From Bifidobacterium polysaccharolyticum (lineage in GTDB: Bacteria; Actinomycetota; Actinomycetes; Actinomycetales; Bifidobacteriaceae): a DNA stretch of 64,000 nucleotides. Location: positions 434,001 through 498,000 of the forward strand of contig NZ_JACFQG010000002.1 of the NCBI RefSeq assembly GCF_016101585.1, given 5' to 3'. This document shows, piece after piece, positions 1-64,000 of the stretch; position 1 is the stretch's first letter, and each line of letters opens with the position of its first letter. The notes beneath the pieces were generated by a model that was given only the letters and a program-made list of their open reading frames with translations, was not told the origin of the DNA and did not search any database. A program made the translations under genes and the position numbers.

Positions 1-1153
1 TCCCCGTCTTATCAGAGCAGATGACCGATGCCGAGCCCAGCGTCTCAACCGAGCTGAGCTTCTTGACGATGGCATGATGCTTGGCCATGCGCTGCACACC
101 CAGGGCGAGAACCACAGTCAGGATGGCCGTCAGCCCCTCCGGCACGGCGGCCACGGCCAGCGAGACGGCCATGAGAAGGGAGTCAATCAGATCCTGGGTT
201 GTCCGGAAGCCCTCCATCAGGGCCAGAGCAGCCAGAACCAGGACCGCAATCAGGCAGACGGCCAGGCCGAGAAGCTTGGAAACCCGGGCCATCTCCTTCT
301 GCAGAGGCGTGGGCTCCTCCTGGGTATCAGCAAGCATGCCGGCGATTTTCCCGACCTGGGTATCCATGCCGGTGGAGGTGACGATCATGCGACCGGTGCC
401 CTGGGTGACCGCAGTGCCGTTGAAGACCATATTGGTCCTGTCGCCCAAAGCCTTGGGCTGGTCAAGCCGACTGGGCCGTTTACCCACTGGCAATGATTCG
501 CCAGTCAACGATGCCTCGGCCACACGCAGGCCCGCAGCTTGGAACAGTCTTCCGTCGGCGCCGACCGAATCGCCCTCAGCCAGAACCACTACGTCACCGG
601 GGACGATTCTGCTGGTCTCCAGGCTGACCACCTGACCGTCGCGCAGAACCGAGGCACGTGGGGCCGTCATGCTTGCCAGAGCGTCAACCGCCCTCTCGGC
701 CTTTGCCTCTTGGGCGTATCCCAGGGCGGCGTTAAGAATGAGGATGATCATGATGACGATGGCATCGAAGGGCAGAGGTTCGCCGCCTCCCGATGCCGGG
801 TGCGAGCGCTCCACCACCCAGGCCACCAGCGAAATGGCTGTGGCTACCAAGAGCAGATAGACCAGGGGATCCTTGAATTGTTGAAGGAACTTCCTCCACG
901 CGGGAACGGGAGGTGCCCCAGCAAGCTCGTTGGGGCCGAATAGTTCCAGTCGACGAGCTGCTTCGGCCTCGGCCAGACCCTGGTTGGGATCCACGTTCAG
1001 GGCAAGGGCAACCTGATCGACATCTGCTGTAGAAGGGTCCTTGAGGACGGGGTCATTCGCGGCGAGCCTCTGCTCAGAGTCCTGCTCTGTAGCCGGAATC
1101 ATGCCTGTATCTGTTGATTGTTCATGCTTGGAGTTGCTGGTCAACCCAGTCAT
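1..1153 (-). CDS. P-type cation-transporting ATPase (Ca2+-ATPase-like), 5' part only
   Basis: The visible part encodes the first 384 residues of a cation-pumping P-type ATPase of the inner membrane. An N-terminal cation-ATPase domain (around residues 40-110, with the VDPNQGL and FGPNEL motifs) is followed by two hydrophobic hairpins, the actuator-domain LTGES motif, the PEGL membrane motif and, at the window edge, the phosphorylation motif SDKTG with the catalytic aspartate. The PEGL-then-DKTG order is typical of P2-type Ca2+/Na+ pumps, so calcium or another light cation is the likely substrate; this is a family inference. The start at 1153 has a GGAGAG ribosome site just upstream. The rest of the gene (nucleotide-binding and C-terminal membrane parts) lies outside the window. 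Confidence 0.93.
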   Translation of the reverse strand, partial: MTGLTSNSKHEQSTDTGMIPATEQDSEQRLAANDPVLKDPSTADVDQVALALNVDPNQGLAEAEAARRLELFGPNELAGAPPVPAWRKFLQQFKDPLVYLLLVATAISLVAWVVERSHPASGGGEPLPFDAIVIMIILILNAALGYAQEAKAERAVDALASMTAPRASVLRDGQVVSLETSRIVPGDVVVLAEGDSVGADGRLFQAAGLRVAEASLTGESLPVGKRPSRLDQPKALGDRTNMVFNGTAVTQGTGRMIVTSTGMDTQVGKIAGMLADTQEEPTPLQKEMARVSKLLGLAVCLIAVLVLAALALMEGFRTTQDLIDSLLMAVSLAVAAVPEGLTAILTVVLALGVQRMAKHHAIVKKLSSVETLGSASVICSDKTG

Positions 1154-1264
1154 GCCACTCTCCTGCTTATGCCACGGAGTAGTCAACGCTTCGGGGGCCT
1201 GTTGAAAGAAATCAGAGGCGGCCAGGCCAAAACGCTGCGTGGATGTTTACCAAGTTGAATCCAC

Positions 1265-1294
1265 AATATACATAAACACGGCCTAAGTCGTCAA
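1265..1294 (-). promoter_or_regulatory. Sigma70-type promoter for the P-type ATPase
   Basis: On the minus strand TTGACG (1294-1289) and TATATT (1270-1265) are separated by 18 bp, a strong match to a housekeeping promoter. It leaves a leader of roughly 105 nt before the ATPase start at 1153. The spacer contains a short GGCCT/AGGCC inverted repeat. Confidence 0.6.
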
Positions 1295-1356
1295 GGCCTT
1301 TGCTCCAGGGCGTATCAGCAGGCGTTTCATGCCGATGCGCCCGAAGACAGGCGACC

Positions 1357-2682
1357 CTACCTGACCGAGCGGATCAGCATGATGACTGCCGCGCCGATCA
1401 GCACCATGACGATGGCAACGGGGAATATGAACACATACCCTGCACGGATCACCAGTACCGAGACCAGTACCGGGGCGATGACCTGTCCCAGGGTATTGGC
1501 CAGGTTCAGGATGCCCAGATCCTTGCCCGCTTCGTTCTTGTTCGGTAGCACATCGACATTCAGAGCCTGGTCTACCGAGGTGTAGATGCCATTGCCCAGG
1601 CCGGCGATGCCCGCGTAGCACATCATGCCCACTGCTGTCGGGAACACCCACGGCAGGGCGATACCCAGGGCCAGGATGCAGGAGCTGACCACCACGATGA
1701 CCTTGCGGCGGCGCAACTTGTCTGAGATGGGACCAGAGATTATCGAAGCAAAGAAAGTGACCACCATCGAAATGACGGACATCGTGGAAATTGTGCTGGC
1801 CGACTCCGCCACTGAAAGCCCACAATACTTTTGCAGAATATAAAGCTGATAAGTAGCTACCATGGACGAGCCCACCATCATGAAGAGCCTGCCGCCGAGA
1901 GCCAGGTAGAAATCACGACTCCCCTTGGTCGGCGGAGTGAAGGAGACCCGCAGCCGGCGCCAGAGCCCTTGCTCCTGGTCACCCTTTCCATTACGCGCAG
2001 CCGTCGCTGAGGCACTTTCAACAGCGGAATGCTCACGCGGCCAAATGATGACGGTGAGAATGCCGGTAACTGTAAACAGGCAGATACCCAGGATGAAGCC
2101 CACCTGCATGTGACCGATGAATCGGGCGCCGATCAGGGTACCCAGGGACTGCCCTACGATGCTGCCACCACCGTAAAAGGCAGAGAAAGTACCGCGAGTG
2201 GACTCAGGTATCCGGTCCGAGAGCACCGCGACAGCCGGCGCAATCATCATGTTGACGCCCACTTGCACCAGACACCAGCCAGCCACAATGGTGGGAATAG
2301 TAACGGCCTGGGAAGTGTAGAGGTAGCCCAACGCGGTGACAATCCCGCCGACTATCACCCAAGGCGTACGTTTGCCCAGTCGCGAGTGCGACATATCCGA
2401 CAGGGCGCCGAAGATCACATTGGACACCAGAGCGAATACGCATCCGACCGAATTCATCGTGCCCAGTATGGCTTCGGGAACGCCGATGCCGAGATTCGTG
2501 AACCGCTGCGGCAGGAGGACCTGGGAACCGGAGGTGCCGGCGGTCATCCACAATACTGAAAACAGACAGAAACCTATGCCAAAGCGGATTTTCTCCGCGC
2601 TTGCCAGGGGACGACCCGTATCCGGCGCCAATGCATCCGACGACGATGTCGTCTTTTGGTCTTGCTCAACCGTATCAGCCAT
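1357..2682 (-). CDS. MFS transporter, GPH/SLC45-like (glycoside uptake)
   Basis: This 441-residue membrane protein has about 12 hydrophobic segments and the loop motif LSDMSHSRLGKRTPW after helix 2, the hallmark of the glycoside-pentoside-hexuronide/SLC45-like branch of the major facilitator superfamily. Such proteins import sugars or glycosides with H+ or Na+. It lies downstream of the alpha-L-rhamnosidase on the same strand, so a rhamnoside or rhamnose-containing disaccharide is the likely cargo (context inference). It is similar in design to the MFS genes at 47007-48314 and 57781-59049, which also sit beside glycosidases. The 186-bp gap to the rhamnosidase leaves open whether it shares that transcript. 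Confidence 0.85.
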   Translation of the reverse strand: MADTVEQDQKTTSSSDALAPDTGRPLASAEKIRFGIGFCLFSVLWMTAGTSGSQVLLPQRFTNLGIGVPEAILGTMNSVGCVFALVSNVIFGALSDMSHSRLGKRTPWVIVGGIVTALGYLYTSQAVTIPTIVAGWCLVQVGVNMMIAPAVAVLSDRIPESTRGTFSAFYGGGSIVGQSLGTLIGARFIGHMQVGFILGICLFTVTGILTVIIWPREHSAVESASATAARNGKGDQEQGLWRRLRVSFTPPTKGSRDFYLALGGRLFMMVGSSMVATYQLYILQKYCGLSVAESASTISTMSVISMVVTFFASIISGPISDKLRRRKVIVVVSSCILALGIALPWVFPTAVGMMCYAGIAGLGNGIYTSVDQALNVDVLPNKNEAGKDLGILNLANTLGQVIAPVLVSVLVIRAGYVFIFPVAIVMVLIGAAVIMLIRSVR

Positions 2683-2868
2683 TTCATATACTCCAATCCT
2701 TTACAGGGGAGCACCATGCTCCATCCGAGCTTCTTTGCTCTTCCGCAGGCCTGCAGTCGTGACCTTTCGCTCAGCTTTCGCAAGGATCGGCCACGACGGC
2801 ATCGGCATACATAGCCTTCACGGGCCGATCTAGTCCAATCAGTCAGGACCTGGTCGGCCCAGTAGCAG

Positions 2869-5532
2869 TCAGCGTTCGACCACCAGATCGTAGGTTCCTG
2901 CAGGGTAATCCTTGCTGGATCGCTCGCCAGGAGCCGCAGGGGAACCAACCAGCACCCGCGCCACGGAACCGACAGGCACGACCAACTGAAGCCGGACTCG
3001 GCCGTCTTCGAGCCGCCAAGACGATTCAGCCATGCCATGCGGCGTCAGATGGCGCGTTGAGGCTTTCGTCAACCCACCACCGATTCGGGGATCGACCTCG
3101 AAGAGGCTCCACCCCGGTTCGAGAGCTCTCAGACCGCCGATCCGCTCATGCATCCACTCGGCCACAGACCCCAACGCATAGTGGTTGAAGGAGGTCATGC
3201 CGCCCGGATTGATGGACCCGTCAGGTTCCATGGAATCCCAACGCTCCCAAGTGGTCGTTGCTCCCATCTTCACCTGGTAGAGCCAGGAGGGGCACTCGGT
3301 TGACAGCAGCAGAGAGTATGCCTCAGCGTCATGCCCGGTCTCGCTCAAAGCCGGCAGGACGAATGGGGTGCCGGCGAAACCAGTGGAGACCTTGCCGCCT
3401 GATTCGCGCACCAGTTCCGCCAGCCGTTGGCCGGCAACCTCCTTGAGTCCAGGATCGGCATCGAACAACCCGAAAGCGATCGAAATCGCATAGGCGCACT
3501 GGGTATCGGAGGTCATGCGCATGTCTGTGCCATCGCCGGTCACAAACCGGTTCCGATATCCGGCGACCATCAGCTCATGCAGGGAGCGGTAATCGGCTGC
3601 TTCTGCCTGCTTCCCCAGAGCCTGGGCAATGCGGGAGGCATAGTCAACCGAACGAGCGAAGTAGGCAGTGGCCACCAGCTCCTTCTGCGTCATAGCCTGG
3701 GCAGGATCATCCGGCGGAGCGGTCGGGTCCAGCCAGTCTCCCAGCTGACCCAATACATAGTCAGGCCGACGATCCCAGACTCCGTCCGGCGACAGGTAGG
3801 TGCGCACCTCGTCTATCCATCCCCGCACCAAGTCCCAGGATTCATCCAGAACATGCCTGTCCCCGCCCTCCATATAGAGGGTCCAAGGGACTGCCACGGC
3901 TGCATCCCCCCAGATGGCGATAGCAGCCGGTTTGGCCCAGGCGCCCAGCGGCACAAAGGGCACGAAGAACGGTATGGTTCCATGAGTTTCCTGCTCGATG
4001 CGCACATCCTTCAGCCAGGAAGAGAGGAAGGCCTGAACATCGTACAGGTAAGCGGCCGTCGACGCGAAAAGGTCGATGTCTCCGGTCCAGCCCATGCGCT
4101 CGTCCCGCTGAGGGCAGTCGGTTGGTATGGAGAGGAAATTGGAACGCATGGACCATAGGACGTTACTGTGGAGCTTGTTCAGAAGCGGGTTGGAGCTGTC
4201 GAACCAACCGGTCCGCTCCATGGTGGAGTGGTAGACCCGGCAGTCGATGTCCTCGGCGGTCAGTTCTCCGGGCCAGCCCTCAATGCTGGCATAGCGGAAG
4301 GCATGCATGGCGAAGCGTGGCTCCCACCAGGCATCCTGGCCATTCGATATGTACTGATCATGCTCCTGCCCTCGGCGCAGGGTCCGTGTGGCCAGAGTGC
4401 CATCCTTCTCCAGCACCTCGGCATGGCGGATGGAGATCTGAGCCCCCTCTGCCAACCCATGCATGTGCAGGCGCATCCGTTGACTACAGTTCTGACCGAA
4501 GTCAATCAGCCAGGAGGAGGACTTCCCAGACCCTCCGGTATGGGTAATGGACACCGGCTGGTTCCGCCCCTGCATGCGTACGGCCTGGAGCTCCGGATTC
4601 TCAATCTTCGCCGGATCATAAGGAACCTCAGCCACTGGCCGCCATGCCGAGTCATCGAAACCCGGACTGGACCAGCCAGGCTCCTCCAACCTGGCATCGT
4701 AGGTCTCCCCCTCATAGAGGTCCGAGCATACGATCGGTCCCAGAGCGGTCTTCCAAGTGCGGTCCCAGGAGTTGGAGTAGATGTGGGTGATCGAGCCGTC
4801 CTCGCCCTCCACCTCCAACTGGGCGAACACTCCTATCCTGTCGCCATAGAAGTTGGCCATGCCGCCGTCGAAACCCAACCGGCCACGGTACCAGCCGTCG
4901 CCCAGCCAGAAGCCCATGGCATTGGCACCCTGCGACAGCTGCTCGGTCACGTCGTAGGTCCAGCACTCCAGACGGCGGCCATAAACGGTCCAGCCAGGCG
5001 TAAGCTCATCGGATCCGACCCGAACCCCGTTGATTTCAGCCTGGACCAGCCCCAGCGCCGACAGATAAAGCCTGGCGGACCTGGGCGCTGCAGGCAGCTG
5101 GAACTCCGCACGCACCAGCGGCAGATGACGATGGTCCGTCTCGGCCTCTGGCCAGGATGGACCGACGAAGTCAGCGATGCGGTCCGTCACATCCAACCCG
5201 ACATCAAAGCGGCGCTCCGGCGATGGCACTCCGAGAGGGGATCCGTCAGCATTGAGCATGGCAAGAACCACAAGGGCCCGCTCCCGCGGACGAAGGGGCT
5301 CAAAAGGCCAGGCCAGGAGAACATTGTCGCCTGCGTCGACCTTGGCCTCCTGCTGTACAGGATCGTCGCCCGGCATCCGCCTGGTCAGCTTGACCACCAC
5401 TTTCGCCCCCTGGGGCGGCTGATCCGAGTATGTCCAGGAGAGCCTGGGCTTGTGGCTGCCGATTCCCAGCACATCACCGTGGTAGTGCTCCACCTCAGGG
5501 GCGCTGATGACGATTGTCTGATCCGTATTCAT
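2869..5532 (-). CDS. Alpha-L-rhamnosidase, GH78
   Basis: An 887-residue glycoside hydrolase of family 78, which removes terminal alpha-L-rhamnose from plant glycosides by inversion. N-terminal beta-sandwich domains (including the GDGWYRGRLGF and DELTPGW motifs) precede an (alpha/alpha)6 barrel. The barrel carries DCPQRDERMGWTGD around residues 471-484, the acidic active-site cluster of the family, and the later TTTWERWDS and GGMTSFNHYALG motifs. No signal peptide is seen, so the enzyme is probably intracellular and acts on imported oligoglycosides. The ATG follows a strong AAGGAGG ribosome site. It is the second gene of a leftward set behind the MFS gene at 5565 and in front of another MFS gene, divergent from a LacI regulator. 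Confidence 0.95.
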   Translation of the reverse strand: MNTDQTIVISAPEVEHYHGDVLGIGSHKPRLSWTYSDQPPQGAKVVVKLTRRMPGDDPVQQEAKVDAGDNVLLAWPFEPLRPRERALVVLAMLNADGSPLGVPSPERRFDVGLDVTDRIADFVGPSWPEAETDHRHLPLVRAEFQLPAAPRSARLYLSALGLVQAEINGVRVGSDELTPGWTVYGRRLECWTYDVTEQLSQGANAMGFWLGDGWYRGRLGFDGGMANFYGDRIGVFAQLEVEGEDGSITHIYSNSWDRTWKTALGPIVCSDLYEGETYDARLEEPGWSSPGFDDSAWRPVAEVPYDPAKIENPELQAVRMQGRNQPVSITHTGGSGKSSSWLIDFGQNCSQRMRLHMHGLAEGAQISIRHAEVLEKDGTLATRTLRRGQEHDQYISNGQDAWWEPRFAMHAFRYASIEGWPGELTAEDIDCRVYHSTMERTGWFDSSNPLLNKLHSNVLWSMRSNFLSIPTDCPQRDERMGWTGDIDLFASTAAYLYDVQAFLSSWLKDVRIEQETHGTIPFFVPFVPLGAWAKPAAIAIWGDAAVAVPWTLYMEGGDRHVLDESWDLVRGWIDEVRTYLSPDGVWDRRPDYVLGQLGDWLDPTAPPDDPAQAMTQKELVATAYFARSVDYASRIAQALGKQAEAADYRSLHELMVAGYRNRFVTGDGTDMRMTSDTQCAYAISIAFGLFDADPGLKEVAGQRLAELVRESGGKVSTGFAGTPFVLPALSETGHDAEAYSLLLSTECPSWLYQVKMGATTTWERWDSMEPDGSINPGGMTSFNHYALGSVAEWMHERIGGLRALEPGWSLFEVDPRIGGGLTKASTRHLTPHGMAESSWRLEDGRVRLQLVVPVGSVARVLVGSPAAPGERSSKDYPAGTYDLVVER

Positions 5533-5564
5533 ATAACTTGACCTCCTTGTCTTGTATGCGGGCG

Positions 5565-6863
5565 TTATCGCTTGGACCGTTCCCGGCGTTCCTCATCGGT
5601 GCCATACCGTGCCTGGAGCCTGATCATGACGGTTCCGGCGATGGCCTCGATGATCACCACCACTGCAAAGCCCCACATGGTGGTTCGAATGGTCGAAGGC
5701 ACGACCAGGGCAGGGGTGACCAGGGCGAACAGGCCACAGCAGAGACGGGAGAATCCGTTGATGAAGCCCTGGATGGAGGCGCGAATCTCAATGGGGAAGG
5801 ATTCCTGGGTCCAGACCTTGTAGAGGGCCTCGCCGGCCAAGGGGCTGCCCAGGTTCATGAAGGCGGTGGCGCCGACGATTACCCACAGGTTGGTGCCGCC
5901 AAGGGAGAGGGCGACCATGGCGATGAAGGTGATGATGATGCCTGCCACAAAGGCCTTGTTGCGATATTTGCCCCCGGCGATCGAAGCGAAGACGATGTTG
6001 AGGATCAAGGTCACGAAGTTGAGGATGATGCCCATACCGGTGGCCAGGGTCTGGGAAGCATGGGCGTTGACCAGCATGAATGTCTGGAACTGGCCCCAGG
6101 TGTTGGCCAGCAGATTCCAGCCCACATAGAAAATCAGGATTGCAGCGAAGAAGCTCAGATACATCTTCTTGTCCGCGCCCATCATCACCTTGATCACCGA
6201 CACCTTTGCCCCGGTCTCAGCACCGGGCTCGGCTGCATCACGGCGGTCAGCGGCCTCATGGAAGGCACGGAAGGTGGGCGAGCATGTGCGCCAGAGCCAG
6301 GCAATCACTGCAAAAACAGCCAGAATGACGAAAACCACACGGCCTCCTGCAGCCCCCTGCATCCTGGAAACCAGGAAAGCACAGATGAAGGAGATGAACA
6401 CGCCAACCTGCCAGTAGACCTGGGTGGTGGATACCAGACGGGCCGCCAGCGAATCATTGGGAGCATCATGGGAGACGACGGTCATCGACACCGGCAAGTC
6501 AGCACCTGAGGCCACGCCTGCGATGACCACTCCGACCAAAAGCATGGCGTAGGAACCGGAGAATACGACGATGGCGGCCCCCACCGCATAGAGCAGATTG
6601 ATCCAGTTGAAAAAGCGTACCCTCCCCACAGCGTCAGCGATGCGACCTCCAAAGAGGGACCCGAAGGCGATGGCGAAGGTCAGGGCCCCCGACAGGACCC
6701 CCACCTGCCCATTGCTCAGCCCGAAACCCTGCTGCCAGACTGTGATGGTCGATGAGAGGCCCACGATGATGCCTGATCCCAGCATGGACCCGATGCCGGC
6801 GGCAACAGCCAGGGAGCCATAGCCTCCCAGCCCCTTGTCCGCCGTTGAAGTGCTGTCTGCCAT
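5565..6863 (-). CDS. MFS sugar transporter of the rhamnoside module
   Basis: A 432-residue major facilitator superfamily permease with about 12 membrane segments and the conserved helix 2-3 loop GGRIADAVGRVRFF. The start at 6863 (MADSTSTADKG) is chosen because AGGAG lies 6 nt upstream; an in-frame extension of 49 residues to 7010 has no ribosome site and would run through the operator region. It is first in the leftward transcript, 32 bp before the alpha-L-rhamnosidase. It differs from the GPH-type transporter downstream, so the module carries two unrelated MFS porters. The substrate cannot be read from the sequence; a rhamnose-containing sugar is inferred from context. Confidence 0.85.
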   Translation of the reverse strand: MADSTSTADKGLGGYGSLAVAAGIGSMLGSGIIVGLSSTITVWQQGFGLSNGQVGVLSGALTFAIAFGSLFGGRIADAVGRVRFFNWINLLYAVGAAIVVFSGSYAMLLVGVVIAGVASGADLPVSMTVVSHDAPNDSLAARLVSTTQVYWQVGVFISFICAFLVSRMQGAAGGRVVFVILAVFAVIAWLWRTCSPTFRAFHEAADRRDAAEPGAETGAKVSVIKVMMGADKKMYLSFFAAILIFYVGWNLLANTWGQFQTFMLVNAHASQTLATGMGIILNFVTLILNIVFASIAGGKYRNKAFVAGIIITFIAMVALSLGGTNLWVIVGATAFMNLGSPLAGEALYKVWTQESFPIEIRASIQGFINGFSRLCCGLFALVTPALVVPSTIRTTMWGFAVVVIIEAIAGTVMIRLQARYGTDEERRERSKR

Positions 6864-6997
6864 ATTGTCTCCTCTGTCATTGAGGCGAGCGTCGGGCGCG
6901 ACCTTGCATATCGAAGCCCGACACCGGTCATTTTTATTTTTCATTTCATAAATAAGGCGAAAGACTGCCTTGTCATGGATTAATACTAACTCGCTTT

Positions 6998-7010
6998 TTG
7001 AAAATTTCAA
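6998..7010. promoter_or_regulatory. Candidate LacI operator TTGAAA-A-TTTCAA
   Basis: A 13-bp perfect palindrome around a central base lies in the divergent region between the MFS gene (start 6863) and the LacI gene (start 7105). On the minus strand its TTGAAA arm could also be the -35 of a promoter with TAGTAT 16 bp further on, so a bound repressor would block the MFS-rhamnosidase transcript. The link to the adjacent LacI protein is inferred. Confidence 0.5.
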
Positions 7011-7104
7011 TCCTTGCTTCCAATCAAAGACCGGCGCTACCGGCAGCTAAGCGTTAGGCTGGTTTTACGCGATAATCACGGCCAGCAGGAAGGAATCCGA
7101 CACA

Positions 7105-8157
7105 ATGTCGTCCGCACAAGACGCAGCCGTCCCGGTAGGCAAAGGCAAGGTCGGCGTTGCAGACATCGCCCAGAAAGCCGGGGTCTCGCTGGGCACTGTC
7201 TCCAATTATCTGAACTATCCTGACCGCGTCTCGCAGACTCTGAAAAAACGCATAAGCGCAGCAATAGACGAACTCGGCTATGTGCCCCGTCCAGCTCGCG
7301 GAGCCGCGGCACTGACCGGGCAGTCCACCATCGGCATCATCATGACCGACATCGAGCATTCCCTGTTTACCTCCGTATTCGAGGGGGCTCAGGAAATCTG
7401 CGAGGACATGGACATGCAGCTGATCGGCACCAATGCCTATTCCGATTCTGAGCGCCAGACCAGCCTGCTCAAGCTCTTCTACTCCCTGGGCGTTAAGGGG
7501 GTTATTCTCTGCAGCGTAGTGGACTGCACCGCTGACCTGGAGTGGGCGGCCTCGGTCAAGTTGCCCGTGGTGCTGGTCGATCATGTGGAGCCCGGCAGCA
7601 AAACCAAAAACTGCAGCGTCCTGGAGGACAACCTCGCCGTAGGGCAGATGGCGACCAGGCATTTGCTGGAAGCCGGATGCCAACACATCGCCTTCGTCTC
7701 CCACTCCTTCGACTACCAGTCCATATACGACCGCTATACAGGGGTTCAGCGGGCCATGCGAGAGCAGTCCCAGGCCAAGTTGTCGATCATCGATTCGCAC
7801 GGAATCATGACGGAAGACGGCTATGCGGTCGGCGATGAAATCAGCCAGCTCCCCCCGACGGCAGTCCCTGACGGCATCATTACCGGTACCGATGCGCTCG
7901 GGGAGGGGATCATCAATGCCCTGCAGGAGAAGCGCAGATATCGCGTACCCGACGACATCAAAGTCATCGGCACCGAAGGCGCCCGTAGAGACAGCTATCC
8001 TAAGGTCCCCTTATCGGTCGTCGCCGCGCCCGGCATCGACATGGGCCGCAAGGCCGCCACTCTTTTGATGGACGAATTCAGCAACTCCCGGCACGTGCAC
8101 GGCTCCGTGTTGATTGAACCGACTCTGGTGGAGCGGGATTCAAGCAAGGCGGCATAA
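7105..8157 (+). CDS. LacI-family repressor of the rhamnoside module
   Basis: A 350-residue LacI/GalR regulator. A short N-terminal tail precedes the helix-turn-helix (VGVADIAQKAGVSLGTVSNYLN, beginning near residue 16) with the YVP hinge region, followed by a periplasmic-binding-protein-like sugar-sensing domain to the C-terminus. The ATG is preceded by AAGGA at a good distance. It is transcribed away from the MFS/GH78/MFS genes and shares a 241-bp intergenic region with them that contains a 13-bp palindrome. It most likely represses that operon until rhamnose or a rhamnoside binds; the ligand is inferred from context only. Confidence 0.92.
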   Translation: MSSAQDAAVPVGKGKVGVADIAQKAGVSLGTVSNYLNYPDRVSQTLKKRISAAIDELGYVPRPARGAAALTGQSTIGIIMTDIEHSLFTSVFEGAQEICEDMDMQLIGTNAYSDSERQTSLLKLFYSLGVKGVILCSVVDCTADLEWAASVKLPVVLVDHVEPGSKTKNCSVLEDNLAVGQMATRHLLEAGCQHIAFVSHSFDYQSIYDRYTGVQRAMREQSQAKLSIIDSHGIMTEDGYAVGDEISQLPPTAVPDGIITGTDALGEGIINALQEKRRYRVPDDIKVIGTEGARRDSYPKVPLSVVAAPGIDMGRKAATLLMDEFSNSRHVHGSVLIEPTLVERDSSKAA

Positions 8158-8637
8158 TCGCGCGGAAAAACATTCAGCGTGCTATAACCATACTTCGTCG
8201 TGACCGCCCGGCAATACCCGCCCTTACCGTAATGCCATTCAAGGCTTCTTTTACGAAGACATCTCAGCCGAGGCATAGTTGGCCACATATCGTTGGTATT
8301 TGCTCCGATACAGAGTAGAAGCGCACAGTGGAGGAAGCCTTGAGTGCCGATTCTCCGCAGTCCCCTCAATCTCCAGCAGGCTCACCAGGGTGGAATTCCT
8401 GGTCTGACTGTTGGCAATGGCCATGACATCCTCAAGCATGCGATCAATGGTTCCCTTAAAGCGCTGATTGTCGAGGAACCGCTCTCCCCCAGGACCAGTT
8501 CCAGCCCTTGGCTACCGACACAACCTCTGATTTTTGCACACAGGCCCCTGCCAATTGATAATCTTCGTCATCTTTATCACTGTGCATTTCTTAGCCGGAC
8601 ACCGGGTTTGCAGTGACCGATATTCACCCCGCCACAT
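8158..8637. other. 480-bp region without an intact gene; possible decayed minus-strand gene
   Basis: No credible intact gene is present. On the minus strand about 8251-8520 gives protein-like stretches (for example MLEDVMAIANSQTRNSTLVS and further up MHSDKDDEDYQLAG) that are in different reading frames and interrupted by stops, as expected of a decayed gene. I cannot identify the family. No convincing terminator for the LacI gene or the histidine kinase gene is visible. Confidence 0.35.
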
Positions 8638-10146
8638 TCACTCCACCGGCAAAGATACAGTGACTACTGCGCCATCGCCATCGGTTGCATTTCCAAGGGT
8701 CAGGCGCCCTCCTGCACTTTCGACAGCAGACCGGGCTGCGGCCAGGCCTATGCCATGGTGACCGCTGGAACCGTGCCGACTGCTATCGGCCTGATAGAGC
8801 CACTCCGTGGCATGGGCCAGAGCCCTACTACTGAATCCTGGACCCTGGTCACGCACGGTCACCACCAAGGCACGGCCGCCCTCACGGCCATCCTTCAGCC
8901 TCCAGGTCAGCGTCACCAGACCTTGGTGGGGCGAGTAGTCAGCCGCGTTGGCGATGATGTTCATGATCGCCCTGGCAAGGTCAGCGGCATTACCGGAAAC
9001 CTGACCAGCGTCGGAACCCAGGCGGTCATCCCTCTCAAACCGCAGACCCCGGGCATTCAGGTAGCCTTGGGCCTGGTTGTCGACCATATCCCTCAAAGCA
9101 ACTATTGTGACCCCGGATCCCCCGTCGGCGGTGCCCACGGAACCCTGACTGATGGCCTGGGCATAGTCAGCCATCTCCCGGATCGCATCCTCGATGGAGT
9201 CCAGGTAGGACTGCTGCTCCTGGCTGAGTTCGGTCTCCCCCAGCAGATCGGCGTTGCCTCGCATGATAGTCAGCGGCGTCTTCAGGTCGTGGGCCAGGGC
9301 CGCCACCTGCCGACGCTGGGATTCCTGGGCCGCCCAGGTCTTCTCCAAGGATTCCTTCAGCGTCACGCGCATTCTGTCAAAGGACCCCAGCACCCGGTTG
9401 ATCTCCCAAACATTGCTGCGGGGCAGGGAGGCATCCAGGTCCTGCCGCCCTATGTCGTCAGCCACCTGGTTGAAGACCTTGAGCTTGGACGAAATGACAT
9501 GGGCCGCCCGCAACCCGACCAACAAGAGGGTGAGCAGCAGGGCGACCCCGCAAGACGTCAGCAGAAGGCTCTGGGGATTGGGATAGCTGTCCCGGGTCTG
9601 CCTTGACGCCCACTGTGGCTGAACCCGATAGGCCAGGACGCATAGTCGTCCGTCGGCTGTGGCATAGACGGCATAGGTCGCATCCGGCTTCGCACGAGTG
9701 GAGAGAGGCCGTCCCGTTTTCTCTCTTTGCTCTTCTGATGGTTTAGATACGCTATGCTCCCGATGGTCGGTAGCCAGCTGGTCGGCCTCGCTGGCCATGC
9801 CGCCCGTCATATCTCCCCCAGTGGGACGCCCTTGATCGTCATAGGTCCGGTACCAATAGGCGGCGGGAATCATAGATTCGTCAATAGCGGTCGAACGGCC
9901 GATGGATTGCCCGACCTCCTCCAGATGCTGCTCGCCATAGTTGGCCCAGAAGAAGTCGCCCCTGGCCCCCAGGTTTATCCAGACCATATAAATGCCGGCG
10001 AACAGCAGAGCCAGAATCAGCAGCACGTAGAGAAAGTACCTGATGATCAGCAGAACAATGGGCATTCCCTTGCGGCTTTCCCAGCTCTTGCCGTCGACGC
10101 TCTGCTGCTTGGACGACTCAGGCACGCCGTCAGTCAGGCCACCCAT
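8638..10146 (-). CDS. Sensor histidine kinase
   Basis: A 502-residue membrane-bound histidine kinase. Membrane helices at about residues 30-56 and 192-214 enclose an extracellular sensor of roughly 135 residues. A HAMP-like linker precedes the H-box ALAHDLKTPLT, with H286 as the expected phosphorylated residue. The ATPase domain shows the N-box (IIANAADYSP), G1 (DQGPGFS) and G2 (GSSGHHGIGLAA). Its start overlaps the end of the response-regulator gene by 13 bp, which indicates translational coupling. The sensed signal is unknown; location behind a LanFEG-type transporter suggests a cationic or lantibiotic-like peptide, or the resulting envelope stress. Confidence 0.93.
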   Translation of the reverse strand: MGGLTDGVPESSKQQSVDGKSWESRKGMPIVLLIIRYFLYVLLILALLFAGIYMVWINLGARGDFFWANYGEQHLEEVGQSIGRSTAIDESMIPAAYWYRTYDDQGRPTGGDMTGGMASEADQLATDHREHSVSKPSEEQREKTGRPLSTRAKPDATYAVYATADGRLCVLAYRVQPQWASRQTRDSYPNPQSLLLTSCGVALLLTLLLVGLRAAHVISSKLKVFNQVADDIGRQDLDASLPRSNVWEINRVLGSFDRMRVTLKESLEKTWAAQESQRRQVAALAHDLKTPLTIMRGNADLLGETELSQEQQSYLDSIEDAIREMADYAQAISQGSVGTADGGSGVTIVALRDMVDNQAQGYLNARGLRFERDDRLGSDAGQVSGNAADLARAIMNIIANAADYSPHQGLVTLTWRLKDGREGGRALVVTVRDQGPGFSSRALAHATEWLYQADSSRHGSSGHHGIGLAAARSAVESAGGRLTLGNATDGDGAVVTVSLPVE

Positions 10147-10865
10147 TGGTAACCCACCGACCAGATGGTCCTGATGGGGTCCACCCCCAGAGCCTTGAGT
10201 TTGCGCCGGGCATTGCTCAGATGGACTCTGACCGCAGCCGTGGCATCGCTGTCCGTATCATCGGCGGCCGGGTCATCCTCTGCGGCCAGGCAGGCCTCCC
10301 ATATCTGCATGGGCGCGTAGGCCCGACCGGGATGTTCTGCCAGCAGGGCGCATATGCGGTATTCCGCATCCGTCAGATTGGCGTTGCGCCCGTCCACCCT
10401 GATCTGCCGCGCCTGAAGGTCCATGTCCAAGGGTCCGAAATGCAGGAGGGGACGCCCGCGCCGACTGCCCTGAGACAGCCTCGCCCTGACCTTGGCTCGG
10501 AGTTCGGCGATACCGAAAGGCTTGCGTATGTAGTCGTCGGCGCCCAGGCCGTAGGCCAGGACCGCGCTATCCTCATCGGTCTTGGCCGTCAGGAAGATGA
10601 TCGGGCAGGACACCCGGTCTCTGATGGAAGTCAAAAGGGCAAAGCCGTCCATGTGGGGCATCATGACATCGCAGAGAATCAGGTCGACCGAGGACAGGTC
10701 CATGCTTACAACTTTCCGCGACTCATTGACCACGGTCACGGCATAGCCGTCCTTGGACAGGGCGGCCATCAGCAGGGTGGTGATCCTTGAATCGTCGTCC
10801 ACCACCAGGATGGAAGCCCGATGCTGATCGTCCCCACGGGAACCTTCGGCATGCACGTCAGCCAC
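10134..10865 (-). CDS. Response regulator, OmpR/PhoB family
   Basis: A 243-residue two-component regulator. The receiver domain carries the acidic pocket VVDDD, the phospho-acceptor D66 in LILCDVMMP, a T in LTAKTDED and the lysine in RKPFG. A winged-helix DNA-binding domain of the OmpR type ends in WSVGYQWVA. The start is read as GTG at 10865 because AAGGAG lies 6 nt before it; a longer upstream reading would run through the 16-bp repeats at 10936-10998, whose period is not a multiple of three. The gene is followed by, and overlaps, the histidine kinase gene. The repeats are its most likely binding site. Confidence 0.93.
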   Translation of the reverse strand: MADVHAEGSRGDDQHRASILVVDDDSRITTLLMAALSKDGYAVTVVNESRKVVSMDLSSVDLILCDVMMPHMDGFALLTSIRDRVSCPIIFLTAKTDEDSAVLAYGLGADDYIRKPFGIAELRAKVRARLSQGSRRGRPLLHFGPLDMDLQARQIRVDGRNANLTDAEYRICALLAEHPGRAYAPMQIWEACLAAEDDPAADDTDSDATAAVRVHLSNARRKLKALGVDPIRTIWSVGYQWVA

Positions 10866-10935
10866 GATTGGCTCCTTTTCTGCGCTTAGCGACCCGGCCC
10901 AGCAGCGTTTGAGAATAAACACCTTGCGGGCCAGG

Positions 10936-10998
10936 ATTCTTGCAAGCTTGATTTCTTGCAGGACGATTTTCTTGCAGGACGGATTTCTCACGGACCGG
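10936..10998 (-). repeat. Tandem 16-bp repeats with GCAAG core upstream of the response regulator
   Basis: Read on the minus strand, GCAAGAA, GCAAGAA, GCAAGAA and GCAAGG begin exactly 16 bp apart. The first two units are nearly identical (TCCTGCAAGAAA); the third and fourth diverge outside the core. They sit 70-130 bp before the regulator's GTG, where a response regulator would be expected to bind. Binding is inferred; the repeat itself is plain in the sequence. Confidence 0.65.
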
Positions 10999-11015
10999 AT
11001 GCCCTGTGATCCAGT

Positions 11016-11840
11016 CTAATCGCTGACCTTGCGCCGATCCTCGAACCTGCCGATCCAGAGCAGGAGGGCCAGGCCCAAGGTCAGGGTGAGGACCAGACAG
11101 GGAACCAGATTATCCAGAGCCGTCACGCCGATTGAAGCACGCAGACCCTCCCCTCCCGGCATGGTCAAGGCCAGGGCCTGCTCAATCCCCAGGGAGCCGA
11201 ATCTGGTAGGCCAGGTGAAGGGTATCCACTGGCTGATTCCAGGAGTGCTCCCGACACCGGACAGGGTGCGGCCGTACAGGCCATTGAAGAGGCCGCCGAG
11301 GGAACTGATGGATATCCCAGTGCCGAGTACCCCAATGGCGATGGTCGCGTTTCTGCCGAAGCGAAGCGCCAGAGCGATGGAGAAGAGGTAGAGGCAGAGG
11401 GAGCCACCTGCCATACCCAAGGTGGCGAGCGCGACGGCCGAGATCGGCGCACCCAATCCGCCGGTCAGAGCCATGGGCAGGCAGTATGCCAGCGCCGCCA
11501 AGGCAAGAGCCAGCAGACCCAGCAGCCAGAGCACAAGGATCTTGGCGGCCAGGCCCAGACGGCGGCTGGGAATCCCCAGAATGTTGGCCATGTCGCCGGC
11601 CTCTCGCTCGGTTTCGATGTTTATGGCAACGACGATGGCGGCCATCAGGGGCATGAAGGCGCCCAGGACCTGAAAGAATGCATCGGTCTCCAACCCGGGA
11701 TCATAGGGGGCTGCGGCGAAGTAGGCACCGCAGACGAGTCCTGCCGCCAACCCGCAGATGACGTGGATGGCGATAAGCACAGATCCGTGCAATCGCACGA
11801 CTTCCGAGGCCACAACCCGGCCGACTGTCATCCCAGCCAT
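11016..11840 (-). CDS. Lantibiotic-immunity-type ABC permease (LanG/MutG-like)
   Basis: A 274-residue ABC-2 type membrane protein with six predicted hydrophobic segments. It starts 1 bp after the preceding permease gene and belongs to a set of ATPase plus two dissimilar permeases of about 230, 285 and 274 residues, the arrangement of LanFEG transporters that expel lantibiotics from the membrane. The family call rests on this architecture and the adjacent two-component pair; the permease sequence alone is weakly diagnostic. Bacitracin-type or other peptide export is an alternative. Confidence 0.7.
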   Translation of the reverse strand: MAGMTVGRVVASEVVRLHGSVLIAIHVICGLAAGLVCGAYFAAAPYDPGLETDAFFQVLGAFMPLMAAIVVAINIETEREAGDMANILGIPSRRLGLAAKILVLWLLGLLALALAALAYCLPMALTGGLGAPISAVALATLGMAGGSLCLYLFSIALALRFGRNATIAIGVLGTGISISSLGGLFNGLYGRTLSGVGSTPGISQWIPFTWPTRFGSLGIEQALALTMPGGEGLRASIGVTALDNLVPCLVLTLTLGLALLLWIGRFEDRRKVSD

Positions 11841-11841
11841 G

Positions 11842-12699
11842 TCAGTTGGTCTCCTTCCGAGAGAACCAGATTCCCGTCAGGACGGACAGGAGCAGGAACC
11901 AGACCAGGCAGACCACCAAGGCCGTCAGACTCTGCCCGCCGAAGACAGAGAGTGCAGCTTTGATTGGGCTGTTGTCTTCGGTCTCCAGTGGCACACCATC
12001 GGGCATGACCTTCATGAAAGGCACCGGCAGGTTGATCATGGCGGCGGGCGGCAGGAAGGGCCAGAGCCGTTGGTTCCCCCAGAAGGTGATCGAGGCCAGC
12101 AGGTCCGCCATGTAAGGCAAGCCGAATCCGACTAGAACGCCGAATCGGGCGGTCAGCGCCAGTCCGGTCGGTATCATCCAGGAGCATGCTAGGACCAGCA
12201 TCAGGGCGCTGACTACGAAATCAACTATGGAGGGGCCCTGAACCCCAGAGACGGCGACCATGAGTGCCGAAAGGCCCAGAGCCAGCAGGGTGGCAATGCC
12301 GATCAGAAGCAGACAGTAGACGATCTTGGCCCACCAGATCAGAACAGGCGCAGCAGGCAGGGCCAGAGTGGTCCTCCACCGTTGCTTTCCGTCGATGTTG
12401 GCCACGGCAACGCTTATCAGAGCAGTCATGGCCGGAAGGAGCAGAACATACCAGTAGTTGACCCAGGAGGGGATCCAGATATGCAATCCGAACGCGAAGC
12501 AAGCCACGATGACAATGAGCACCAGGGGGAAGGCCAAGGCCATCCGCCTAGGCGCAGCCGACCTGCCCTTCATGATCTCCGCCGCCAGAATTCTGCCGAA
12601 GGGGATGCCTCCTCCCCGCGTTCTAGCCTTTGTCACGGCTCGAGCGTCTGAAGCAGCCGTATCCTGCTGGACGAGTTCGTTGGCATTCCGCTCGTTCAT
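11842..12699 (-). CDS. Lantibiotic-immunity-type ABC permease (LanE/MutE-like)
   Basis: A 285-residue ABC-2 permease with about six hydrophobic segments; the N-terminal 40 residues are polar and charged. Its start overlaps the end of the ATPase gene by 4 bp (ATGA-type coupling) and its stop is followed after 1 bp by the second permease gene. It is the first of the two membrane subunits of the LanFEG-like exporter and should form a heterodimer with its neighbour. Confidence 0.7.
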   Translation of the reverse strand: MNERNANELVQQDTAASDARAVTKARTRGGGIPFGRILAAEIMKGRSAAPRRMALAFPLVLIVIVACFAFGLHIWIPSWVNYWYVLLLPAMTALISVAVANIDGKQRWRTTLALPAAPVLIWWAKIVYCLLLIGIATLLALGLSALMVAVSGVQGPSIVDFVVSALMLVLACSWMIPTGLALTARFGVLVGFGLPYMADLLASITFWGNQRLWPFLPPAAMINLPVPFMKVMPDGVPLETEDNSPIKAALSVFGGQSLTALVVCLVWFLLLSVLTGIWFSRKETN

Positions 12700-13391
12700 C
12701 GCGACCTCCTAAGCACGTCCATGAACAGCCCCTCCAGGTCCTCCCCGGCGTGCAGTTCATTCTCGTAGGCCAGGCGACCGTCGGCGATGATGCCGATGTG
12801 ATCCGCCAGGATTGATACCTCGGAGAGGATATGGCTGGAGACGATCACGCTCATCCCCTGCTGCGGGAAGCTGCGGATCATCCCCCTCAGCTCCTCGATG
12901 CCCAACGGATCCAGCCCGTTGGTGGGCTCGTCCAGAATTAGCAGACGGGGTTTGGTCAGGATGGCGTTGGCTATTCCCAGGCGCTGCTTCATGCCCAGGG
13001 AAAACTGTCCAGCCTTCTTGGAGCCCGTATCGCTCAGTCCGGCAATGGAGAGCGCCTGGTCGATCCGCTCATCGGGCAGGCCAAAGAGGGTTGTGCGCAC
13101 CTTGAGGTTCTGGCGGGCCGTCAGGTTGGGGTAGACGGGCGGGTGCTCGATCAGGGCGCCGATGTCGTAGAGATCCCTGCGCGACCAGGGGTGCCCGTCC
13201 AGAATCATCGATCCGCCAGTGGGGTGCAACATGCCTGTAACCATCTTCAGTGTGGTGGACTTTCCAGCCCCGTTTGGGCCCAGGAGCCCGTAGACTCCGC
13301 CCTCAGGAACATGCAGGGACACCTGGTCGACGGCCCGCTGTCCGTGGCCGAAGACCTTGGTCAGCCCCTCGGTCCGCAATATGTAACGCAT
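12696..13391 (-). CDS. ABC transporter ATPase, LanF/BcrA-like
   Basis: A 231-residue ATPase with Walker A GPNGAGKST (near residue 38), Q-loop region, signature FSLGMKQRLG and Walker B LLILDEPTNGLDP. The FSLGMKQRL signature is characteristic of the bacitracin/lantibiotic-resistance (BcrA, LanF) branch. It is translated from an AGGAG site and is coupled to the two permease genes downstream. It would energise removal of membrane-inserted peptides. No lantibiotic precursor or LanB/C/M enzyme gene is visible in the window, so this looks like a stand-alone resistance system. Confidence 0.88.
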   Translation of the reverse strand: MRYILRTEGLTKVFGHGQRAVDQVSLHVPEGGVYGLLGPNGAGKSTTLKMVTGMLHPTGGSMILDGHPWSRRDLYDIGALIEHPPVYPNLTARQNLKVRTTLFGLPDERIDQALSIAGLSDTGSKKAGQFSLGMKQRLGIANAILTKPRLLILDEPTNGLDPLGIEELRGMIRSFPQQGMSVIVSSHILSEVSILADHIGIIADGRLAYENELHAGEDLEGLFMDVLRRSR

Positions 13392-13517
13392 GGTCAGCTC
13401 CTATTCGTTTCCTTGTGGCAGGAGCCAGACTAAAGACCGAAAATAAAGAAAGATAAAGGAGCCGAAACGGATTCTCACGCCGACATAATGTCTTGCTAGA
13501 CGAACACCTGAGACAGG

Positions 13518-13550
13518 AGGAGGGGTGCATGCACGCGCACAGCCCCTCCT
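13518..13550 (-). terminator. Hairpin between the two ABC transporter gene sets
   Basis: AGGAGGGG and CCCCTCCT form a perfect 8-bp stem around a 17-nt loop, between the permease gene ending at 13569 and the LanF-like gene starting at 13391. There is no clear T-run, so termination may be partial. The intergenic stretch is 177 bp and could also hold a promoter for the LanFEG-like genes. Confidence 0.4.
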
Positions 13551-13568
13551 GCCTTCCACATCCTTGAA

Positions 13569-14333
13569 TCACAACCTCAGGTAGGCCCCTGACCGTATTC
13601 TGCGCAGGGCCACTACAGAGGCCGCTAGACCGATGACCACCTCCACCAGCCCCCTGATGACCTCGGCAAGGAGAACCGCCGTCCAGGATAGGCCATAATC
13701 TCCCACAGCCTGAACCGTGACCCCCAAAGGGAGGATGGTTGCGAACCGACGAAGTGGGGCCGGGTAGGCTTCAGCGGGCACGACCACACCCACAGCCACC
13801 GGGAGGAGGACAGTGACAGCATTCAGCGGGGCGAAGGAATCTGCAGTCAGCAGACCGAGGCCACCCACAAGGAGTCCCAAGGCCAAACCTGCAAATAGGG
13901 CGGTGGGCAGGAGGCTCAGGGCCCGGAGAAAATCGGACGGACTGTGTCCGACATTCAGGACCAGGGTTCCGGCCAGGGCGACCAGCCCTGTGAACGAAGC
14001 AGCCACCACACCCGGAAGACCCAGGCCAATCCAGTAGGCCAGGTCCATCGGAAGGCGTATCAGGACCTGCGAGATGATTCCCTCCTCCCTGTCCATGGTC
14101 ATACCGCTTGCCATGACAGTCGCCACCTGGCAGGCTGCAGTCACCAGACCACCGGCGTATCCGATGCGAGCCAGGGCCGGGGAATTCAGGCTCCCTCCGA
14201 GCATGAGCTGGCAGGCCACGTCCAGAATGGGGACAACGACCAGGGATACCAGAAGGGCCAGGGGCCGGCCAGCAGGCATGGAAGAGCGCCAGCTGACATT
14301 GGCGACGGTGAGCATCCTATGAACCCAACTCAT
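13569..14333 (-). CDS. ABC-2 type permease (second exporter)
   Basis: A 254-residue hydrophobic protein with about six membrane segments. It follows the other permease gene after 2 bp and forms the membrane part of the ABC exporter whose ATPase is at 15112-16215. No conserved motif fixes the cargo. Its position directly before the LanFEG-like genes suggests both transporters serve the same response, such as peptide or drug efflux, but this is inference. Confidence 0.75.
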   Translation of the reverse strand: MSWVHRMLTVANVSWRSSMPAGRPLALLVSLVVVPILDVACQLMLGGSLNSPALARIGYAGGLVTAACQVATVMASGMTMDREEGIISQVLIRLPMDLAYWIGLGLPGVVAASFTGLVALAGTLVLNVGHSPSDFLRALSLLPTALFAGLALGLLVGGLGLLTADSFAPLNAVTVLLPVAVGVVVPAEAYPAPLRRFATILPLGVTVQAVGDYGLSWTAVLLAEVIRGLVEVVIGLAASVVALRRIRSGAYLRL

Positions 14334-14335
14334 GG

Positions 14336-15115
14336 TCAGATCACCTCGATTGTACCGTCACGCCGGGCTCTGGCCTCGGAAATGCTGGCAAAGCAGGCGG
14401 CCAGGCTGATCCACAGGAGTAGGGCCACCAGCCAGCAGGCCAGGTCCCACCAAAGGATGGAAACCCCTGGATCGGATGCAATGCCACCTGCCTTCATGAT
14501 GGACAGGGCAGGCCGGGTGGGGGTCAGATTCTTCAACCCCTCCCCCAGGTCAATCGTTCTCGTCGGACCCTCGAAAACTCCTGACAGGGCCATACAGGGG
14601 ACAAGGACCAGGCCTTCATAGGCCGTGGCATAAGGGGTCATGACGAAGAAACAGGCCACAGCCAGGGCCATGACCAGGGCCCCCAGCCAAATCAGGGGCA
14701 CCCCCAGGACCAGAACCGGCCAATGCTCCCCCAGCTCGGTCGGCAGGAGGGCACCCGGCCCTGGAATCAACCAGGCCACACCGGCTAGAGGAAAAGCCAG
14801 CAGGCCAAAGGTGGCGGTTGAAGAGATCAGGGCAAGGATGGCAGGCCGGGGGCCAGACCTGCTGACCATGAGATGAGCCAAGGTCCCTTTGCGCCGTTCG
14901 AAACCAATCAGACCTGCGGCGGAGGTGCAGGAGGTCCACAGGCCCATGACGGCCGAACGGAGAAACCCCTCGTAGGGATCGGATCCCCAGGCCCTGACTC
15001 CCAACCGTTGGACCAGGCAGGCTGAGAGGGTGGCTACCAGGAGGATCTCAATGAAGTAGGTGGTTCTGGTGTATTCGCGCAGTTGGAAGGCGGCCTCCCT
15101 GAGCATCCTCATCAA
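14336..15115 (-). CDS. ABC-2 type permease (second exporter)
   Basis: A 259-residue membrane protein with about six hydrophobic segments, of the ABC-2 permease type. Its start overlaps the upstream ATPase gene by 4 bp, so the two are translationally coupled, and it is followed after 2 bp by the companion permease. The paired permeases suggest a heterodimeric exporter. Substrate unknown. Confidence 0.75.
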   Translation of the reverse strand: MMRMLREAAFQLREYTRTTYFIEILLVATLSACLVQRLGVRAWGSDPYEGFLRSAVMGLWTSCTSAAGLIGFERRKGTLAHLMVSRSGPRPAILALISSTATFGLLAFPLAGVAWLIPGPGALLPTELGEHWPVLVLGVPLIWLGALVMALAVACFFVMTPYATAYEGLVLVPCMALSGVFEGPTRTIDLGEGLKNLTPTRPALSIMKAGGIASDPGVSILWWDLACWLVALLLWISLAACFASISEARARRDGTIEVI

Positions 15116-16215
15116 AGATCCGCCTCCGCGCCTGGGCGGGCGGCCAGGGCCAGGAAAGCGTCCTCCAGACCTGCGGGCCTGACCAGGAGGTCCGCCGGGC
15201 AGTCGAGAGATCGGTCCGCGAAGAACCGGGCCATTTCTCGTCTGAGACGGGTCGGCTCTGCATCGGCAGGTCCTGATCCCTCCTCCGAGGCTCGCTTCCA
15301 GAGGATGGAGACCATCCAGTCGGGGCCTGATGGCCGTGTGAGGACCACGCCGCGCCGGCCGATCCAGCCAATCAGGATACCGGGGTCGGCCAACTGGTCC
15401 GGCCTTAAGGTGAAGGAAGCCACCCAGCCCACGTCGGCGAACCGCCGGACGGCCTCCAGAGACCCATCGACCAGGATTCTGCCCGAGTCGATGACCGCTA
15501 TGCGGTCGGCCAGTTCCTCCACCTCCTCCATGCCATGGCTGGTCAGGAGGATGCCTACCCCCGAATCCGCCACCGAACGGATCAGGCTGCGGATTCGCAG
15601 GGCCACGCCCGGGTCCAGGCCACCAGTTGGTTCGTCCAGGAGGAGGAGTCTTGGGGAGCCTAAGAGACTCCTTGCTATGTGGAGGCGCTGGGTCTGACCC
15701 CGCGAGAGCTCATATACTGCATGGCGCTCCTTACCGTTCAGACCCACCTCCTCCAGGACACGGCCGATTTCGCTGTCCCTCCGCCGGTAGGGCACATCGG
15801 CCAAGTCGGCGAAGAAGCGCATGTTGGCCATTACCGTGGCCCTGGGGTAGAAACCCCTGTCCCCACCGAGCACCAGCCCCAATCTCTTCCGGGCCTGGCT
15901 CGGATCGGCAAGGGCATCCACCCCGTCCACGCTCACCTCGCCACGAGTAGGGGTTAGAAGTGTGGAAGCGATTTTGACCAGGGTGGTCTTGCCGGCCCCG
16001 TTCAGACCGACCAAGGCCTGTATCTTTCCCCGGTCCACCTTCAGGCTGATGTCCGATAGGACTGTGGGAGGCCCCTCCCTCCGCCTACTTCGCCTTCCGG
16101 CGAAGGACCGCCAGACGTGTGAGAGGGCCAGGGCCGGACTGTCATCGCCTCCGGCCTGCGGATACCTGCAGCTTTCACGTCTACTTATGTTGAAATGCTT
16201 GATGAAATCAATCAA
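15112..16215 (-). CDS. ABC exporter ATPase
   Basis: A 367-residue ATPase. After a polar 30-residue start come Walker A GLNGAGKTT, the signature LSRGQTQRLHIARSLLG (with R in place of the second G), Walker B LLLLDEPTGGLDPG and the switch histidine in TSHGMEE. A C-terminal extension of about 110 residues follows, as in multidrug or antibiotic exporter ATPases. It is first in the leftward set and overlaps the next gene by 4 bp. The ribosome site at the chosen ATG is poor; a start some residues downstream (before ALALSHVWRSF) cannot be excluded. Confidence 0.85.
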   Translation of the reverse strand: MIDFIKHFNISRRESCRYPQAGGDDSPALALSHVWRSFAGRRSRRREGPPTVLSDISLKVDRGKIQALVGLNGAGKTTLVKIASTLLTPTRGEVSVDGVDALADPSQARKRLGLVLGGDRGFYPRATVMANMRFFADLADVPYRRRDSEIGRVLEEVGLNGKERHAVYELSRGQTQRLHIARSLLGSPRLLLLDEPTGGLDPGVALRIRSLIRSVADSGVGILLTSHGMEEVEELADRIAVIDSGRILVDGSLEAVRRFADVGWVASFTLRPDQLADPGILIGWIGRRGVVLTRPSGPDWMVSILWKRASEEGSGPADAEPTRLRREMARFFADRSLDCPADLLVRPAGLEDAFLALAARPGAEADL

Positions 16216-16617
16216 AATTAGATGCCGTTTCCGTGCTCTGTGTCTACAAATCCATGCGCACCCAGACCGTGATCGAAATCAGGATCGAACCAATGCGGTC
16301 CGGAGTACCACGAGAGACGCCTCATAGGGGCGCCAGACCGGGCATAACAGAATCGCCGCCCCTACGGGCGGCTTGAACCAGCGGGCCTACAAAGCCTAAA
16401 GGGCTTCAGAAGACCCTGCCCGGGATCAGCTTCTCGCAAAGGAAGCCGGCAGTCATATGACTTCACCATCCACTGATAACAAAAATCGCAGGGGCCAGGA
16501 CTACAAAGGCCCATCCCCATGCATGTATGCGGGCCCCCGCAGGGACCTGTTTGTCACTATACACCGGGCCGGGGTACCAGTTCCCCGGCCGATGATGACG
16601 ATTGCGGATGACCGCCT
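16216..16617. other. 402-bp intergenic region with two hairpins
   Basis: No gene is apparent. A perfect 7-bp stem GCCGCCC/GGGCGGC with a CTAC loop lies at 16355-16372. A perfect 8-bp stem GGCCGGGG/CCCCGGCC lies at 16567-16590, placed to terminate the MFS gene that ends at 16618. Promoter elements for the exporter operon starting at 16215 should be in the left part but none stands out. Confidence 0.4.
16567..16590 (-). terminator. Probable terminator of the MFS gene at 16618
   Basis: Perfect 8-bp GC-rich inverted repeat with an 8-nt loop, about 28 bp beyond the MFS stop on the minus strand. It lacks a proper T-tract. Confidence 0.4.
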
Positions 16618-17841
16618 TTATGCATCACGTCCAGTTGGGACCCGTTTGACCCCCTGTATCCGGATGGCCATCAGCAGGGCGAAGACGGTCACGGCCAGAG
16701 AGAAGCATCCGTAGGCAATCAGGACATTCTGATCGGAGCCGACAAGGGCCGAGACCCACTGAAGGACGTAAGGGGCCATGAAGCCGCCCAGATTACAGCC
16801 CACCAGGACGAAGGATGTGGCCAGCGTGACGGAGTTTGCATCGGCCAGTTCGCTGGCCCTGTTGTTGCAGTAGGTACCGATGTAGACCATGGAGACGGCC
16901 ACCACCAGGACGGTTGCCAGACCGGTCATGATGATGTTATGGGAAAAGGCCGCCAGAATCTGACCCAAACCCATCAGCAGTGTGCCCAAGGCCAGAATGT
17001 AGTGTCCTAGGTACTTGTAGACAGCCCCGAAGAGGAATCCTGCAATCATCCCGACTATGGTGGCGATACTCTGGCAGTTGCTCACCTCGGTGGCGGAGGC
17101 ATACCCGGCATCGGTCACGATGGTGGGGATGCGGACAGTGAAACCGGCCTGGATGCAGACGTAAACCATGGACAACAGGGCCAGACCTATGACACCGGGA
17201 CTCACCTTCTGCCCGGCCATGACCCCCTTGACTGGCTGGTCCTGCTTGACCTCAGGCACAAAGATCCAGAATACGATCAGGATGGGGAAGGCGGCCAGGT
17301 AGACCAGGAATGACCAATGCCAATTGATGTTCAACAGGAGGCCCGCCAGGAAGGTCATGACTGCACTGCCTATGGATTGAAAGGCGTTCTGGAAGCCCAA
17401 GGCAGTGGCCTTCTCGTTGCCCGAGAAGAAATGGGACAGGAGGCTGACGGCCAGGGAATTGAACAGCCCGAAACCTGCACCCAGGACCAGACGGGAGGCC
17501 AGAATGACCGGGTAGCTGGTCACAAAAGCCGGCAGGGTGCCCCCGACACCGACCAGGAGCAGACCGATGCCAACGGTCCGCTTGGCCCCTATATGCTGGG
17601 CTATCCACCCGCTGAGGAGGACCATGACGACCACCGAGATGGTGGGAACGGTGGCCAGGGTCTCAATCTGGGCCAGGGAACGGTCCGGCATGGACTTCTG
17701 CATGGCGGGCAGGGCGGCCGAGATGGCATATGCCGAGGTCAGCACAAGGGATATGGACAGGAGGGAGTATTTGAGCGCCGGCCCCGCTTTTACAGCACCG
17801 CCCTTGTCAGTCTTATCCTCGCTTGTTTTTTCATCACTCAT
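16618..17841 (-). CDS. MFS transporter next to a GH31 enzyme
   Basis: A 407-residue major facilitator superfamily permease with 12 predicted membrane helices. The helix 2-3 loop reads SGWIAQHIGAKRTVG and the first helix contains an LPAMQ motif, resembling the branch that includes cyanate/nitrate-type and sugar-efflux permeases. It begins 14 bp after the GH31 gene and is surely cotranscribed. It probably imports the GH31 substrate or a related glycoside; the substrate class is not determinable from sequence. Confidence 0.82.
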   Translation of the reverse strand: MSDEKTSEDKTDKGGAVKAGPALKYSLLSISLVLTSAYAISAALPAMQKSMPDRSLAQIETLATVPTISVVVMVLLSGWIAQHIGAKRTVGIGLLLVGVGGTLPAFVTSYPVILASRLVLGAGFGLFNSLAVSLLSHFFSGNEKATALGFQNAFQSIGSAVMTFLAGLLLNINWHWSFLVYLAAFPILIVFWIFVPEVKQDQPVKGVMAGQKVSPGVIGLALLSMVYVCIQAGFTVRIPTIVTDAGYASATEVSNCQSIATIVGMIAGFLFGAVYKYLGHYILALGTLLMGLGQILAAFSHNIIMTGLATVLVVAVSMVYIGTYCNNRASELADANSVTLATSFVLVGCNLGGFMAPYVLQWVSALVGSDQNVLIAYGCFSLAVTVFALLMAIRIQGVKRVPTGRDA

Positions 17842-17855
17842 TGCGGATCATCCCC

Positions 17856-19472
17856 TCAGTCGATTCTCCGGTAGGCAGGCAGGGTGGCCAGCGTCACTGG
17901 AACATCGCGGGTGACCGGTCCATCCACCACAGTCGATTCATCCTGGAGAGACTGCCAACGCCCTTCGGGGAAATAGACCCTCTTACTGGTTGCACCCTTC
18001 TCGATCACCGGGGCCGACAGAATCCTGTCGCCGAGCATGAACTGGGTCTTCAGGCAGTCCACAGGGGCCTGCGGAAAGTCATAAGCCATGCTCCTGGTGA
18101 TGGGCTCACCGGTCTGGCTGGCCTTCCTGGCCAGGTCGACGATCGTCTGCGAAAGTTCCACATGGAGGCGGGCCGCCTCCTGGCAGAGAGCCAGGTGTTC
18201 CTTGTCCAGCACCCTCCAAGGTGCCACGGAGAACTGCATCATGGCCATGAGGGCGGCGCACTGGGCCGAGCGGACAATCAGTTCCTGGTCCAGCGTCTTG
18301 GTCCCCAGGAAGCTGCGATACTCACCGCCGCCGATCATGTCGGGGCAGTTGTAGTAGTAGCCCAAGAGGCCCTGGGTTATGGTATCGGGAATCAGCTCGG
18401 ACAAGCCGTCCTTGCCCCACTCGAAAATCTTGTCCTGAAGACGATTCACCAAGGGCAGACCACCATTCTTGTAATTGACCCGGTACTCGTTGTAATCGAA
18501 CTCAGTGCCGAAGCGTCCCCAGAGCTGGGCCTCCTCCTGCCTGGTGAGCCGCATGAGCGAGGCATCGTCGTCATGGTAGTACCTGAAGTCCCCGGCGTCG
18601 AACTTGAATCCATCCACACCAGTCTGGCTACGCAGGTCCTGCAATCCTTCCTTCAGCCATGCATATGTTTCGGGATTGGACATGTCCAGAATCGCCCCGT
18701 AGCCGTTCCACCACTGACGTATGACAGGCTCGCCATCCCGATCAAAGATAAGCATGTGCCGGTCACGCAAATCGTGGTACTCCACGGTGTCAGGGGTCAC
18801 GAATGGACAGACCCATACCATGACCTTGAAGCCCATATCATGGAGTTTCTCGACCATGCCCTTTGGGTCAGGGAACTTTCTGGGCGAGAACTGCCAACGG
18901 CCGTAGTAGTCGCCCCAGAAATCATCGATCATGATGATCCCCGGAGGAAAGCCGTTGTCTACTATCCCCTTGGCATACTTCATCACGTCGCGCTGATTCT
19001 GCTTGTATATCAGCTCGATCCAAGTGTTCCACTGGGGCATACGGAAGAACTCCTCAGGGGGCATCTGCCCAAGGGTGAAAGTCTGCCTGGCCAGATTCTG
19101 CTGGGCATCACGCAGGTTGGCACCTGAAGCGTCCACATGTACCGTCCCCCGTGTGATCATCACCATGGTGTCCCCCTGGACCTTGAGGTCGAAGGGCTCC
19201 TCGCTCCACAAGGCCCGTCCGTGGGTGGAGATGAAGGCCGGAGAGACCTGGTTTGGGCTGTCCAGATCGATCAGGTCCAGCCTGTAATCGTCACCTGCAG
19301 TGAAGGGATAACGCGACCCATCCATGACGCAGCCTCCGTACCAGTACTCCCCGTCTTCAATCTTGAGGGAGCATGGGGCCGTGAGCCCGCTTCTCAGGTC
19401 TTGGACCACCGAACCGTCATGGTCGGCACTACCTTCCCCATTTTCTGCTTTCATTTGTTCTGTCAGCTCCAT
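17856..19472 (-). CDS. GH31 glycosidase, FKFDAGD type
   Basis: A retaining alpha-glycosidase of family 31. The TIM-barrel strands show GIIMIDDFWGDYYGRW, a MVWVCPFVTPD strand and the nucleophile motif GFKFDAGD at about residue 291. FKFDAG(D/E), as opposed to WLDMNE of alpha-glucosidases, resembles the MYORG/KIAA1161-like branch, for which alpha-galactosidase activity is known in the human protein, so the specificity is open. No signal peptide. The start is uncertain: 19472 (MELTEQMKAENG) gives 538 residues with a weak AAAGG site; 19454 is possible. It heads a two-gene operon with an MFS transporter and is divergent from an AraC regulator. Confidence 0.85.
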   Translation of the reverse strand: MELTEQMKAENGEGSADHDGSVVQDLRSGLTAPCSLKIEDGEYWYGGCVMDGSRYPFTAGDDYRLDLIDLDSPNQVSPAFISTHGRALWSEEPFDLKVQGDTMVMITRGTVHVDASGANLRDAQQNLARQTFTLGQMPPEEFFRMPQWNTWIELIYKQNQRDVMKYAKGIVDNGFPPGIIMIDDFWGDYYGRWQFSPRKFPDPKGMVEKLHDMGFKVMVWVCPFVTPDTVEYHDLRDRHMLIFDRDGEPVIRQWWNGYGAILDMSNPETYAWLKEGLQDLRSQTGVDGFKFDAGDFRYYHDDDASLMRLTRQEEAQLWGRFGTEFDYNEYRVNYKNGGLPLVNRLQDKIFEWGKDGLSELIPDTITQGLLGYYYNCPDMIGGGEYRSFLGTKTLDQELIVRSAQCAALMAMMQFSVAPWRVLDKEHLALCQEAARLHVELSQTIVDLARKASQTGEPITRSMAYDFPQAPVDCLKTQFMLGDRILSAPVIEKGATSKRVYFPEGRWQSLQDESTVVDGPVTRDVPVTLATLPAYRRID

Positions 19473-19654
19473 CGCCGACGCCACCTTTCTCGAACAGTCC
19501 CCCATAAGCCCGGTCGACCGGGCATTGTCGGCGAAAACGCCACTGAGGAACCCACCTACAATGTATGGCATGATGCCGGTGCCGACGACCTGCAGGTTGG
19601 CGACGGATGTTTGGCTGTCTTGGCCTTTTGTGCACAGTTGCAAGGTCGATAACG

Positions 19655-19664
19655 GAACCGGTTC
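19655..19664. promoter_or_regulatory. AACCGGTT operator in the AraC/GH31 divergent region
   Basis: GAACCGGTTC is a perfect 10-bp palindrome identical in its core to the operators before the sugar ABC transporter (24066-24111) and sucrose phosphorylase (26635-26669). It lies just before the ribosome site of the AraC gene and upstream of the GH31 gene. It suggests that the LacI protein at 26785-28062 also acts here. Confidence 0.5.
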
Positions 19665-19678
19665 GGAAGGGATGCGCC

Positions 19679-20545
19679 GTGGAAAAAGAGACACTGGTCC
19701 GCCTGCCCGATCTTGGCTGGCGGGACCTCAGACCCCTCTTCACGGGACGGTCAGCCTGCTACGGGGGTCATTCCTACGGACCGGGGGCCAGACCCTACCA
19801 CCTGGTCCACTTCATCGTATCGGGGTCCGGCATCCTGCGGATGAAGGAAACCACTTTCCACCTGCACGCCCACCAGGCATTCATCATCGCACCGAACGAG
19901 CTTGTTTACTACCAGGCCGATTTCGACGACCCCTGGACCTATGAGTGGATCGCCTTCGATGGCACCAGGGCCGCCGATCTGATGTCCCAGCTGGGGTTCA
20001 CCTTCCCCATGATCGTCTCCACGCTGACCCAGTTAGAATTCACAGATGTCGACGGGCAGCTAACCCTGATGAGACAACGAAATCACAAAAGCGCCTTCGA
20101 CAACCTCCAGGACCAGTCCGCCCTTTTCGTCATCCTTTCCACCCTGGCGCAGTCGGTACGGCAGACCAGAGAACCCCTGGCTTCCAAGGACGGGGGAAGG
20201 GCGGGGTCTTATGTGGACCAGGCAATCTCATTGATAGGGCAAAAGTACAATTCCGACCTGTCAGTAGAGGGGCTGGCGGCGGATATCGGCATTGACCGCT
20301 CCTACCTGTCGACTATTTTCAAACGACAGACGGGTCTGACCGTCAAGGACTACCTGACCAGCTTTCGCATTTCCCGTAGCCAGGAAATCCTCTTCACCAC
20401 GGACTGTCCGGTGACCCAGGTGGCCAGAATGAGCGGGTACAACAGCGTCTCTTATTTTTCCAAGGCCTTCAAGCGGCAGATGGGCATGTCCCCCAACCAA
20501 TACCGTAGGTGGAGGCGGTCACGCTTGGCCAGAGGTGGAACCTGA
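19679..20545 (+). CDS. AraC-family transcriptional regulator
   Basis: A 288-residue AraC/XylS-type regulator. The N-terminal cupin-like ligand-binding domain (HLVHFIVSGSGILRM, FIIAPNELVYYQ) is followed by a C-terminal double helix-turn-helix domain (DLSVEGLAADIGIDRSYLST and the family signature GYNSVSYFSKAFKRQMGMSPNQYR). The start is GTG at 19679, 7 nt after GGAAGGG; an upstream in-frame ATG at 19607 has no ribosome site. Divergent orientation from the GH31-MFS operon marks it as the likely activator of those genes in response to their sugar. Confidence 0.9.
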   Translation: MEKETLVRLPDLGWRDLRPLFTGRSACYGGHSYGPGARPYHLVHFIVSGSGILRMKETTFHLHAHQAFIIAPNELVYYQADFDDPWTYEWIAFDGTRAADLMSQLGFTFPMIVSTLTQLEFTDVDGQLTLMRQRNHKSAFDNLQDQSALFVILSTLAQSVRQTREPLASKDGGRAGSYVDQAISLIGQKYNSDLSVEGLAADIGIDRSYLSTIFKRQTGLTVKDYLTSFRISRSQEILFTTDCPVTQVARMSGYNSVSYFSKAFKRQMGMSPNQYRRWRRSRLARGGT

Positions 20546-20804
20546 ACGTCAGGAATCCGCCCGAGGCTCTATAGACGGTTGTGGTCATGCCGAAGCAGCA
20601 GAAAACAGAACAATTGAACCGCTTTTCACGGGCTGACTCGCACGGCGTCAAACACCGGCAGACACCCCATCGTCATGATCGGCCCGCCACACCACCTGTA
20701 TCCATCGTCTCGATTTTGGGCCGTAAGAGACTGGCCCGAAACCAGGTGCAGGAAACAGGCGGGGCGTCCGACAGGGGCGGGAGGATCCGCGATGGGGAAC
20801 TTGC

Positions 20805-21719
20805 TCAGCCTTTGACAGCCCCTGAGGTCACGCCCTCAACCACATACCGCTGGAGGAAGACGTACAGGACCAGAATGGGGAGCATGGCCAGGAGGAGGGC
20901 CGCCATGACCAGACCGATATCTGTGGAATAAGTTCCGTAGAAGACCTGTGTGGCGATAGGGATGGTGTAAAGCTCCTTGCGGCCCAGCACCAGGGAGGGC
21001 AGGAGGTAATCGTTCCAGAAAGCCATAGCCTCGATGATCGTCACCGTGGCCACCGTGGGCTTCAGGAGGGGAAAGACAATCCGCCAGAAGGTCCTCCACT
21101 TGCCACAGCCGTCGATCTCTGCTGCTTCCTCCAGCTCCATAGGGATGTTGGTCTTGATGGCCCCGTGGAACATGAAGGTGGCCAGGGAGACCGAGAAGCC
21201 GACATGCATGAGGATCAGGGTGATCCGACTGTTGAGCACATGGAGCATCCCGCCGTAGACCGAAACCAGGGGGACCATGATCACCTGGAAGGGGATGACC
21301 ATGGAAGCCACCATCAGGGTAAAGAGGATGGCCCCCGCCTTCCAGGTGGGGTTGCGGACGATTACATAGGCCGCCATGGCCGACAGAAGGACAGTCAGGA
21401 TCGTAGCGCAGATGGTCACGAAGAGGGAGTTGCCCAGGACCGTCCAGAAGTCCATCTTTTCCATGGCCTCAGGGAAGTTCTGAAGGGTGAACCCGTGACG
21501 GCCGATCAGAGCCAGAGGCTTAGAGGTGATGTCCGCCTTGGTCTTAAAGACGTTGATGACCACCAGGAGGAAGGGGGCCAGGAAAGCGAAGAGGAGAACG
21601 ATCAGAACCAGCCAGACCAGGCCATGCCCGATCCTGGTGCCCATGCCCGTCTTGGGCCTGCGAGGTTCCTCCCCCTGGATGGCCCCTGCCTGCATCTGTT
21701 TTGTTGCTGCACTCATCAA
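20805..21719 (-). CDS. Sugar ABC transporter permease, MalG-like
   Basis: A 304-residue inner-membrane permease of the carbohydrate uptake (CUT1) type with six helices after a polar N-terminus. It contains the EAA motif (ELEEAAEIDGCGKWRTFWRIVFPLLKP region) that contacts the ATPase. It overlaps the preceding permease gene by 4 bp. No cognate ATPase gene is nearby, so a shared MsiK-type ATPase encoded elsewhere is expected, as is common in actinobacteria. Confidence 0.92.
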   Translation of the reverse strand: MMSAATKQMQAGAIQGEEPRRPKTGMGTRIGHGLVWLVLIVLLFAFLAPFLLVVINVFKTKADITSKPLALIGRHGFTLQNFPEAMEKMDFWTVLGNSLFVTICATILTVLLSAMAAYVIVRNPTWKAGAILFTLMVASMVIPFQVIMVPLVSVYGGMLHVLNSRITLILMHVGFSVSLATFMFHGAIKTNIPMELEEAAEIDGCGKWRTFWRIVFPLLKPTVATVTIIEAMAFWNDYLLPSLVLGRKELYTIPIATQVFYGTYSTDIGLVMAALLLAMLPILVLYVFLQRYVVEGVTSGAVKG

Positions 21720-22594
21720 GCGTCCACCTCGCCCTTCTTACCGAAATAGACCTGGAGGAGGCCGATGACCGCGCACACTACGAACAGGAGGAGGGCTTCG
21801 GACTGACCCACCCCATAGTTCTTGTACACGAAGGCCTTGTTGTATACGTGCATGGCCGCCATGACCGAGGAGTTGAATGGTTCGCCCTTGGTCAGCGACA
21901 GGTTGAGGTCGTAGACCATGAAACACCGGGTCGTGCTCAGGAAGATGCATTGAACAAATGATGACCTCATGAGGGGTATGGTCACCTTCACCATGGCCTG
22001 AGCCTTGGAGCAGCCATCAATTTCCGCTGCCTCCTTTAGACTCTGATCCACACTCATGAACCCGGCCACATAAATCAGCATCATGTAGCCTGCATATTGC
22101 CAGACCGAGACCAGGATCAGGCAGAACATGGCCCCGTTGGGCGTGGACAGGAGGGAGGATGTCGTATGGGATGTGACGGCTTCCCCGATGGCTACGAAGG
22201 CCCGATTGAAGACGAACTTCCAGACATATCCCAGCACGATTCCACCGATCAGGTTGGGTATGAAGAAGGCTGCCCTGAAGAAGTTCTGCCCCTTGATCCC
22301 ACTGGTCACCAGGTAGGCCAGGAGGAAGGCGACAACATTGACCAGGATGACTGAGATTACCGAATAGATGACGGTTCTGCCCATGGCCTGCCAGTAGGCA
22401 GTGTCAGCAAAGGCCTGACGGTAGTTGGACAAGCCCACGAAGGGCTTGTGGTTGGATATCCCGTCCCAGTTGGTCAGAGTCAGGTAGAGGCCGTAAATGA
22501 AGGGGACGATCACCACGGCACAGAAGAGGATGGCGGCAGGGCCCGCAAACATGAGGAACTGCCCCACCTTGTATGAGAGTTTGCTTCTTTTCAT
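21716..22594 (-). CDS. Sugar ABC transporter permease, MalF-like
   Basis: A 292-residue CUT1 permease with six membrane segments and the EAA loop LKEAAEIDGCSKAQAMVKVT. It lies 71 bp after the solute-binding protein gene and overlaps the MalG-like gene. Together these form the membrane channel of a sugar importer whose promoter carries two AACCGGTT operators. Confidence 0.92.
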   Translation of the reverse strand: MKRSKLSYKVGQFLMFAGPAAILFCAVVIVPFIYGLYLTLTNWDGISNHKPFVGLSNYRQAFADTAYWQAMGRTVIYSVISVILVNVVAFLLAYLVTSGIKGQNFFRAAFFIPNLIGGIVLGYVWKFVFNRAFVAIGEAVTSHTTSSLLSTPNGAMFCLILVSVWQYAGYMMLIYVAGFMSVDQSLKEAAEIDGCSKAQAMVKVTIPLMRSSFVQCIFLSTTRCFMVYDLNLSLTKGEPFNSSVMAAMHVYNKAFVYKNYGVGQSEALLLFVVCAVIGLLQVYFGKKGEVDA

Positions 22595-22665
22595 GATTAT
22601 CAGGCTTGCCCCGGCCGGGCGGGGGCGGCAGAGGGTCGGTCCCCGCCCGGCTGTGTAGTGGACAG

Positions 22666-23973
22666 TTACTTTCCGGCCTCGTAGATCTTGGCCGACTTCC
22701 AGTAGTTCTGAATGTCCTTGGCCAGGGAAGCCCTGTCCTCCTGACCAGCCAGGTATTTCTGGAAGTTGGCTCCCAGGACGGAGAAGTGGTCATCGGGCAG
22801 ATGGTTATAGTTGGGGATCAGCTTGTCGGCATCGGCGTACTTTTTCACCGACTTGCCCAAGGGATCCTTGACCTCCAGCTTGTTGTTGGCGAAGGGGGAG
22901 ATCAGAGAGCAGTCATTGACGATGAAGGACTGACCGTCCTTGTCGTAAACCAGCCAGTTGAGGAAGTCCTCGGCCGCCTTGCGTTGCTTGTCGGAGGTTT
23001 TATCAGAGGAGTCGATGAAGAGGAACTTGGAGCCGCCGCCGACCAGCTTCTCGTTACTGCCGTCCTCGGTGTCCTGGGGGACGGGCATCTCCCCCATGTT
23101 CTCGGTGTAGTCATAGTCCTTGATGACGGACCAGTCCCAGTTGCCGCCGAACATGAAGGCGATCTTCCCTTCAGCCAGATTCTGCTCCGTCACCTCGCGC
23201 TCGGCCGAGATGGCGTTGTCCTTGGCGTAGTTATTATCTTTGAGCACGTCGAAGGTGTCCATGAGGGAGGTGAATTTGGCGTCCTTGTCGAGGTCGACCC
23301 CGCCCTCGTGCAGGCTCTTGATGAAGGCGTCAGGATCCTCGTGCTCCTCATAGACCTGGGTCAGATAATGGGCCACCAGGGACCAGTCCTCTTTGATGAC
23401 ACCGGTGGGGTGCTCCATCCCTCCGGCCTGAAGTTCCTTGATCAAGCCCTTGAAGGCTGAGAGGGTCTTATAGTCCTCAGGCTTGAACTCCTTGCCCGTG
23501 GCCTTCTTGATGGCATCGGCGTTGTAGAGCAGGCCCCTGGCCTCGATGCTGACCGGGAAACCGTAGACCTTGTTGTCGATCTTCAGCGCGTACTTGGTGT
23601 CCTTGACCCACTTCTGGTCGCTCAGGTCGATGGCGTGTTCCTTGGCCAGCGAGTATACATCCTTGGGATCCACCATGGAGATGGTGTAAGGGTCGTTGGA
23701 GGCGTACTTGGTGGACAGATGGGCCACCACGGCATCGGTGGAGGAGTAGACCTCGACATCTACGCCCTTCTTCTGTGAGTACTCCTTGGCCATCTTCTCC
23801 ATCTGGGACTGAATCTCCGACTTGGAGTTGAATATGGTGATTTTGGTGCCCGATGACCCCGAACTGGAGTTGGAACCCGATCCGCAGGCCCCCAGCATGC
23901 CGACTGACAGGAGTGTTGCCAATACAATCGCACCCGCCCGCTTCACTGCGGGGCTCTTCTTGAAGATTCTCAT
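22666..23973 (-). CDS. Sugar ABC transporter solute-binding lipoprotein
   Basis: A 435-residue extracellular solute-binding protein (family 1). The signal peptide has a KKSPAVKR n-region and ends in the lipobox LGAC, with C30 as the lipidated residue, followed by a Gly/Ser linker. The chosen start at 23973 fits the signal peptide and a GAAAGGCGG ribosome site; a longer reading adds 30 residues with no export signal. It opens the transporter operon and would deliver an oligosaccharide. The regulon it shares with sucrose phosphorylase suggests sucrose or a sucrose-containing sugar. Confidence 0.93.
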   Translation of the reverse strand: MRIFKKSPAVKRAGAIVLATLLSVGMLGACGSGSNSSSGSSGTKITIFNSKSEIQSQMEKMAKEYSQKKGVDVEVYSSTDAVVAHLSTKYASNDPYTISMVDPKDVYSLAKEHAIDLSDQKWVKDTKYALKIDNKVYGFPVSIEARGLLYNADAIKKATGKEFKPEDYKTLSAFKGLIKELQAGGMEHPTGVIKEDWSLVAHYLTQVYEEHEDPDAFIKSLHEGGVDLDKDAKFTSLMDTFDVLKDNNYAKDNAISAEREVTEQNLAEGKIAFMFGGNWDWSVIKDYDYTENMGEMPVPQDTEDGSNEKLVGGGSKFLFIDSSDKTSDKQRKAAEDFLNWLVYDKDGQSFIVNDCSLISPFANNKLEVKDPLGKSVKKYADADKLIPNYNHLPDDHFSVLGANFQKYLAGQEDRASLAKDIQNYWKSAKIYEAGK

Positions 23974-24062
23974 CGTTGCCGCCTTTCTGCCTTCTACGGC
24001 TGAGCCGCATTGCCCGAGACCGGTGCTGGCTTTGGGCTGACACCGGCATGGATTCAGGTACA

Positions 24063-24138
24063 TCTAACCGGTTCGACACGAACCTGTCTTATGTATCTAA
24101 CCGGTTCGATACTACATGCAGCCCACATTGGTTGTCAA
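24063..24138 (-). promoter_or_regulatory. Promoter with two LacI operators before the sugar ABC transporter
   Basis: On the minus strand TTGACA (24138-24133) and TAGTAT (24114-24109) are spaced 18 bp apart. Operator TATCTAACCGGTTCGATA (24094-24111) overlaps the -10 and start point, and a second one, TCTAACCGGTTCGAC (24063-24077), follows with centres 33 bp apart. This is a typical repression layout. The rest of the 320-bp gap to the YesL-like gene shows no gene. Confidence 0.75.
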
Positions 24139-24293
24139 AGCGACCGATTCACGAGTCCACCAACACGGGAGCAGCACAACCTCCTGGAAATACTCGCAAA
24201 CACCAGCGGCAAACCTTGCGACACGCCTGCTGCCGGCGGGCCCGCTTCGCGCCTGGGGCAAACCTGGGAACCGTCACCCCTGCCGATTCTTGG

Positions 24294-24923
24294 TCAGTCC
24301 GCCTTCCCACCTTCTTCGAGCCTTTTAAAAATCGGGTTGTAAAGCCAGGCGCAACAGTATTGAGGGAGAGTGAACCCTAGCAGGAGCACGAGAGGGAGCA
24401 GGTAGACCAGGTATGCAGCGTAGAAAACAGCGGCCCCTATGGTGATAACGGTCATGGCCAAGGTCCGTGGGAGGAATCCCAGGGCCAGCCTGCCAGCATT
24501 GGTCAGGGCTTGAATGGCGGTGTTCTCGTACCGGGAGAGCAGAAAGAAAGCATATTCGGCCACGGATACGGTGAGCAGGGCAACTACGATCAAGATGACC
24601 TCCAGAAGGCTCCGCCCCGACCGTGACAGTTCTCCCATGGCATGCACGTCAACCCACATAATCAGGCCGACGATCATGACCAGGAACCAGATGACTGTGG
24701 CATTCTTCCAATTATCTTTGAATGAGTGCCAGAACTGCATGGCTATGTAGGAATCCTCTCCACGGACCATGTGCCAGAGAACGTAGTGCATAGCGACGAA
24801 GGCGGCTCCAGCCGTGAAAACGGGTATGCAGAAGATCAGAGTAATCAGATTGAGCTCGATCAGGTCGAAAAGAATGCCCATGAACCTGAAGAAGACGTTG
24901 TTCTGGTTGAAGAACCGCTTCAC
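24294..24923 (-). CDS. YesL-like membrane protein (DUF624)
   Basis: A 209-residue protein with five or six hydrophobic segments, beginning MKRFFNQNNVFFRFMGILFDL, the usual N-terminus of DUF624/YesL proteins that accompany carbohydrate ABC transporters and glycan-degradation genes. The start is GTG at 24923 behind GGAGG. It lies between sucrose phosphorylase and the transporter in the same direction. Its molecular role is unknown; assistance of the ABC importer is only suggested by recurrent linkage. Confidence 0.85.
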   Translation of the reverse strand: MKRFFNQNNVFFRFMGILFDLIELNLITLIFCIPVFTAGAAFVAMHYVLWHMVRGEDSYIAMQFWHSFKDNWKNATVIWFLVMIVGLIMWVDVHAMGELSRSGRSLLEVILIVVALLTVSVAEYAFFLLSRYENTAIQALTNAGRLALGFLPRTLAMTVITIGAAVFYAAYLVYLLPLVLLLGFTLPQYCCAWLYNPIFKRLEEGGKAD

Positions 24924-24945
24924 ATCAGCCTCCGTCTCCCCGCAC

Positions 24946-24982
24946 GGCCCCGGGCAGTTCGCAGGATCGCCTGCACGGGGCC
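24946..24982 (-). terminator. Hairpin after sucrose phosphorylase
   Basis: GGCCCCG/CGGGGCC plus a GCAG/CTGC extension forms a strong interrupted stem between the sucrose phosphorylase stop and the YesL-like start. No T-run follows, so it may only attenuate readthrough or protect the mRNA end. Confidence 0.35.
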
Positions 24983-25017
24983 ATGGGTGCGATCACATGC
25001 CTGCCACCGAGTCTAGT

Positions 25018-26535
25018 TCAGACCCGTGGAACCAGCCCTTCCAGTTCAAGAAGGTTCCCGCAACGGTGACTCCCCTGACCGTCCTCCCACTCAAGGCTGG
25101 CGACAGGCACCAGGGCATCCCCGCCCAGGCCACGGGCAGGGGTGAAGGCCAGCCTGGCCCGACTGGCCTGCCCGGCCCAGTCCAGAAGAAGGCCTGTATC
25201 CGTCATCCGGCTGGAGAAGGACCCGTCGAAGGCATCCAGTCCATTGCGGAGGCGACAGAGTGCGTTGAGCGCCCTGACCACCGGACGGTGAAGATTCTCA
25301 TCCACCTCCATGGTGGAATAACGATGGCGGTTGATGTCACGCCCATTGCCCGTCTGGTGCAGGAGGTCCATATCATTGGGCCCAGCCATAGCCCCCACGT
25401 AATAAACCTGGGGCACTCCGGGCAGGAAGAACTGGACTGCCCTGGCGGCCAGGTAGGCCTGATCGTTGCAGCCCAGGGCCGAGTAGTAGGTGCTGTTCAC
25501 TTGATAGAGATCAAGATTACTGGCGGCCCCACCGGTGGCCTCGGCCGACTGGCCCCTGGTGCGCTTGTGTATGGTCCTGACCAGGTTGTCCACCGCCTGG
25601 TCGCTGACCAGCCCCTTCAGGTTCCTGTCGAGCTGATCGGAGCCGATGTCGATCACCCCGATTCCATCGTGGGTGTCAAGGACGGTCACCGCGTTCTGGG
25701 GACGCACCTGAATCCAATGTTCCAGCGCGGCCACGTCTCCTGTGTAAAGGGCGTGAAGGAGAAGAGGAGGCAGGGCGAAATCGTAGACCCTGTCAACCTT
25801 GGAAGCGATTTCAATCTGTTTTTTGTAGTAGGAGTGGACCTCAATCAGGGTCTCCAGACCACGTCTGGCCCCCTCCTCCTTAATCCGCCCGATCAGCTCG
25901 AAGGTCTTGGGAATCATGAAACAGCTGGTGCCCGCCTCTTTGGCTCCGTAGCCCACGGCATCCAACCGTATGTAGCGCACATGGCTGGCGGCCAGCCGGT
26001 CCAGGATGGAGAGGATGTACTCCCATCCACCCTGGGAGTCGGTGTCGATGTCGACCTGTTGGGGAGTGAAGGTGGTCCAGACCAGGCGCGTCTCGCCCGC
26101 CCAGGTGTATTGGGTAAAGGGCAGGCCCGGACGCGGGCGGTAAATGCCGGCCAAGTCGGACTCGGTGGCCCCGTCAGGGAAGACCGTCGACATGGTCAGG
26201 AACATGCCGTAGTAAGGGCTGCCCTGCCCGCGGGCCATCACATCCTGGAACTGGCTGGATTTCCATGACATGTGGTTGACGATGGTGTCCACCATCACGT
26301 CGTGGGTACGGCTGAGTTCGGTCACATCATCCCACGTCCCCAAACGGGGGTCCACCTGGGTGTGGTCTATGGGGTCGAAACCGGCATCAGCCCCGTCATA
26401 GGGGGCGAAAAAGGGGAGGATATGCACACCTTCGTAGACCCCCTGAAAGCGGGTGCGCAGGAGATGGGTGAGAGAGGCCAGCGTACCGTCCCCGAACCGG
26501 TCCGCGTATGCAATCAGTTGGACCTTGTTATCCAT
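25018..26535 (-). CDS. Sucrose phosphorylase, GH13_18
   Basis: A 505-residue cytoplasmic enzyme converting sucrose and phosphate to glucose-1-phosphate and fructose. From memory it aligns without gaps with the B. adolescentis enzyme over its catalytic core: the nucleophile is D192 in YIRLDAVGYG, the acid/base E232 in LIEVHSYY, and the DTHDGIG motif follows. The start is supported by an AAGGAGG site 3 nt before the ATG. It is preceded by three LacI operators and lies in the sugar ABC transporter regulon, consistent with sucrose uptake and phosphorolysis feeding the bifid shunt. Confidence 0.97.
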   Translation of the reverse strand: MDNKVQLIAYADRFGDGTLASLTHLLRTRFQGVYEGVHILPFFAPYDGADAGFDPIDHTQVDPRLGTWDDVTELSRTHDVMVDTIVNHMSWKSSQFQDVMARGQGSPYYGMFLTMSTVFPDGATESDLAGIYRPRPGLPFTQYTWAGETRLVWTTFTPQQVDIDTDSQGGWEYILSILDRLAASHVRYIRLDAVGYGAKEAGTSCFMIPKTFELIGRIKEEGARRGLETLIEVHSYYKKQIEIASKVDRVYDFALPPLLLHALYTGDVAALEHWIQVRPQNAVTVLDTHDGIGVIDIGSDQLDRNLKGLVSDQAVDNLVRTIHKRTRGQSAEATGGAASNLDLYQVNSTYYSALGCNDQAYLAARAVQFFLPGVPQVYYVGAMAGPNDMDLLHQTGNGRDINRHRYSTMEVDENLHRPVVRALNALCRLRNGLDAFDGSFSSRMTDTGLLLDWAGQASRARLAFTPARGLGGDALVPVASLEWEDGQGSHRCGNLLELEGLVPRV

Positions 26536-26607
26536 GAAGCCTCCTTAGGTCATCTGCCCTGCTAGCCCTGCACGTCACAGCTCTCCCCAAAGAGACGCCA
26601 AACGCAA

Positions 26608-26679
26608 TATCGAACCCGTCGTCGCCACGTCTGACGAACGGGTTCGATAGTATCATAAAACCGGTTCGATACATTTGAA
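26608..26679 (-). promoter_or_regulatory. Promoter with three LacI operator sites before sucrose phosphorylase
   Basis: On the minus strand TTCAAA (26679-26674) and TATGAT (26657-26652) are 16 bp apart. An AACCGGTT operator (26659-26666) fills the spacer, a CGAACGGGTTCG site (26635-26646) overlaps the transcription start and a partial TATCGAACC site (26608-26621) lies in the leader. Centres are spaced by about 22-24 bp, near two helical turns. Confidence 0.75.
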
Positions 26680-26784
26680 AAGCACACATGGTGCAACGGA
26701 TTCCTGACCTCACGCTGGAACATAACCGCCAGCCTTTGGATCCGGTCAGGCTCATCTCTGGGAGGGGCCCAGCCAAATGCCGAT

Positions 26785-28062
26785 TCAGTTGGTTTTGGTG
26801 GTCTCGCCGATCCTTACGTGCAGAGGAATCACATCCGCCACAGTATGCACGAATCTGTTCCCATCCATGGCAGATTCCGCTACCGAATCCGGACCTGCAT
26901 GTGGATCCTCCCCTTCGGACACGCCGATCTGGCCACCACGACGGGCCGCGGAATACGCGCCCCTGTCCCGGCACTCGCGACCGCCGCCACCGGTTTGGGT
27001 CCTGCCACCTTCGGAGGACCTGCCCGACCTTCGAGTATTGTCCCTCTTCTCGTCGACCTCGATGGACTCAATGATCCGCCGGCCCAGAAGTTCGGCTATC
27101 CTGTCGAAGTTCTGTTGGAGGGCGGTCAGCCTCATGCCGGCCGCATCAGCCAGGTAGGTGCCGTCGTAGGCGATCACCTGAAGGTCGTCCGGAATCCTGA
27201 TACCCCGCCGTATGGCCTCCTGGACGCAATACGCCGCCCCAATATCCGAACTAACCACGGCATCGACGTCGTCATAGGAGTCGAGCACATGGTTGACCGC
27301 CCTGGCATAGCCCTCCAGACTCTCGACAGCCCCCGCCTCTACGTACTCGTATCGGACGTCGGCCTGGTCCAGCGCGTGTTCCAACGTCAGGTAGTAACGA
27401 ACCGTGGGGAAGGTAGTGTCCAGGGCTCCGCCCCCCCGTTGAACAGGGTCTGCAAGTCTTTTCGCCGACCTTCCCCGGTTGGAACCAGCCCGAGGCATGT
27501 CATGGAACTGCTCGCGCGGGCCGCCGATCATAACCACGTGACGGGCTTTGGAACTGAGTAGGATATCAGCCACGGAGCGCCCCCCACCCTCGTGGTCGGA
27601 GGCGACGACAGGGATGCCGGGTCCCAGGTAGCGGTCAAAGGCCACCAATGGGCGCCCGATGGAGGTCCAGTAGGAGGCAGGATAAGTGGTGTGGGCCCCC
27701 ATGATGATTCCGTCCATCATATGTCTGCGGAGCATGTCGACGTACTGATCCACATCCTGGTTCACATCGACTGTGGAACAGAGGATGGTGCGAAAACCGT
27801 GCTGGTAAAGGACCCGTTGCAGGCTGGCCGTGAGTGTAGCAAAGAAGGGGTGACGGATCGTGGGCACGATGACCCCGATGATGTCAGTCCGGTTGCGGTA
27901 GAGGTTCCTGGCCAGCTCGTTGGGTATGTAGTCAAGGTCCTCCATGGCCGAATGGACCCTAGCCTTCATCTCGTCCGAGACATAGCCGGTACCGTTGACC
28001 ACCAAGGAGACTGTGCTGATCGAAACCCCCGCGGCCCGGGCGACATCGCGCATACCAACCAT
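26785..28062 (-). CDS. LacI-family repressor of the sucrose regulon, with two odd insertions
   Basis: A 425-residue LacI/GalR protein, about 85 residues longer than usual. The helix-turn-helix (MRDVARAAGVSISTVSLVVN) begins at the N-terminus; the hinge has the family's leucine-type NELARNL helix. The sugar-binding core is normal except for two Arg/Gly-rich tracts: residues about 191-216, and about 338-408 before the canonical end VIPLHVRIGETT. A run of seven G next to the first tract and a plausible protein in another frame there raise the option of compensating frameshifts. It most likely binds the AACCGGTT operators upstream of sucrose phosphorylase and the ABC transporter. Confidence 0.85.
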   Translation of the reverse strand: MVGMRDVARAAGVSISTVSLVVNGTGYVSDEMKARVHSAMEDLDYIPNELARNLYRNRTDIIGVIVPTIRHPFFATLTASLQRVLYQHGFRTILCSTVDVNQDVDQYVDMLRRHMMDGIIMGAHTTYPASYWTSIGRPLVAFDRYLGPGIPVVASDHEGGGRSVADILLSSKARHVVMIGGPREQFHDMPRAGSNRGRSAKRLADPVQRGGGALDTTFPTVRYYLTLEHALDQADVRYEYVEAGAVESLEGYARAVNHVLDSYDDVDAVVSSDIGAAYCVQEAIRRGIRIPDDLQVIAYDGTYLADAAGMRLTALQQNFDRIAELLGRRIIESIEVDEKRDNTRRSGRSSEGGRTQTGGGGRECRDRGAYSAARRGGQIGVSEGEDPHAGPDSVAESAMDGNRFVHTVADVIPLHVRIGETTKTN

Positions 28063-28193
28063 AGTGGCCTACCATCCTTCCAGGTCTCTCCCCCGGGCTT
28101 CCTCACCCCGAGGCTAGCGGATACTCCATTATTACCAGCATGGTCATGACGAAGAGGCGACGAAGGGGGGTAAGTCCCGTGATCCACGTCCAA

Positions 28194-28212
28194 CATGGTT
28201 GACCTAACCTCA
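28194..28212. promoter_or_regulatory. Candidate DtxR/IdeR iron box upstream of siderophore uptake
   Basis: CATGGTTGACCTAACCTCA matches 14 of 19 positions of the DtxR consensus TWAGGTTAGSCTAACCTWA, including GGTT and CTAACCT half-sites at the right spacing. It lies in the 373-bp divergent region between the LacI gene (28062) and the siderophore lipoprotein (28436). The remaining intergenic sequence shows no gene. Confidence 0.55.
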
Positions 28213-28435
28213 TTCAAGGCCTTAGTGGTTGAGGATGGTTTACGCAGTGGCAAGAAGGCCCGAGTTCATCAAGTTATTCATGCCCTTGATCGCAAGGACA
28301 CTGTGGTCGGCATATGCTCCGTTTAACACATGCAATCAAGGAAATCAACTCTTTTCTTCCCATCGTGCCGATGCTACATCTGGTGTCTGGCTCTGGTGCA
28401 CCATGCCAATTCGACAGCACGATCAAAGGAACCAC

Positions 28436-29506
28436 ATGCACATTCGACCACTCCTTTCCCTCACTCGATTCAAGCGCACTATCGCAGTCATCCTGGTGCT
28501 GGCAAGCGCCCTGTTCTTTCTGGGAGCCTGCGGGTCGGGCTCGCAGGCAGGCCAATCCGGCCAGCCAAAAGCCTCGGAGGAGCAAGGCTCCTTCCCCATC
28601 AAGATCGACCACGTCTACGGCACCACCTCCATACTCTCCAAGCCCAAGCGCATCGCCACCGTCGGATGGGCCACTCCCGACAACCTCATCGCCTTGGGGG
28701 TCGTGCCGGTCAGCATCCAGAAGAACACCTTCGGCAAGACCGTCGATGGCGGATACCTGACCTGGACCAAGGATGCCCTGGATGACATGCATGTGGACAA
28801 GGCGGACATGCCCAAGCTGCATGACGAATCAGACGGCATCGATGTCGAGGCCATCGCCGCATCCAAACCCGATCTGATCATCGGACTGCTCTCCGGCATG
28901 ACCAAGAAGCAGTACGACACCTTGAGCAAGATTGCGCCCACCATCGCCTATCAGAAGGTTGCCTGGGGCGACCCCTGGCGCAAGGTCATCACCGCCACGG
29001 CCCAGGCCATCGGAGAACCCGAAAAGGGCAAGAAGCTAATAGCCGACATGGAGGAGCGCATCGCAAAGGCCGGAGAGGCCCACTCAGCCATCAAGGGGAA
29101 GACCGGGGCGGTCATGTACTTCGATGCCGCCAAGCTCTCCAAGTTCAGCGTCTACACCACCTCCGACGCCCGGCCTCAATTCCTGAACGACCTGGGCCTG
29201 GAGACTCCGGAATCCATCAAGGAGGACTCCAAGAGCACCAAGGACTTCTACAAGGAGATCTCCTCCGAGCATGCCGACAGGTACAAGGACGTCGACATCA
29301 TCGTCACCTACGGCACCCCGGACCTACTTGAAGCGATGCGCAAGGACCCCCTCCTTTCCAAGATTCCCGCAGTTGAGCGCGGATCCGTTGTGGTCATCGA
29401 CAACGACAGCGAGATGGCCAACGCCCTTGACCCCTCGGCCCTGTCCATCCGGAAGACGACCGACACCTACGCAGGGCTTCTGGGCGAGGCTGCCGCCAAG
29501 GTCTGA
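28436..29506 (+). CDS. Iron-siderophore ABC transporter solute-binding lipoprotein
   Basis: A 356-residue Fe3+-siderophore binding protein of the FepB/FecB class. A signal peptide (KRTIAVILVLASALFFLGAC) ends in a lipobox with C32; the mature part has the two-lobed periplasmic-binding fold with motifs RIATVGWATPDNLIALGV and the domain linker DGIDVEAIAASKPDLIIG. The ATG at 28436 follows AAAGGA; the longer in-frame reading from 28229 lacks a ribosome site and would bury the signal peptide. First gene of a five-gene iron uptake set. Confidence 0.93.
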   Translation: MHIRPLLSLTRFKRTIAVILVLASALFFLGACGSGSQAGQSGQPKASEEQGSFPIKIDHVYGTTSILSKPKRIATVGWATPDNLIALGVVPVSIQKNTFGKTVDGGYLTWTKDALDDMHVDKADMPKLHDESDGIDVEAIAASKPDLIIGLLSGMTKKQYDTLSKIAPTIAYQKVAWGDPWRKVITATAQAIGEPEKGKKLIADMEERIAKAGEAHSAIKGKTGAVMYFDAAKLSKFSVYTTSDARPQFLNDLGLETPESIKEDSKSTKDFYKEISSEHADRYKDVDIIVTYGTPDLLEAMRKDPLLSKIPAVERGSVVVIDNDSEMANALDPSALSIRKTTDTYAGLLGEAAAKV

Positions 29507-29552
29507 TTCGGCCCCGCAGGGAAGGGATGGAAAAGGAAGAGGGAGCGCCGAT

Positions 29553-30602
29553 ATGCGGTCAGAAATGACACCGCGCCCTGATACTCGACAGGCCGTCATG
29601 CATCGCAAGAGAACCGGACCCATGGTTTTGTCCGGGCTGATCCTGACGGCTTGTCTGGTCATGGTCTGCGGCCTGTCCCTGGTTTTCGGATCCCGTTCCG
29701 TCAGCCTTTCCGACATCCTCAATGCCCTGTCCGCCTCCTCGGATGACATCGCGGTCTCGGCCATCCGCCTGAGAATTCCCCGCACCGTCCTCGGTATCCT
29801 GGTCGGTGCCGGGCTCGGGGTGGCCGGGACCCTGATGCAGGGCATATCCCGCAACCCGCTGGCGGACCCGTCGATTCTGGGCTTCAACACGGGGGCAGCT
29901 CTTGCAATCGTCTGCTCCATGGCCTTCTTCTCCCTTTCAACGCCAGCCCAGTATGTCTGGGTGGGATTGCTGGGCAGCGCGATGACCGCACTGGTCGTCT
30001 GGGCTATAGGATCCCTGGGTCCATCCGGCCCATCGCCCCTGCGGCTGACCCTGGCCGGTGTCGTGATCAGTTCGGTACTGGGATCCCTTACCTCCGCCAT
30101 CCTTCTGCCGCGCGTCAACGTCATCAGCTCATATCGCTTCTGGCAGGTGGGCGGAATCTCGGGCGCCCGGTTCGACCTCATGATGCCGGTCCTGCCTCTT
30201 CTCGCTCTTGGACTGATACTCGCCTTCTGCCTGACGCCCGGAATCAACGCTTTGACCCTGGGGGACCAGATGGCCGAGGGGCTGGGCATGCACGTCGGGC
30301 GTGTCCGCAGCATGGCCTGGCTTGCGGCGATACTCCTCTGCGCCTCATGCACGGCACTAGCAGGTCCGATCGGCTTCGTCGGGCTGGTGGTTCCCCATGT
30401 GGCACGACTGCTCATAAGACCCGACTACAGGCGAATCATGGCCCTGAGCATCCTTATCGGCCCCCTCCTGGTGGTTGGTGCCGACGTGGTGGGCAGGATA
30501 ATCACCCGTCCATCCGATGTGGAAGTCGGCATCGTCACAGCGCTGATCGGAGCTCCCGTATTCGTGATTCTGGCCGGACGCAGAAGAACCGCGGAGGTAT
30601 AG
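29553..30602 (+). CDS. Iron-siderophore ABC permease, FecCD family
   Basis: A 349-residue FecCD-type permease with about 9-10 membrane helices. Family motifs include RIPRTVLGILVGAGLGVAG, GISRNPLADPSILG, a GxFxxL-like loop, and the C-terminal cytoplasmic GPIGFVGLVVPHVAR that contacts the ATPase. The start at 29553 follows GAGGGAG. It lies between the binding protein and the second permease, two bp from the latter, and would form a heterodimeric channel with it. Confidence 0.93.
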   Translation: MRSEMTPRPDTRQAVMHRKRTGPMVLSGLILTACLVMVCGLSLVFGSRSVSLSDILNALSASSDDIAVSAIRLRIPRTVLGILVGAGLGVAGTLMQGISRNPLADPSILGFNTGAALAIVCSMAFFSLSTPAQYVWVGLLGSAMTALVVWAIGSLGPSGPSPLRLTLAGVVISSVLGSLTSAILLPRVNVISSYRFWQVGGISGARFDLMMPVLPLLALGLILAFCLTPGINALTLGDQMAEGLGMHVGRVRSMAWLAAILLCASCTALAGPIGFVGLVVPHVARLLIRPDYRRIMALSILIGPLLVVGADVVGRIITRPSDVEVGIVTALIGAPVFVILAGRRRTAEV

Positions 30603-30604
30603 GC

Positions 30605-31663
30605 ATGGATGCTTGTCTCCTTTATGATTCGGCTAAATCCGACACGATGACCAAACTGCAGCGGATACGACGGGCCCATGCCATTCGTTCGCTGACAGTT
30701 ACCGTCCTACTTGTGATACTCCTGGTCGCTCTCGCACTGGCCGATCTGGCACTGGGACACCGCGCCTACTCCATGAGCGACCTGCTTGGAGTGGTTTGGG
30801 GGCAGTCAGACGAAGGCACCAGGTTCGTGATTCTCCAACTGCGCATGCCCCGGACACTAATTGGCTGTGTCGCCGGCATCGCATTCGGCATGGCCGGAAT
30901 TGGTTTCCAGCATCTCCTTCGCAACATGATGGCCAGCCCGGACATCATCGGCATTACTGCCGGAGCCAACACTGCTGCCATCTTCGGCATTGTCGTATTG
31001 GGTCTGTCGGGCATGCCTCTGGCCTGCCTGGCGGTCATGGGTGGTCTTCTGACAGCCCTCCTGGTCATGGCCCTGGCCTGGCGCGGTTCGTTTGACCCGA
31101 CCCGGCTGATACTGATCGGAATAGGAGTAGCCGCAGGGTTCAACGCACTGGGCTCCTGGCTGATGATTCGTAGCGACCAGTGGGACATCCAGGCTGCGAC
31201 CAGATGGCTGACGGGCAGCCTGGCCGATGCCCAGTGGACCGATCTGCCGATACTGGCGACAACAACCTTGCTCGGCGCCACGCTCTTGTTGGCACTCGAC
31301 AGGAATGTCAGCACCCTACAGCTGGGACCGGAGATGGCCGCAGGACTGGGCGTCAGGGTAAGCCGTGTTCAGTTTCAGGTGATTATCGTAGGCGTGCTGC
31401 TCCTGTCCGTCGCAACAGCGACTACCGGTCCCATCTCCTTCGTTTCGTTCCTCTCCGGCCCCATCGCCGCGGTCCTGGTCGGCCGGGGAGCATCAGCCCT
31501 TATCCAGTCAGGCCTGGTAGGAGGTTGTCTGGTTCTGGGTTCGGACATCGTCGCCCAACATCTGCCCTCGGCCCAGGTGCCGGTCGGCATCATCACCAGC
31601 ATTGTGGGCGGACCCGTCCTCATCGCGATCATGGTCCTCATGACCCGCAGACAGGAGCTCTGA
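30605..31663 (+). CDS. Iron-siderophore ABC permease, FecCD family
   Basis: A 352-residue second FecCD permease. It carries RMPRTLIGCVAGIAFGMAG, LRNMMASPDIIGITAG and a cytoplasmic loop TGPISFVSFLSGPIA in place of the usual GxIxFVGLxxPH, so its ATPase-contact loop deviates, with S-G-P instead of VPH. The ATG is 8 nt after GGAGG within the end of the preceding gene. The following ATPase gene starts 5 bp after its stop. Confidence 0.92.
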   Translation: MDACLLYDSAKSDTMTKLQRIRRAHAIRSLTVTVLLVILLVALALADLALGHRAYSMSDLLGVVWGQSDEGTRFVILQLRMPRTLIGCVAGIAFGMAGIGFQHLLRNMMASPDIIGITAGANTAAIFGIVVLGLSGMPLACLAVMGGLLTALLVMALAWRGSFDPTRLILIGIGVAAGFNALGSWLMIRSDQWDIQAATRWLTGSLADAQWTDLPILATTTLLGATLLLALDRNVSTLQLGPEMAAGLGVRVSRVQFQVIIVGVLLLSVATATTGPISFVSFLSGPIAAVLVGRGASALIQSGLVGGCLVLGSDIVAQHLPSAQVPVGIITSIVGGPVLIAIMVLMTRRQEL

Positions 31664-31668
31664 ACATC

Positions 31669-32568
31669 ATGACGTCACCCCCGGCACACAACTCCTGGAG
31701 CAGCGAGCATCGGCTGGCCGCCTCGCATCTTCGCCTCACCTATGGCGGACGTACGGTCATCGAGGACCTGAGTCTTGATATACCTCCACACACGATGGGA
31801 TCCATCATCGGACCCAACGGGTGCGGGAAGTCGACCTTTCTCAAGGCCATGGCTAGGATTCTGAAACCGGCGTCGGGGGCCGTCACGCTGGACGGAGAAC
31901 CCATCACCAGCATGCCCACCCGCAAGGTGGCGACGATTCTGGGGCTGCTGCCGCAGAACCCGTCAGCCCCCGCCGGCATCACCATCACCGACCTAGTTGC
32001 TCGCGGCCGATATCCCCACCACCACTTCGTCGAACGGTGGACCACCAAGGATGAAAAGGCAGTGGAACGAGCCCTCGCCCTGACCGGACTGACCGACATG
32101 GCGGGGTGCCCAATCGACCGCCTGTCCGGAGGCCAGCGCCAGCGCGCCTGGATTGCCCTGACCCTGGCCCAGCAGACCGACATACTCCTGCTTGACGAGC
32201 CGACCACCTACCTGGACATCGCCTACCAGCTTGAGGTGCTTGACCTGCTGAGCACCCTGAACAGGCAGGAGGGCGTCACGGTGGTCATGGTCCTCCACGA
32301 CCTGAACATGGCTGCCAGATACTCGGATTGGATCCTGGCCATCAAGGATGGCAGGAGGGTCGCCTTGGGTGCTCCCGATGAGGTCATGACCGAGAACCTG
32401 GTCAGCGAGGTATTCGACATCGCTTCCACTGTGGTGACCGATGGGTCCACCGGTGCCCCCTTGATGACCCCGACACCCCTCCATAGTCTCAAAGCCCACT
32501 CTGGCGGGGCTTGCAATGTACACGTACACTGGGATGACGCGGCAGGACGACACCAAACAACCCAATGA
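31669..32568 (+). CDS. Iron-siderophore ABC transporter ATPase
   Basis: A 299-residue FepC/FhuC-type ATPase: Walker A GPNGCGKST, Q-loop LLPQN, signature LSGGQRQRAW, Walker B ILLLDEPTTYLDI and switch histidine in VLHDLNMAARYSD. The C-terminal 30 residues after VFDIASTVVTDGSTGAPLM are His/Thr-rich and unusual. It follows the second permease by 5 bp. Completes the uptake system energised by ATP. Confidence 0.94.
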   Translation: MTSPPAHNSWSSEHRLAASHLRLTYGGRTVIEDLSLDIPPHTMGSIIGPNGCGKSTFLKAMARILKPASGAVTLDGEPITSMPTRKVATILGLLPQNPSAPAGITITDLVARGRYPHHHFVERWTTKDEKAVERALALTGLTDMAGCPIDRLSGGQRQRAWIALTLAQQTDILLLDEPTTYLDIAYQLEVLDLLSTLNRQEGVTVVMVLHDLNMAARYSDWILAIKDGRRVALGAPDEVMTENLVSEVFDIASTVVTDGSTGAPLMTPTPLHSLKAHSGGACNVHVHWDDAAGRHQTTQ

Positions 32569-32720
32569 TGTAAAACCTCTCGTCCTGCTCCCCACATCGC
32601 TTACCCCGACGTCCTGAACCGCGAGGTCTCAAGCCACAAAGTCACAAACTGCCACAACCTGAACGACGACAACCCGACACCAAGATCGACCCATAAACCT
32701 CAACCGAAAGAGAGCCAGCC

Positions 32721-33692
32721 GTGGAACGCCAAGCCGACAATCATCCTGTACCCTTGATCCCCTTCCGTGTCTCCGTAGCCAGAGCAGAAACGCTCTCGCC
32801 CCACTTCAAGCGAATCGTCTTCCAGGGACCGGATCTGAAGATTTTTGCAGACGCCGGGTACGATGAGCGAATCAAAATCCTTTTGCCCCTTCCCGACGGA
32901 TCCGTGCCGCCCCCTTCCTTCTTTGAGGCGACCCCTGAGGATCCGCTCGCCTGGTATCAAAAGTGGAGGACCCTGCCCGCAGAGAGTCGCAATCCCATGC
33001 GCACCTATACGGTTCGCAAGGTCAGGCCCGAGAGCGAGCAAATAGATGTGGACTTCGTCATCCACGATCATGCCGGACCTGCTGGAGCCTTTGCAGAGGC
33101 TGCAAAACCTGGCGACCAGGCCATCATCATCGGCCCTAATGCGCAGGCCGGAGGACCGGTCGCTGGGATGGACTTTCACCCGGGCCAATCCAGACATCTT
33201 CTCCTGGTGGGCGATGAGACAGCGGTACCAGCCATCGCCGCCATAATAGACAGCCTGATTCGTGACCACTGGAAGGGAGAGGGGGTTGCATTGATCGAAG
33301 TTCCGGCCGAAGAGGATCGTCTTCCACTGCCCGAACTCGAAGGAATCCGCGTCATTTGGACGACCTGCGACGAATCCGGGCATGGGCACGCCCTCATCGA
33401 AGCCATGCGTAACCTGTTGGAGGACCTGCCGATCCATTCGCCTACGGTCGCAGCAGCCGAATCTTCCAAGGAATTCACAGAGGTCGACATCGACAAAGAG
33501 CTGCTCTGGGAGACTGCCAATGCCACCCAAGCAGATGCTTCCATTCATGCCGACGAGCTGTACGCCTGGATCGCCGGAGAGGCGGCCACCGTCCGCGAGC
33601 TGAGGCGCATGCTGGTCAGAGACCGGGGAATGAACCGGCGCAACGTCTCTTTCATGGGATATTGGCGTCAAGGTCGCAGCGAGATGTCCTGA
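32721..33692 (+). CDS. Siderophore-interacting protein (ferric-siderophore reductase, SIP/ViuB family)
   Basis: A 323-residue cytoplasmic flavoprotein. The N-terminal FAD-binding barrel ends in the flavin motif RTYTVRK (around residue 94), and the C-terminal NAD(P)H-binding domain holds HLLLVGDETAVPAIAAI and the terminal RNVSFMGYWRQG motif of the family. It reduces Fe3+ in imported siderophores to release the metal. The start is GTG at 32721 after GAAAGAGAG. It lies 152 bp after the ATPase gene and probably belongs to the same iron-responsive unit. Confidence 0.92.
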   Translation: MERQADNHPVPLIPFRVSVARAETLSPHFKRIVFQGPDLKIFADAGYDERIKILLPLPDGSVPPPSFFEATPEDPLAWYQKWRTLPAESRNPMRTYTVRKVRPESEQIDVDFVIHDHAGPAGAFAEAAKPGDQAIIIGPNAQAGGPVAGMDFHPGQSRHLLLVGDETAVPAIAAIIDSLIRDHWKGEGVALIEVPAEEDRLPLPELEGIRVIWTTCDESGHGHALIEAMRNLLEDLPIHSPTVAAAESSKEFTEVDIDKELLWETANATQADASIHADELYAWIAGEAATVRELRRMLVRDRGMNRRNVSFMGYWRQGRSEMS

Positions 33693-33927
33693 CTGACCGA
33701 TCCCGTGAGCGGGCGATGACCTGCCATGCGCGGACAACCCACTCCAGTCTTTCTTGACCCACAAATCAGAGAGTAATCACACGGACCCTTCTGACTATGT
33801 AAGTATCAGGCCATGGTTGCCGAGCTGAACCTCGCCACAGCATCTTGCAAGACCGATAGAGAGGAAACACAGCCTTGCTTACTACATGGCGGATTATACG
33901 GAAAGGAACCCGGCCTGGCCTGATGAG

Positions 33928-34518
33928 TCAGTCCCCGTCTGATGAACCGCAGTACTCCTGGAAGAAATTGGCAATCACCTGGTGACCATACTGGCTGCCG
34001 ATGCTCTCGGGGTGGAACTGGACACCCTCCATGAGCGACCGGTTCCGCCTCAGACCCATCACATAACCATCCAGAAGCGAGCGCGCGCTGATCTCCAGAT
34101 CGGCAACCCGACTGACCGAGGCCTCGTCAGCAACCAGAGAGTGGTATCTGGTCACGTCGAAAGTATCGGGCAGGCCCTTGAAGCAGCCCTTCCCGTCGTT
34201 TCTTATTCCGCTCACCTTGCCATGCTGACGACTGGAGGCCCTGACCACCTGAGCTCCAGCATGTACCGCGATGGCCTGCATGCCCAGGCAGATGCCGAAG
34301 ACCGGCTTCCTTCCTGCCACCTGATCAAGAAACTCCAGGTAGCCGCAGTCCTCCGGACGACCCGGTCCGGGGCCCAGAATGACCGCATCGAAAGCGAGCG
34401 GATCCACCTGCGCAAGGTGGTTTACCCTGACAATGGTCGTATCGGCGCCCAGCAGGTCCACGTAGTTCTTGACCACATAGACGAAACTGTCAAAGGCATC
34501 AACGAGCAAGACTTTCAT
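33928..34518 (-). CDS. trpG: Anthranilate synthase component II (glutamine amidotransferase)
   Basis: A 196-residue class I glutamine amidotransferase with the catalytic triad visible: C77 in GICLGMQ, H169 and E171 in FHPES. It supplies ammonia to the chorismate-using subunit encoded just upstream. Its ATG lies inside the end of the trpE-like gene (20-bp overlap) behind AAGGAG, which indicates translational coupling. PabA and TrpG cannot be separated on sequence alone; the TrpE-like partner favours TrpG. Confidence 0.88.
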   Translation of the reverse strand: MKVLLVDAFDSFVYVVKNYVDLLGADTTIVRVNHLAQVDPLAFDAVILGPGPGRPEDCGYLEFLDQVAGRKPVFGICLGMQAIAVHAGAQVVRASSRQHGKVSGIRNDGKGCFKGLPDTFDVTRYHSLVADEASVSRVADLEISARSLLDGYVMGLRRNRSLMEGVQFHPESIGSQYGHQVIANFFQEYCGSSDGD

Positions 34519-36124
34519 GGGCCAGCTCCTTTCCGGTGATGGCCAGGTAGGCCGAACTCATCTTCTTCATGGTCTCCTGCCACTCGCTCTCCGGCTGGGA
34601 GTCCTCAACGATCCCGGCCGATGCACGCAGGTGATAGCTGCCGGAATGGTAGGAGGCCGTCCGTATGCACAGTGCAGTCAGGACCATACCGTCGAATCCA
34701 AGGAAACCCACTGCCCCGGCGTACACCCCGCGCGAACTGACCTCGGTCTCCTCAATGATTTCCACGGCACGTACCTTGGGGGTTCCTGTCATGGTACCGG
34801 CGGGGAAGGCGGCCGAGAAGACGTCGTACTTGTCCAGGCCAGGCCGGATCCGGCCGACAACATCCGAGACCATGTGAATGACGTGGGAATAGACCTCGGT
34901 AGTCATCAACCGGTCCACCTTCAAGGATTCTGGTGTGCAGCACCTGGCTACGTCGTTGCGCCCCAGATCCACCAGCATCAGGTGCTCGGCCCGCTCCTTG
35001 GGGTCGCCGATCAGCTGCCTGATGGCCGCCTGGCGGGCCTCTTCTTCTCCGGGGTTGCCGACCGTGCCGGCGATGGGCCGTAGGGTTATGTCACCGTCTG
35101 GGGTCAGCCCAATGAAGAGCTCAGGGCTGGCTCCGATGACATGCACCCCTTGGGGAGTCACGAAGTAGTACATATAGGGGGACGGATCCTGCAGACGCAG
35201 CCGCCGGTAGACCTGGAAGGGTGGAATGCGGGAATCCACCTGGATCTCATGCCCGAGCTGGAGCTGGTACACATCGCCCTGGGCTATGTGCTCCTTTCCC
35301 TTGGCAAACCACCGATAGAAACGGTCCCGATCGATTGTGTCATGGGCCTCATATGGATAGTCCGGCCCAATGCCACCTTGGGCAGCTTTCGATTCAGGGG
35401 ATTGCCCCGGCGATACGTCAGATTGGAGCAGTCCCAGCACCTCTTCCAACGACGCGAATCCATGCCCGGACCCGCCGCTCTCCATTGACGCATTCTGGAC
35501 CTGCACACCAGACTGTACTGAAGATCCGCGCTCTCGCGGTTTTTCCCCGACCTTTGGAATACCACACTCGGCATAGGCCTCTTCGACATGAATCAGAGTG
35601 GCGCAGTGGCCGCCGGCCTTCAGATCCAAGGTGATGATTCCCTGATAAAGCGTCAACGAGATGACCGGCAAGGCCGCGTCCCTTGGTATATGCTCCTCCA
35701 GATCCTCGATCATGAAGATGGTGTCATACCCGAAGTAGCCGAACCAGCCCATCCCGAAAGGGCCTTTGTGGTCACCGCTGATGACGAAGGAGGATTCCAA
35801 CCGCCTCAGCACTGCAAAGACCTCCTTGATGTCGGGGACCGGATGGTCTACCACCCCCTGTTCAATCCGGCCAAATGTCTCCAGGATTCCTGTCAGCTGA
35901 GCATTGCCTAGAGAATCAATGGTCATGACATGGTCCGTCACACTCAGACTCAGCATCGGCTCGAACCCAATTGCCGAACGATTCCGGTCTTTATCTGGGC
36001 CACTTAGAGACTCCAGGAGGAAAAGCTGATCCTCCCGATATCTGGTGCACAGCCGTCTGTAGATGGCCAGAGCATCGAGGTCACTGGAGAATCGGCTAGA
36101 TTCCATGGTTACGTTGATAGTCAT
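34499..36124 (-). CDS. trpE: Anthranilate synthase component I-like chorismate enzyme
   Basis: A 541-residue chorismate-utilising enzyme. The LLES motif (residues 36-39) matches the tryptophan feedback site of TrpE. The catalytic domain has PIAGT at 350-354 (alanine, as in anthranilate synthase; aminodeoxychorismate synthases usually have PIKGT), HLMLVDLGRND at 381-391 and GTMTGTPK at 443-450. The start at 36124 follows AGGAAG; a longer open frame of 106 codons has no family similarity. It overlaps trpG by 20 bp. No other trp or pab genes are adjacent, so the pair may serve tryptophan synthesis at a distance or a specialised anthranilate-derived product. Confidence 0.85.
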   Translation of the reverse strand: MTINVTMESSRFSSDLDALAIYRRLCTRYREDQLFLLESLSGPDKDRNRSAIGFEPMLSLSVTDHVMTIDSLGNAQLTGILETFGRIEQGVVDHPVPDIKEVFAVLRRLESSFVISGDHKGPFGMGWFGYFGYDTIFMIEDLEEHIPRDAALPVISLTLYQGIITLDLKAGGHCATLIHVEEAYAECGIPKVGEKPRERGSSVQSGVQVQNASMESGGSGHGFASLEEVLGLLQSDVSPGQSPESKAAQGGIGPDYPYEAHDTIDRDRFYRWFAKGKEHIAQGDVYQLQLGHEIQVDSRIPPFQVYRRLRLQDPSPYMYYFVTPQGVHVIGASPELFIGLTPDGDITLRPIAGTVGNPGEEEARQAAIRQLIGDPKERAEHLMLVDLGRNDVARCCTPESLKVDRLMTTEVYSHVIHMVSDVVGRIRPGLDKYDVFSAAFPAGTMTGTPKVRAVEIIEETEVSSRGVYAGAVGFLGFDGMVLTALCIRTASYHSGSYHLRASAGIVEDSQPESEWQETMKKMSSAYLAITGKELAHESLAR

Positions 36125-36591
36125 TAGGGCACTTCCTAAGTCAAGTACTGCGGTTTGGAAACGGCAGATGAACCTCACCTGATGCCGATTCAGCAGGCCA
36201 TAAATATGGATTTCCTGTGGCAGCCTGTCCACAGATAATAAAAGAGCAACCTCAAACACCGAGGTAAAGAGGTAAATCCAGGAATTAGAAGAAGAACCGG
36301 CTAAAACATCAACGCCATCGGGCATCGACATAGAAGAAGACACCCTTGGGCAACCAGGGCTGCAGTGATGTCGTTTTCTCCATGGCCACGATGCTAGAGC
36401 ACCAGGATGCAACCGCCCAACCGGCATCCATAATCCGGACATTTTTAGACCGAAAGCTGTTCACCCGCCAACGGCGTTGCGGAAGATATGCCCATCATGC
36501 CCAACGGAATTCTATCCACACCCTTATAGAGAAGAACCGGGCCCAGGAGTAAATCCCAGACCCGGTTCTCTCAATTAAGCAGCTCGGAAGA
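36125..36591. other. 467-bp leader/intergenic region before trpE
   Basis: No gene is seen. I searched the trpE upstream strand for a Trp-rich leader peptide, a T-box (GGTGGNACCGCG) and an attenuator and found none convincing. The right end holds the terminator of the MFS gene at 36530-36572. Confidence 0.4.
36530..36572 (-). terminator. Terminator of the nucleoside operon
   Basis: AGAACCGGG/CCCGGTTCT forms a 9-bp stem that extends with GAGA/TCTC across one bulge, just beyond the stop of the MFS gene at 36592. On the minus strand it is followed by TCTTCTCTAT, a moderately T-rich tail. Confidence 0.6.
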
Positions 36592-38040
36592 TCAGTCCTC
36601 GTCCTCAGCCACGCGGGAGTGGCTGTAGATCATCTTCATGGAGCAGATGAAGAGCACCAAGCCCAGCAGGATGATCACGCCGCCGATCATGAAGACATTG
36701 GCGTAGGTCGAAGCCAGGCCCTGCGCTGTGCCGGCCAGGCTGCCCGAACCCATGGATCCGTTGGCCATGAGCTGGCCGAAGAGGGCGACGCCGACAGAGC
36801 CGGTGATGGCCTGCAGGAGGTCGTTGAAGCCGAGCACACGCCCGGACTCCTCAGGAGCCACGGTCAGGGTCGCGGTGTCAACGATGGGCTGGTAGAAGAA
36901 GGAGGTGCCGAAGTAGTAGATGCAGGGCGCTACAGCCAGGGCCCAGATCTTGCCGGCAGGAATCAGGAAAGCGATGGCGATCAGACCGCCGCCCATGCAA
37001 GCCAGGGCCAGGATGACCGAAGCCTTGCGCCCGATCTTCTGGATGATAGGCCCGGCAGCGAATCCCATGATGCCAGCCAGGATGATGGACCAGACCAGCA
37101 GGTTGGAGACCTTGGAGGAGTCGATGCCGTACACGTTCAGACCAATGGCGTTGACGCCCGCGTTCAGGGTGTAGCTGAAGAAGTAGCCGACGAAGATGAC
37201 GGTCATGGTCATGGCGAAGGCAGGGTTGGTCAGCATCTTCGGAGTGATGAAGGGGTTGCTGGCCTTGTTGATGTATACCACGAATGCAACGAGGGTCACA
37301 ATGCAGGCGATGCCCCAGCCCCAGTTGATGTCGGTGAAGAACATGGTCACTGAAGCGGCGAACAGTCCGATCAGCGTGAAGCCGATGCCGTCGATCTTGA
37401 CGCCAGCTGCATGCTGGTCGGGCAGGTTCTTGGCCAGAACAGGAATGAAGAAGACGGCCAGGATGCCCACGCCGAAGAGCCAGCGCCAGTCAAGCAGGGT
37501 CATGTAGCCGGCCAGGAAGACTCCCAGGGCGGCGGCGAAGCGGAAGACCGCGACGAAGACACCGTACCAGAGCACGCGCTTCTTTTTCTCCACATACTTG
37601 GAGACCAGAACCAGGAAGATGGAGCCGGAAACCTGCCAACCGGCAGACTGCACCACACGGGCGGCGATGACGATCCAGATGCTGAAAGTGCCGAAGCACC
37701 CCAGAATCGACCCCAGCACGAAGACGATCGTACCCAGGATCATCATCTTCTTCAGGGAGACGAAATCGCCCAGGGATCCGTAGATGACGCAGACGATTCC
37801 CAGGATGATGCCCGGCAGGGAGGTGATCAGCGGCGCCAGATTGGCCTGGTTCAGCTGCTTGCCGATGTTCACGTAGATCATGCCGAAGGCCTGCTGTTGG
37901 AGCACGCCCAGGGTGAAGATGATCAGGACCACCGGGATGGCCACGCGGGCCATCTTGTTCATTTTCGCGAACTCGGGAGTCCCCTCCTCGGGAACGGGTA
38001 TGCCGTTCTTCTGCTCCTCGGAGACAGTTGACTCACTCAT
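36592..38040 (-). CDS. MFS transporter, 12-14 helices, in the nucleoside operon
   Basis: A 482-residue major facilitator superfamily protein with about 14 hydrophobic segments, resembling DHA2-type drug:H+ antiporters (YGSLGDFVSLKKMMILG after helix 2, LLDWRWLFGVG in helix 5-6). It is the last gene of the leftward operon, 39 bp after the nucleoside hydrolase, and has an AAGGAAAC-type ribosome site. In this context it may move nucleosides or export a purine or pyrimidine base left after hydrolysis; both are inferences. Confidence 0.85.
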   Translation of the reverse strand: MSESTVSEEQKNGIPVPEEGTPEFAKMNKMARVAIPVVLIIFTLGVLQQQAFGMIYVNIGKQLNQANLAPLITSLPGIILGIVCVIYGSLGDFVSLKKMMILGTIVFVLGSILGCFGTFSIWIVIAARVVQSAGWQVSGSIFLVLVSKYVEKKKRVLWYGVFVAVFRFAAALGVFLAGYMTLLDWRWLFGVGILAVFFIPVLAKNLPDQHAAGVKIDGIGFTLIGLFAASVTMFFTDINWGWGIACIVTLVAFVVYINKASNPFITPKMLTNPAFAMTMTVIFVGYFFSYTLNAGVNAIGLNVYGIDSSKVSNLLVWSIILAGIMGFAAGPIIQKIGRKASVILALACMGGGLIAIAFLIPAGKIWALAVAPCIYYFGTSFFYQPIVDTATLTVAPEESGRVLGFNDLLQAITGSVGVALFGQLMANGSMGSGSLAGTAQGLASTYANVFMIGGVIILLGLVLFICSMKMIYSHSRVAEDED

Positions 38041-38079
38041 TTTTCCTTAGTTTCCTTTCGGTTCTTCTCAATGCGGAAG

Positions 38080-39003
38080 CTACTGGCGCTGGACCCGGCC
38101 GACCCTGTCGACAAAGGCGGAGCGGAACCCGTCCACATCCACGTCCACGCAGACGCTGGCGTTGGCCTTGCCGCCCAGGATGCCGTCGTAATCGACCACC
38201 GTGGCGCCCAGGGTGAGCGGACTGGAAATCTCGACATCCACGAAGGCCTGGCGCATGGTGAACAGGTCGGGCTGGAGCAGGACCATGGCGGCGGAGGGGT
38301 CATACATCTTGATTCCCTCCTCGATATGTCCGCCGTCGTAGGACCGGAAGAGGGAGGCAACCATGCCGCCCACTTCGCCGGCTGCGTCCAGGTCGTCCAG
38401 GTCTCCGGCGACCAGATGGGCCTTGCGACCGATGTCCAGGCCGACCATGGTCACGGGCAGCCCGCTGCGGAAGACCATCTTGGCAGCCTCAGGATCGACG
38501 GAGATGTTGAACTCGCCATAGACCCCGATGTTGCCGCGTCCGGTGGAGCCTCCCATCATGACGATCCGGTCGATGTGGTCCTTGACCTCCGGGAAGGTGG
38601 CCAGCAGCAGGGCGATGTTGGTCAGAGGGCCCAGGGTCAGGATGGTGACCGGCTCATCGCTCTCCAGCAGCACCCGCCGCTCCTCCAGGACCGCATTGTT
38701 CTCGGTCAGCAGGCTGGTGTCCGGCTCAGGGAAGACGAATGACCCCATCCCTGACTTGCCGTGGGCTTCGGTGGCGAACCTGTTGTCACGCATGAGCGGG
38801 GCCGCAGCGCCACGGGCCACGGGGATGCGCCTGCCCAGGAAGGTCAGCAGCTTCAGGGCATTGTTGGTGGTGTGGCCGATGCCCACATTGCCGGACACCG
38901 AGGCTATCAGCCTGATGTCGAAGCTGGGCTCGTCGACCAGCATCGTAATGGCCGCAGCATCATCGATGCCGGGGTCCGTGTCGATGATCAGTGGTCTGGT
39001 CAT
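38080..39003 (-). CDS. Nucleoside hydrolase (ribonucleoside N-ribohydrolase)
   Basis: A 307-residue enzyme of the inosine-uridine nucleoside hydrolase family. The N-terminal calcium-binding signature D8-x-D10-PGI-D14-D15 (IIDTDPGIDDA) is intact, and GPLTNIALLL, MMGGS and GEFNISVDPEAA motifs follow. It splits nucleosides into base and ribose in the cytoplasm. The start at 39003 follows AAAGGAG. It sits between ECF transporter genes and an MFS gene, opposite a LacI-ribokinase fusion, so its released ribose has an obvious next enzyme. Confidence 0.94.
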   Translation of the reverse strand: MTRPLIIDTDPGIDDAAAITMLVDEPSFDIRLIASVSGNVGIGHTTNNALKLLTFLGRRIPVARGAAAPLMRDNRFATEAHGKSGMGSFVFPEPDTSLLTENNAVLEERRVLLESDEPVTILTLGPLTNIALLLATFPEVKDHIDRIVMMGGSTGRGNIGVYGEFNISVDPEAAKMVFRSGLPVTMVGLDIGRKAHLVAGDLDDLDAAGEVGGMVASLFRSYDGGHIEEGIKMYDPSAAMVLLQPDLFTMRQAFVDVEISSPLTLGATVVDYDGILGGKANASVCVDVDVDGFRSAFVDRVGRVQRQ

Positions 39004-39037
39004 TGCTTCACTCCTTTTGCTCTTGTCGTGTCCAAAC

Positions 39038-39856
39038 TCAAATTCCTGCCCCCGCTTTGGCCCGCCGGGCTGCACCGACAAAGCCGGAAACGGTGAAGAC
39101 CGGGCCCTCCAACCCGACCTGCCGTGCCACTCGGGTGATGGGCGGAGGTGTCACATAGGCCTGCTTGAGCACATCCTCCCGGGCGAAGACCTCCTCGCGG
39201 CTGCCATCCAGCAGGACCCGGCCATGCTGCATGAGCACAACCCTGGGGAAGTTGCGGGTGACGAACTTCATGTCGTGGGAAATCGTGATGCAGAGCTTGC
39301 CTTGGTCCCGCAGACGGGCGATGATGGCAGCCAGTCGATCATTGCCAGCCTTGTCCTGCCCGCATGTGGGCTCATCAAAGACCACGGCACCCGTATCCAT
39401 CATGAGGACGGAACCGATGGCGCAGAACTTCTTTTCAGTAGGGCTCAGATCAAAAGGATGATCGTCCAACCGGTCCGCCAGACCCACTAACTCAGCCACC
39501 TGCTCCAGACGTCGCCCTATCAGATCCTGATCGAACCCAAGCTGCCGGGGACCGAACTCAAATTCCTTACGCACACTGTCCAGAAAGAGCTGATCGTCGG
39601 GATTCTGAAAGACGTACCCCACCTTCCGGGCCCACTGGGCCATGTTCGCCGTTGCCAGATCGACGCCGTCAATCAAGATCCGACCACCGGTCGGTCTAAG
39701 GATGCCGTTCAGATGCTTGGCCAGGGTGGTCTTGCCGGCGCCGTTCTGACCGATCAGCGCCACGGGCCGGTCGCCTTCGAGGGTCAGATTCACTCCGTCC
39801 AAAGCACGATGGCCATGCGGGTAGACGTACTCCAGATGCTCCAGGTCGATTTTCAT
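39038..39856 (-). CDS. ECF transporter ATPase with degenerate signature motif
   Basis: A 272-residue EcfA-type ATPase with Walker A GQNGAGKTT, Q-loop FQNPDDQLF and Walker B AVVFDEPTCGQD, and a switch histidine in ISHDMKF. The ABC signature, normally LSGGQ, is LSPTEKK, so one ATP site of the heterodimer should be impaired. The C-terminal 40 residues are Ala/Gly/Arg-rich. It overlaps the other ATPase gene by 4 bp and precedes the nucleoside hydrolase gene by 35 bp. Confidence 0.9.
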   Translation of the reverse strand: MKIDLEHLEYVYPHGHRALDGVNLTLEGDRPVALIGQNGAGKTTLAKHLNGILRPTGGRILIDGVDLATANMAQWARKVGYVFQNPDDQLFLDSVRKEFEFGPRQLGFDQDLIGRRLEQVAELVGLADRLDDHPFDLSPTEKKFCAIGSVLMMDTGAVVFDEPTCGQDKAGNDRLAAIIARLRDQGKLCITISHDMKFVTRNFPRVVLMQHGRVLLDGSREEVFAREDVLKQAYVTPPPITRVARQVGLEGPVFTVSGFVGAARRAKAGAGI

Positions 39857-40701
39857 CGCAGCGCCTCCCGAATCATGCGTACCGCCTGGTCCTCGCGTAC
39901 GGGCAGATCCGGCAGATCGAATCCTGCGTCCTGCAAACCTCTGCCGAGCTTGACGTAATCCGGTATGTCAATCCCCCACTTCACGGTCTCGGGATCGGTG
40001 AAGACCTCCTCGGGAGTGCCCATGGCACGGACCCGACCAGCGCCCAGGACCATGACCTGGTCGGCGCATCGGGCGACCCGCTCCATATCGTGATCCACCA
40101 TGACTACGGTGATCCCCTCCTGGTTGAGTCGCTTGACAATGTCGAAGATCTCCTCGCTGCCAAGCGGATCCAGCTGAGCCGTGCATTCGTCCAGAACCAG
40201 GATGTCCGGTTCCATGATCAAGGTCGAGCCGAGGGCCACCCGCTGCACCTGGCCGCCGGAAAGCTCCAGAGGGTTCTTGTCGAGCAGATCCTCGATATGC
40301 ATAAGAGCAGCCACCCGAGCCACCTTGGCATGCATGGTTTCACGTGAAACCCCATGATTGCCCAATCCGAAAGCCAGTTCCTCGGCCACGGTCCCGGCCG
40401 TATAAGAGAGCTGATTGAAGGGGTTCTGAAAGACCAGGCCCACGTATCTGGACAGATCGGCAATGGTCGAAGTGGCTACATCCCTGTCCTTAATTCTGAC
40501 GCTTCCCTTGGATTTGCCTACGAAATAGTGTGGAATCAGACCGACCAAGGCGTTGCAAAGGGTCGATTTGCCTGATCCATTGGCTCCGACGATGCAGAAG
40601 AAGCTGCCCTGTTCGACGCTAAAGCTCACCCGCTTCAAGGTGGTCCGATCGGCATCACGGTATCTGAAGGAGAAGTCCTCCACTCGTATGACCTTGGTCA
40701 T
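39853..40701 (-). CDS. ECF transporter ATPase
   Basis: A 282-residue EcfA ATPase with all motifs intact: Walker A GANGSGKST, FQNPFNQLS, signature LSGGQVQRVALG, Walker B ILVLDECTAQLDP and VDHDMERVA. The start at 40701 follows GGAGG; an upstream in-frame ATG at 40716 lies before that site. Overlaps EcfT by 4 bp and the next ATPase by 4 bp. Pairs with the degenerate ATPase to drive the shared EcfT. Confidence 0.92.
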   Translation of the reverse strand: MTKVIRVEDFSFRYRDADRTTLKRVSFSVEQGSFFCIVGANGSGKSTLCNALVGLIPHYFVGKSKGSVRIKDRDVATSTIADLSRYVGLVFQNPFNQLSYTAGTVAEELAFGLGNHGVSRETMHAKVARVAALMHIEDLLDKNPLELSGGQVQRVALGSTLIMEPDILVLDECTAQLDPLGSEEIFDIVKRLNQEGITVVMVDHDMERVARCADQVMVLGAGRVRAMGTPEEVFTDPETVKWGIDIPDYVKLGRGLQDAGFDLPDLPVREDQAVRMIREALR

Positions 40702-41516
40702 GCCCGACCTCCCCACTGGATGGCCAAGGTGATCATGCCTGCGCGCGAGAGGCAGGCGAGCATCAGGGCCAGCACCAGAAAAACGGTGAACAGGATGGTC
40801 ATGACGGTGTCACTGCGCCGCCAGACCACCTCAAGGTAGCTGGTCTGCCGCACTCCCCGGATGCCGAATCCGCGAGTCTCCAGGGTCATCCCGCGTTCCT
40901 GCGAATCCGTCAGGGAGGAAAGAACAACCGGTCCGAGCAGGGGCAGAAAGGCCCGCGCCCGGGAAATCAAACCGCCGCCGGTCTCCAGACCACGCGCATG
41001 CTGAGACTGCTCAATGATCGCAATCCTGCGCTGCATCTGCGGGACCACATTCAGGCTGGCCAGAATCAGGTAGCCGATCTTCGAAGGCACGCCGATCTGT
41101 GTCAGAGCAGCAACCAGGCGACCCATGTAGGTAGTTTTATTGGTCAGGTAGAAGGATCCCAGGAAGACCAGAAGTGTCACTACGATTTTGGCCGCGTAGA
41201 GGCTGCCTTCAAGACCCAGCTCGGCAAATCGCAGGTCGAGAATGACCTTGGTATTCCTCGGGCTGTAGCACCCCTGGATGAACAGCAGCATGAGCGTAAC
41301 GGGAATGCCGAACCCCAGCATCACGCCCGAGAAGGGCCGGAGCACCCGGGCCAGTGCCGCTGCGATAAAGAGCATGACGATGATTCCCAGACCCAAGGTA
41401 AAGTCCGGCCAAACCAAGGTCGCCAAGCCCAATGAGCACACGCCGACGATCTTGGCCATGGGATGCATGCGAGCCAATGGAGAATCGGGAATCCCGTTTG
41501 ATTCAGGGCCAGGCAT
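40698..41516 (-). CDS. ECF transporter transmembrane subunit EcfT
   Basis: A 272-residue integral membrane protein with about six hydrophobic segments. Conserved EcfT features include the cytoplasmic coupling region with RGLETGGG and a later RGFG (TRGFGIRG) motif that dock the two ATPases. Its first base shares the stop codon region of the S-component gene (1-bp overlap), and its end overlaps the ATPase gene. Couples ATP hydrolysis to the S component encoded upstream. Confidence 0.9.
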   Translation of the reverse strand: MPGPESNGIPDSPLARMHPMAKIVGVCSLGLATLVWPDFTLGLGIIVMLFIAAALARVLRPFSGVMLGFGIPVTLMLLFIQGCYSPRNTKVILDLRFAELGLEGSLYAAKIVVTLLVFLGSFYLTNKTTYMGRLVAALTQIGVPSKIGYLILASLNVVPQMQRRIAIIEQSQHARGLETGGGLISRARAFLPLLGPVVLSSLTDSQERGMTLETRGFGIRGVRQTSYLEVVWRRSDTVMTILFTVFLVLALMLACLSRAGMITLAIQWGGRA

Positions 41517-42304
41517 CAGCGTTCAGACCCTTGGGTATGATCACAGCCCAAGTCCGCGGGGGTACCTGGCGATGAGCCCCGATCAGCTTCTGCCCCGATG
41601 TCGACCTTCACCGGCTGCGATGAACTCTCTTGACTGGACGCTCCAGCCGCTTCGTGCCCATCCTCGTCTTCGTCCTCATCCAAGTCGTCCAGATCGGCCT
41701 GGTCCTCGCTACCGTCCAGGGCATACTGGCTCAGGAAGCGTTTGGGGATTCGACGCACAATCACATAAGCAATCAGGACGGTGATGCCCTTGTCGATCAG
41801 ATTCTCCAGCATGGAGGAGGAGAGCACAGAGATAACGATGTTTTTTACAGCCACCACCAGTGCAGCTGTGAGGACCGAGGTGCCATTGACCCCGGTGGCG
41901 CCTCCGTAGACGAGCACGGTGATCAGAGAGGCGGTGACCGTGTTGACCAGGGCGCAGGCCAGCCAGACCAGGACGACTCCCCATATCCGTTTAAAGAGCC
42001 CGGCCTTGACCATGTATCCGATCACCAGGCCGCACAGAACGCTGGAGAGCGCGTAGGGCAGATAGACCGGATTCGCCACCAAGGCGAGGAAGACGTTGGT
42101 CAGCAGTCCACACAGGGCAGCCACCCAGGGACCGGACAGACAGGCGATGACCGTGGTGCCGATCATGTCCAGGAAAAGCGGCAGCTTGAGGGTAGAGCTC
42201 AGAGTCCCGCCGATGAGGTTGATGCCCACTGCGATGGGTATCAGCACCAAGGATTTTGTCGAAAACTGCGCAGTGATTCCTCTCCATAACGATCGCGCGC
42301 TCAT
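41516..42304 (-). CDS. ECF transporter S component with long acidic tail, probably for nucleosides
   Basis: A 262-residue substrate-capture subunit. The first ~190 residues hold about six membrane segments typical of S components (for example AVGINLIGGTLSSTLKLPLF and the Ala/Gly-rich first helix). The last ~65 residues are cytoplasmic and strongly acidic (DDLDEDEDEDG), which is unusual for this family. It heads the six-gene operon. The substrate is not deducible from sequence; a nucleoside, base or ribose is inferred from the hydrolase and the ribokinase fusion. The start at 42304 follows AAAGGCGG. Confidence 0.85.
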   Translation of the reverse strand: MSARSLWRGITAQFSTKSLVLIPIAVGINLIGGTLSSTLKLPLFLDMIGTTVIACLSGPWVAALCGLLTNVFLALVANPVYLPYALSSVLCGLVIGYMVKAGLFKRIWGVVLVWLACALVNTVTASLITVLVYGGATGVNGTSVLTAALVVAVKNIVISVLSSSMLENLIDKGITVLIAYVIVRRIPKRFLSQYALDGSEDQADLDDLDEDEDEDGHEAAGASSQESSSQPVKVDIGAEADRGSSPGTPADLGCDHTQGSER

Positions 42305-42393
42305 AATCCGTACCGCCTTTGGTCCTTGAATGTCGATTTCTGCAGATGGCCGTCGCTCACAACCAGATCCGCATCACCGCTTTGAGAAACCAC

Positions 42394-42402
42394 TTTAGTA
42401 AA
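42394..42402. promoter_or_regulatory. Candidate operator in the divergent ECF / LacI-ribokinase region
   Basis: TTTAGTAAA is an odd palindrome within CACTTTAGTAAACAACTTT. On the minus strand the ECF operon has TTGACA (42443 to 42438 approximately) with a weak -10 about 17 bp later, so this site would lie downstream of that promoter. The 251-bp region between 42304 and 42556 contains no gene. Binding by the fusion protein is inferred. Confidence 0.4.
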
Positions 42403-42555
42403 CAACTTTCATTGACAGAGACTATCAACAGCCGGATGGGGTGTCAAATGCGAAACCTCCGATGACGATCTCTCAGGTAAGCTTGATTCGCTAGATCCAA
42501 CAGGTCGACAGAGCCGTTCGCCGGAGCGTCAGAGATGAGGAGGACAGGAAACCAC

Positions 42556-44427
42556 ATGAACATCAAGGACATTGCTCAACTTGCCGGCGTATCCACATCG
42601 ACGGTCTCCAAGATTGTGAATCACAGGGACGCGAGCATCACAGCCGCCACGCGCGACAGGGTCCTTGAACTGGTCAGGAAGTACCACTACACGCCCTACG
42701 GATCCTCCAAACCCAACACCACCACCTGGAGAATCGGAGTCCTGCTGAGCTCATCCATCTCCATGGACTCCACCTTGGATGGGATCATCCAGCAGGCACA
42801 AAAGTCGGGGTACGGCACCCTGGTTTTCAACAGCTACGGCAATCACGACCAGGAGGAACGCAACATCCTGGCAGCTCTGGAACATCGAGTGGATGGCATG
42901 GTCTGGGAGCCGATCGACCGCACAAGCCTGGCCTTGAAAAGCAAGATCGAAGCACAAGGGATTCCCGAATTGACCATTGGACCCCTGGGAGACGACCGGA
43001 CCGCGCTCATGCCCTATGAGGAGGCTGCATACAGTCTTACTGAAGAGCTGATCAAGCGCCACCACACCAGCATCGCCTGTCTGCTCTCACCGGGCAGACG
43101 GACCCAGAGCTTCCTGCACGGTTATCGTCGCTGCTTGTTCGACCACAACATCCAATACCACACTGACATGGTCCTGGAAACCATCGGCGAGGACCTGACC
43201 CAAGTCTTGGAGAACCGGCAGGTCACCGGAATCGTGGCATCCCACTATCACCATGCCCTGGAATTCCTCCAGTTCGCCGAATCCATGCATTACCGTCTGC
43301 CCCAGGACCTCTCCCTGGTCTCCCTGATGAACGACACCAACGTGCACCTACGCTACCCTGGCAGCCCGGAGATATCGTCCTACGTCATGCGCAATGCCGA
43401 CTTCGGTGCCTACTTGTGCCGACGGATCATCCACGCCATCGAACATGAATCCCAGCCAAGCGAGGCTTTCGAGCACGTCTTCGCCTTGGACGGCGAGCAG
43501 ACTGTCAGCCGGCCCCCGGACCAGCAATGCAAGAAGATCGTGGTAGTCGGCAGCATCAACGTGGACACCTACCTGACCGCCCCCAACCTGCCCAAGGCGG
43601 GCATGACCACCACGACCAGAAACTTCGCCTCCACACCGGGCGGCAAGGCCACCAACCAGGCGGTAGGCGTGGCCAGGCTGCAGCATCAAGTTTCCCTGAT
43701 CGGCAATGTCGGCAGTGATCCGGCCGCAGACTACATCTACAAAACCATGAGGCAAGCCCATGTGGATGCCACCGGTGTGCGCAGAGTCATCGGCGCGGAC
43801 ACGGGCAAAGCCTACATCTTCGTCGACAGCAAGGGCGAGTCGATGATCTCCCTGGTGGCAGGCGCCAACGAGTCCCTGACCCCGGACGACATCACCGAGC
43901 GCGACCAGATCTTCCGGAACGCCGGCTATTGCCTGATCCAGACAGAAATCCCTATGGACACTGTCGCCGAGGCATGCAGAACAGCCAAGCGCCACCAGGC
44001 CGCCACCATCGTCAAACCGTCGTCCTGCGACCACCTGCCTGAAGACCTGCTGACTTCAATCGACATCCTGATCCCGAATCTCAACGAGTTGAACACCCTG
44101 ATACCCGGACCAGGATCCGTGGCAGACAAGGCGAAACAGTTCATCAACGGCGGGGTGGGCAAGGTCATCATCACCCTGGGCGAGCACGGCTGCACCCTGG
44201 TCACCGCCAGCGGACACAAGGACTTCCCGGCCCACGAGACCCGAGCAATCGACGACACCGGCGCCAGCGATGCCTTCATCAGTGCCCTGGCCTCCTATCT
44301 GTGCAGCGGATGCTCCCTGGACAAAGCCGCCCACATTGCTAATCTGGCCGCCGGCTTCAGCGTCGCCCACGAAGGCGTCATCCCCTCCCTGATCAACCGC
44401 CGCCAGCTGGAGGGCCTGATTGACTGA
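42556..44427 (+). CDS. LacI-type regulator fused to a ribokinase-family kinase
   Basis: A 623-residue two-part protein. Residues 1-50 are a LacI helix-turn-helix (MNIKDIAQLAGVSTSTVSKI), and residues ~58-320 a LacI-type sugar-binding domain. From about residue 326 (KKIVVVGSINVD) to the end it is a full-length PfkB/ribokinase domain with GSINVD, GGKATNQAVGVARL, an FVDSKGE loop and the catalytic motif TGASDAF (D572 as base; usual motif TGAGDAF). Each half has a complete single-protein length. The ATG at 42556 follows GGAGGACAGG. It is divergent from the nucleoside hydrolase/ECF operon, so it may sense and phosphorylate ribose while controlling that operon. Confidence 0.9.
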   Translation: MNIKDIAQLAGVSTSTVSKIVNHRDASITAATRDRVLELVRKYHYTPYGSSKPNTTTWRIGVLLSSSISMDSTLDGIIQQAQKSGYGTLVFNSYGNHDQEERNILAALEHRVDGMVWEPIDRTSLALKSKIEAQGIPELTIGPLGDDRTALMPYEEAAYSLTEELIKRHHTSIACLLSPGRRTQSFLHGYRRCLFDHNIQYHTDMVLETIGEDLTQVLENRQVTGIVASHYHHALEFLQFAESMHYRLPQDLSLVSLMNDTNVHLRYPGSPEISSYVMRNADFGAYLCRRIIHAIEHESQPSEAFEHVFALDGEQTVSRPPDQQCKKIVVVGSINVDTYLTAPNLPKAGMTTTTRNFASTPGGKATNQAVGVARLQHQVSLIGNVGSDPAADYIYKTMRQAHVDATGVRRVIGADTGKAYIFVDSKGESMISLVAGANESLTPDDITERDQIFRNAGYCLIQTEIPMDTVAEACRTAKRHQAATIVKPSSCDHLPEDLLTSIDILIPNLNELNTLIPGPGSVADKAKQFINGGVGKVIITLGEHGCTLVTASGHKDFPAHETRAIDDTGASDAFISALASYLCSGCSLDKAAHIANLAAGFSVAHEGVIPSLINRRQLEGLID

Positions 44428-44771
44428 GCGGTCCAGGCGCAAGTACGGTCGGAAGGCTGTTACCGTCCATGGCCATGCTCTGACTCAAGCTGAACGTCCC
44501 CAGGTTCTCCGGCTGCAGTACCTATCATCAAGGTCTGCAGTCTTGGCCCATCTCAGCCTCTTGGAGCGCGTCCCTCACGATGGGCCTTTATAATTTTATA
44601 GGGTACAGAATCCGGAATGGAGACCATTGATGGCTGCAGCTGTTCTGGCTTCGGCGCCAACCGTATTACTGCTGATGGTCGCACGGGAATATGTCATTGC
44701 GGGAGTCGCAGCAGGTGCGATAAAGGACTGATCTCAAAGGTGAATCAACCAGTTGGAAGGGTACCGAATCA
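44428..44771. other. 344-bp region between the fusion gene and GH31
   Basis: No gene is supported. A TATAAT at 44589-44594 is a candidate -10 element for the GH31 gene but lacks a good -35. From here to about 51700 the sequence is visibly richer in A+T than the flanks. Confidence 0.35.
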
Positions 44772-46841
44772 ATGCAACATTCAACATTTACTATCGACGG
44801 CCAAGCCCTGAAGTGGACAAGCGACGGTGAATACCTTCGCATCGAGCCCTGGGGAACAGATTCGATACGCGTCCGATCCTCGCAGATGCATGAACCTGAA
44901 GACCCGGACTGGGCGCTTTTACGCGACCACCACGAGCCTGCCGATGCGGTGCACATAAGCATCGACGATCAACGAGGACAGGCCACCATAATCAACGGAT
45001 CTTTAATGGTCAAGGCGCAGGCTTCGGGCGGCATTGACACAGGCAACGGCTATACCGACAAGTGCCTGCTCAGCTTTTGGCGCGCGGACGGCGAGCTGCT
45101 CTTCAGCGAGATGAGCGATGGCGGCTCCCTGAATTTAAGAGCGCGTTCTTTCACTCCCATCGCGGGAGGCGACCACCAGGTCAAGGTAACATTCGTGCCT
45201 CCAGAAAACGAACGTCTGTATGGCATGGGCGAATATCAGCAGAACATCATGAATCTGAAAGGCTGCACTCTCGAACTGGCCCATAGGAACTCGCAAATCT
45301 CCATACCTTTCGTCGTCTCCAGTAGTGGATACGGATTCCTATGGAACAACCCAGCCGTCGGTTCCGTCAGTTTTGGGAAAAATAAGACTCAGTGGACGGC
45401 GGACAGCACTCGACAGATTGATTATTGGGTTACAGCCGGTGCCGATTATCGCTCAATTATGGCCCATTACGCAGACGCTACCGGTCATGCTCCTCAGATG
45501 CCTGAATGGGGTCTTGGCTTTTGGCAGAGCAAGCTTCGCTATTGGAACCAGGATCAATTGCTGGAGGTCGCCAGAAAATTTAAAAAGCGCGATATCCCTC
45601 TGGACCTCATTGTCATTGACTTCTTCCATTGGCCTCACATGGGTGATTTCAGATTCGAAGACGAATTCTGGCCAGATCCCGTCAGCATGAGCAACGAATT
45701 GCACAAGATGGGGATTCGACTCATGGTGTCAGTCTGGCCGCAAATAGCACTGACTTCTGAAAACTATCCAGAGATGAAAGCCAAGAATCTGCTGGTACGA
45801 GCAGACCACGGCGAAGACATCGGCATGATGTTCGAGGGACCCAGCCAGTTCTACGACGCCACCAACCCTAGAGCCCGCCAATATGTATGGGAGAAATGTC
45901 GTGAGCACTATGCCGATGTCGGTGTCGATGCCTTCTGGCTGGATGAAGCCGAACCGGAGTATGGCACTTACGATTTCAGCAATTACCGCTACTGGGCTGG
46001 GCCTGCTCAGCAAACGGCCAATTTGTATCCGAGGGAATACAACAAGGGATTCTACGAGGGGCAACTGGCCTACGGGCGCCAGGGACAGATCGTTAACCTC
46101 ACCAGATGCGCATGGGCCGGATCCCAGCAATATGGGGCTCTTGTATGGTCGGGCGATGTTGCATCCACCTTCGAAGCGTTCAGAGCGCAAATTACTTGTG
46201 CCATCCATATGGGCATGGCCGGCATTCCTTGGTTCACCACCGACCTGGGAGGCTTCCACGATGGCGATATCGACGATCCCACCTTCCGTGAACTGTTGTT
46301 GCGGTGGGCACAATTCTCCTGCTTCTCGCCCGTCATGCGCAATCACGGTGACCGCAGCCAGCATCACCCCGATGGGACCACCAAGACCGCCATCACTACA
46401 GCGCAGGGCGAGCGGCGATTGCCGTCCGGGGCGAGCAATGAACCGTGGAGCTACGGCAAGTCCGTCGAAGATATCTATGTCAAGTTCATCAAGATCCGAG
46501 AGCATCTTCGCCCTTATCTGCGTGAGCTGTTTGCCCAGGCACATGAGGACGGGCAGCCGCTTATCAGAGGACTGTTCTACGAATTCCCCCATGACGATGC
46601 CGCCTCCGATATCGCCGACGAGTATATGCTCGGACCTGATCTGCTGGTAGCCCCCGTGGTAGAGGAAGGAGCCAGATCTCGACAGGTCTACCTGCCTGGT
46701 GACGCGACTACGCAGTGGCAGGATCTTCGCGACGGAGCAATGTACGACGGCGGTCAGACGATCACCGCAGAAGCCCCGCTGGATACTCTGCCGGTATTCG
46801 CAAGGGACAGCAGAAACCACGAGCTGCTGGGCATACTCTGA
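44772..46841 (+). CDS. GH31 alpha-glycosidase (alpha-glucosidase/alpha-xylosidase type)
   Basis: A 689-residue retaining glycosidase of family 31. An N-terminal beta-sandwich (to about residue 225) ends in the YGMGEYQ motif; the TIM barrel has the nucleophile D391 in FWLDEAEPEYG, the acid/base candidate D462 in VWSGDVAST and the later PVMRNHGDR motif; a C-terminal beta domain follows. WLDEAEPE differs from WLDMNE of alpha-glucosidases and is seen in alpha-xylosidase-like branches. No signal peptide. The ATG is preceded by GGAAGGG. It is convergent with a GPH-type MFS transporter, and may act on the same sugar as the GH42 module. Confidence 0.93.
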   Translation: MQHSTFTIDGQALKWTSDGEYLRIEPWGTDSIRVRSSQMHEPEDPDWALLRDHHEPADAVHISIDDQRGQATIINGSLMVKAQASGGIDTGNGYTDKCLLSFWRADGELLFSEMSDGGSLNLRARSFTPIAGGDHQVKVTFVPPENERLYGMGEYQQNIMNLKGCTLELAHRNSQISIPFVVSSSGYGFLWNNPAVGSVSFGKNKTQWTADSTRQIDYWVTAGADYRSIMAHYADATGHAPQMPEWGLGFWQSKLRYWNQDQLLEVARKFKKRDIPLDLIVIDFFHWPHMGDFRFEDEFWPDPVSMSNELHKMGIRLMVSVWPQIALTSENYPEMKAKNLLVRADHGEDIGMMFEGPSQFYDATNPRARQYVWEKCREHYADVGVDAFWLDEAEPEYGTYDFSNYRYWAGPAQQTANLYPREYNKGFYEGQLAYGRQGQIVNLTRCAWAGSQQYGALVWSGDVASTFEAFRAQITCAIHMGMAGIPWFTTDLGGFHDGDIDDPTFRELLLRWAQFSCFSPVMRNHGDRSQHHPDGTTKTAITTAQGERRLPSGASNEPWSYGKSVEDIYVKFIKIREHLRPYLRELFAQAHEDGQPLIRGLFYEFPHDDAASDIADEYMLGPDLLVAPVVEEGARSRQVYLPGDATTQWQDLRDGAMYDGGQTITAEAPLDTLPVFARDSRNHELLGIL

Positions 46842-46894
46842 TATATACATCTGTACACCACGTGCAGATTGCAGATTATCCGATCACTAATAAT

Positions 46895-46920
46895 GGGTCA
46901 GGACCATCTCGTCCTGACCC
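46895..46920. terminator. Bidirectional terminator between GH31 and the MFS gene
   Basis: GGGTCAGGAC/GTCCTGACCC is a perfect 10-bp stem with a 6-nt loop, midway between two convergent genes. Flanks are A+T-rich on both sides (ACTTCATTCTTC on the plus strand, ATTATTAG on the minus strand). Confidence 0.8.
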
Positions 46921-47006
46921 ACTTCATTCTTCAAGATAAGTTGATGAGACACCGTGGTTTGTTGGGACCATGTGCCGATATGCTGATCAGCTCATCATTT
47001 GCCTCG

Positions 47007-48314
47007 TTATTTGACCTTGCGGATAAAGAAAATCAGGCAGACGCCGACGGCCGCCAGAACAGCTGCCAACGGAAAGACCCCGCTGTAACCGACAATCTTG
47101 ATGATCGCGGCAGAGAAAATGGGTCCCAGCACCTGACCTCCGTTATTGGCAATGTTGAGAATACCAAGATCCTTGGCTGCTGTCCGCTGATCAGGCAGCA
47201 CTTCTATATTCAGCGCCTGATCCACGGAATTGAACATTCCCATGCCAATGCCCACAACCACGGCGTATGCCAGCATAATGAAGGGACGATTGGTCAAAGC
47301 AGGTAGAAACGACCCAACCGCTATCAGCAGACCTGCGATGATGACCGGCACTTTCCGTATATGCAATTTGTCAGAAACAGGACCGGCGCCGATGCACATG
47401 ACGATTGCGGTCACCATCATGATCATGGAAATAGCCGAGACATATGCCTGCAGAGCGTTGCCTTTGAGCATTACGTAGTCAGTCAATATGTAAAGCTGAT
47501 ATCCAGAAATCGCGAATGAAGCGGTTTGTATGCTGAGCTTACCGAACAAGGCCAGGTAATAGTCCCGCACATGATGGGTCGGGAATACAAAATTATCAGA
47601 GAACGTCTTCCACGTTACCGGAGAAACAGGCATGTTTTTAGTCGAACCTTCGCGCAGTATCAGAGCAGCCACAGGACCCGACAACAAAGACATGACTGCC
47701 AAAACCACAAATCCGATCTTCGGCATAGGCAGGAAGAAAGAGGCCAACATCTGTCCGCCGTATTGTCCGGCCGAATTGCCGAGTGCGTAGACGGAAGATA
47801 TCGTTCCACGGTACTTCGGCGCAGTCCGATCGGCAATGACCGCAATCAACGGCGCCACAATCATGTTCAGGAAAATCATATATACCGAATCCGATAGGAC
47901 CACTTGCCACACGGCAGAGCATTGGCCCCAGAACAGCACACAGACAAAGGTCCCAACTGATCCGGCGACGATCCATGGCGTCCGACGACCCCATCGAGAA
48001 CGTGTCCGATCCGACAGACCACCTTCCACGATGTTGGCGATAGTGGATACGATCATGGCCACCGTCGACATCAATGCGATATCGCCCGTTTTATTGGCAG
48101 GATCTATTCGCGCCACTTGCTGAGGAACCAGAACACCTACCAGGCCGAGATACGGCCCCAACCAAAGCAGGACACCTAGTGCGAGCGCCACACCCGTGCG
48201 CACAGGAACGCGATGCTGTTGATCATCACGGGGAGTCATCCAGGCAGCAGAGGGTTCATTATCCGTCTCCGCAGTCTTCCCTTGTGCACTGTTCATTGAC
48301 CTTGCGGAATCCAT
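47007..48314 (-). CDS. MFS transporter, GPH/SLC45-like (galactoside module)
   Basis: A 435-residue permease with 12 predicted helices and the helix 2-3 loop GGLSDRTRSRWGRRTPW that marks the glycoside (GPH/SLC45-like) branch. The start at 48314 follows AAGGTGAGG; a longer in-frame reading runs back into the GH42 gene. It begins 7 bp after the GH42 stop and is cotranscribed with it, so it probably imports a beta-galactoside or related oligosaccharide. Confidence 0.9.
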   Translation of the reverse strand: MDSARSMNSAQGKTAETDNEPSAAWMTPRDDQQHRVPVRTGVALALGVLLWLGPYLGLVGVLVPQQVARIDPANKTGDIALMSTVAMIVSTIANIVEGGLSDRTRSRWGRRTPWIVAGSVGTFVCVLFWGQCSAVWQVVLSDSVYMIFLNMIVAPLIAVIADRTAPKYRGTISSVYALGNSAGQYGGQMLASFFLPMPKIGFVVLAVMSLLSGPVAALILREGSTKNMPVSPVTWKTFSDNFVFPTHHVRDYYLALFGKLSIQTASFAISGYQLYILTDYVMLKGNALQAYVSAISMIMMVTAIVMCIGAGPVSDKLHIRKVPVIIAGLLIAVGSFLPALTNRPFIMLAYAVVVGIGMGMFNSVDQALNIEVLPDQRTAAKDLGILNIANNGGQVLGPIFSAAIIKIVGYSGVFPLAAVLAAVGVCLIFFIRKVK

Positions 48315-48321
48315 ATCATCC

Positions 48322-50460
48322 TCACCTTCCTGAATCCATAGGATTGTCGGCAAGGACATGCGTCTCCTGTAGTAGAACCACGTCCCAGGGGCCCAGCTCA
48401 ACACTGCTCAAAGGCTCATTCTTGCCCAGCAATGTACATGAAACAGGCACGGCGATCCTGTGCGTCTGCCAGCTCCAGTTGAAGAGGAAATGCAGCCTTC
48501 GACCATACCGATTGACCGCCGAGGAGTGCGATATTGTCGTCTGACCAGCCAACCACGGATCGTCTGGAAGCAGATAGTCGAACAACGAAGCAGCCAGAGC
48601 CTCGTTGGGGACCGTGCCGATCATCGTTACTCTTCCCTGACCGGCAACATGGCTGGTGATCAGGGGAAATTGTGAGAAGTGGGGGTGGTTGCTTGTAGCC
48701 AGAATTTCCGCTCCCTCGCTCTGTAGACAATCAATCCACTCAGTGGCAGCAGATCCAGGACGCAATTTAAATGAGTCCGTTCCCTTAACTGATATAGGGG
48801 ATTTGATATTGGAAAATTCCTGATAGTCCGCGCCAGCAAGATCATCAAGCATTGACGGTTTGGTTTCCATACGCGCGCGTGCGTACTGATCCGCATATGC
48901 CGTACGCGGTCCCAGGACCAGATGCCCGCCGGCTTTTACATATTCACGCAACCATGAAAGCAGTGCATCAGAACATATATACGCCCCCGGAACCAGTAAC
49001 AGGGGATACTGGTTGACGAATGCAGTCGGCGCGACTACAGGTTTTCCAGCAGAGCCATCGATAAGATGCGTATCCTGAATCATTCGCACCTGATGCCCAG
49101 TGCGGAATGCACCACGATAAAAAGCCGTAAACATATGATCATACGATCCGGCATTGCGTGCACGGTGAGCATCTCCTGCACCATTTATCGCTGTGTATGG
49201 TTCGAATGTCAGGCCCCAACGTGACCCGACTGAATACAGGATGGCCACATCAGCATCCGGCTTAAGGTCCGTCACTGCATCGCCGGCAGCTGCCAGCTCT
49301 CCGCCAAGCTGAGATATCTCCGCATAAACACGTCCCGGCTTGCGGTCATGGGGGAGAATACCTCCCCAATACATCTCAGTACCATAATGCAACTGCTGCC
49401 AATGCCAGTATTCGATGAGATCCGCTCCACGCGAGACGAATTGCCAACCAGCTTGGCGCCATTGCCCCTTATAGCCAGGGAAGTTGTCTGCGGAGCCGCC
49501 GATGGGTCCGCCGTCCGTTTCCAGCACAAAGAAAGGAGCGGATTTCAGCGAATACGTCCTGTCGGCCATCTGGGCAATCGTCCAGGGGCCAGAAGGATAC
49601 CAAGCATCTTCTGCCATATCCGGTTCAGGCAATTGCAAGCCGTCTTGCATATGGAAATACGGATCTGAACCTGCTACATCCAAATGCTCGGAAGACCTGG
49701 CCTCATCAACAGCCTCACGCCCCAAAGCCATATTCACCGTGATGAATTGATCGGAGCGACAATGCTGACGGATCAGGCGACTTTGCCAGGCGAGCATATC
49801 ATCGGTGAGCAGCGCCTGATACCGATGCCAGGCAATATCGTATTGTGGCTGGCAGTTGCCTTCGGGCTTCCATAAGTCATCCCAAGTAGATAACTCATGA
49901 GACCAGTACGTCAACCCCCATGCCTTATTCAGATGTTCCACGCTACCGTATTCTCTGCGCAGATAATCTTTAAAACCTTCGAAGGCATCTGTGGAATAGT
50001 TCAGCCGTAAGCCAGGTTCATTATGTAATTGCCAGCCGATGACTGATGGATGCCCGGCATAGCGATCCACAATCTTGCCGATAAGCCTGGCTGCGTAATA
50101 CCGAAACACAGGGTGGCTATAGCTATGCTCCTCTCGCGAGCCGAAAGGAACCTTCTGACCATGGTCATCGCTCAAGGCAATCTCTGGATACTTACGCACC
50201 ATCCATTGAGGTATGGCAAAGGTCGGCACCCCGATAATCGCTTGAATATTGTTCTCAGCAGCCTTATCGAGAACTGGCTCCAGCCAATCCAGTGAAAATT
50301 GTCCGTCTTCCGGTTCCCAGTGTGACCAGCTTCCTTCGCCCACACGGATCACATTGATATGGGCTTTACGCATGAGTTGCATGTCGGCATCAAGGTTCGA
50401 GCTGGGTTGATATTCGTCATAATACGCAGCGCCGAACAGTATATGGTCGAGAGACTTCAT
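48322..50460 (-). CDS. Beta-galactosidase, GH42
   Basis: A 712-residue retaining glycosidase of family 42. The N-terminal TIM barrel carries the acid/base E148 in WQLHNEPG and the nucleophile candidate glutamate in FFVLETDGGP; a trimerisation-type domain with LLVPGAYI and a C-terminal beta domain (LFNWSWQTHRI) follow. No signal peptide is present. It would split beta-galactosides or, in some members, alpha-L-arabinopyranosides in the cytoplasm. The start at 50460 follows AAGGGAAGG. Preceded by a strong promoter with two operators and a LacI gene on the same strand. Confidence 0.94.
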   Translation of the reverse strand: MKSLDHILFGAAYYDEYQPSSNLDADMQLMRKAHINVIRVGEGSWSHWEPEDGQFSLDWLEPVLDKAAENNIQAIIGVPTFAIPQWMVRKYPEIALSDDHGQKVPFGSREEHSYSHPVFRYYAARLIGKIVDRYAGHPSVIGWQLHNEPGLRLNYSTDAFEGFKDYLRREYGSVEHLNKAWGLTYWSHELSTWDDLWKPEGNCQPQYDIAWHRYQALLTDDMLAWQSRLIRQHCRSDQFITVNMALGREAVDEARSSEHLDVAGSDPYFHMQDGLQLPEPDMAEDAWYPSGPWTIAQMADRTYSLKSAPFFVLETDGGPIGGSADNFPGYKGQWRQAGWQFVSRGADLIEYWHWQQLHYGTEMYWGGILPHDRKPGRVYAEISQLGGELAAAGDAVTDLKPDADVAILYSVGSRWGLTFEPYTAINGAGDAHRARNAGSYDHMFTAFYRGAFRTGHQVRMIQDTHLIDGSAGKPVVAPTAFVNQYPLLLVPGAYICSDALLSWLREYVKAGGHLVLGPRTAYADQYARARMETKPSMLDDLAGADYQEFSNIKSPISVKGTDSFKLRPGSAATEWIDCLQSEGAEILATSNHPHFSQFPLITSHVAGQGRVTMIGTVPNEALAASLFDYLLPDDPWLAGQTTISHSSAVNRYGRRLHFLFNWSWQTHRIAVPVSCTLLGKNEPLSSVELGPWDVVLLQETHVLADNPMDSGR

Positions 50461-50473
50461 TGCCTTCCCTTTC

Positions 50474-50493
50474 TTAAGTGAACGTTCACTTAA
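50474..50493. promoter_or_regulatory. 20-bp perfect palindromic operator before GH42
   Basis: TTAAGTGAACGTTCACTTAA is a perfect 20-bp palindrome with a central ACGT, 13 bp before the GH42 start codon. A related site lies in the promoter at 50570-50587, 95 bp centre to centre, close to nine helical turns, which would allow looping by a LacI tetramer. Confidence 0.8.
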
Positions 50494-50565
50494 TAACTGC
50501 AAAGAATGCATAGCAATAAGTTAACATTGAATTACAAGCAGCCATGCATGTTATGTAGCAGTTGC

Positions 50566-50594
50566 ATAATAAGCACGTTCACATTAACTGTCAA
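50566..50594 (-). promoter_or_regulatory. Promoter of the GH42-MFS operon with an operator in the spacer
   Basis: On the minus strand TTGACA (50594-50589) and TATTAT (50571-50566) are exactly 17 bp apart. The spacer contains TTAATGTGAACGTGCTTA, an imperfect copy of the downstream palindrome, so a bound repressor would exclude RNA polymerase. Confidence 0.8.
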
Positions 50595-50617
50595 ACACAT
50601 GCGAAGACGCTGGAACG

Positions 50618-51634
50618 TTATCTGCTAGTCGACTCCCGGATGATCAGTCGAGGCTGCATCAGTAATTTCTTGATGCTTGCTCCATGAATCATATCGATCG
50701 CACATGAGACCGCCCGACTGCTGAGCGCATCAAAATCCTGCTGAACGGTGGTTAGAGATGGAATCGTATAAGCCCCCATAGGAACACCATCGAAACCGGC
50801 CACCATCACATCATCAGGCACACGCAATCCACGATCACAAAAAGCTCTGATAAGCCCTATGGCCATTTGATCATTTGCCGAGAAGACGGCATCCGGCAGG
50901 TCATCGGCCATATCAAGACCAACGCGATAGCCCGACTCCTCGCTCCAATCACCTCGATAAACACGGCCCGCTGTCAGTGCGTAACGTGATGATGCCTGCA
51001 TCCACTCCTCTAAACGGGCTTCAGACGAATACCATCCGTGGGGACCAGAAAGGTGGTCGATACGTCGTGCCCCTTGAGCCACCAGATGATCCAACAAAGT
51101 GCGCACACCCTGTTGCTGATCAGTATCGACCACGGAGAATTGTCCTTCTTGGGCGCAGGAGGACCCGATACTGACAAGAGGCAGGTCAGCAGCCATTCTG
51201 ACGACAGGCTCTATCCATGTCTCTGTCGAGAGCACAATAATTGCCGAGACGTCGTATTCAAGCAGCTTGCCGACAGCTCGTTGGACATCATTGTCATTGT
51301 TGTTTTTCAACAGGGATATCTTTGCCAAATACCCTTGTTCACCCGCAGCCTTTTCTACATTCCACAAGAGCTGACCTGGCCCAAACTGCTGCGAGTCCGA
51401 AGCGAGGACACCGATTCCATTAGAAACCGAGCTCTTCAGAGCCCTAGCATTCTCATTACGGTGATATCCAGTTTTCCGTATGGCAGCTCTGACCGCTTGC
51501 AACGTTTTTGGGCGCACAGATCCAGGGTCATTCAACACTCGAGATACTGTTTGATGGGAAACGCCGGCCACGCGTGCCACATCCACAATGGATACGGACC
51601 GTTTCCGTCCTTGCCCACTCCGCACAGTGTTCAC
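50618..51634 (-). CDS. LacI-family repressor of the GH42 module
   Basis: A 338-residue LacI/GalR protein of normal length. A basic start (GQGRKRS) precedes the helix-turn-helix VSIVDVARVAGVSHQTVSRVLN; the sensing domain includes the conserved RIDHLSGP, SANDQMAIG and VAGFDGVPMGAYTIPSLTTV motifs. It starts with GTG. It is transcribed in the same direction and upstream of the GH42-MFS operon, with the operator-bearing promoter in the 157-bp gap. Ligand probably galactose-containing or a product of the operon. Confidence 0.93.
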   Translation of the reverse strand: MNTVRSGQGRKRSVSIVDVARVAGVSHQTVSRVLNDPGSVRPKTLQAVRAAIRKTGYHRNENARALKSSVSNGIGVLASDSQQFGPGQLLWNVEKAAGEQGYLAKISLLKNNNDNDVQRAVGKLLEYDVSAIIVLSTETWIEPVVRMAADLPLVSIGSSCAQEGQFSVVDTDQQQGVRTLLDHLVAQGARRIDHLSGPHGWYSSEARLEEWMQASSRYALTAGRVYRGDWSEESGYRVGLDMADDLPDAVFSANDQMAIGLIRAFCDRGLRVPDDVMVAGFDGVPMGAYTIPSLTTVQQDFDALSSRAVSCAIDMIHGASIKKLLMQPRLIIRESTSR

Positions 51635-51726
51635 ACCCCTATTATTTGTGTCCTCTGCCTTGCGTACTCCCGTGAACTGCCAGCACAGAATATACGCACT
51701 ATATTGCTTAGTGTACCGACGACGCT

Positions 51727-51840
51727 CTATGAGGCAGCTTTCCGCTGCTTCTCCAGCGGTAAATCACGTGTATTCATGTTTATCACCTCGCCGTATGGCT
51801 GCACTGCAGAACGCACCCACATCTGCCAGAACGACCATCG
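51727..51840 (-). pseudogene. Possible 3' remnant of an unidentified gene
   Basis: On the minus strand this stretch reads as a protein-like tail (SFWQMWVRSAVQPYGEVIN, then a charged end KQRKAAS and a stop) with no start or upstream body: further upstream the frame merely runs antisense through the VOC gene. It may be the last 37 codons of a lost gene. I do not recognise the family, and chance is possible. The rest of the 260-bp region between 51635 and 51894 shows nothing. Confidence 0.3.
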
Positions 51841-51894
51841 CCTAGAGTAGATAAGGAAGCATCGCAGCATCAAGGTACCAAAGGAGCGGCCATC

Positions 51895-52290
51895 ATGAGA
51901 CCAATGTCGGACTATGCCAATGATCTGCAGCACTCGGGCATGATTGCCCGTGACCTGGACGAGACCATCGACTTCTACACCAACAAACTCGGGTTCGAGC
52001 TGGTCGGCATCTACCCCAACGGGGAGAACCGCTGCGCCTTCCTGCGTCTGGGGCATCTGACCATCGAGACCTGGGAGGGCGAGCCTGCTCCCATGCGCAC
52101 CGGGGCCATCAACCACTGGGCGCTGGACACGCCAGACATCGATGCCGCCTACGAGCATGCCTTGGAGATGGGATTGAACATCAGAGAGGACTCCATCCAG
52201 TCCATCCCCACCTTCTGGCAGCGCGGAATCCGCTATTTCAACATCATCGGCCCCAATCAGGAGACCATCGAGTTCTGCCAGATTCTCTGA
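51895..52290 (+). CDS. VOC-superfamily (glyoxalase-like) protein
   Basis: A 131-residue protein made of two beta-alpha-beta-beta-beta units of the vicinal oxygen chelate fold. Candidate metal ligands are H13 (LQHSGMIARD), E59 (LTIETWEG), H74 (AINHWALD) and E127 (ETIEFCQIL), the positions expected for glyoxalase I-like enzymes. It has an AAAGGAG site before the ATG. Function could be a lyase, epimerase or dioxygenase-like activity on a sugar or acyl substrate; context gives no firm clue. Confidence 0.85.
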   Translation: MRPMSDYANDLQHSGMIARDLDETIDFYTNKLGFELVGIYPNGENRCAFLRLGHLTIETWEGEPAPMRTGAINHWALDTPDIDAAYEHALEMGLNIREDSIQSIPTFWQRGIRYFNIIGPNQETIEFCQIL

Positions 52291-52593
52291 CTGTCTTTTT
52301 TGATGTCCGGTGACTTTTCCCTCTTGCGGATACCGAAGAATGCAGGTGGCCGATTGCGTAATATAGCAGCCCTCGACCCCACTGCGACGACGGCTGCCGT
52401 ATAACATTCATGTGAGCGAAGCGACAAAATTCTCAGTGTTCCACACAATTAATTAAACGGACGAATACGCCGTGATACCTCCTGTAACTCCAGCCTTTCA
52501 GCGACATAGGAACGCCCAGAGTAATCCCAGGCACTGCCGGTATTATGGAATAAGTATCCAAAGATGGATGCATTGCAACGAAAAGAGGTTTCT

Positions 52594-53487
52594 ATGACGA
52601 ACATTCATAATGTCACGGTTGCCGGCGGCGGGGTGCTTGGCAGCCAGATTGCCTATCAATCAGCCTTCAAGGGTAAGAAGGTAACGATCTACGACATCAA
52701 CGACCAGGCTGTGGCGGCTGCCGAGGAGCGCGTCAAGAACCTGCGCGATTCCTACAAGCACGACATCAATGCCACTGATGAGCAATTCGACGCCGGGCTG
52801 AACAACATGTCCTTCACCGCCGACATGGCCGAGGCCGTCAAAGACGCTGACCTTGTCATTGAAGCAGTCCCGGAGAAGCCCTCGATCAAGCATGACCTTT
52901 ATCAGAACCTAGCCAAGCTGGCTCCCAAGGACACCATCTTCACCAGCAACTCCTCCACCTACGTACCCAGCACCTTCGCAGCCGATACGGGCAGGCCGGA
53001 CAAGTTCCTGAACATGCACTTCGCCAACCAGGTTTGGCTGTACAACACGGCTGAGATCATGGGTACCGATCAGACCGACCCTAAGGTCTTCGACGAAATC
53101 GTGGACTATGCCAAGGAGATCGGCATGGTTCCCATCGTCCTGAAGAAGGAACAGCCTGGATACGTCCTGAACACCCTTCTCATCCCCCTGCTCGAAGCCG
53201 CCTCCTACCTTTGGGGTCAGGGCATCGCGGACCCGGAGACCGTGGACAAGACCTGGATGATCGCAACAGGCGCACCCATGGGACCCTTTGCCATCTTTGA
53301 CGTTGTGGGGCTGCGGACCGCCTTCAACATTACCAAGGAACAGCGGGGAGACAACCCTGACTTCAAGCCCTTCCTGGAGAAGATCCAGAAGATGATGGAC
53401 GAGGGCAAGACCGGCAAGGATTCGGGAGAAGGGTTCTACACCTATCCCAACCCCGCCTTTGCGGATCCTGACTTCCTGAAGGCCTGA
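52594..53487 (+). CDS. 3-hydroxyacyl-CoA dehydrogenase family protein
   Basis: A 297-residue NAD-dependent dehydrogenase. The N-terminal Rossmann fold has VAGGGVLGSQIA (dinucleotide motif near residues 10-18) with D34 for NAD; catalytic-region motifs include EAVPEK, SNSSTYVPS and the family histidine in LNMHFAN; the C-terminal dimerisation domain ends with GEGFYTYPNP. The start at 52594 follows AAAGAGG. No other beta-oxidation or butyrate genes are nearby. It may reduce or oxidise another 3-hydroxy acid; true acyl-CoA activity is uncertain. The 303-bp upstream region holds a TATTAT possible -10 near 52543 and no gene. Confidence 0.85.
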   Translation: MTNIHNVTVAGGGVLGSQIAYQSAFKGKKVTIYDINDQAVAAAEERVKNLRDSYKHDINATDEQFDAGLNNMSFTADMAEAVKDADLVIEAVPEKPSIKHDLYQNLAKLAPKDTIFTSNSSTYVPSTFAADTGRPDKFLNMHFANQVWLYNTAEIMGTDQTDPKVFDEIVDYAKEIGMVPIVLKKEQPGYVLNTLLIPLLEAASYLWGQGIADPETVDKTWMIATGAPMGPFAIFDVVGLRTAFNITKEQRGDNPDFKPFLEKIQKMMDEGKTGKDSGEGFYTYPNPAFADPDFLKA

Positions 53488-53573
53488 CAAGGTACGGCAG
53501 GAATACGGCAATCCAGACAGTCGGCCAGAGGACAAGCGATTGATCGCTGAACTGTAGTCCGACGAAAATCGAA

Positions 53574-53613
53574 TGACCCCAACGAACTCCTTTCACGGAA
53601 TCCGCTGGGGTCA
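53574..53613. terminator. Hairpin between convergent genes
   Basis: TGACCCCA/TGGGGTCA gives a perfect 8-bp stem with a long 24-nt loop between the dehydrogenase gene and the GH1 gene. The long loop and absence of a T-run make it a weak candidate. Confidence 0.4.
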
Positions 53614-53668
53614 CCTATCAGAAATCTCCGAACCGCCATACAACATGTCGTACGGTCGGACCCTGGTT

Positions 53669-54913
53669 TCAGATAACAGTGTTGGTCACAATGTCGTGGT
53701 AAACCCCGGCACTCTTCTTGGGGGTGCGATCGAAGGTACCGTGCTCACGGTCCACTGAGCAAAGGCCAAAGTGAACGTCGAAGGCACTGATCCACTCATA
53801 GTTGTCCAGAAGCGACCAGTGGAAGTAGCCGAGGACCGGAACACCATCACGGACGAGTTCAATCAAGGGCGGTATGGACGCTTTGAGGAAGCGGCACCGC
53901 AGCTCATCATCCTGCGTGGAAACACCATGCTCGGTGACAACAACAGGCAGGCCCGTCAGATGATGGATGTAATTGACGGCATTGACCAGCGACTCGGGGT
54001 GGAGGGCAGTACCGGTCTCGTTGACCTCTTCGCCTGGCTGAGCTGGGATGGGACCATCGTCGCCGAATATCTCACGCTCATAGTTCTGGACGCCAACGAA
54101 GTCGTCTCCCTGAACGGCCTGAGCCCAAGGACCATAGCAGGACCGACGCTTGGCCATGGCTAACTTCTTACCCTCCTCAGTCCTATAACTTTCGTCAATT
54201 ACAGCCAGGGAGAGGCCCACTGGCAGTTCGGGACGGACCGAGCGCACAGCCTGCACGGCAGCACGATGGGCGCGGATGAAGCCGAACTCCAACTGGGTCA
54301 CCTCTTCAGGGATGACCACATTGCCTGAACGGTACTGTTTCACACCGGCCTTCTTAGTGGCCGCGTTGATGCATGCGCGCTGAAGGTCCACCGCCTCCTG
54401 GGGCAAGCTCCCGTTGTCCAGAATCCTAGGCAAATCAGGTTCATTGAATGTGACGGCCAAAGCCACCCGGTCCCCAATCCGGTCCAGAACACGAACGCAC
54501 TCATCGGCGAACATGGCGGGAGCATCATGATTGAGCCACCCTCCCTTGGCTGCGAACCAGCTAGGAATCGTGAAGTGGCAGAGGGTGATCGCAGGATCAA
54601 TCCCGCGCTCCAGGCACCCGTCCACCATACGATCGTAATGATCCAGGGCATCCTGGTCGACATTGCCCTCCTCGGGCTCAATCCGCGCCCACTCGACGGA
54701 GAAGCGGTAGGAGTTGAGTCCCATCCCTTTAATCAAGTCCAGATCGTCGGCCCATCGTTCCCAACTCCTGCAGGCATCTCCGGCTGGTTCCTTGAATACC
54801 GAGGGAGAAACGCTCTCCAGGAAGGTGGTATCGGCAGCGGTGTCACCTCCGTCCACCTGATGGCCGGCCGTAGAGGCCCCCCACAGAAAATGATCAGGCA
54901 GGATTGCTGTCAT
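53669..54913 (-). CDS. Beta-glucosidase-type glycosidase, GH1
   Basis: A 414-residue retaining glycosidase of family 1, somewhat short for the usual 440-480. It begins with the family N-terminus LPDHFLWGASTAGHQVDGG; the acid/base glutamate is in VTFNEPD and the nucleophile in VVVTEHG, with FHWSLLDNYEW near the end. The start at 54913 follows AAAGGAG. It lies 5 bp after the GH78 stop, so both enzymes are made together: rhamnose removal followed by glucose removal would fit rutinose-type disaccharides or flavonoid glycosides. The assignment to beta-glucosides is from family; other beta-glycosides are possible. Confidence 0.92.
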   Translation of the reverse strand: MTAILPDHFLWGASTAGHQVDGGDTAADTTFLESVSPSVFKEPAGDACRSWERWADDLDLIKGMGLNSYRFSVEWARIEPEEGNVDQDALDHYDRMVDGCLERGIDPAITLCHFTIPSWFAAKGGWLNHDAPAMFADECVRVLDRIGDRVALAVTFNEPDLPRILDNGSLPQEAVDLQRACINAATKKAGVKQYRSGNVVIPEEVTQLEFGFIRAHRAAVQAVRSVRPELPVGLSLAVIDESYRTEEGKKLAMAKRRSCYGPWAQAVQGDDFVGVQNYEREIFGDDGPIPAQPGEEVNETGTALHPESLVNAVNYIHHLTGLPVVVTEHGVSTQDDELRCRFLKASIPPLIELVRDGVPVLGYFHWSLLDNYEWISAFDVHFGLCSVDREHGTFDRTPKKSAGVYHDIVTNTVI

Positions 54914-54918
54914 GGTAA

Positions 54919-57765
54919 TTACTCCTTTTCCTTTGTGTGCAAATCTTGTTTTTTCAGACCAGCCAGAAAGCTCCTGCAGACCCGCTCTATCTCGTCTGCT
55001 CCCGGAACGTACCCCTGCTGGGAGGCGACATCGGGCAAACGGTCCAGATCCGCATCCAACCACGGCTTAGCCGCTTTGGTAAAGGCCACATCCGCCTGAT
55101 CACCTGCATAAACCGGCGATCCGGATAACGTCAGAGCTTCGGTCAACCGGTCCATGGACACGGTCGAATCAATCAGGTCGCGAATAGTTCGGATCGAACT
55201 CGATGGCTGGCAGACGTGTTCCAATGGAACGTCCCAGGCATACCGACCATGCCGGCAGATTTGCCCCCTCGCTCCCGGCAGGGCTACACAGGCTTGGATG
55301 CCGACAGGAATCTCCAGCTCCAGATGGAATGTTTGGCCGCGGATCGCCCAATTCAATCGAATAAGACCGTAGGGCGTCTCCTGACTGATACCGACATGGG
55401 CGATGGCGGGATCAACAACTGGAGATACACGGACCTTCCTCCAACCCGGTTCTTGCATCTGCAGGCCGGCCAGGCCCTCCAACATCCAGTCGACGATGGC
55501 ACCCAGAGCGTAATGGTTGAACGAAGTCATCTCCCCAGGGTTGATTGAACCGTCGGGCAACATGGAATCCCACCGCTCCCAAATGGTGGTGGCTCCCATA
55601 GCGACTGGATAGAGCCAGCTGGGGCATCGGTCCTGCAGAAGGAGACGCACTGCCAGGCGTGGATGCCCACTCTTAACCAGGGCCGGACATACCAGGGGCG
55701 TGCCGAGGAAGCCGGTGGAAATACGGAAACCGCTGACCCGAATGATGTCAGCTAGGCGATCACCCGCACCCTGACGCTGGTCTGGAGTCTCCAGGAGGTC
55801 CCAAACCAGCGCCATGGCGTAGACCGAGGCACAGTCAGAAATAATTGCACCGTTGGCAGTCACGTATTCTTCGCGGAAGGCACGAGCCACCTCGTCGGCC
55901 AACAGGTTGTAGTGATCAGCTCGGTCCTCTTCTCCCAGGGCCTGGTGCGCCCGAGCCACCAGACGGGCCGAATGAGCAAAGTACGCAGTGGCCACTACAT
56001 CCGGGTCGGCTTTGGAACCCCCGGGATTGTCTGGCGGTGCATCCGGATCCAGCCAATCACCAAACTGAAAGCCTCCACGCCAGAGACGGGAGCCCCCGCA
56101 ATGGACTTCGACACCGTCTACGAACCGGTCCATCATGGGCAGGAAGCGACGCAATACCGCCTTATCCCCTGTAGCCTGATAGATCGCCCAAGGGACAAGT
56201 ACAGCCGCATCCCCCCAGCCACAAGTCAGTTTGGGTCCGTCCAAAACGTCTGGCACTACTACGGGGATCCCCCCGTCAGAAGCCTGGGTGTCAGCCATAT
56301 CCTCCAACCAAGATGCCAGAAATCCTCCGGCACGGAAGAGGGCGAGTGCCGTTGGAGCGAACATGGCAATATCGCCAGTCCAGCCCAGGCGCTCATCACG
56401 CTGGGGGCAATCAGTGGGAAGCACGATGAAGTTGTCCATAGTGGACCAGCGGGCGTTCTGGAAAAGCCGATCCAGCTCGGCTCGCGAGGACTTGAAAGTT
56501 GCCAGAGGCTTCATCTCGGCTGAGACCAGACAGGCTTCCAGATCCTGAGCTCGAAAATCCTGCACACCCTCCACCTGGACATAACGGAAACCATGCTGGG
56601 TGAAGAGGGGCTCCAGGTCTTCCTCGCCTCCGGAGAGGATGAAACGATCTGTCGCCTTCGCGTTGCGAAGAGGACGAGTACCTAGTTCACCTTTTTCAAG
56701 CACCTCGGCATGGCGGAGGATCACTTCCTGCCCAAGTTGCCCGTGCCTGATGTGCATGCGGACCCAGCCGGACACGTTCTGGCCGAAATCCACAATTTTC
56801 CCTCCGGATGGGGTTGTAATGATCTCCAGGCCTGGCAAGCGATCAAGAATCCGCGCGGACGGTGCCTCCTGTGGTCTGATCCGCGCCGCCGGCATCGGCA
56901 AGGCCCGAACCGGGTGGGTCTGTCCCCCCTGATTGAGCAGTGGGACGCGCATGTCCCGGGTTTGCCCGTCATAGAGGTCATTCGCCAGAATGGGCGAAGA
57001 CCTCCACGTCCAATCCTGATCGGTGGCAAGCCTGTGCTCCCCATCCTGGTCCCGCCAGAATAGATTGGCCAGAAGCCAGAGATTCTTCCCATAGACTTCG
57101 GTTCGGCAGGTCCAGGTGAGTTGACCACGGTACCACCCGTTGCCCAAGATGACTGCAAGTTCGTGCCGGCCCGGAGCAAGCACCTGTGTCAGATCGTAGG
57201 TCAGAGCATTCATTCGTTTTCTGTAATCAGTCCAACCGGGCGTCAACTCATCGCAACCGATACGGCATCCATCCAGATAGGGGATGAAAATACCTCCCGC
57301 TGTCAAATCCAGGCGACCCAGATCACACCCCTGACCCACGGTAAAAGACCGCACCATGATAGGCGCTGGATCTTCCCGGCCAACACCCGGATCAGGCTCA
57401 ATCGGTGAACCCGACCAGTCCTCATTGCTGAGCAGTCCGGTCTCCACCAGAGTTGGGTCGGACCAGGAGGACCAGTTACCGTCTTCTCCTGCAACCCGAA
57501 CTCGAACACGGGCGCACTGACGCGACTTCAAAGGGGTGCCAGGCCAAGGCAGGCAGATCTGATCCGCTCCTTCAAAGTCGTGAATCTGAGGTGGCTGTCC
57601 ATCCTGGGCGATCTCAACCTGGGCTCGATGCTGCTCCCAGCCATGAGGGGCTGAAAGAATCCTCCACGAAAGAGAGGGCCTCCGATCCTCATATCCTATG
57701 ACCCGATCAGCCACAGGGTGTTGCCCGAAACCAACCTTGCCGACGGTCACTGCTGTCATGGTCAT
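54919..57765 (-). CDS. Alpha-L-rhamnosidase, GH78, with C-terminal extension
   Basis: A 948-residue family 78 enzyme. Motifs along the chain are DELTPGWTDY and LGNGWYRGQL in the N-terminal beta domains, DCPQRDERLGWTGD near residue 455 with the acidic active-site residues, a WGDAAVLVPW strand, FGDWLDPDAPPD and TTIWERWDS. It is a paralogue of the enzyme at 2869-5532 but carries about 95 extra C-terminal residues predicted to be helical and not part of the family fold. Cytoplasmic (no signal peptide). Sits between an MFS gene and the GH1 gene in one operon. Confidence 0.94.
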   Translation of the reverse strand: MTMTAVTVGKVGFGQHPVADRVIGYEDRRPSLSWRILSAPHGWEQHRAQVEIAQDGQPPQIHDFEGADQICLPWPGTPLKSRQCARVRVRVAGEDGNWSSWSDPTLVETGLLSNEDWSGSPIEPDPGVGREDPAPIMVRSFTVGQGCDLGRLDLTAGGIFIPYLDGCRIGCDELTPGWTDYRKRMNALTYDLTQVLAPGRHELAVILGNGWYRGQLTWTCRTEVYGKNLWLLANLFWRDQDGEHRLATDQDWTWRSSPILANDLYDGQTRDMRVPLLNQGGQTHPVRALPMPAARIRPQEAPSARILDRLPGLEIITTPSGGKIVDFGQNVSGWVRMHIRHGQLGQEVILRHAEVLEKGELGTRPLRNAKATDRFILSGGEEDLEPLFTQHGFRYVQVEGVQDFRAQDLEACLVSAEMKPLATFKSSRAELDRLFQNARWSTMDNFIVLPTDCPQRDERLGWTGDIAMFAPTALALFRAGGFLASWLEDMADTQASDGGIPVVVPDVLDGPKLTCGWGDAAVLVPWAIYQATGDKAVLRRFLPMMDRFVDGVEVHCGGSRLWRGGFQFGDWLDPDAPPDNPGGSKADPDVVATAYFAHSARLVARAHQALGEEDRADHYNLLADEVARAFREEYVTANGAIISDCASVYAMALVWDLLETPDQRQGAGDRLADIIRVSGFRISTGFLGTPLVCPALVKSGHPRLAVRLLLQDRCPSWLYPVAMGATTIWERWDSMLPDGSINPGEMTSFNHYALGAIVDWMLEGLAGLQMQEPGWRKVRVSPVVDPAIAHVGISQETPYGLIRLNWAIRGQTFHLELEIPVGIQACVALPGARGQICRHGRYAWDVPLEHVCQPSSSIRTIRDLIDSTVSMDRLTEALTLSGSPVYAGDQADVAFTKAAKPWLDADLDRLPDVASQQGYVPGADEIERVCRSFLAGLKKQDLHTKEKE

Positions 57766-57780
57766 GCACCCTTCCCCTTC

Positions 57781-59049
57781 CTACTTGACTCCCCTGATGA
57801 GGGGCATTATGACTACACTGCAGAGACTGAGCACTGCACCGATGAACCAAAGCAGCGGGTAATTGTTCCCACCGGCGCTGTTGATGACAATAGGGGCGAC
57901 GGCGGGCACCAGAACGTTGGCCCCGTTCAGAGCCAGTGCGAAGACGCCCATATCCTTGCCAGCATCCTTGCTCTCAGGCAGGACGGCGGCGCAAAGGGCC
58001 AGATCCACGGTCAGATACATGGCCTGCCCCACGCAGAAGATCTCCCAAGCAATCAGGAATTGAGTGAAGCTATGGGATGTCCCGCCCAAGCAGAGAGCAC
58101 CAGCCATTATGATGGCGGCCAGAATGACAAAAGGCTTCTTCCGGCCCAGACGATCGGTCAAAAATCCCGAACACGAGAAGAAAATGACCGATATTGGCGC
58201 CGAGCACAGCGTAAGCAGTCCGGCCTTGCTCCCCACTTGGTTGAGGGGGACGCGCAGACCGGAGATCAGGTAGTAGACGAAGTAGGTCTGCATGGAAGCC
58301 ATGGCCAGACCGACAAGGAAACGCGCCAACCAGGTCCATCCGAAGTTGGGATGTTTGCGGGGGTTGACGAAGAAACCACCAAAGAGTTTTTTCAGGCTGA
58401 GCGGTGGCACCTGGCTGCGCTTCTTAACCGGGTCACGGTATAGGAGAAGCAGAGGAATCGAGGTGAGCAAACCAAGCAGTATGGGCACTGTCATGAGCAG
58501 AAGGCCGTTGCCCACCAAGGCACCCGTGAGGTAGGTGCCTGCCGAAAACGAAAGGGCCCCAAAGAGTCCCATCAGCCCCATGACTGTTCCTCGTCTATTC
58601 TCTGGTACTCCCTCCACGGCGATGACCGAGTAAGCGTTGAACCCGGCCTGCATGAAAACAACAGCGATCACATAGGCAACCCCCATGATCCAGACGTTGG
58701 TGGAAAGGCCCACGACTGCAGCCGCCGCGAGACAGACCAGGAGGCAACCTACAATCCAAGGCCGACGGCGACCGAATCTGCTTGTCGTCCTGTCTGAGAG
58801 ACCTCCGACCAAGGGAATGAAGAAGAGCATGAGCAGAGAACCTACCGAAGTTATACGGCTGTAGACCGTATCTTTCTGGTCCGGCATGACTGAAGCTACT
58901 CGTAGGGAGAGCGCCGTACCCAGACTCATGCACATGATGTAGAGACCAACTGCGGCAATCAGGACTAAAGCGATGGTCTTGCGCGGGTCGGGATACTCAG
59001 AAGGTAGATACCCTGGATCATGATCCGGCTTCCTGCCTGGTTCACTCAT
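57781..59049 (-). CDS. MFS transporter, GPH/SLC45-like (rhamnoside/glucoside module)
   Basis: A 422-residue 12-helix permease with the helix 2-3 loop GGLSDRTTSRFGRRRPW of the glycoside branch and the matching second-half loop TDRLGRKKP. The start at 59049 follows AAAGGAGG; 75 upstream in-frame codons to 59274 have no ribosome site. First gene of the operon with GH78 (15 bp downstream) and GH1. Likely brings in a rhamnosyl-glucoside. Confidence 0.9.
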   Translation of the reverse strand: MSEPGRKPDHDPGYLPSEYPDPRKTIALVLIAAVGLYIMCMSLGTALSLRVASVMPDQKDTVYSRITSVGSLLMLFFIPLVGGLSDRTTSRFGRRRPWIVGCLLVCLAAAAVVGLSTNVWIMGVAYVIAVVFMQAGFNAYSVIAVEGVPENRRGTVMGLMGLFGALSFSAGTYLTGALVGNGLLLMTVPILLGLLTSIPLLLLYRDPVKKRSQVPPLSLKKLFGGFFVNPRKHPNFGWTWLARFLVGLAMASMQTYFVYYLISGLRVPLNQVGSKAGLLTLCSAPISVIFFSCSGFLTDRLGRKKPFVILAAIIMAGALCLGGTSHSFTQFLIAWEIFCVGQAMYLTVDLALCAAVLPESKDAGKDMGVFALALNGANVLVPAVAPIVINSAGGNNYPLLWFIGAVLSLCSVVIMPLIRGVK

Positions 59050-59323
59050 GTCAAGTCCTCCTTTGGACTGTAAAACTCGTTTACTTCTTTCCCGGGTGCA
59101 TGCCCTCCGTAATCTGCATCCAGATCCGGTCACCGTTGCTACTTCGCATCGTCGTTTCCTGGCCACCAGCTCCCTAGATCTGATCCAACCCGGGTACATA
59201 TCCGTTTCTATTCGTCCCATCAAAGGAGCACGAAGTCGATTCCCATCCAGTGGAAAAGGCATGGTTTGACCCAATGGGCCTTCTTATGGTTGCCTGTAAA
59301 GGATATGGGAGCAGATCAGAGCT

Positions 59324-60130
59324 ATGGCAGCAACTCACGATTCCAGCAGAGCTGCACGCAGCGGCGTGCTTGACCGTGCCTTCGCCATATTGAGTTGCTT
59401 CACTTCGGACCAGCCCTCGCTGACGCTGACCCAGATCATGCATCGGACTGGACTGCCTGCCAGCACTACCAGCAGATTATTAAAGGAACTCACCTCTCAC
59501 CAGGCTCTGAGCAGGGACCGGTCAGGCTCCTATTCCATCGGCCCCTTGCTAATGGAGATCGCCCAATACGCCCAGCCTATGCTCTACATACGCGAGGCAG
59601 CCTCCCCGGTGCTAGACAAGCTGTCAAGAATGACCGAGGAGCACATCCAGCTGGGGGTCCTAGACGGGCAGGAGATGGTGGTTCTAGACAGGCGAGAGGG
59701 TAGGCATCGGATTCCGGTCTACTACCATATCGGTGACCGCCTGCCCGTGGTTCCCACCGCCGTGGGCAGGGTCCTCCTGGCCTATGCCGACCCTGATACA
59801 ATCGACGAGATTCTGGATCAGGAACAGTTCACTTGGCCCACATGGCAGACACCACGACCTTCATCCAAAACGGTACGCCGTGACCTGGAGGGAATACGAC
59901 AGCATCAAGTGGCCCTTCTGAGAACGCCCAAGGCATCGGTTCACTCAGTAGCCGCCCCCATCTTCGGCCATACCGGGGCTGTCATAGCAGCCATAAGCAT
60001 CGTAGTGGGCTCCGACGAGCAGCGTCTGGAGCAGTATGTACCTCTTATCAAGGCCGGAGCCAGGGCCATCACCAATCGGATCAGCGGGCCAAGGCCCTCA
60101 CGCATCCTCCCACCCTGGGATGGAGAATGA
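59324..60130 (+). CDS. IclR-family regulator of the GH78-GH1 module
   Basis: A 268-residue IclR-type regulator. The N-terminal winged helix (VLDRAFAILSCFT, LTLTQIMHRTGLPASTTSRLLKEL) is followed by the IclR effector-binding domain with PVVPTAVGRVLLAY and SVHSVAAPIFGHTGAVIAAIS. It faces away from the MFS-GH78-GH1 operon across a 274-bp region without any gene, and presumably regulates it. The ligand is unknown. It is the only non-LacI, non-AraC sugar regulator in the window. Confidence 0.9.
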   Translation: MAATHDSSRAARSGVLDRAFAILSCFTSDQPSLTLTQIMHRTGLPASTTSRLLKELTSHQALSRDRSGSYSIGPLLMEIAQYAQPMLYIREAASPVLDKLSRMTEEHIQLGVLDGQEMVVLDRREGRHRIPVYYHIGDRLPVVPTAVGRVLLAYADPDTIDEILDQEQFTWPTWQTPRPSSKTVRRDLEGIRQHQVALLRTPKASVHSVAAPIFGHTGAVIAAISIVVGSDEQRLEQYVPLIKAGARAITNRISGPRPSRILPPWDGE

Positions 60131-60387
60131 CCTATCCAGGCAACCGCCAGACATCATCACTCCGACCAACGATTGCATATCTCCTTCCCGACAACATCGG
60201 CGATGAATACCTCTTCGGCTGGATTACGCAGCGCTCTGTTGCTGACATTAGAGAGCCAACCAACCCAAGGTATAAAAGTCGATGAGTCAGCATCCAGCCG
60301 TTTCTCCTCATCGTTTGGTGCCATGCCTCACAACCGTTCGCGGATTAGCTGCAAGGGATGAACTGGGAGAAAAATGGCCTTGTGGTA

Positions 60388-60399
60388 AAATGTACATTT
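60388..60399. promoter_or_regulatory. 12-bp palindrome upstream of the MHS transporter
   Basis: AAATGTACATTT is a perfect 12-bp palindrome in an A+T-rich patch about 93 bp before the transporter start at 60492. It could be an operator; the protein is unknown. The rest of the 361-bp region from 60131 shows no gene. Confidence 0.35.
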
Positions 60400-60491
60400 A
60401 TGACGTTTTTGTAAAGCGTTCGAGAGGAGACCGCTGCGGCAGAAGACAGACCTCGGAGTAGTACAACGGCCCCATGGCCGGAGAAGGAATA

Positions 60492-62186
60492 ATGGTAGAA
60501 GACGAAACAAATTCGACCAAGCATGACGGTCTTAGCGAGAAACAAACCCAGAAACAACTGAAGAAGCAGCAGGCCGCAGCAAAACGCAAGGCCCGCAAGC
60601 AGAATCCCAGACCGCATCGGGGCTGGAGCGAGCGCCTGCATCTGACCGACATCAACGTGGTGGACAGATCCACACTCAAGCGGGCCATTGCCGGCACCGT
60701 GGTCGGCAACTTCATGGAATGGTATGACGTGGGGGTCTACGGCTACCTGGCGGTAACCATCGGCCGCGTCTTCCTGTCCGACGCATCCGATGCCGTGCAG
60801 CGGCTCTTCTCTCTTGGTGTTTTCGCCGTCACTTTCGTTGCCCGACCGCTGGGCGGCGTGGTCCTGGGCCAGCTGGGCGACAAGGTCGGCCGCCAGCGCA
60901 TTCTGGCCTTCACCCTGCTTAGCATGTCCGCAGCCACCCTGCTGATCGGCCTTCTGCCCAGCTATGCTGCCGTCGGTCCGCTGGCACCTATTCTGCTTAT
61001 CCTGCTCAAGCTGATTCAGGGCTTCTCCACAGGCGGCGAGTACGCAGGTGCCTCGACCATGGTCACCGAATATTCCCCTGACCGGCATCGTGGCTTCTTC
61101 GCCTCCCTGCTGGACGTGGGATCCTACCTGGGCTACGCCTTCGGAGCAGCCTTGGTCTCCCTCCTGGAGTTCTCCATCTCCCCAGAAGCCATGCTGGCCT
61201 GGGGCTGGCGCATCCCCTTCATCATCGCCCTGCCGCTGGCTGCCATCGCGGTCTACTTCAGGGCCAAGGTCCAGGACACCCCTGCCTTCCGTCAGGCCCA
61301 GGATGCAAGCGACGAGAAGACCAAGAGCCAGCACAAGAGCCTGCTGGACCTGATCCGGGGCTACTGGCGGGAGCTGCTCATGGCTTTCATCCTGGTGGCC
61401 GCGGCCAACACCCTGAGCTACACGCTGACCGCCTACATGCCCACCTACCTGTCGGGCACCCTGCACTACAACACAGCCCAGGCCAACCTGCTCTCCCTGC
61501 CGGTCCTGCTCATGGTGGCCTGCTGCATCCCCATCACCGGAGCCCTTTCCGACCGCTTTGGCCGCAAGAAGGTGCTGTTTATGGGAGCATTCACTGGACT
61601 GTGCCTGTCCCTGCCCGCTTTCCGACTGTTGGAGCATGAAACCACGGGTGCCGTCTTCGGCGGACTGGTCCTGCTGGCCATCCCAGTCATCTTCTTCGTG
61701 GCCAACCTGGCATCCACCCTGCCGGCTCTCTTCCCAACCGCGTCCCGTTACGGCGGCATGGGACTGTCGTACAACCTGGCCGTAGCCGTCTTCGGCGGAA
61801 CCGCGCCTGTCATCATGGAAGGGCTGGTGACCGCGACCGGCAAGTCCCTGGCACCTGCCTACTGGATCATGTTCACCTCGACCTGCGGTCTGATCACCGT
61901 GCTCTTCCTGGCCGAGACCGCCCGGCGCCCCATGCCCGGAACCCTGCCCACCGTGCTCAACCGGCAGGAGGCACGCGACCTGGTAGCCACACAGGACCGC
62001 AATCCCGACCTGGACGTGAAGACCATCATCAAGGATGCCGAAGAGAGTGGCGTGCGCAAGACACCGAAAAAGCTGGTTGCCGAGACACGCAAACTTCTGG
62101 GCATTCCCCGCTCAGGAGACAAGAAAGCCCGTGAGGCAAAGCAACCGAAGGATGCTGAACCCTCAACGAAACCCACAAAGTCATAG
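60492..62186 (+). CDS. Metabolite:H+ symporter, MHS/ProP family
   Basis: A 564-residue major facilitator of the MHS branch. A highly charged cytoplasmic N-terminus of about 55 residues precedes VGNFMEWYDVGVYGY, the start of helix 1 in this family; GQLGDKVGRQRILA and GRKKVLF loops, and STGGEYAGASTMVTEY (helix 5) are diagnostic. A charged C-terminal tail of about 75 residues, rich in Lys, follows the last helix. The ATG at 60492 lies behind AAGGA; the ATG at 60474 has none. Substrates of the family include proline/betaine and organic acids; not determinable here. Confidence 0.9.
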   Translation: MVEDETNSTKHDGLSEKQTQKQLKKQQAAAKRKARKQNPRPHRGWSERLHLTDINVVDRSTLKRAIAGTVVGNFMEWYDVGVYGYLAVTIGRVFLSDASDAVQRLFSLGVFAVTFVARPLGGVVLGQLGDKVGRQRILAFTLLSMSAATLLIGLLPSYAAVGPLAPILLILLKLIQGFSTGGEYAGASTMVTEYSPDRHRGFFASLLDVGSYLGYAFGAALVSLLEFSISPEAMLAWGWRIPFIIALPLAAIAVYFRAKVQDTPAFRQAQDASDEKTKSQHKSLLDLIRGYWRELLMAFILVAAANTLSYTLTAYMPTYLSGTLHYNTAQANLLSLPVLLMVACCIPITGALSDRFGRKKVLFMGAFTGLCLSLPAFRLLEHETTGAVFGGLVLLAIPVIFFVANLASTLPALFPTASRYGGMGLSYNLAVAVFGGTAPVIMEGLVTATGKSLAPAYWIMFTSTCGLITVLFLAETARRPMPGTLPTVLNRQEARDLVATQDRNPDLDVKTIIKDAEESGVRKTPKKLVAETRKLLGIPRSGDKKAREAKQPKDAEPSTKPTKS

Positions 62187-62331
62187 CACTCCGTGAGCCT
62201 GACATGCTTCCTCAGCCGATGCGCCAAGGAGGGTAATCTCCTCCCAGCCACCAGACAGGTCATAGTCAACGTCCAGATCCGAGGCCTTTGCCCCTTTCAG
62301 CCCATGACGACATCCCTCGGCATTCAAACGG

Positions 62332-62373
62332 AAAGAGTGGATGGAGTTTCAAAGAAGCTTCCATCCACTCTTT
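62332..62373. terminator. Strong bidirectional terminator
   Basis: AAAGAGTGGATGGA/TCCATCCACTCTTT is a perfect 14-bp stem with a 14-nt loop between the convergent transporter gene and the GH120 gene. The A/T ends give a short T-run on either strand. Confidence 0.85.
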
Positions 62374-62402
62374 CTGGCTTCAGGCCATCCGTGATTCAAC
62401 TC

Positions 62403-64000
62403 CTACATAAGCCGCACATGATTCTTCCCTGGTGTTAGCTCCTCAAGAGGGCCGGGCACCGGGGCATCCCCACGAGCGATGCCAGTCAGGTCCCTATCTA
62501 TGGCAATCGGGCTGCCATCCGGGGCCTCATACCGTTCTTCGGACATGCGCGGCGCTCCCAACATGGCGGTGTCAACAATGCGGCAGCCCATGTGGAACAT
62601 GGCCTCAGGCAATTCCCCATCCAGCCAAACAGTTCCGTCGTGGTCTGTTACAACTTTGAATCTCGGATTATCGGGAATCTTGCAAGCATCGCTGTCCTGA
62701 GAGCATGACTGTGCGCCATTAAGATAGACGTTGCGGTCAATATAGGCAGGTTGCTTCACTCGTTCGAAAAGCTCAAGGTCCCCCGGACCATGAGCATGAA
62801 CCAGTTCCCGGTACTCGTCCATGCTGCCTGGGCACCCCTCATAGGTCTCTGTCCCCCTAGTAGTTACCCCAGGCAGATAGGCCTCTCCTCCCACAAATAT
62901 GTTCTGATAGATTCGGTCGTCGCCTCCATAGACGCAGGCCGTGCCAGCGACAGTGGTCGAATGCGGCAAATGGTAGGGGGTGAACCGGTCGAGGACGTCG
63001 CGGCGCTGGGCGGACCCACAGAACAGGTTGTGCACAAAAGCGGTGCCCTGTGCCACATTGTCCAGGTTGTATGCCGAGGCGAACACATTGTTGTCGACCA
63101 GGCAGGGGCCATGAGTGACTTCAATCATAAAATCACGGATATTGTCATTGAAGACATTCGAGCTCACCCGCGTCCCCTGGGCTTCCCAATCCAGCCAGAT
63201 TCCCAATGTGGATTCATGGATGTGATTATGCCGGATAATCACATCGATTGCGGTATGCAGCTTGATGCCGGCTATCTCATGGCCGAAGAACTCATGCTTA
63301 TTGCCAATATCATGGATGTCATTGTCCTCAATCACCGAACGGATGCAACCCAGATGCCCGACGACTCCATTCTGGCCACAGTCGTGGATATGGTTATTGC
63401 GCACGAGATGCGAACCGACGGTCTCCATATCCCACCCGGCATGGCGAGCGCGGAAAACCGTCTCCAATTGCGTCTGATACCCAGGCTTGTATCCCCACCG
63501 GGTGGATTCGCTGTCACCAGTGGACCAGTCCTTGCCCAGCGAAACTGCGCTGCACCTGGCATCATGCAGATCATTTCCCTCAATGACCCATCCCTTTGAC
63601 CAGTGGGTGCCGATCAGACCCTGCTGGTCACCCGTGGGGGGAGCCCATTGGCAGGCAGCCTGGGCCATCTCGAACCCGGTTACTGTTATGTAGTTGATGC
63701 CGGTACGCAATGGGTAGAAGCAGGTCGGGCGCACATTGATCTCCACCAGATTGGCGTTCGGATCATACCCTTGGAAATTCGCCCAAATGCAGGTTGTCCG
63801 ATCCCCGACCTGTGCATACCACTGATAGACCGTATCCTCTGGATGAGCCACCGGCTCCTCCTCCTTGACCCAGTCGGGTCCGAAACCGGTCTTGCGCATC
63901 TGGGGATTGCGCACCGACTCCACGTCCGGAGCCTGGTACATCGACTTCCCATTGATATAGACCTCGCCGAGAGTCATATTCCATGTACTCGGCCGTTCCA
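62403..64000 (-). CDS. Beta-xylosidase, GH120 (5' end outside the window)
   Basis: The visible 532 codons are the parallel beta-helix part of a family 120 glycosidase, close to bacterial XylC enzymes. Repeated strands such as NNHIHDCGQNGVVGHLG and IRHNHIHES are the helix coils. The conserved active-site segments WLDWEAQGTRVS and FMIEVTHGP correspond, by recall, to the nucleophile Asp and acid/base Glu of the characterised Thermoanaerobacterium enzyme. The frame stays open to the window edge (residues before the ATG at 63977 are coding), and the family has about 130 more residues at the N-terminus, so the gene is 5'-truncated by the window. It would act on xylo-oligosaccharides. Confidence 0.93.
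   Translation of the reverse strand, partial: ERPSTWNMTLGEVYINGKSMYQAPDVESVRNPQMRKTGFGPDWVKEEEPVAHPEDTVYQWYAQVGDRTTCIWANFQGYDPNANLVEINVRPTCFYPLRTGINYITVTGFEMAQAACQWAPPTGDQQGLIGTHWSKGWVIEGNDLHDARCSAVSLGKDWSTGDSESTRWGYKPGYQTQLETVFRARHAGWDMETVGSHLVRNNHIHDCGQNGVVGHLGCIRSVIEDNDIHDIGNKHEFFGHEIAGIKLHTAIDVIIRHNHIHESTLGIWLDWEAQGTRVSSNVFNDNIRDFMIEVTHGPCLVDNNVFASAYNLDNVAQGTAFVHNLFCGSAQRRDVLDRFTPYHLPHSTTVAGTACVYGGDDRIYQNIFVGGEAYLPGVTTRGTETYEGCPGSMDEYRELVHAHGPGDLELFERVKQPAYIDRNVYLNGAQSCSQDSDACKIPDNPRFKVVTDHDGTVWLDGELPEAMFHMGCRIVDTAMLGAPRMSEERYEAPDGSPIAIDRDLTGIARGDAPVPGPLEELTPGKNHVRLM

Follow-up and report, generated by a model that had tools for sequence, protein, structure and literature searches.

A LacI-ribokinase fusion protein as a candidate local repressor of genes for nucleoside uptake and hydrolysis, with possible inducer sensing by the kinase domain

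In a window of 64,000 nucleotides (the whole stretch of DNA analyzed) from Bifidobacterium polysaccharolyticum, a Bifidobacterium of bee-gut type, one gene was found to encode a LacI-type helix-turn-helix (HTH), a PBP-like core, and a ribokinase-type PfkB domain (Table 1). It is proposed, with a confidence that stops just short of even, that the fusion locally represses nucleoside uptake and hydrolysis, with sensing located in the fused, catalytically attenuated ribokinase. The more specific proposal, held a little more tentatively, is that sensing has passed from the LacI core to the fused ribokinase, with the pocket and hinge retired and the operator mostly CpG-less and often doubled, and that the protein would report ribose plus ATP. 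The sensor is placed in the kinase because the LacI sugar residues have gone in all members examined and the hinge leucine in most, the kinase ligand sites are kept, and the catalytic Gly is usually lost. The architecture, the residue losses and retentions, the operator conservation, and the gene context described below were read from sequence.

Table 1. Fusion gene, predicted operators, and divergent genes, in window coordinates
Feature	Coordinates	Strand	Remark
LacI-HTH/PBP-like core/ribokinase (PfkB) fusion, 623 aa	42556..44427	+	ORF without internal stop
LacI-type helix-turn-helix, residues 2-47	42559..42696	+	Pfam; recognition helix VSTSTVSK
Degenerate hinge, residues 46-58	42691..42729	+	Alignment; without canonical hinge-helix ARxL
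PBP-like core, residues 59-318	42730..43509	+	LacI-family sugar residues swapped
Interdomain linker, residues 319-326	43510..43533	+	
Ribokinase-type PfkB domain, residues 327-622	43534..44421	+	
Ribose-site motif GGKATNQ	43639..43659	+	
GASD replacing GAGD, putatively altered anion hole	44260..44271	+	Catalytic Asp572 kept
Predicted operator TTGAGAAACCACTTTAGTAA	42382..42401	.	Rank 1 of all positions in 64-kb window
Second predicted operator, overlapping, 13 bp on	42395..42414	.	Rank 3 in 64-kb window
ECF transporter S component, CD3073-like	41516..42304	-	First divergent gene; 102 bits vs cutoff 180
ECF transporter T component	40698..41516	-	
ECF ATPase 1	39853..40716	-	
ECF ATPase 2	39038..39856	-	
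Ribonucleoside hydrolase, RihC-like	38080..39081	-	Fifth divergent gene; 377 bits vs cutoff 382
MFS transporter	36592..38040	-	End of divergent unit

The first-pass annotation had described a LacI HTH and sensing domain joined without a stop to a PfkB domain, and a single intact 623-aa ORF was indeed found; both altered motifs that it had named, GGKATNQ and GASD, are present in the translation. Its reading of one protein as repressor and ribokinase-type domain together was borne out by the domain matches and by a gene context of nucleoside/ribose use. Pfam assigned LacI (PF00356) to residues 2 to 47 (E 3.4e-13; 49.6 bits against a cutoff of 27), Peripla_BP_3 (PF13377) to residues 163 to 303 (E 2.8e-12; 47.5 bits against 26.5), and PfkB (PF00294) to residues 326 to 612 (E 5.5e-51; 174.1 bits against 25.8), with the matches to the PBP-like core (PF13377/PF00532) spanning residues 71 to 178 and 163 to 303. 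The top NCBIfam model was ribokinase TIGR02152, at 253.1 to 255.7 bits and below the equivalog cutoff of 299.65, and the N-terminal half matched the RbsR and CcpA models far under their cutoffs. Among the best 60 of 92 matches to solved sequences, each aligned best to either the repressor half or the kinase half, and solved ribokinases were the nearest to the kinase half. An alternative ATG lies upstream at 42535, where the ORF list begins; at the position of the 42556 start, ATG is found in 52 of 55 fused relatives and GTG in 2. The stretch ahead of the kinase (residues 311 to 326) is of the same length in 50/55 fused proteins. An AlphaFold model of the fusion (9 sequences; pLDDT, 51.3; pTM, 0.40) was too poor for domain packing.

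The same domain pair, for which a search of other genomes had been suggested, was found in the genus, in a second class of the phylum, in a Lachnospiraceae family, and in Enterococcus, so the fusion is not confined to a single species. It is carried at full length, with 93 to 95% identity, by seven named Bifidobacterium records (mizhiense, choladohabitans, mellis, asteroides, and others), and among the genus genomes it was present at full length and without a stop in 16/27, contrary to the absence from all related genomes that had been named as a way for the idea to fail. Full-length fusions were also detected in 2 of 396 genomes of a phylum-wide sample, the window genome included, and in 9 of 396 from another class of the same phylum, at a guess Coriobacteriia. 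Of 397 genomes from the family to which a Lachnospiraceae MAG belongs, 32 gave a match at E 1e-70, and 31 of these had both halves in one frame (G844 reaches the contig end); in G900, of the same family, the repressor and kinase halves lie in separate frames. Across the whole phylum of that MAG, the fusion was observed in 1 of 398 genomes, the MAG itself. These phylum, second-class, and Lachnospiraceae-family searches scored up to three candidates per genome. Two Enterococcus raffinosus plasmid records (1.1 to 1.2 Mb) hold the fusion at 41% over the full length.

Within the asteroides group, purifying selection acts on all parts of the fusion, with dN/dS values of 0.065 for the HTH, 0.095 for the PBP core, and 0.093 for the kinase (28 pairs of 8 sequences). 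A stop or frameshift near 43520, which the first-pass annotation had considered, is unlikely given this selection, the seven named records, and the genus genomes. Outside the genus, identity to the window protein was lower in the PBP core than in the kinase, at 0.40 versus 0.48 for six proteins of the second class, 0.36 versus 0.50 for nine Lachnospiraceae/Enterococcus proteins, and 0.17 versus 0.37 for six distant proteins; within the genus the two were alike (0.69 versus 0.67 and 0.54 versus 0.53). In a rapidly built tree of 55 fused proteins, of which the root and many forks are unsure, the 16 Bifidobacterium rows formed one branch with a support of 99, adjoining 7 of the 9 second-class rows within a set that includes the Lachnospiraceae and Enterococcus rows. 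This placement suggests a single fusion event followed by spread between phyla. With a profile of the LacI half, the subfamily was not met unfused among the places listed for 200 Lachnospiraceae-family genomes (up to 11 candidates scored per genome): 16 places reached at least 230 bits, 14 of them in frames of at least 635 aa and the other 2 being broken fused copies, and the next-best LacI among the places listed scored 178 bits. The same profile met none unfused in the 27 genus genomes, where all 16 places of at least 427 bits were fused and the next scored 157.

For the repressor half, 55 fused proteins were compared in PurR numbering with 16 control LacI proteins, two of which are near-copies. 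Seven of 20 control rows had been dropped, including two fusion pieces, RbsB, a LacI-HTH protein with a divergent core, and three duplicates of the E. coli references; PurR, LacI, and RbsR were then added once each, giving the 16. Arg196 and Asp275, presumably the ligand contacts of the PurR effector pocket, were absent from every fused protein. Position 196 was Phe in 38 and Val in 11, versus Arg in 14/16 controls and Lys in the other two, and position 275 was Arg in 25, Lys in 11, and Met in 10, versus Asp in 12/16 controls. Asp248 was likewise found in none of the 55 versus 14/16 controls, and position 221, filled in all 16 controls, was deleted in 49/55. The window protein has Phe, Met, and Tyr at positions 196, 275, and 248, respectively. 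In the hinge, Leu54, the leucine that inserts into DNA, was retained in 4/55 fused proteins versus 14/16 controls and Ala51 in 10/55 versus 15/16. Both Arg196 and Asp275 were present in 15/15 standalone Lachnospiraceae LacIs taken from among the best scorers on the family profile. In the recognition helix, Lys at PurR position 20 was found in 55/55 fused proteins. Judged by these alignments, the PBP core is without the LacI-family sugar residues, and the hinge leucine is mostly gone. Several new residues are common in the pocket (Glu122 in 43, Pro123 in 46, Arg192 in 44, His247 in 42, and Arg or Lys275 in 36 of the 55); the pocket is thus remodelled and not simply eroded, and it may bind another, perhaps phosphorylated, ligand.

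The kinase half was examined in E. coli RbsK numbering, with 56 fused kinases aligned, one of them from the frameshifted G900 copy; the RbsK residues compared have roles in binding of ribose, ATP, and Mg and in catalysis. Asp16, Gly41-Gly42-Lys43, Asn46, Glu190, and Gly228 were invariant in 56/56. Thr223 and Asp249 were each kept in 55 and the catalytic Asp255 in 54, two fused proteins having Asn in its place; Asn14, Glu143, and Asn187 were each kept in 52. Gly254, the second Gly of GAGD, was found in just 14 of the 56, with Ala in 20, Ser in 17, and Cys in 5. It was thus replaced in 42/56 fused kinases versus kept in 16/16 neighbouring standalone kinases. Gly254 was present in 48 of 49 standalone-type rows, and the sole exception was a piece of a broken fusion; among these rows are E. 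coli RbsK, two fusion pieces, and a single kinase of a different kind. In human ketohexokinase, the amide of the matching glycine is described as contacting the bridge between the beta- and gamma-phosphates and GAGD as forming the anion hole (PMC2651755). By these residue counts across the 56 fused kinases, the substrate and nucleotide sites are mostly kept and the catalytic anion hole appears relaxed.

In the window protein, all of the examined ribose (D16, GGK, N46, and E143), ATP, Mg, and catalytic residues are present, and the changes fall on Gly254 and on nearby motif positions, for example Thr250 and Gly44-Ala45. These altered motifs fit either a weak kinase or a pure ATP/ribose sensor, as had been suggested for them, and the strong conservation of Asp255 and the ATP site would fit a working kinase equally with a sensor. 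Ser or Ala at the Gly254 position still supplies a backbone amide, and residual kinase activity is possible, above all in the window genome. In that genome, only one other ribokinase-model match was found at E 1e-25 (247.6 bits, on another contig, below the cutoff), and it adjoins its own lacI. Four Bifidobacterium relatives (L028 to L031) have Val for Glu143, and three of the four are also without Asn187; from the residue roles, the Glu143 change should weaken ribose binding. Across 45 loci, Gly254 loss showed no trend with the presence of a ribokinase-like neighbour, Gly being found at 9 of the 25 loci that have one and at 4 of the 20 that do not. GAGD is seen in L026 and L027, the nearest relatives whose operon includes a separate ribokinase, and GASD in the window group, where there is none.

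The fusion gene had been said to face a nucleoside hydrolase operon, and in essence it does: the hydrolase comes fifth in the divergent operon, behind the ECF S and T components and two ECF ATPases, and its true start probably lies inside the ORF at 38080 to 39081. No separate ribokinase was seen in this divergent operon. A clustering census of 50 fusion loci, which includes the window and the near-identical L010, L012, and L014, and for which ten cluster members or neighbours were checked by Pfam, counted a hydrolase at 30, a standalone ribokinase at 23, ECF-S at 11, and a Bmp-type lipoprotein at 10. A fixed, stricter search of 47 loci, without those three near-identical loci and the broken copies L091 and L098, found a hydrolase at 28, a ribokinase-like gene at 26, either at 37, and neither at 10; at three of those with neither (L109, L117, and L118), very little contig sequence precedes the fusion. 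By group, the hydrolase was present at 7/7 Bifidobacterium loci, 9/9 second-class loci, and 12/31 others. As a strict control, 20 loci were taken around the standalone LacI genes scoring best against the family. A hydrolase was found at 28/47 fusion loci versus 5/20 control loci (Fisher P = 0.015), and a ribokinase-like gene at 26/47 versus 8/20, which was not significant (P = 0.29). One control (L198) shares a contig with a fusion; without it, the control counts are 4/19 for the hydrolase and 7/19 for the ribokinase. From this comparison with control loci, the hydrolase association is supported, strongly in Actinomycetota and less elsewhere, and the ribokinase association is no greater than for LacI relatives of similar kind.

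A motif search limited to palindromes covered the 300 bp ahead of each fusion in 47 of 55 regions, the 8 near-identical asteroides-group regions being left out. It yielded the palindrome TTagGAAAAtaTTTTCctAA of width 16, with a log-likelihood of 232.7 against 22 to 27 in three simple shuffled sets (60 starts on the real data, 30 on each shuffle). The conserved motif upstream of the fusions, TTaGGAAAAtaTTTTCCtAA, is an even palindrome and the predicted operator. The ranks of the window sites in Table 1 were obtained with a matrix without asteroides-group sites. With leave-one-out matrices, the best upstream site was the top of its whole locus (9 to 22 kb) in 35 of 45 cases and in the top three in 38; 45 of the 47 loci were scored, L001 and L073 having no matching long locus. 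This ranking is strong evidence for a putative operator, but it is not independent, as near relatives stay in the training sets. Among 37 loci with a best score of 8 or more, a second site lay exactly 13 bp away in 26, and any other offset was observed in at most 2 loci each. Partial self-similarity of the 20-bp motif at a 13-bp shift contributes to the second sites but is insufficient to account for them. A central CG was present in just 2 of 41 predicted sites, compared with 1,173 of 1,251 LacI-family even palindromes in a published survey (PMC4052901).

The motif was also searched as a fixed pattern in 10 genomes, one of which (G028) is a bystander with no known fusion. Sites with 0 or 1 mismatch were located at the fusion locus in seven (G004, G008, G103, G638, G648, G659, and G687), and this suggests that the regulon is local; G622 had one such site elsewhere and none at the fusion. 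The window site has 3 mismatches to the fixed pattern, and the one 2-mismatch match in the window genome lies off the fusion. The 2-mismatch matches are uninformative, because the reversed pattern used as a control gave as many matches or more in six genomes (the window genome G000, G004, G008, G028, G622, and G638). A promoter and terminator scan of 42290 to 42580 found nothing.

For the mechanism, the ligand identity, the direction of the response, the allostery, and residual kinase activity are what we infer. The fusion protein would be autoregulated and would repress the divergent nucleoside uptake and hydrolysis operon locally. The HTH domains of a dimer, or possibly of two dimers, would bind the overlapping palindromes at 42382 to 42414, with the PBP core acting mainly as scaffold of the dimer and as relay, having lost sugar binding of the LacI style. 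Ribose released by the nucleoside hydrolase would, together with ATP, close the lid of the fused ribokinase domain, acting as the sensor, and the change would be relayed via the fixed-length linker and the core, loosening the HTHs. With its anion hole altered, the kinase would transfer the phosphoryl group slowly or not at all, such that the inducer is read and not quickly consumed.

The first-pass annotation had raised the idea of a LacI domain that senses ribose and a kinase that consumes this inducer. With the pocket Arg and Asp lost in 55/55, Gly254 replaced in 42/56, and a separate ribokinase-like gene beside the fusion at 26/47 loci (a share not significantly above that of the control loci), that is not taken as the default. 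A bifunctional repressor-kinase, in which an active ribokinase consumes the inducer and makes induction self-limiting, is nonetheless the least unlikely of the alternatives, at somewhat under one chance in five by our estimate. Every ribose, ATP, Mg, and catalytic residue that was compared is present in the window protein, its kinase domain matches the ribokinase model as well as the genome's other match does (255.7 versus 247.6 bits), its divergent operon is without a separate ribokinase, and Gly254 loss does not follow the presence of such a gene. These points are set against the frequent replacement of Gly254, the absence of the catalytic Asp from two members, and a PBP pocket without LacI-family sugar residues. 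In addition, GAGD beside a ribokinase in L026 and L027, with GASD and no ribokinase in the window group, is the reverse of what a takeover of the ribokinase function would give, although the 45 loci show no clear trend. Slightly less probable again is a kinase that supplies, by synthesis or delivery, a phosphorylated product (ribose 5-phosphate or a nucleotide) to be sensed in a remodelled basic PBP pocket. Basic residues are common there (Arg192 in 44/55, His247 in 42/55, and Arg or Lys275 in 36/55), but position 275 is Met in the window protein, most of these residues are missing from the six distant proteins, and the two members without the catalytic Asp also argue against it.

About one chance in ten is given to the kinase being only an oligomerization module, which would hold two LacI dimers as a tetramer on the doubled operator while another signal induces. 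E. coli LacI has a tetramerization helix at its C-terminal end, and the kinase occupies that place; the second site 13 bp away in 26/37 loci also agrees with such a role, for which, however, near-invariant ligand-site residues would not be expected. Finally, the window genome does have a lacI-rbsK pair in one frame with a TGA between them, which would fit the idea of two genes joined by a sequencing error in one assembly. That explanation is highly improbable, as assembly error or frameshift is refuted by full-length fusions in 16/27 genus genomes and across other families and phyla. The pair itself, at the C5 locus, had been a candidate second fusion in a 704-aa frame and was rejected, since the TGA parts lacI and rbsK (345 and 358 aa). 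Sensing by the fused, attenuated ribokinase is the preferred reading over these alternatives.

If true, this reading would describe a natural replacement of the sensor domain within the best studied bacterial repressor family, in which the losses (pocket and hinge) and the gain (kinase) are both still readable in the fusion. It would also present an enzyme-to-sensor transition for which a single protein and its operator suffice as a test system, and a likely switch for the control of nucleoside salvage in bifidobacteria and Lachnospiraceae. No description of a LacI-PfkB (ribokinase) fusion was found in the openly licensed literature, although the fusion may well be in domain-architecture databases already. 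The main text of the bifidobacterial RbsR study (PMC4746261) and the LacI survey (PMC4052901) are both without the words "fused," "fusion," "kinase domain," and "PfkB."

Among known systems, the bifidobacterial RbsR2 and RbsR3 regulators, of the RbsR subgroup of LacI/GalR, are described as controlling rihC, nucleoside transporters, and rbsK (PMC4746261). The fused proteins resemble them in having an HTH with a PBP-like core and, as predicted, local control of hydrolase and transporter genes and an even palindromic operator, but CG lies at the centre of the RbsR2/3 operator TGATAAAACGTTTTATCA (PMC4746261) and is mostly missing there from TTaGGAAAAtaTTTTCCtAA. Unlike RbsR, the fused proteins are without Arg196 and Asp275 and mostly without the hinge leucine. 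The likeness to RbsK lies in D16, GGK, N46, E143, NxxE, and Asp255 and in the shared best model TIGR02152; the differences are the fusion to a repressor, the replacement of Gly254 in most members, and a score under the model cutoff. A PRK09954-type sugar kinase profile also matches the window protein, and proteins of this type (E. coli YeiI) are, as we understand them, PfkB kinases with an N-terminal HTH of a different kind and no PBP core. In yeast, Gal3 and Gal1 are a kinase-derived inducer sensor that is catalytically lost or bifunctional, but they are eukaryotic, have the GHMP kinase fold, and work through Gal80. The ROK proteins have a different kinase fold and no LacI core. The resemblance to them is that, in this family of repressors (NagC, Mlc, and XylR) and sugar kinases, a kinase-type sugar-binding fold combined with DNA binding likewise forms a sensor (PMC555942).

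An ECF S component was encoded in 11 of 50 loci carrying the LacI-ribokinase fusion, with nucleoside hydrolase or ribokinase genes recurring alongside it. This gene context suggests that the substrate of the CD3073-like S component in the divergent operon is a nucleoside. The MFS protein of the same operon may be a nucleoside carrier. The predicted operators upstream of the fusion formed an overlapping pair of palindromes at window positions 42382-42414, offset by exactly 13 bp, and this arrangement was also present in 26/37 loci.

Coordinates of the transporter genes, the unfused gene pair, and the broken fusion copies
Feature	Location	Remarks
MFS transporter, drug-efflux type	window 36592-38040	profile matches far under cut-offs; last in nucleoside operon
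CD3073-like ECF S component	window 41516-42304	profile match under model's cut-off
Standalone lacI and ribokinase gene	locus L002 1462-3537 (own genome, contig C5, about 46600-48700)	one frame, TGA between
Broken fusion copy, locus L098	genome G930, contig C2, 108663-110553
Broken fusion copy, locus L069	genome G900, contig C7, 212200-214079

ADP-ribosylglycohydrolase-type genes were observed close to the fusion in some loci, L016 (4614-6805), L102, L104, and L115, accompanied in L016 by a creatininase-family gene. Because of these neighbors, ADP-ribose-type compounds are hinted at as ribose sources at these loci.

The unfused layout in the own genome, lacI followed by ribokinase, is the type from which such a fusion could originate via loss of the stop. 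In both broken copies, the two halves lay in separate or interrupted frames, and G930 carried a second, intact copy ∼10 kb from the broken one. In four genus relatives (L028-L031), Glu143 of the fused kinase was replaced by Val, with Asn187 lost in three of the four and Asp249 in one (E. coli RbsK numbering). Judging from these substitutions, the kinase site seems to be decaying there while the fusion itself is still intact.
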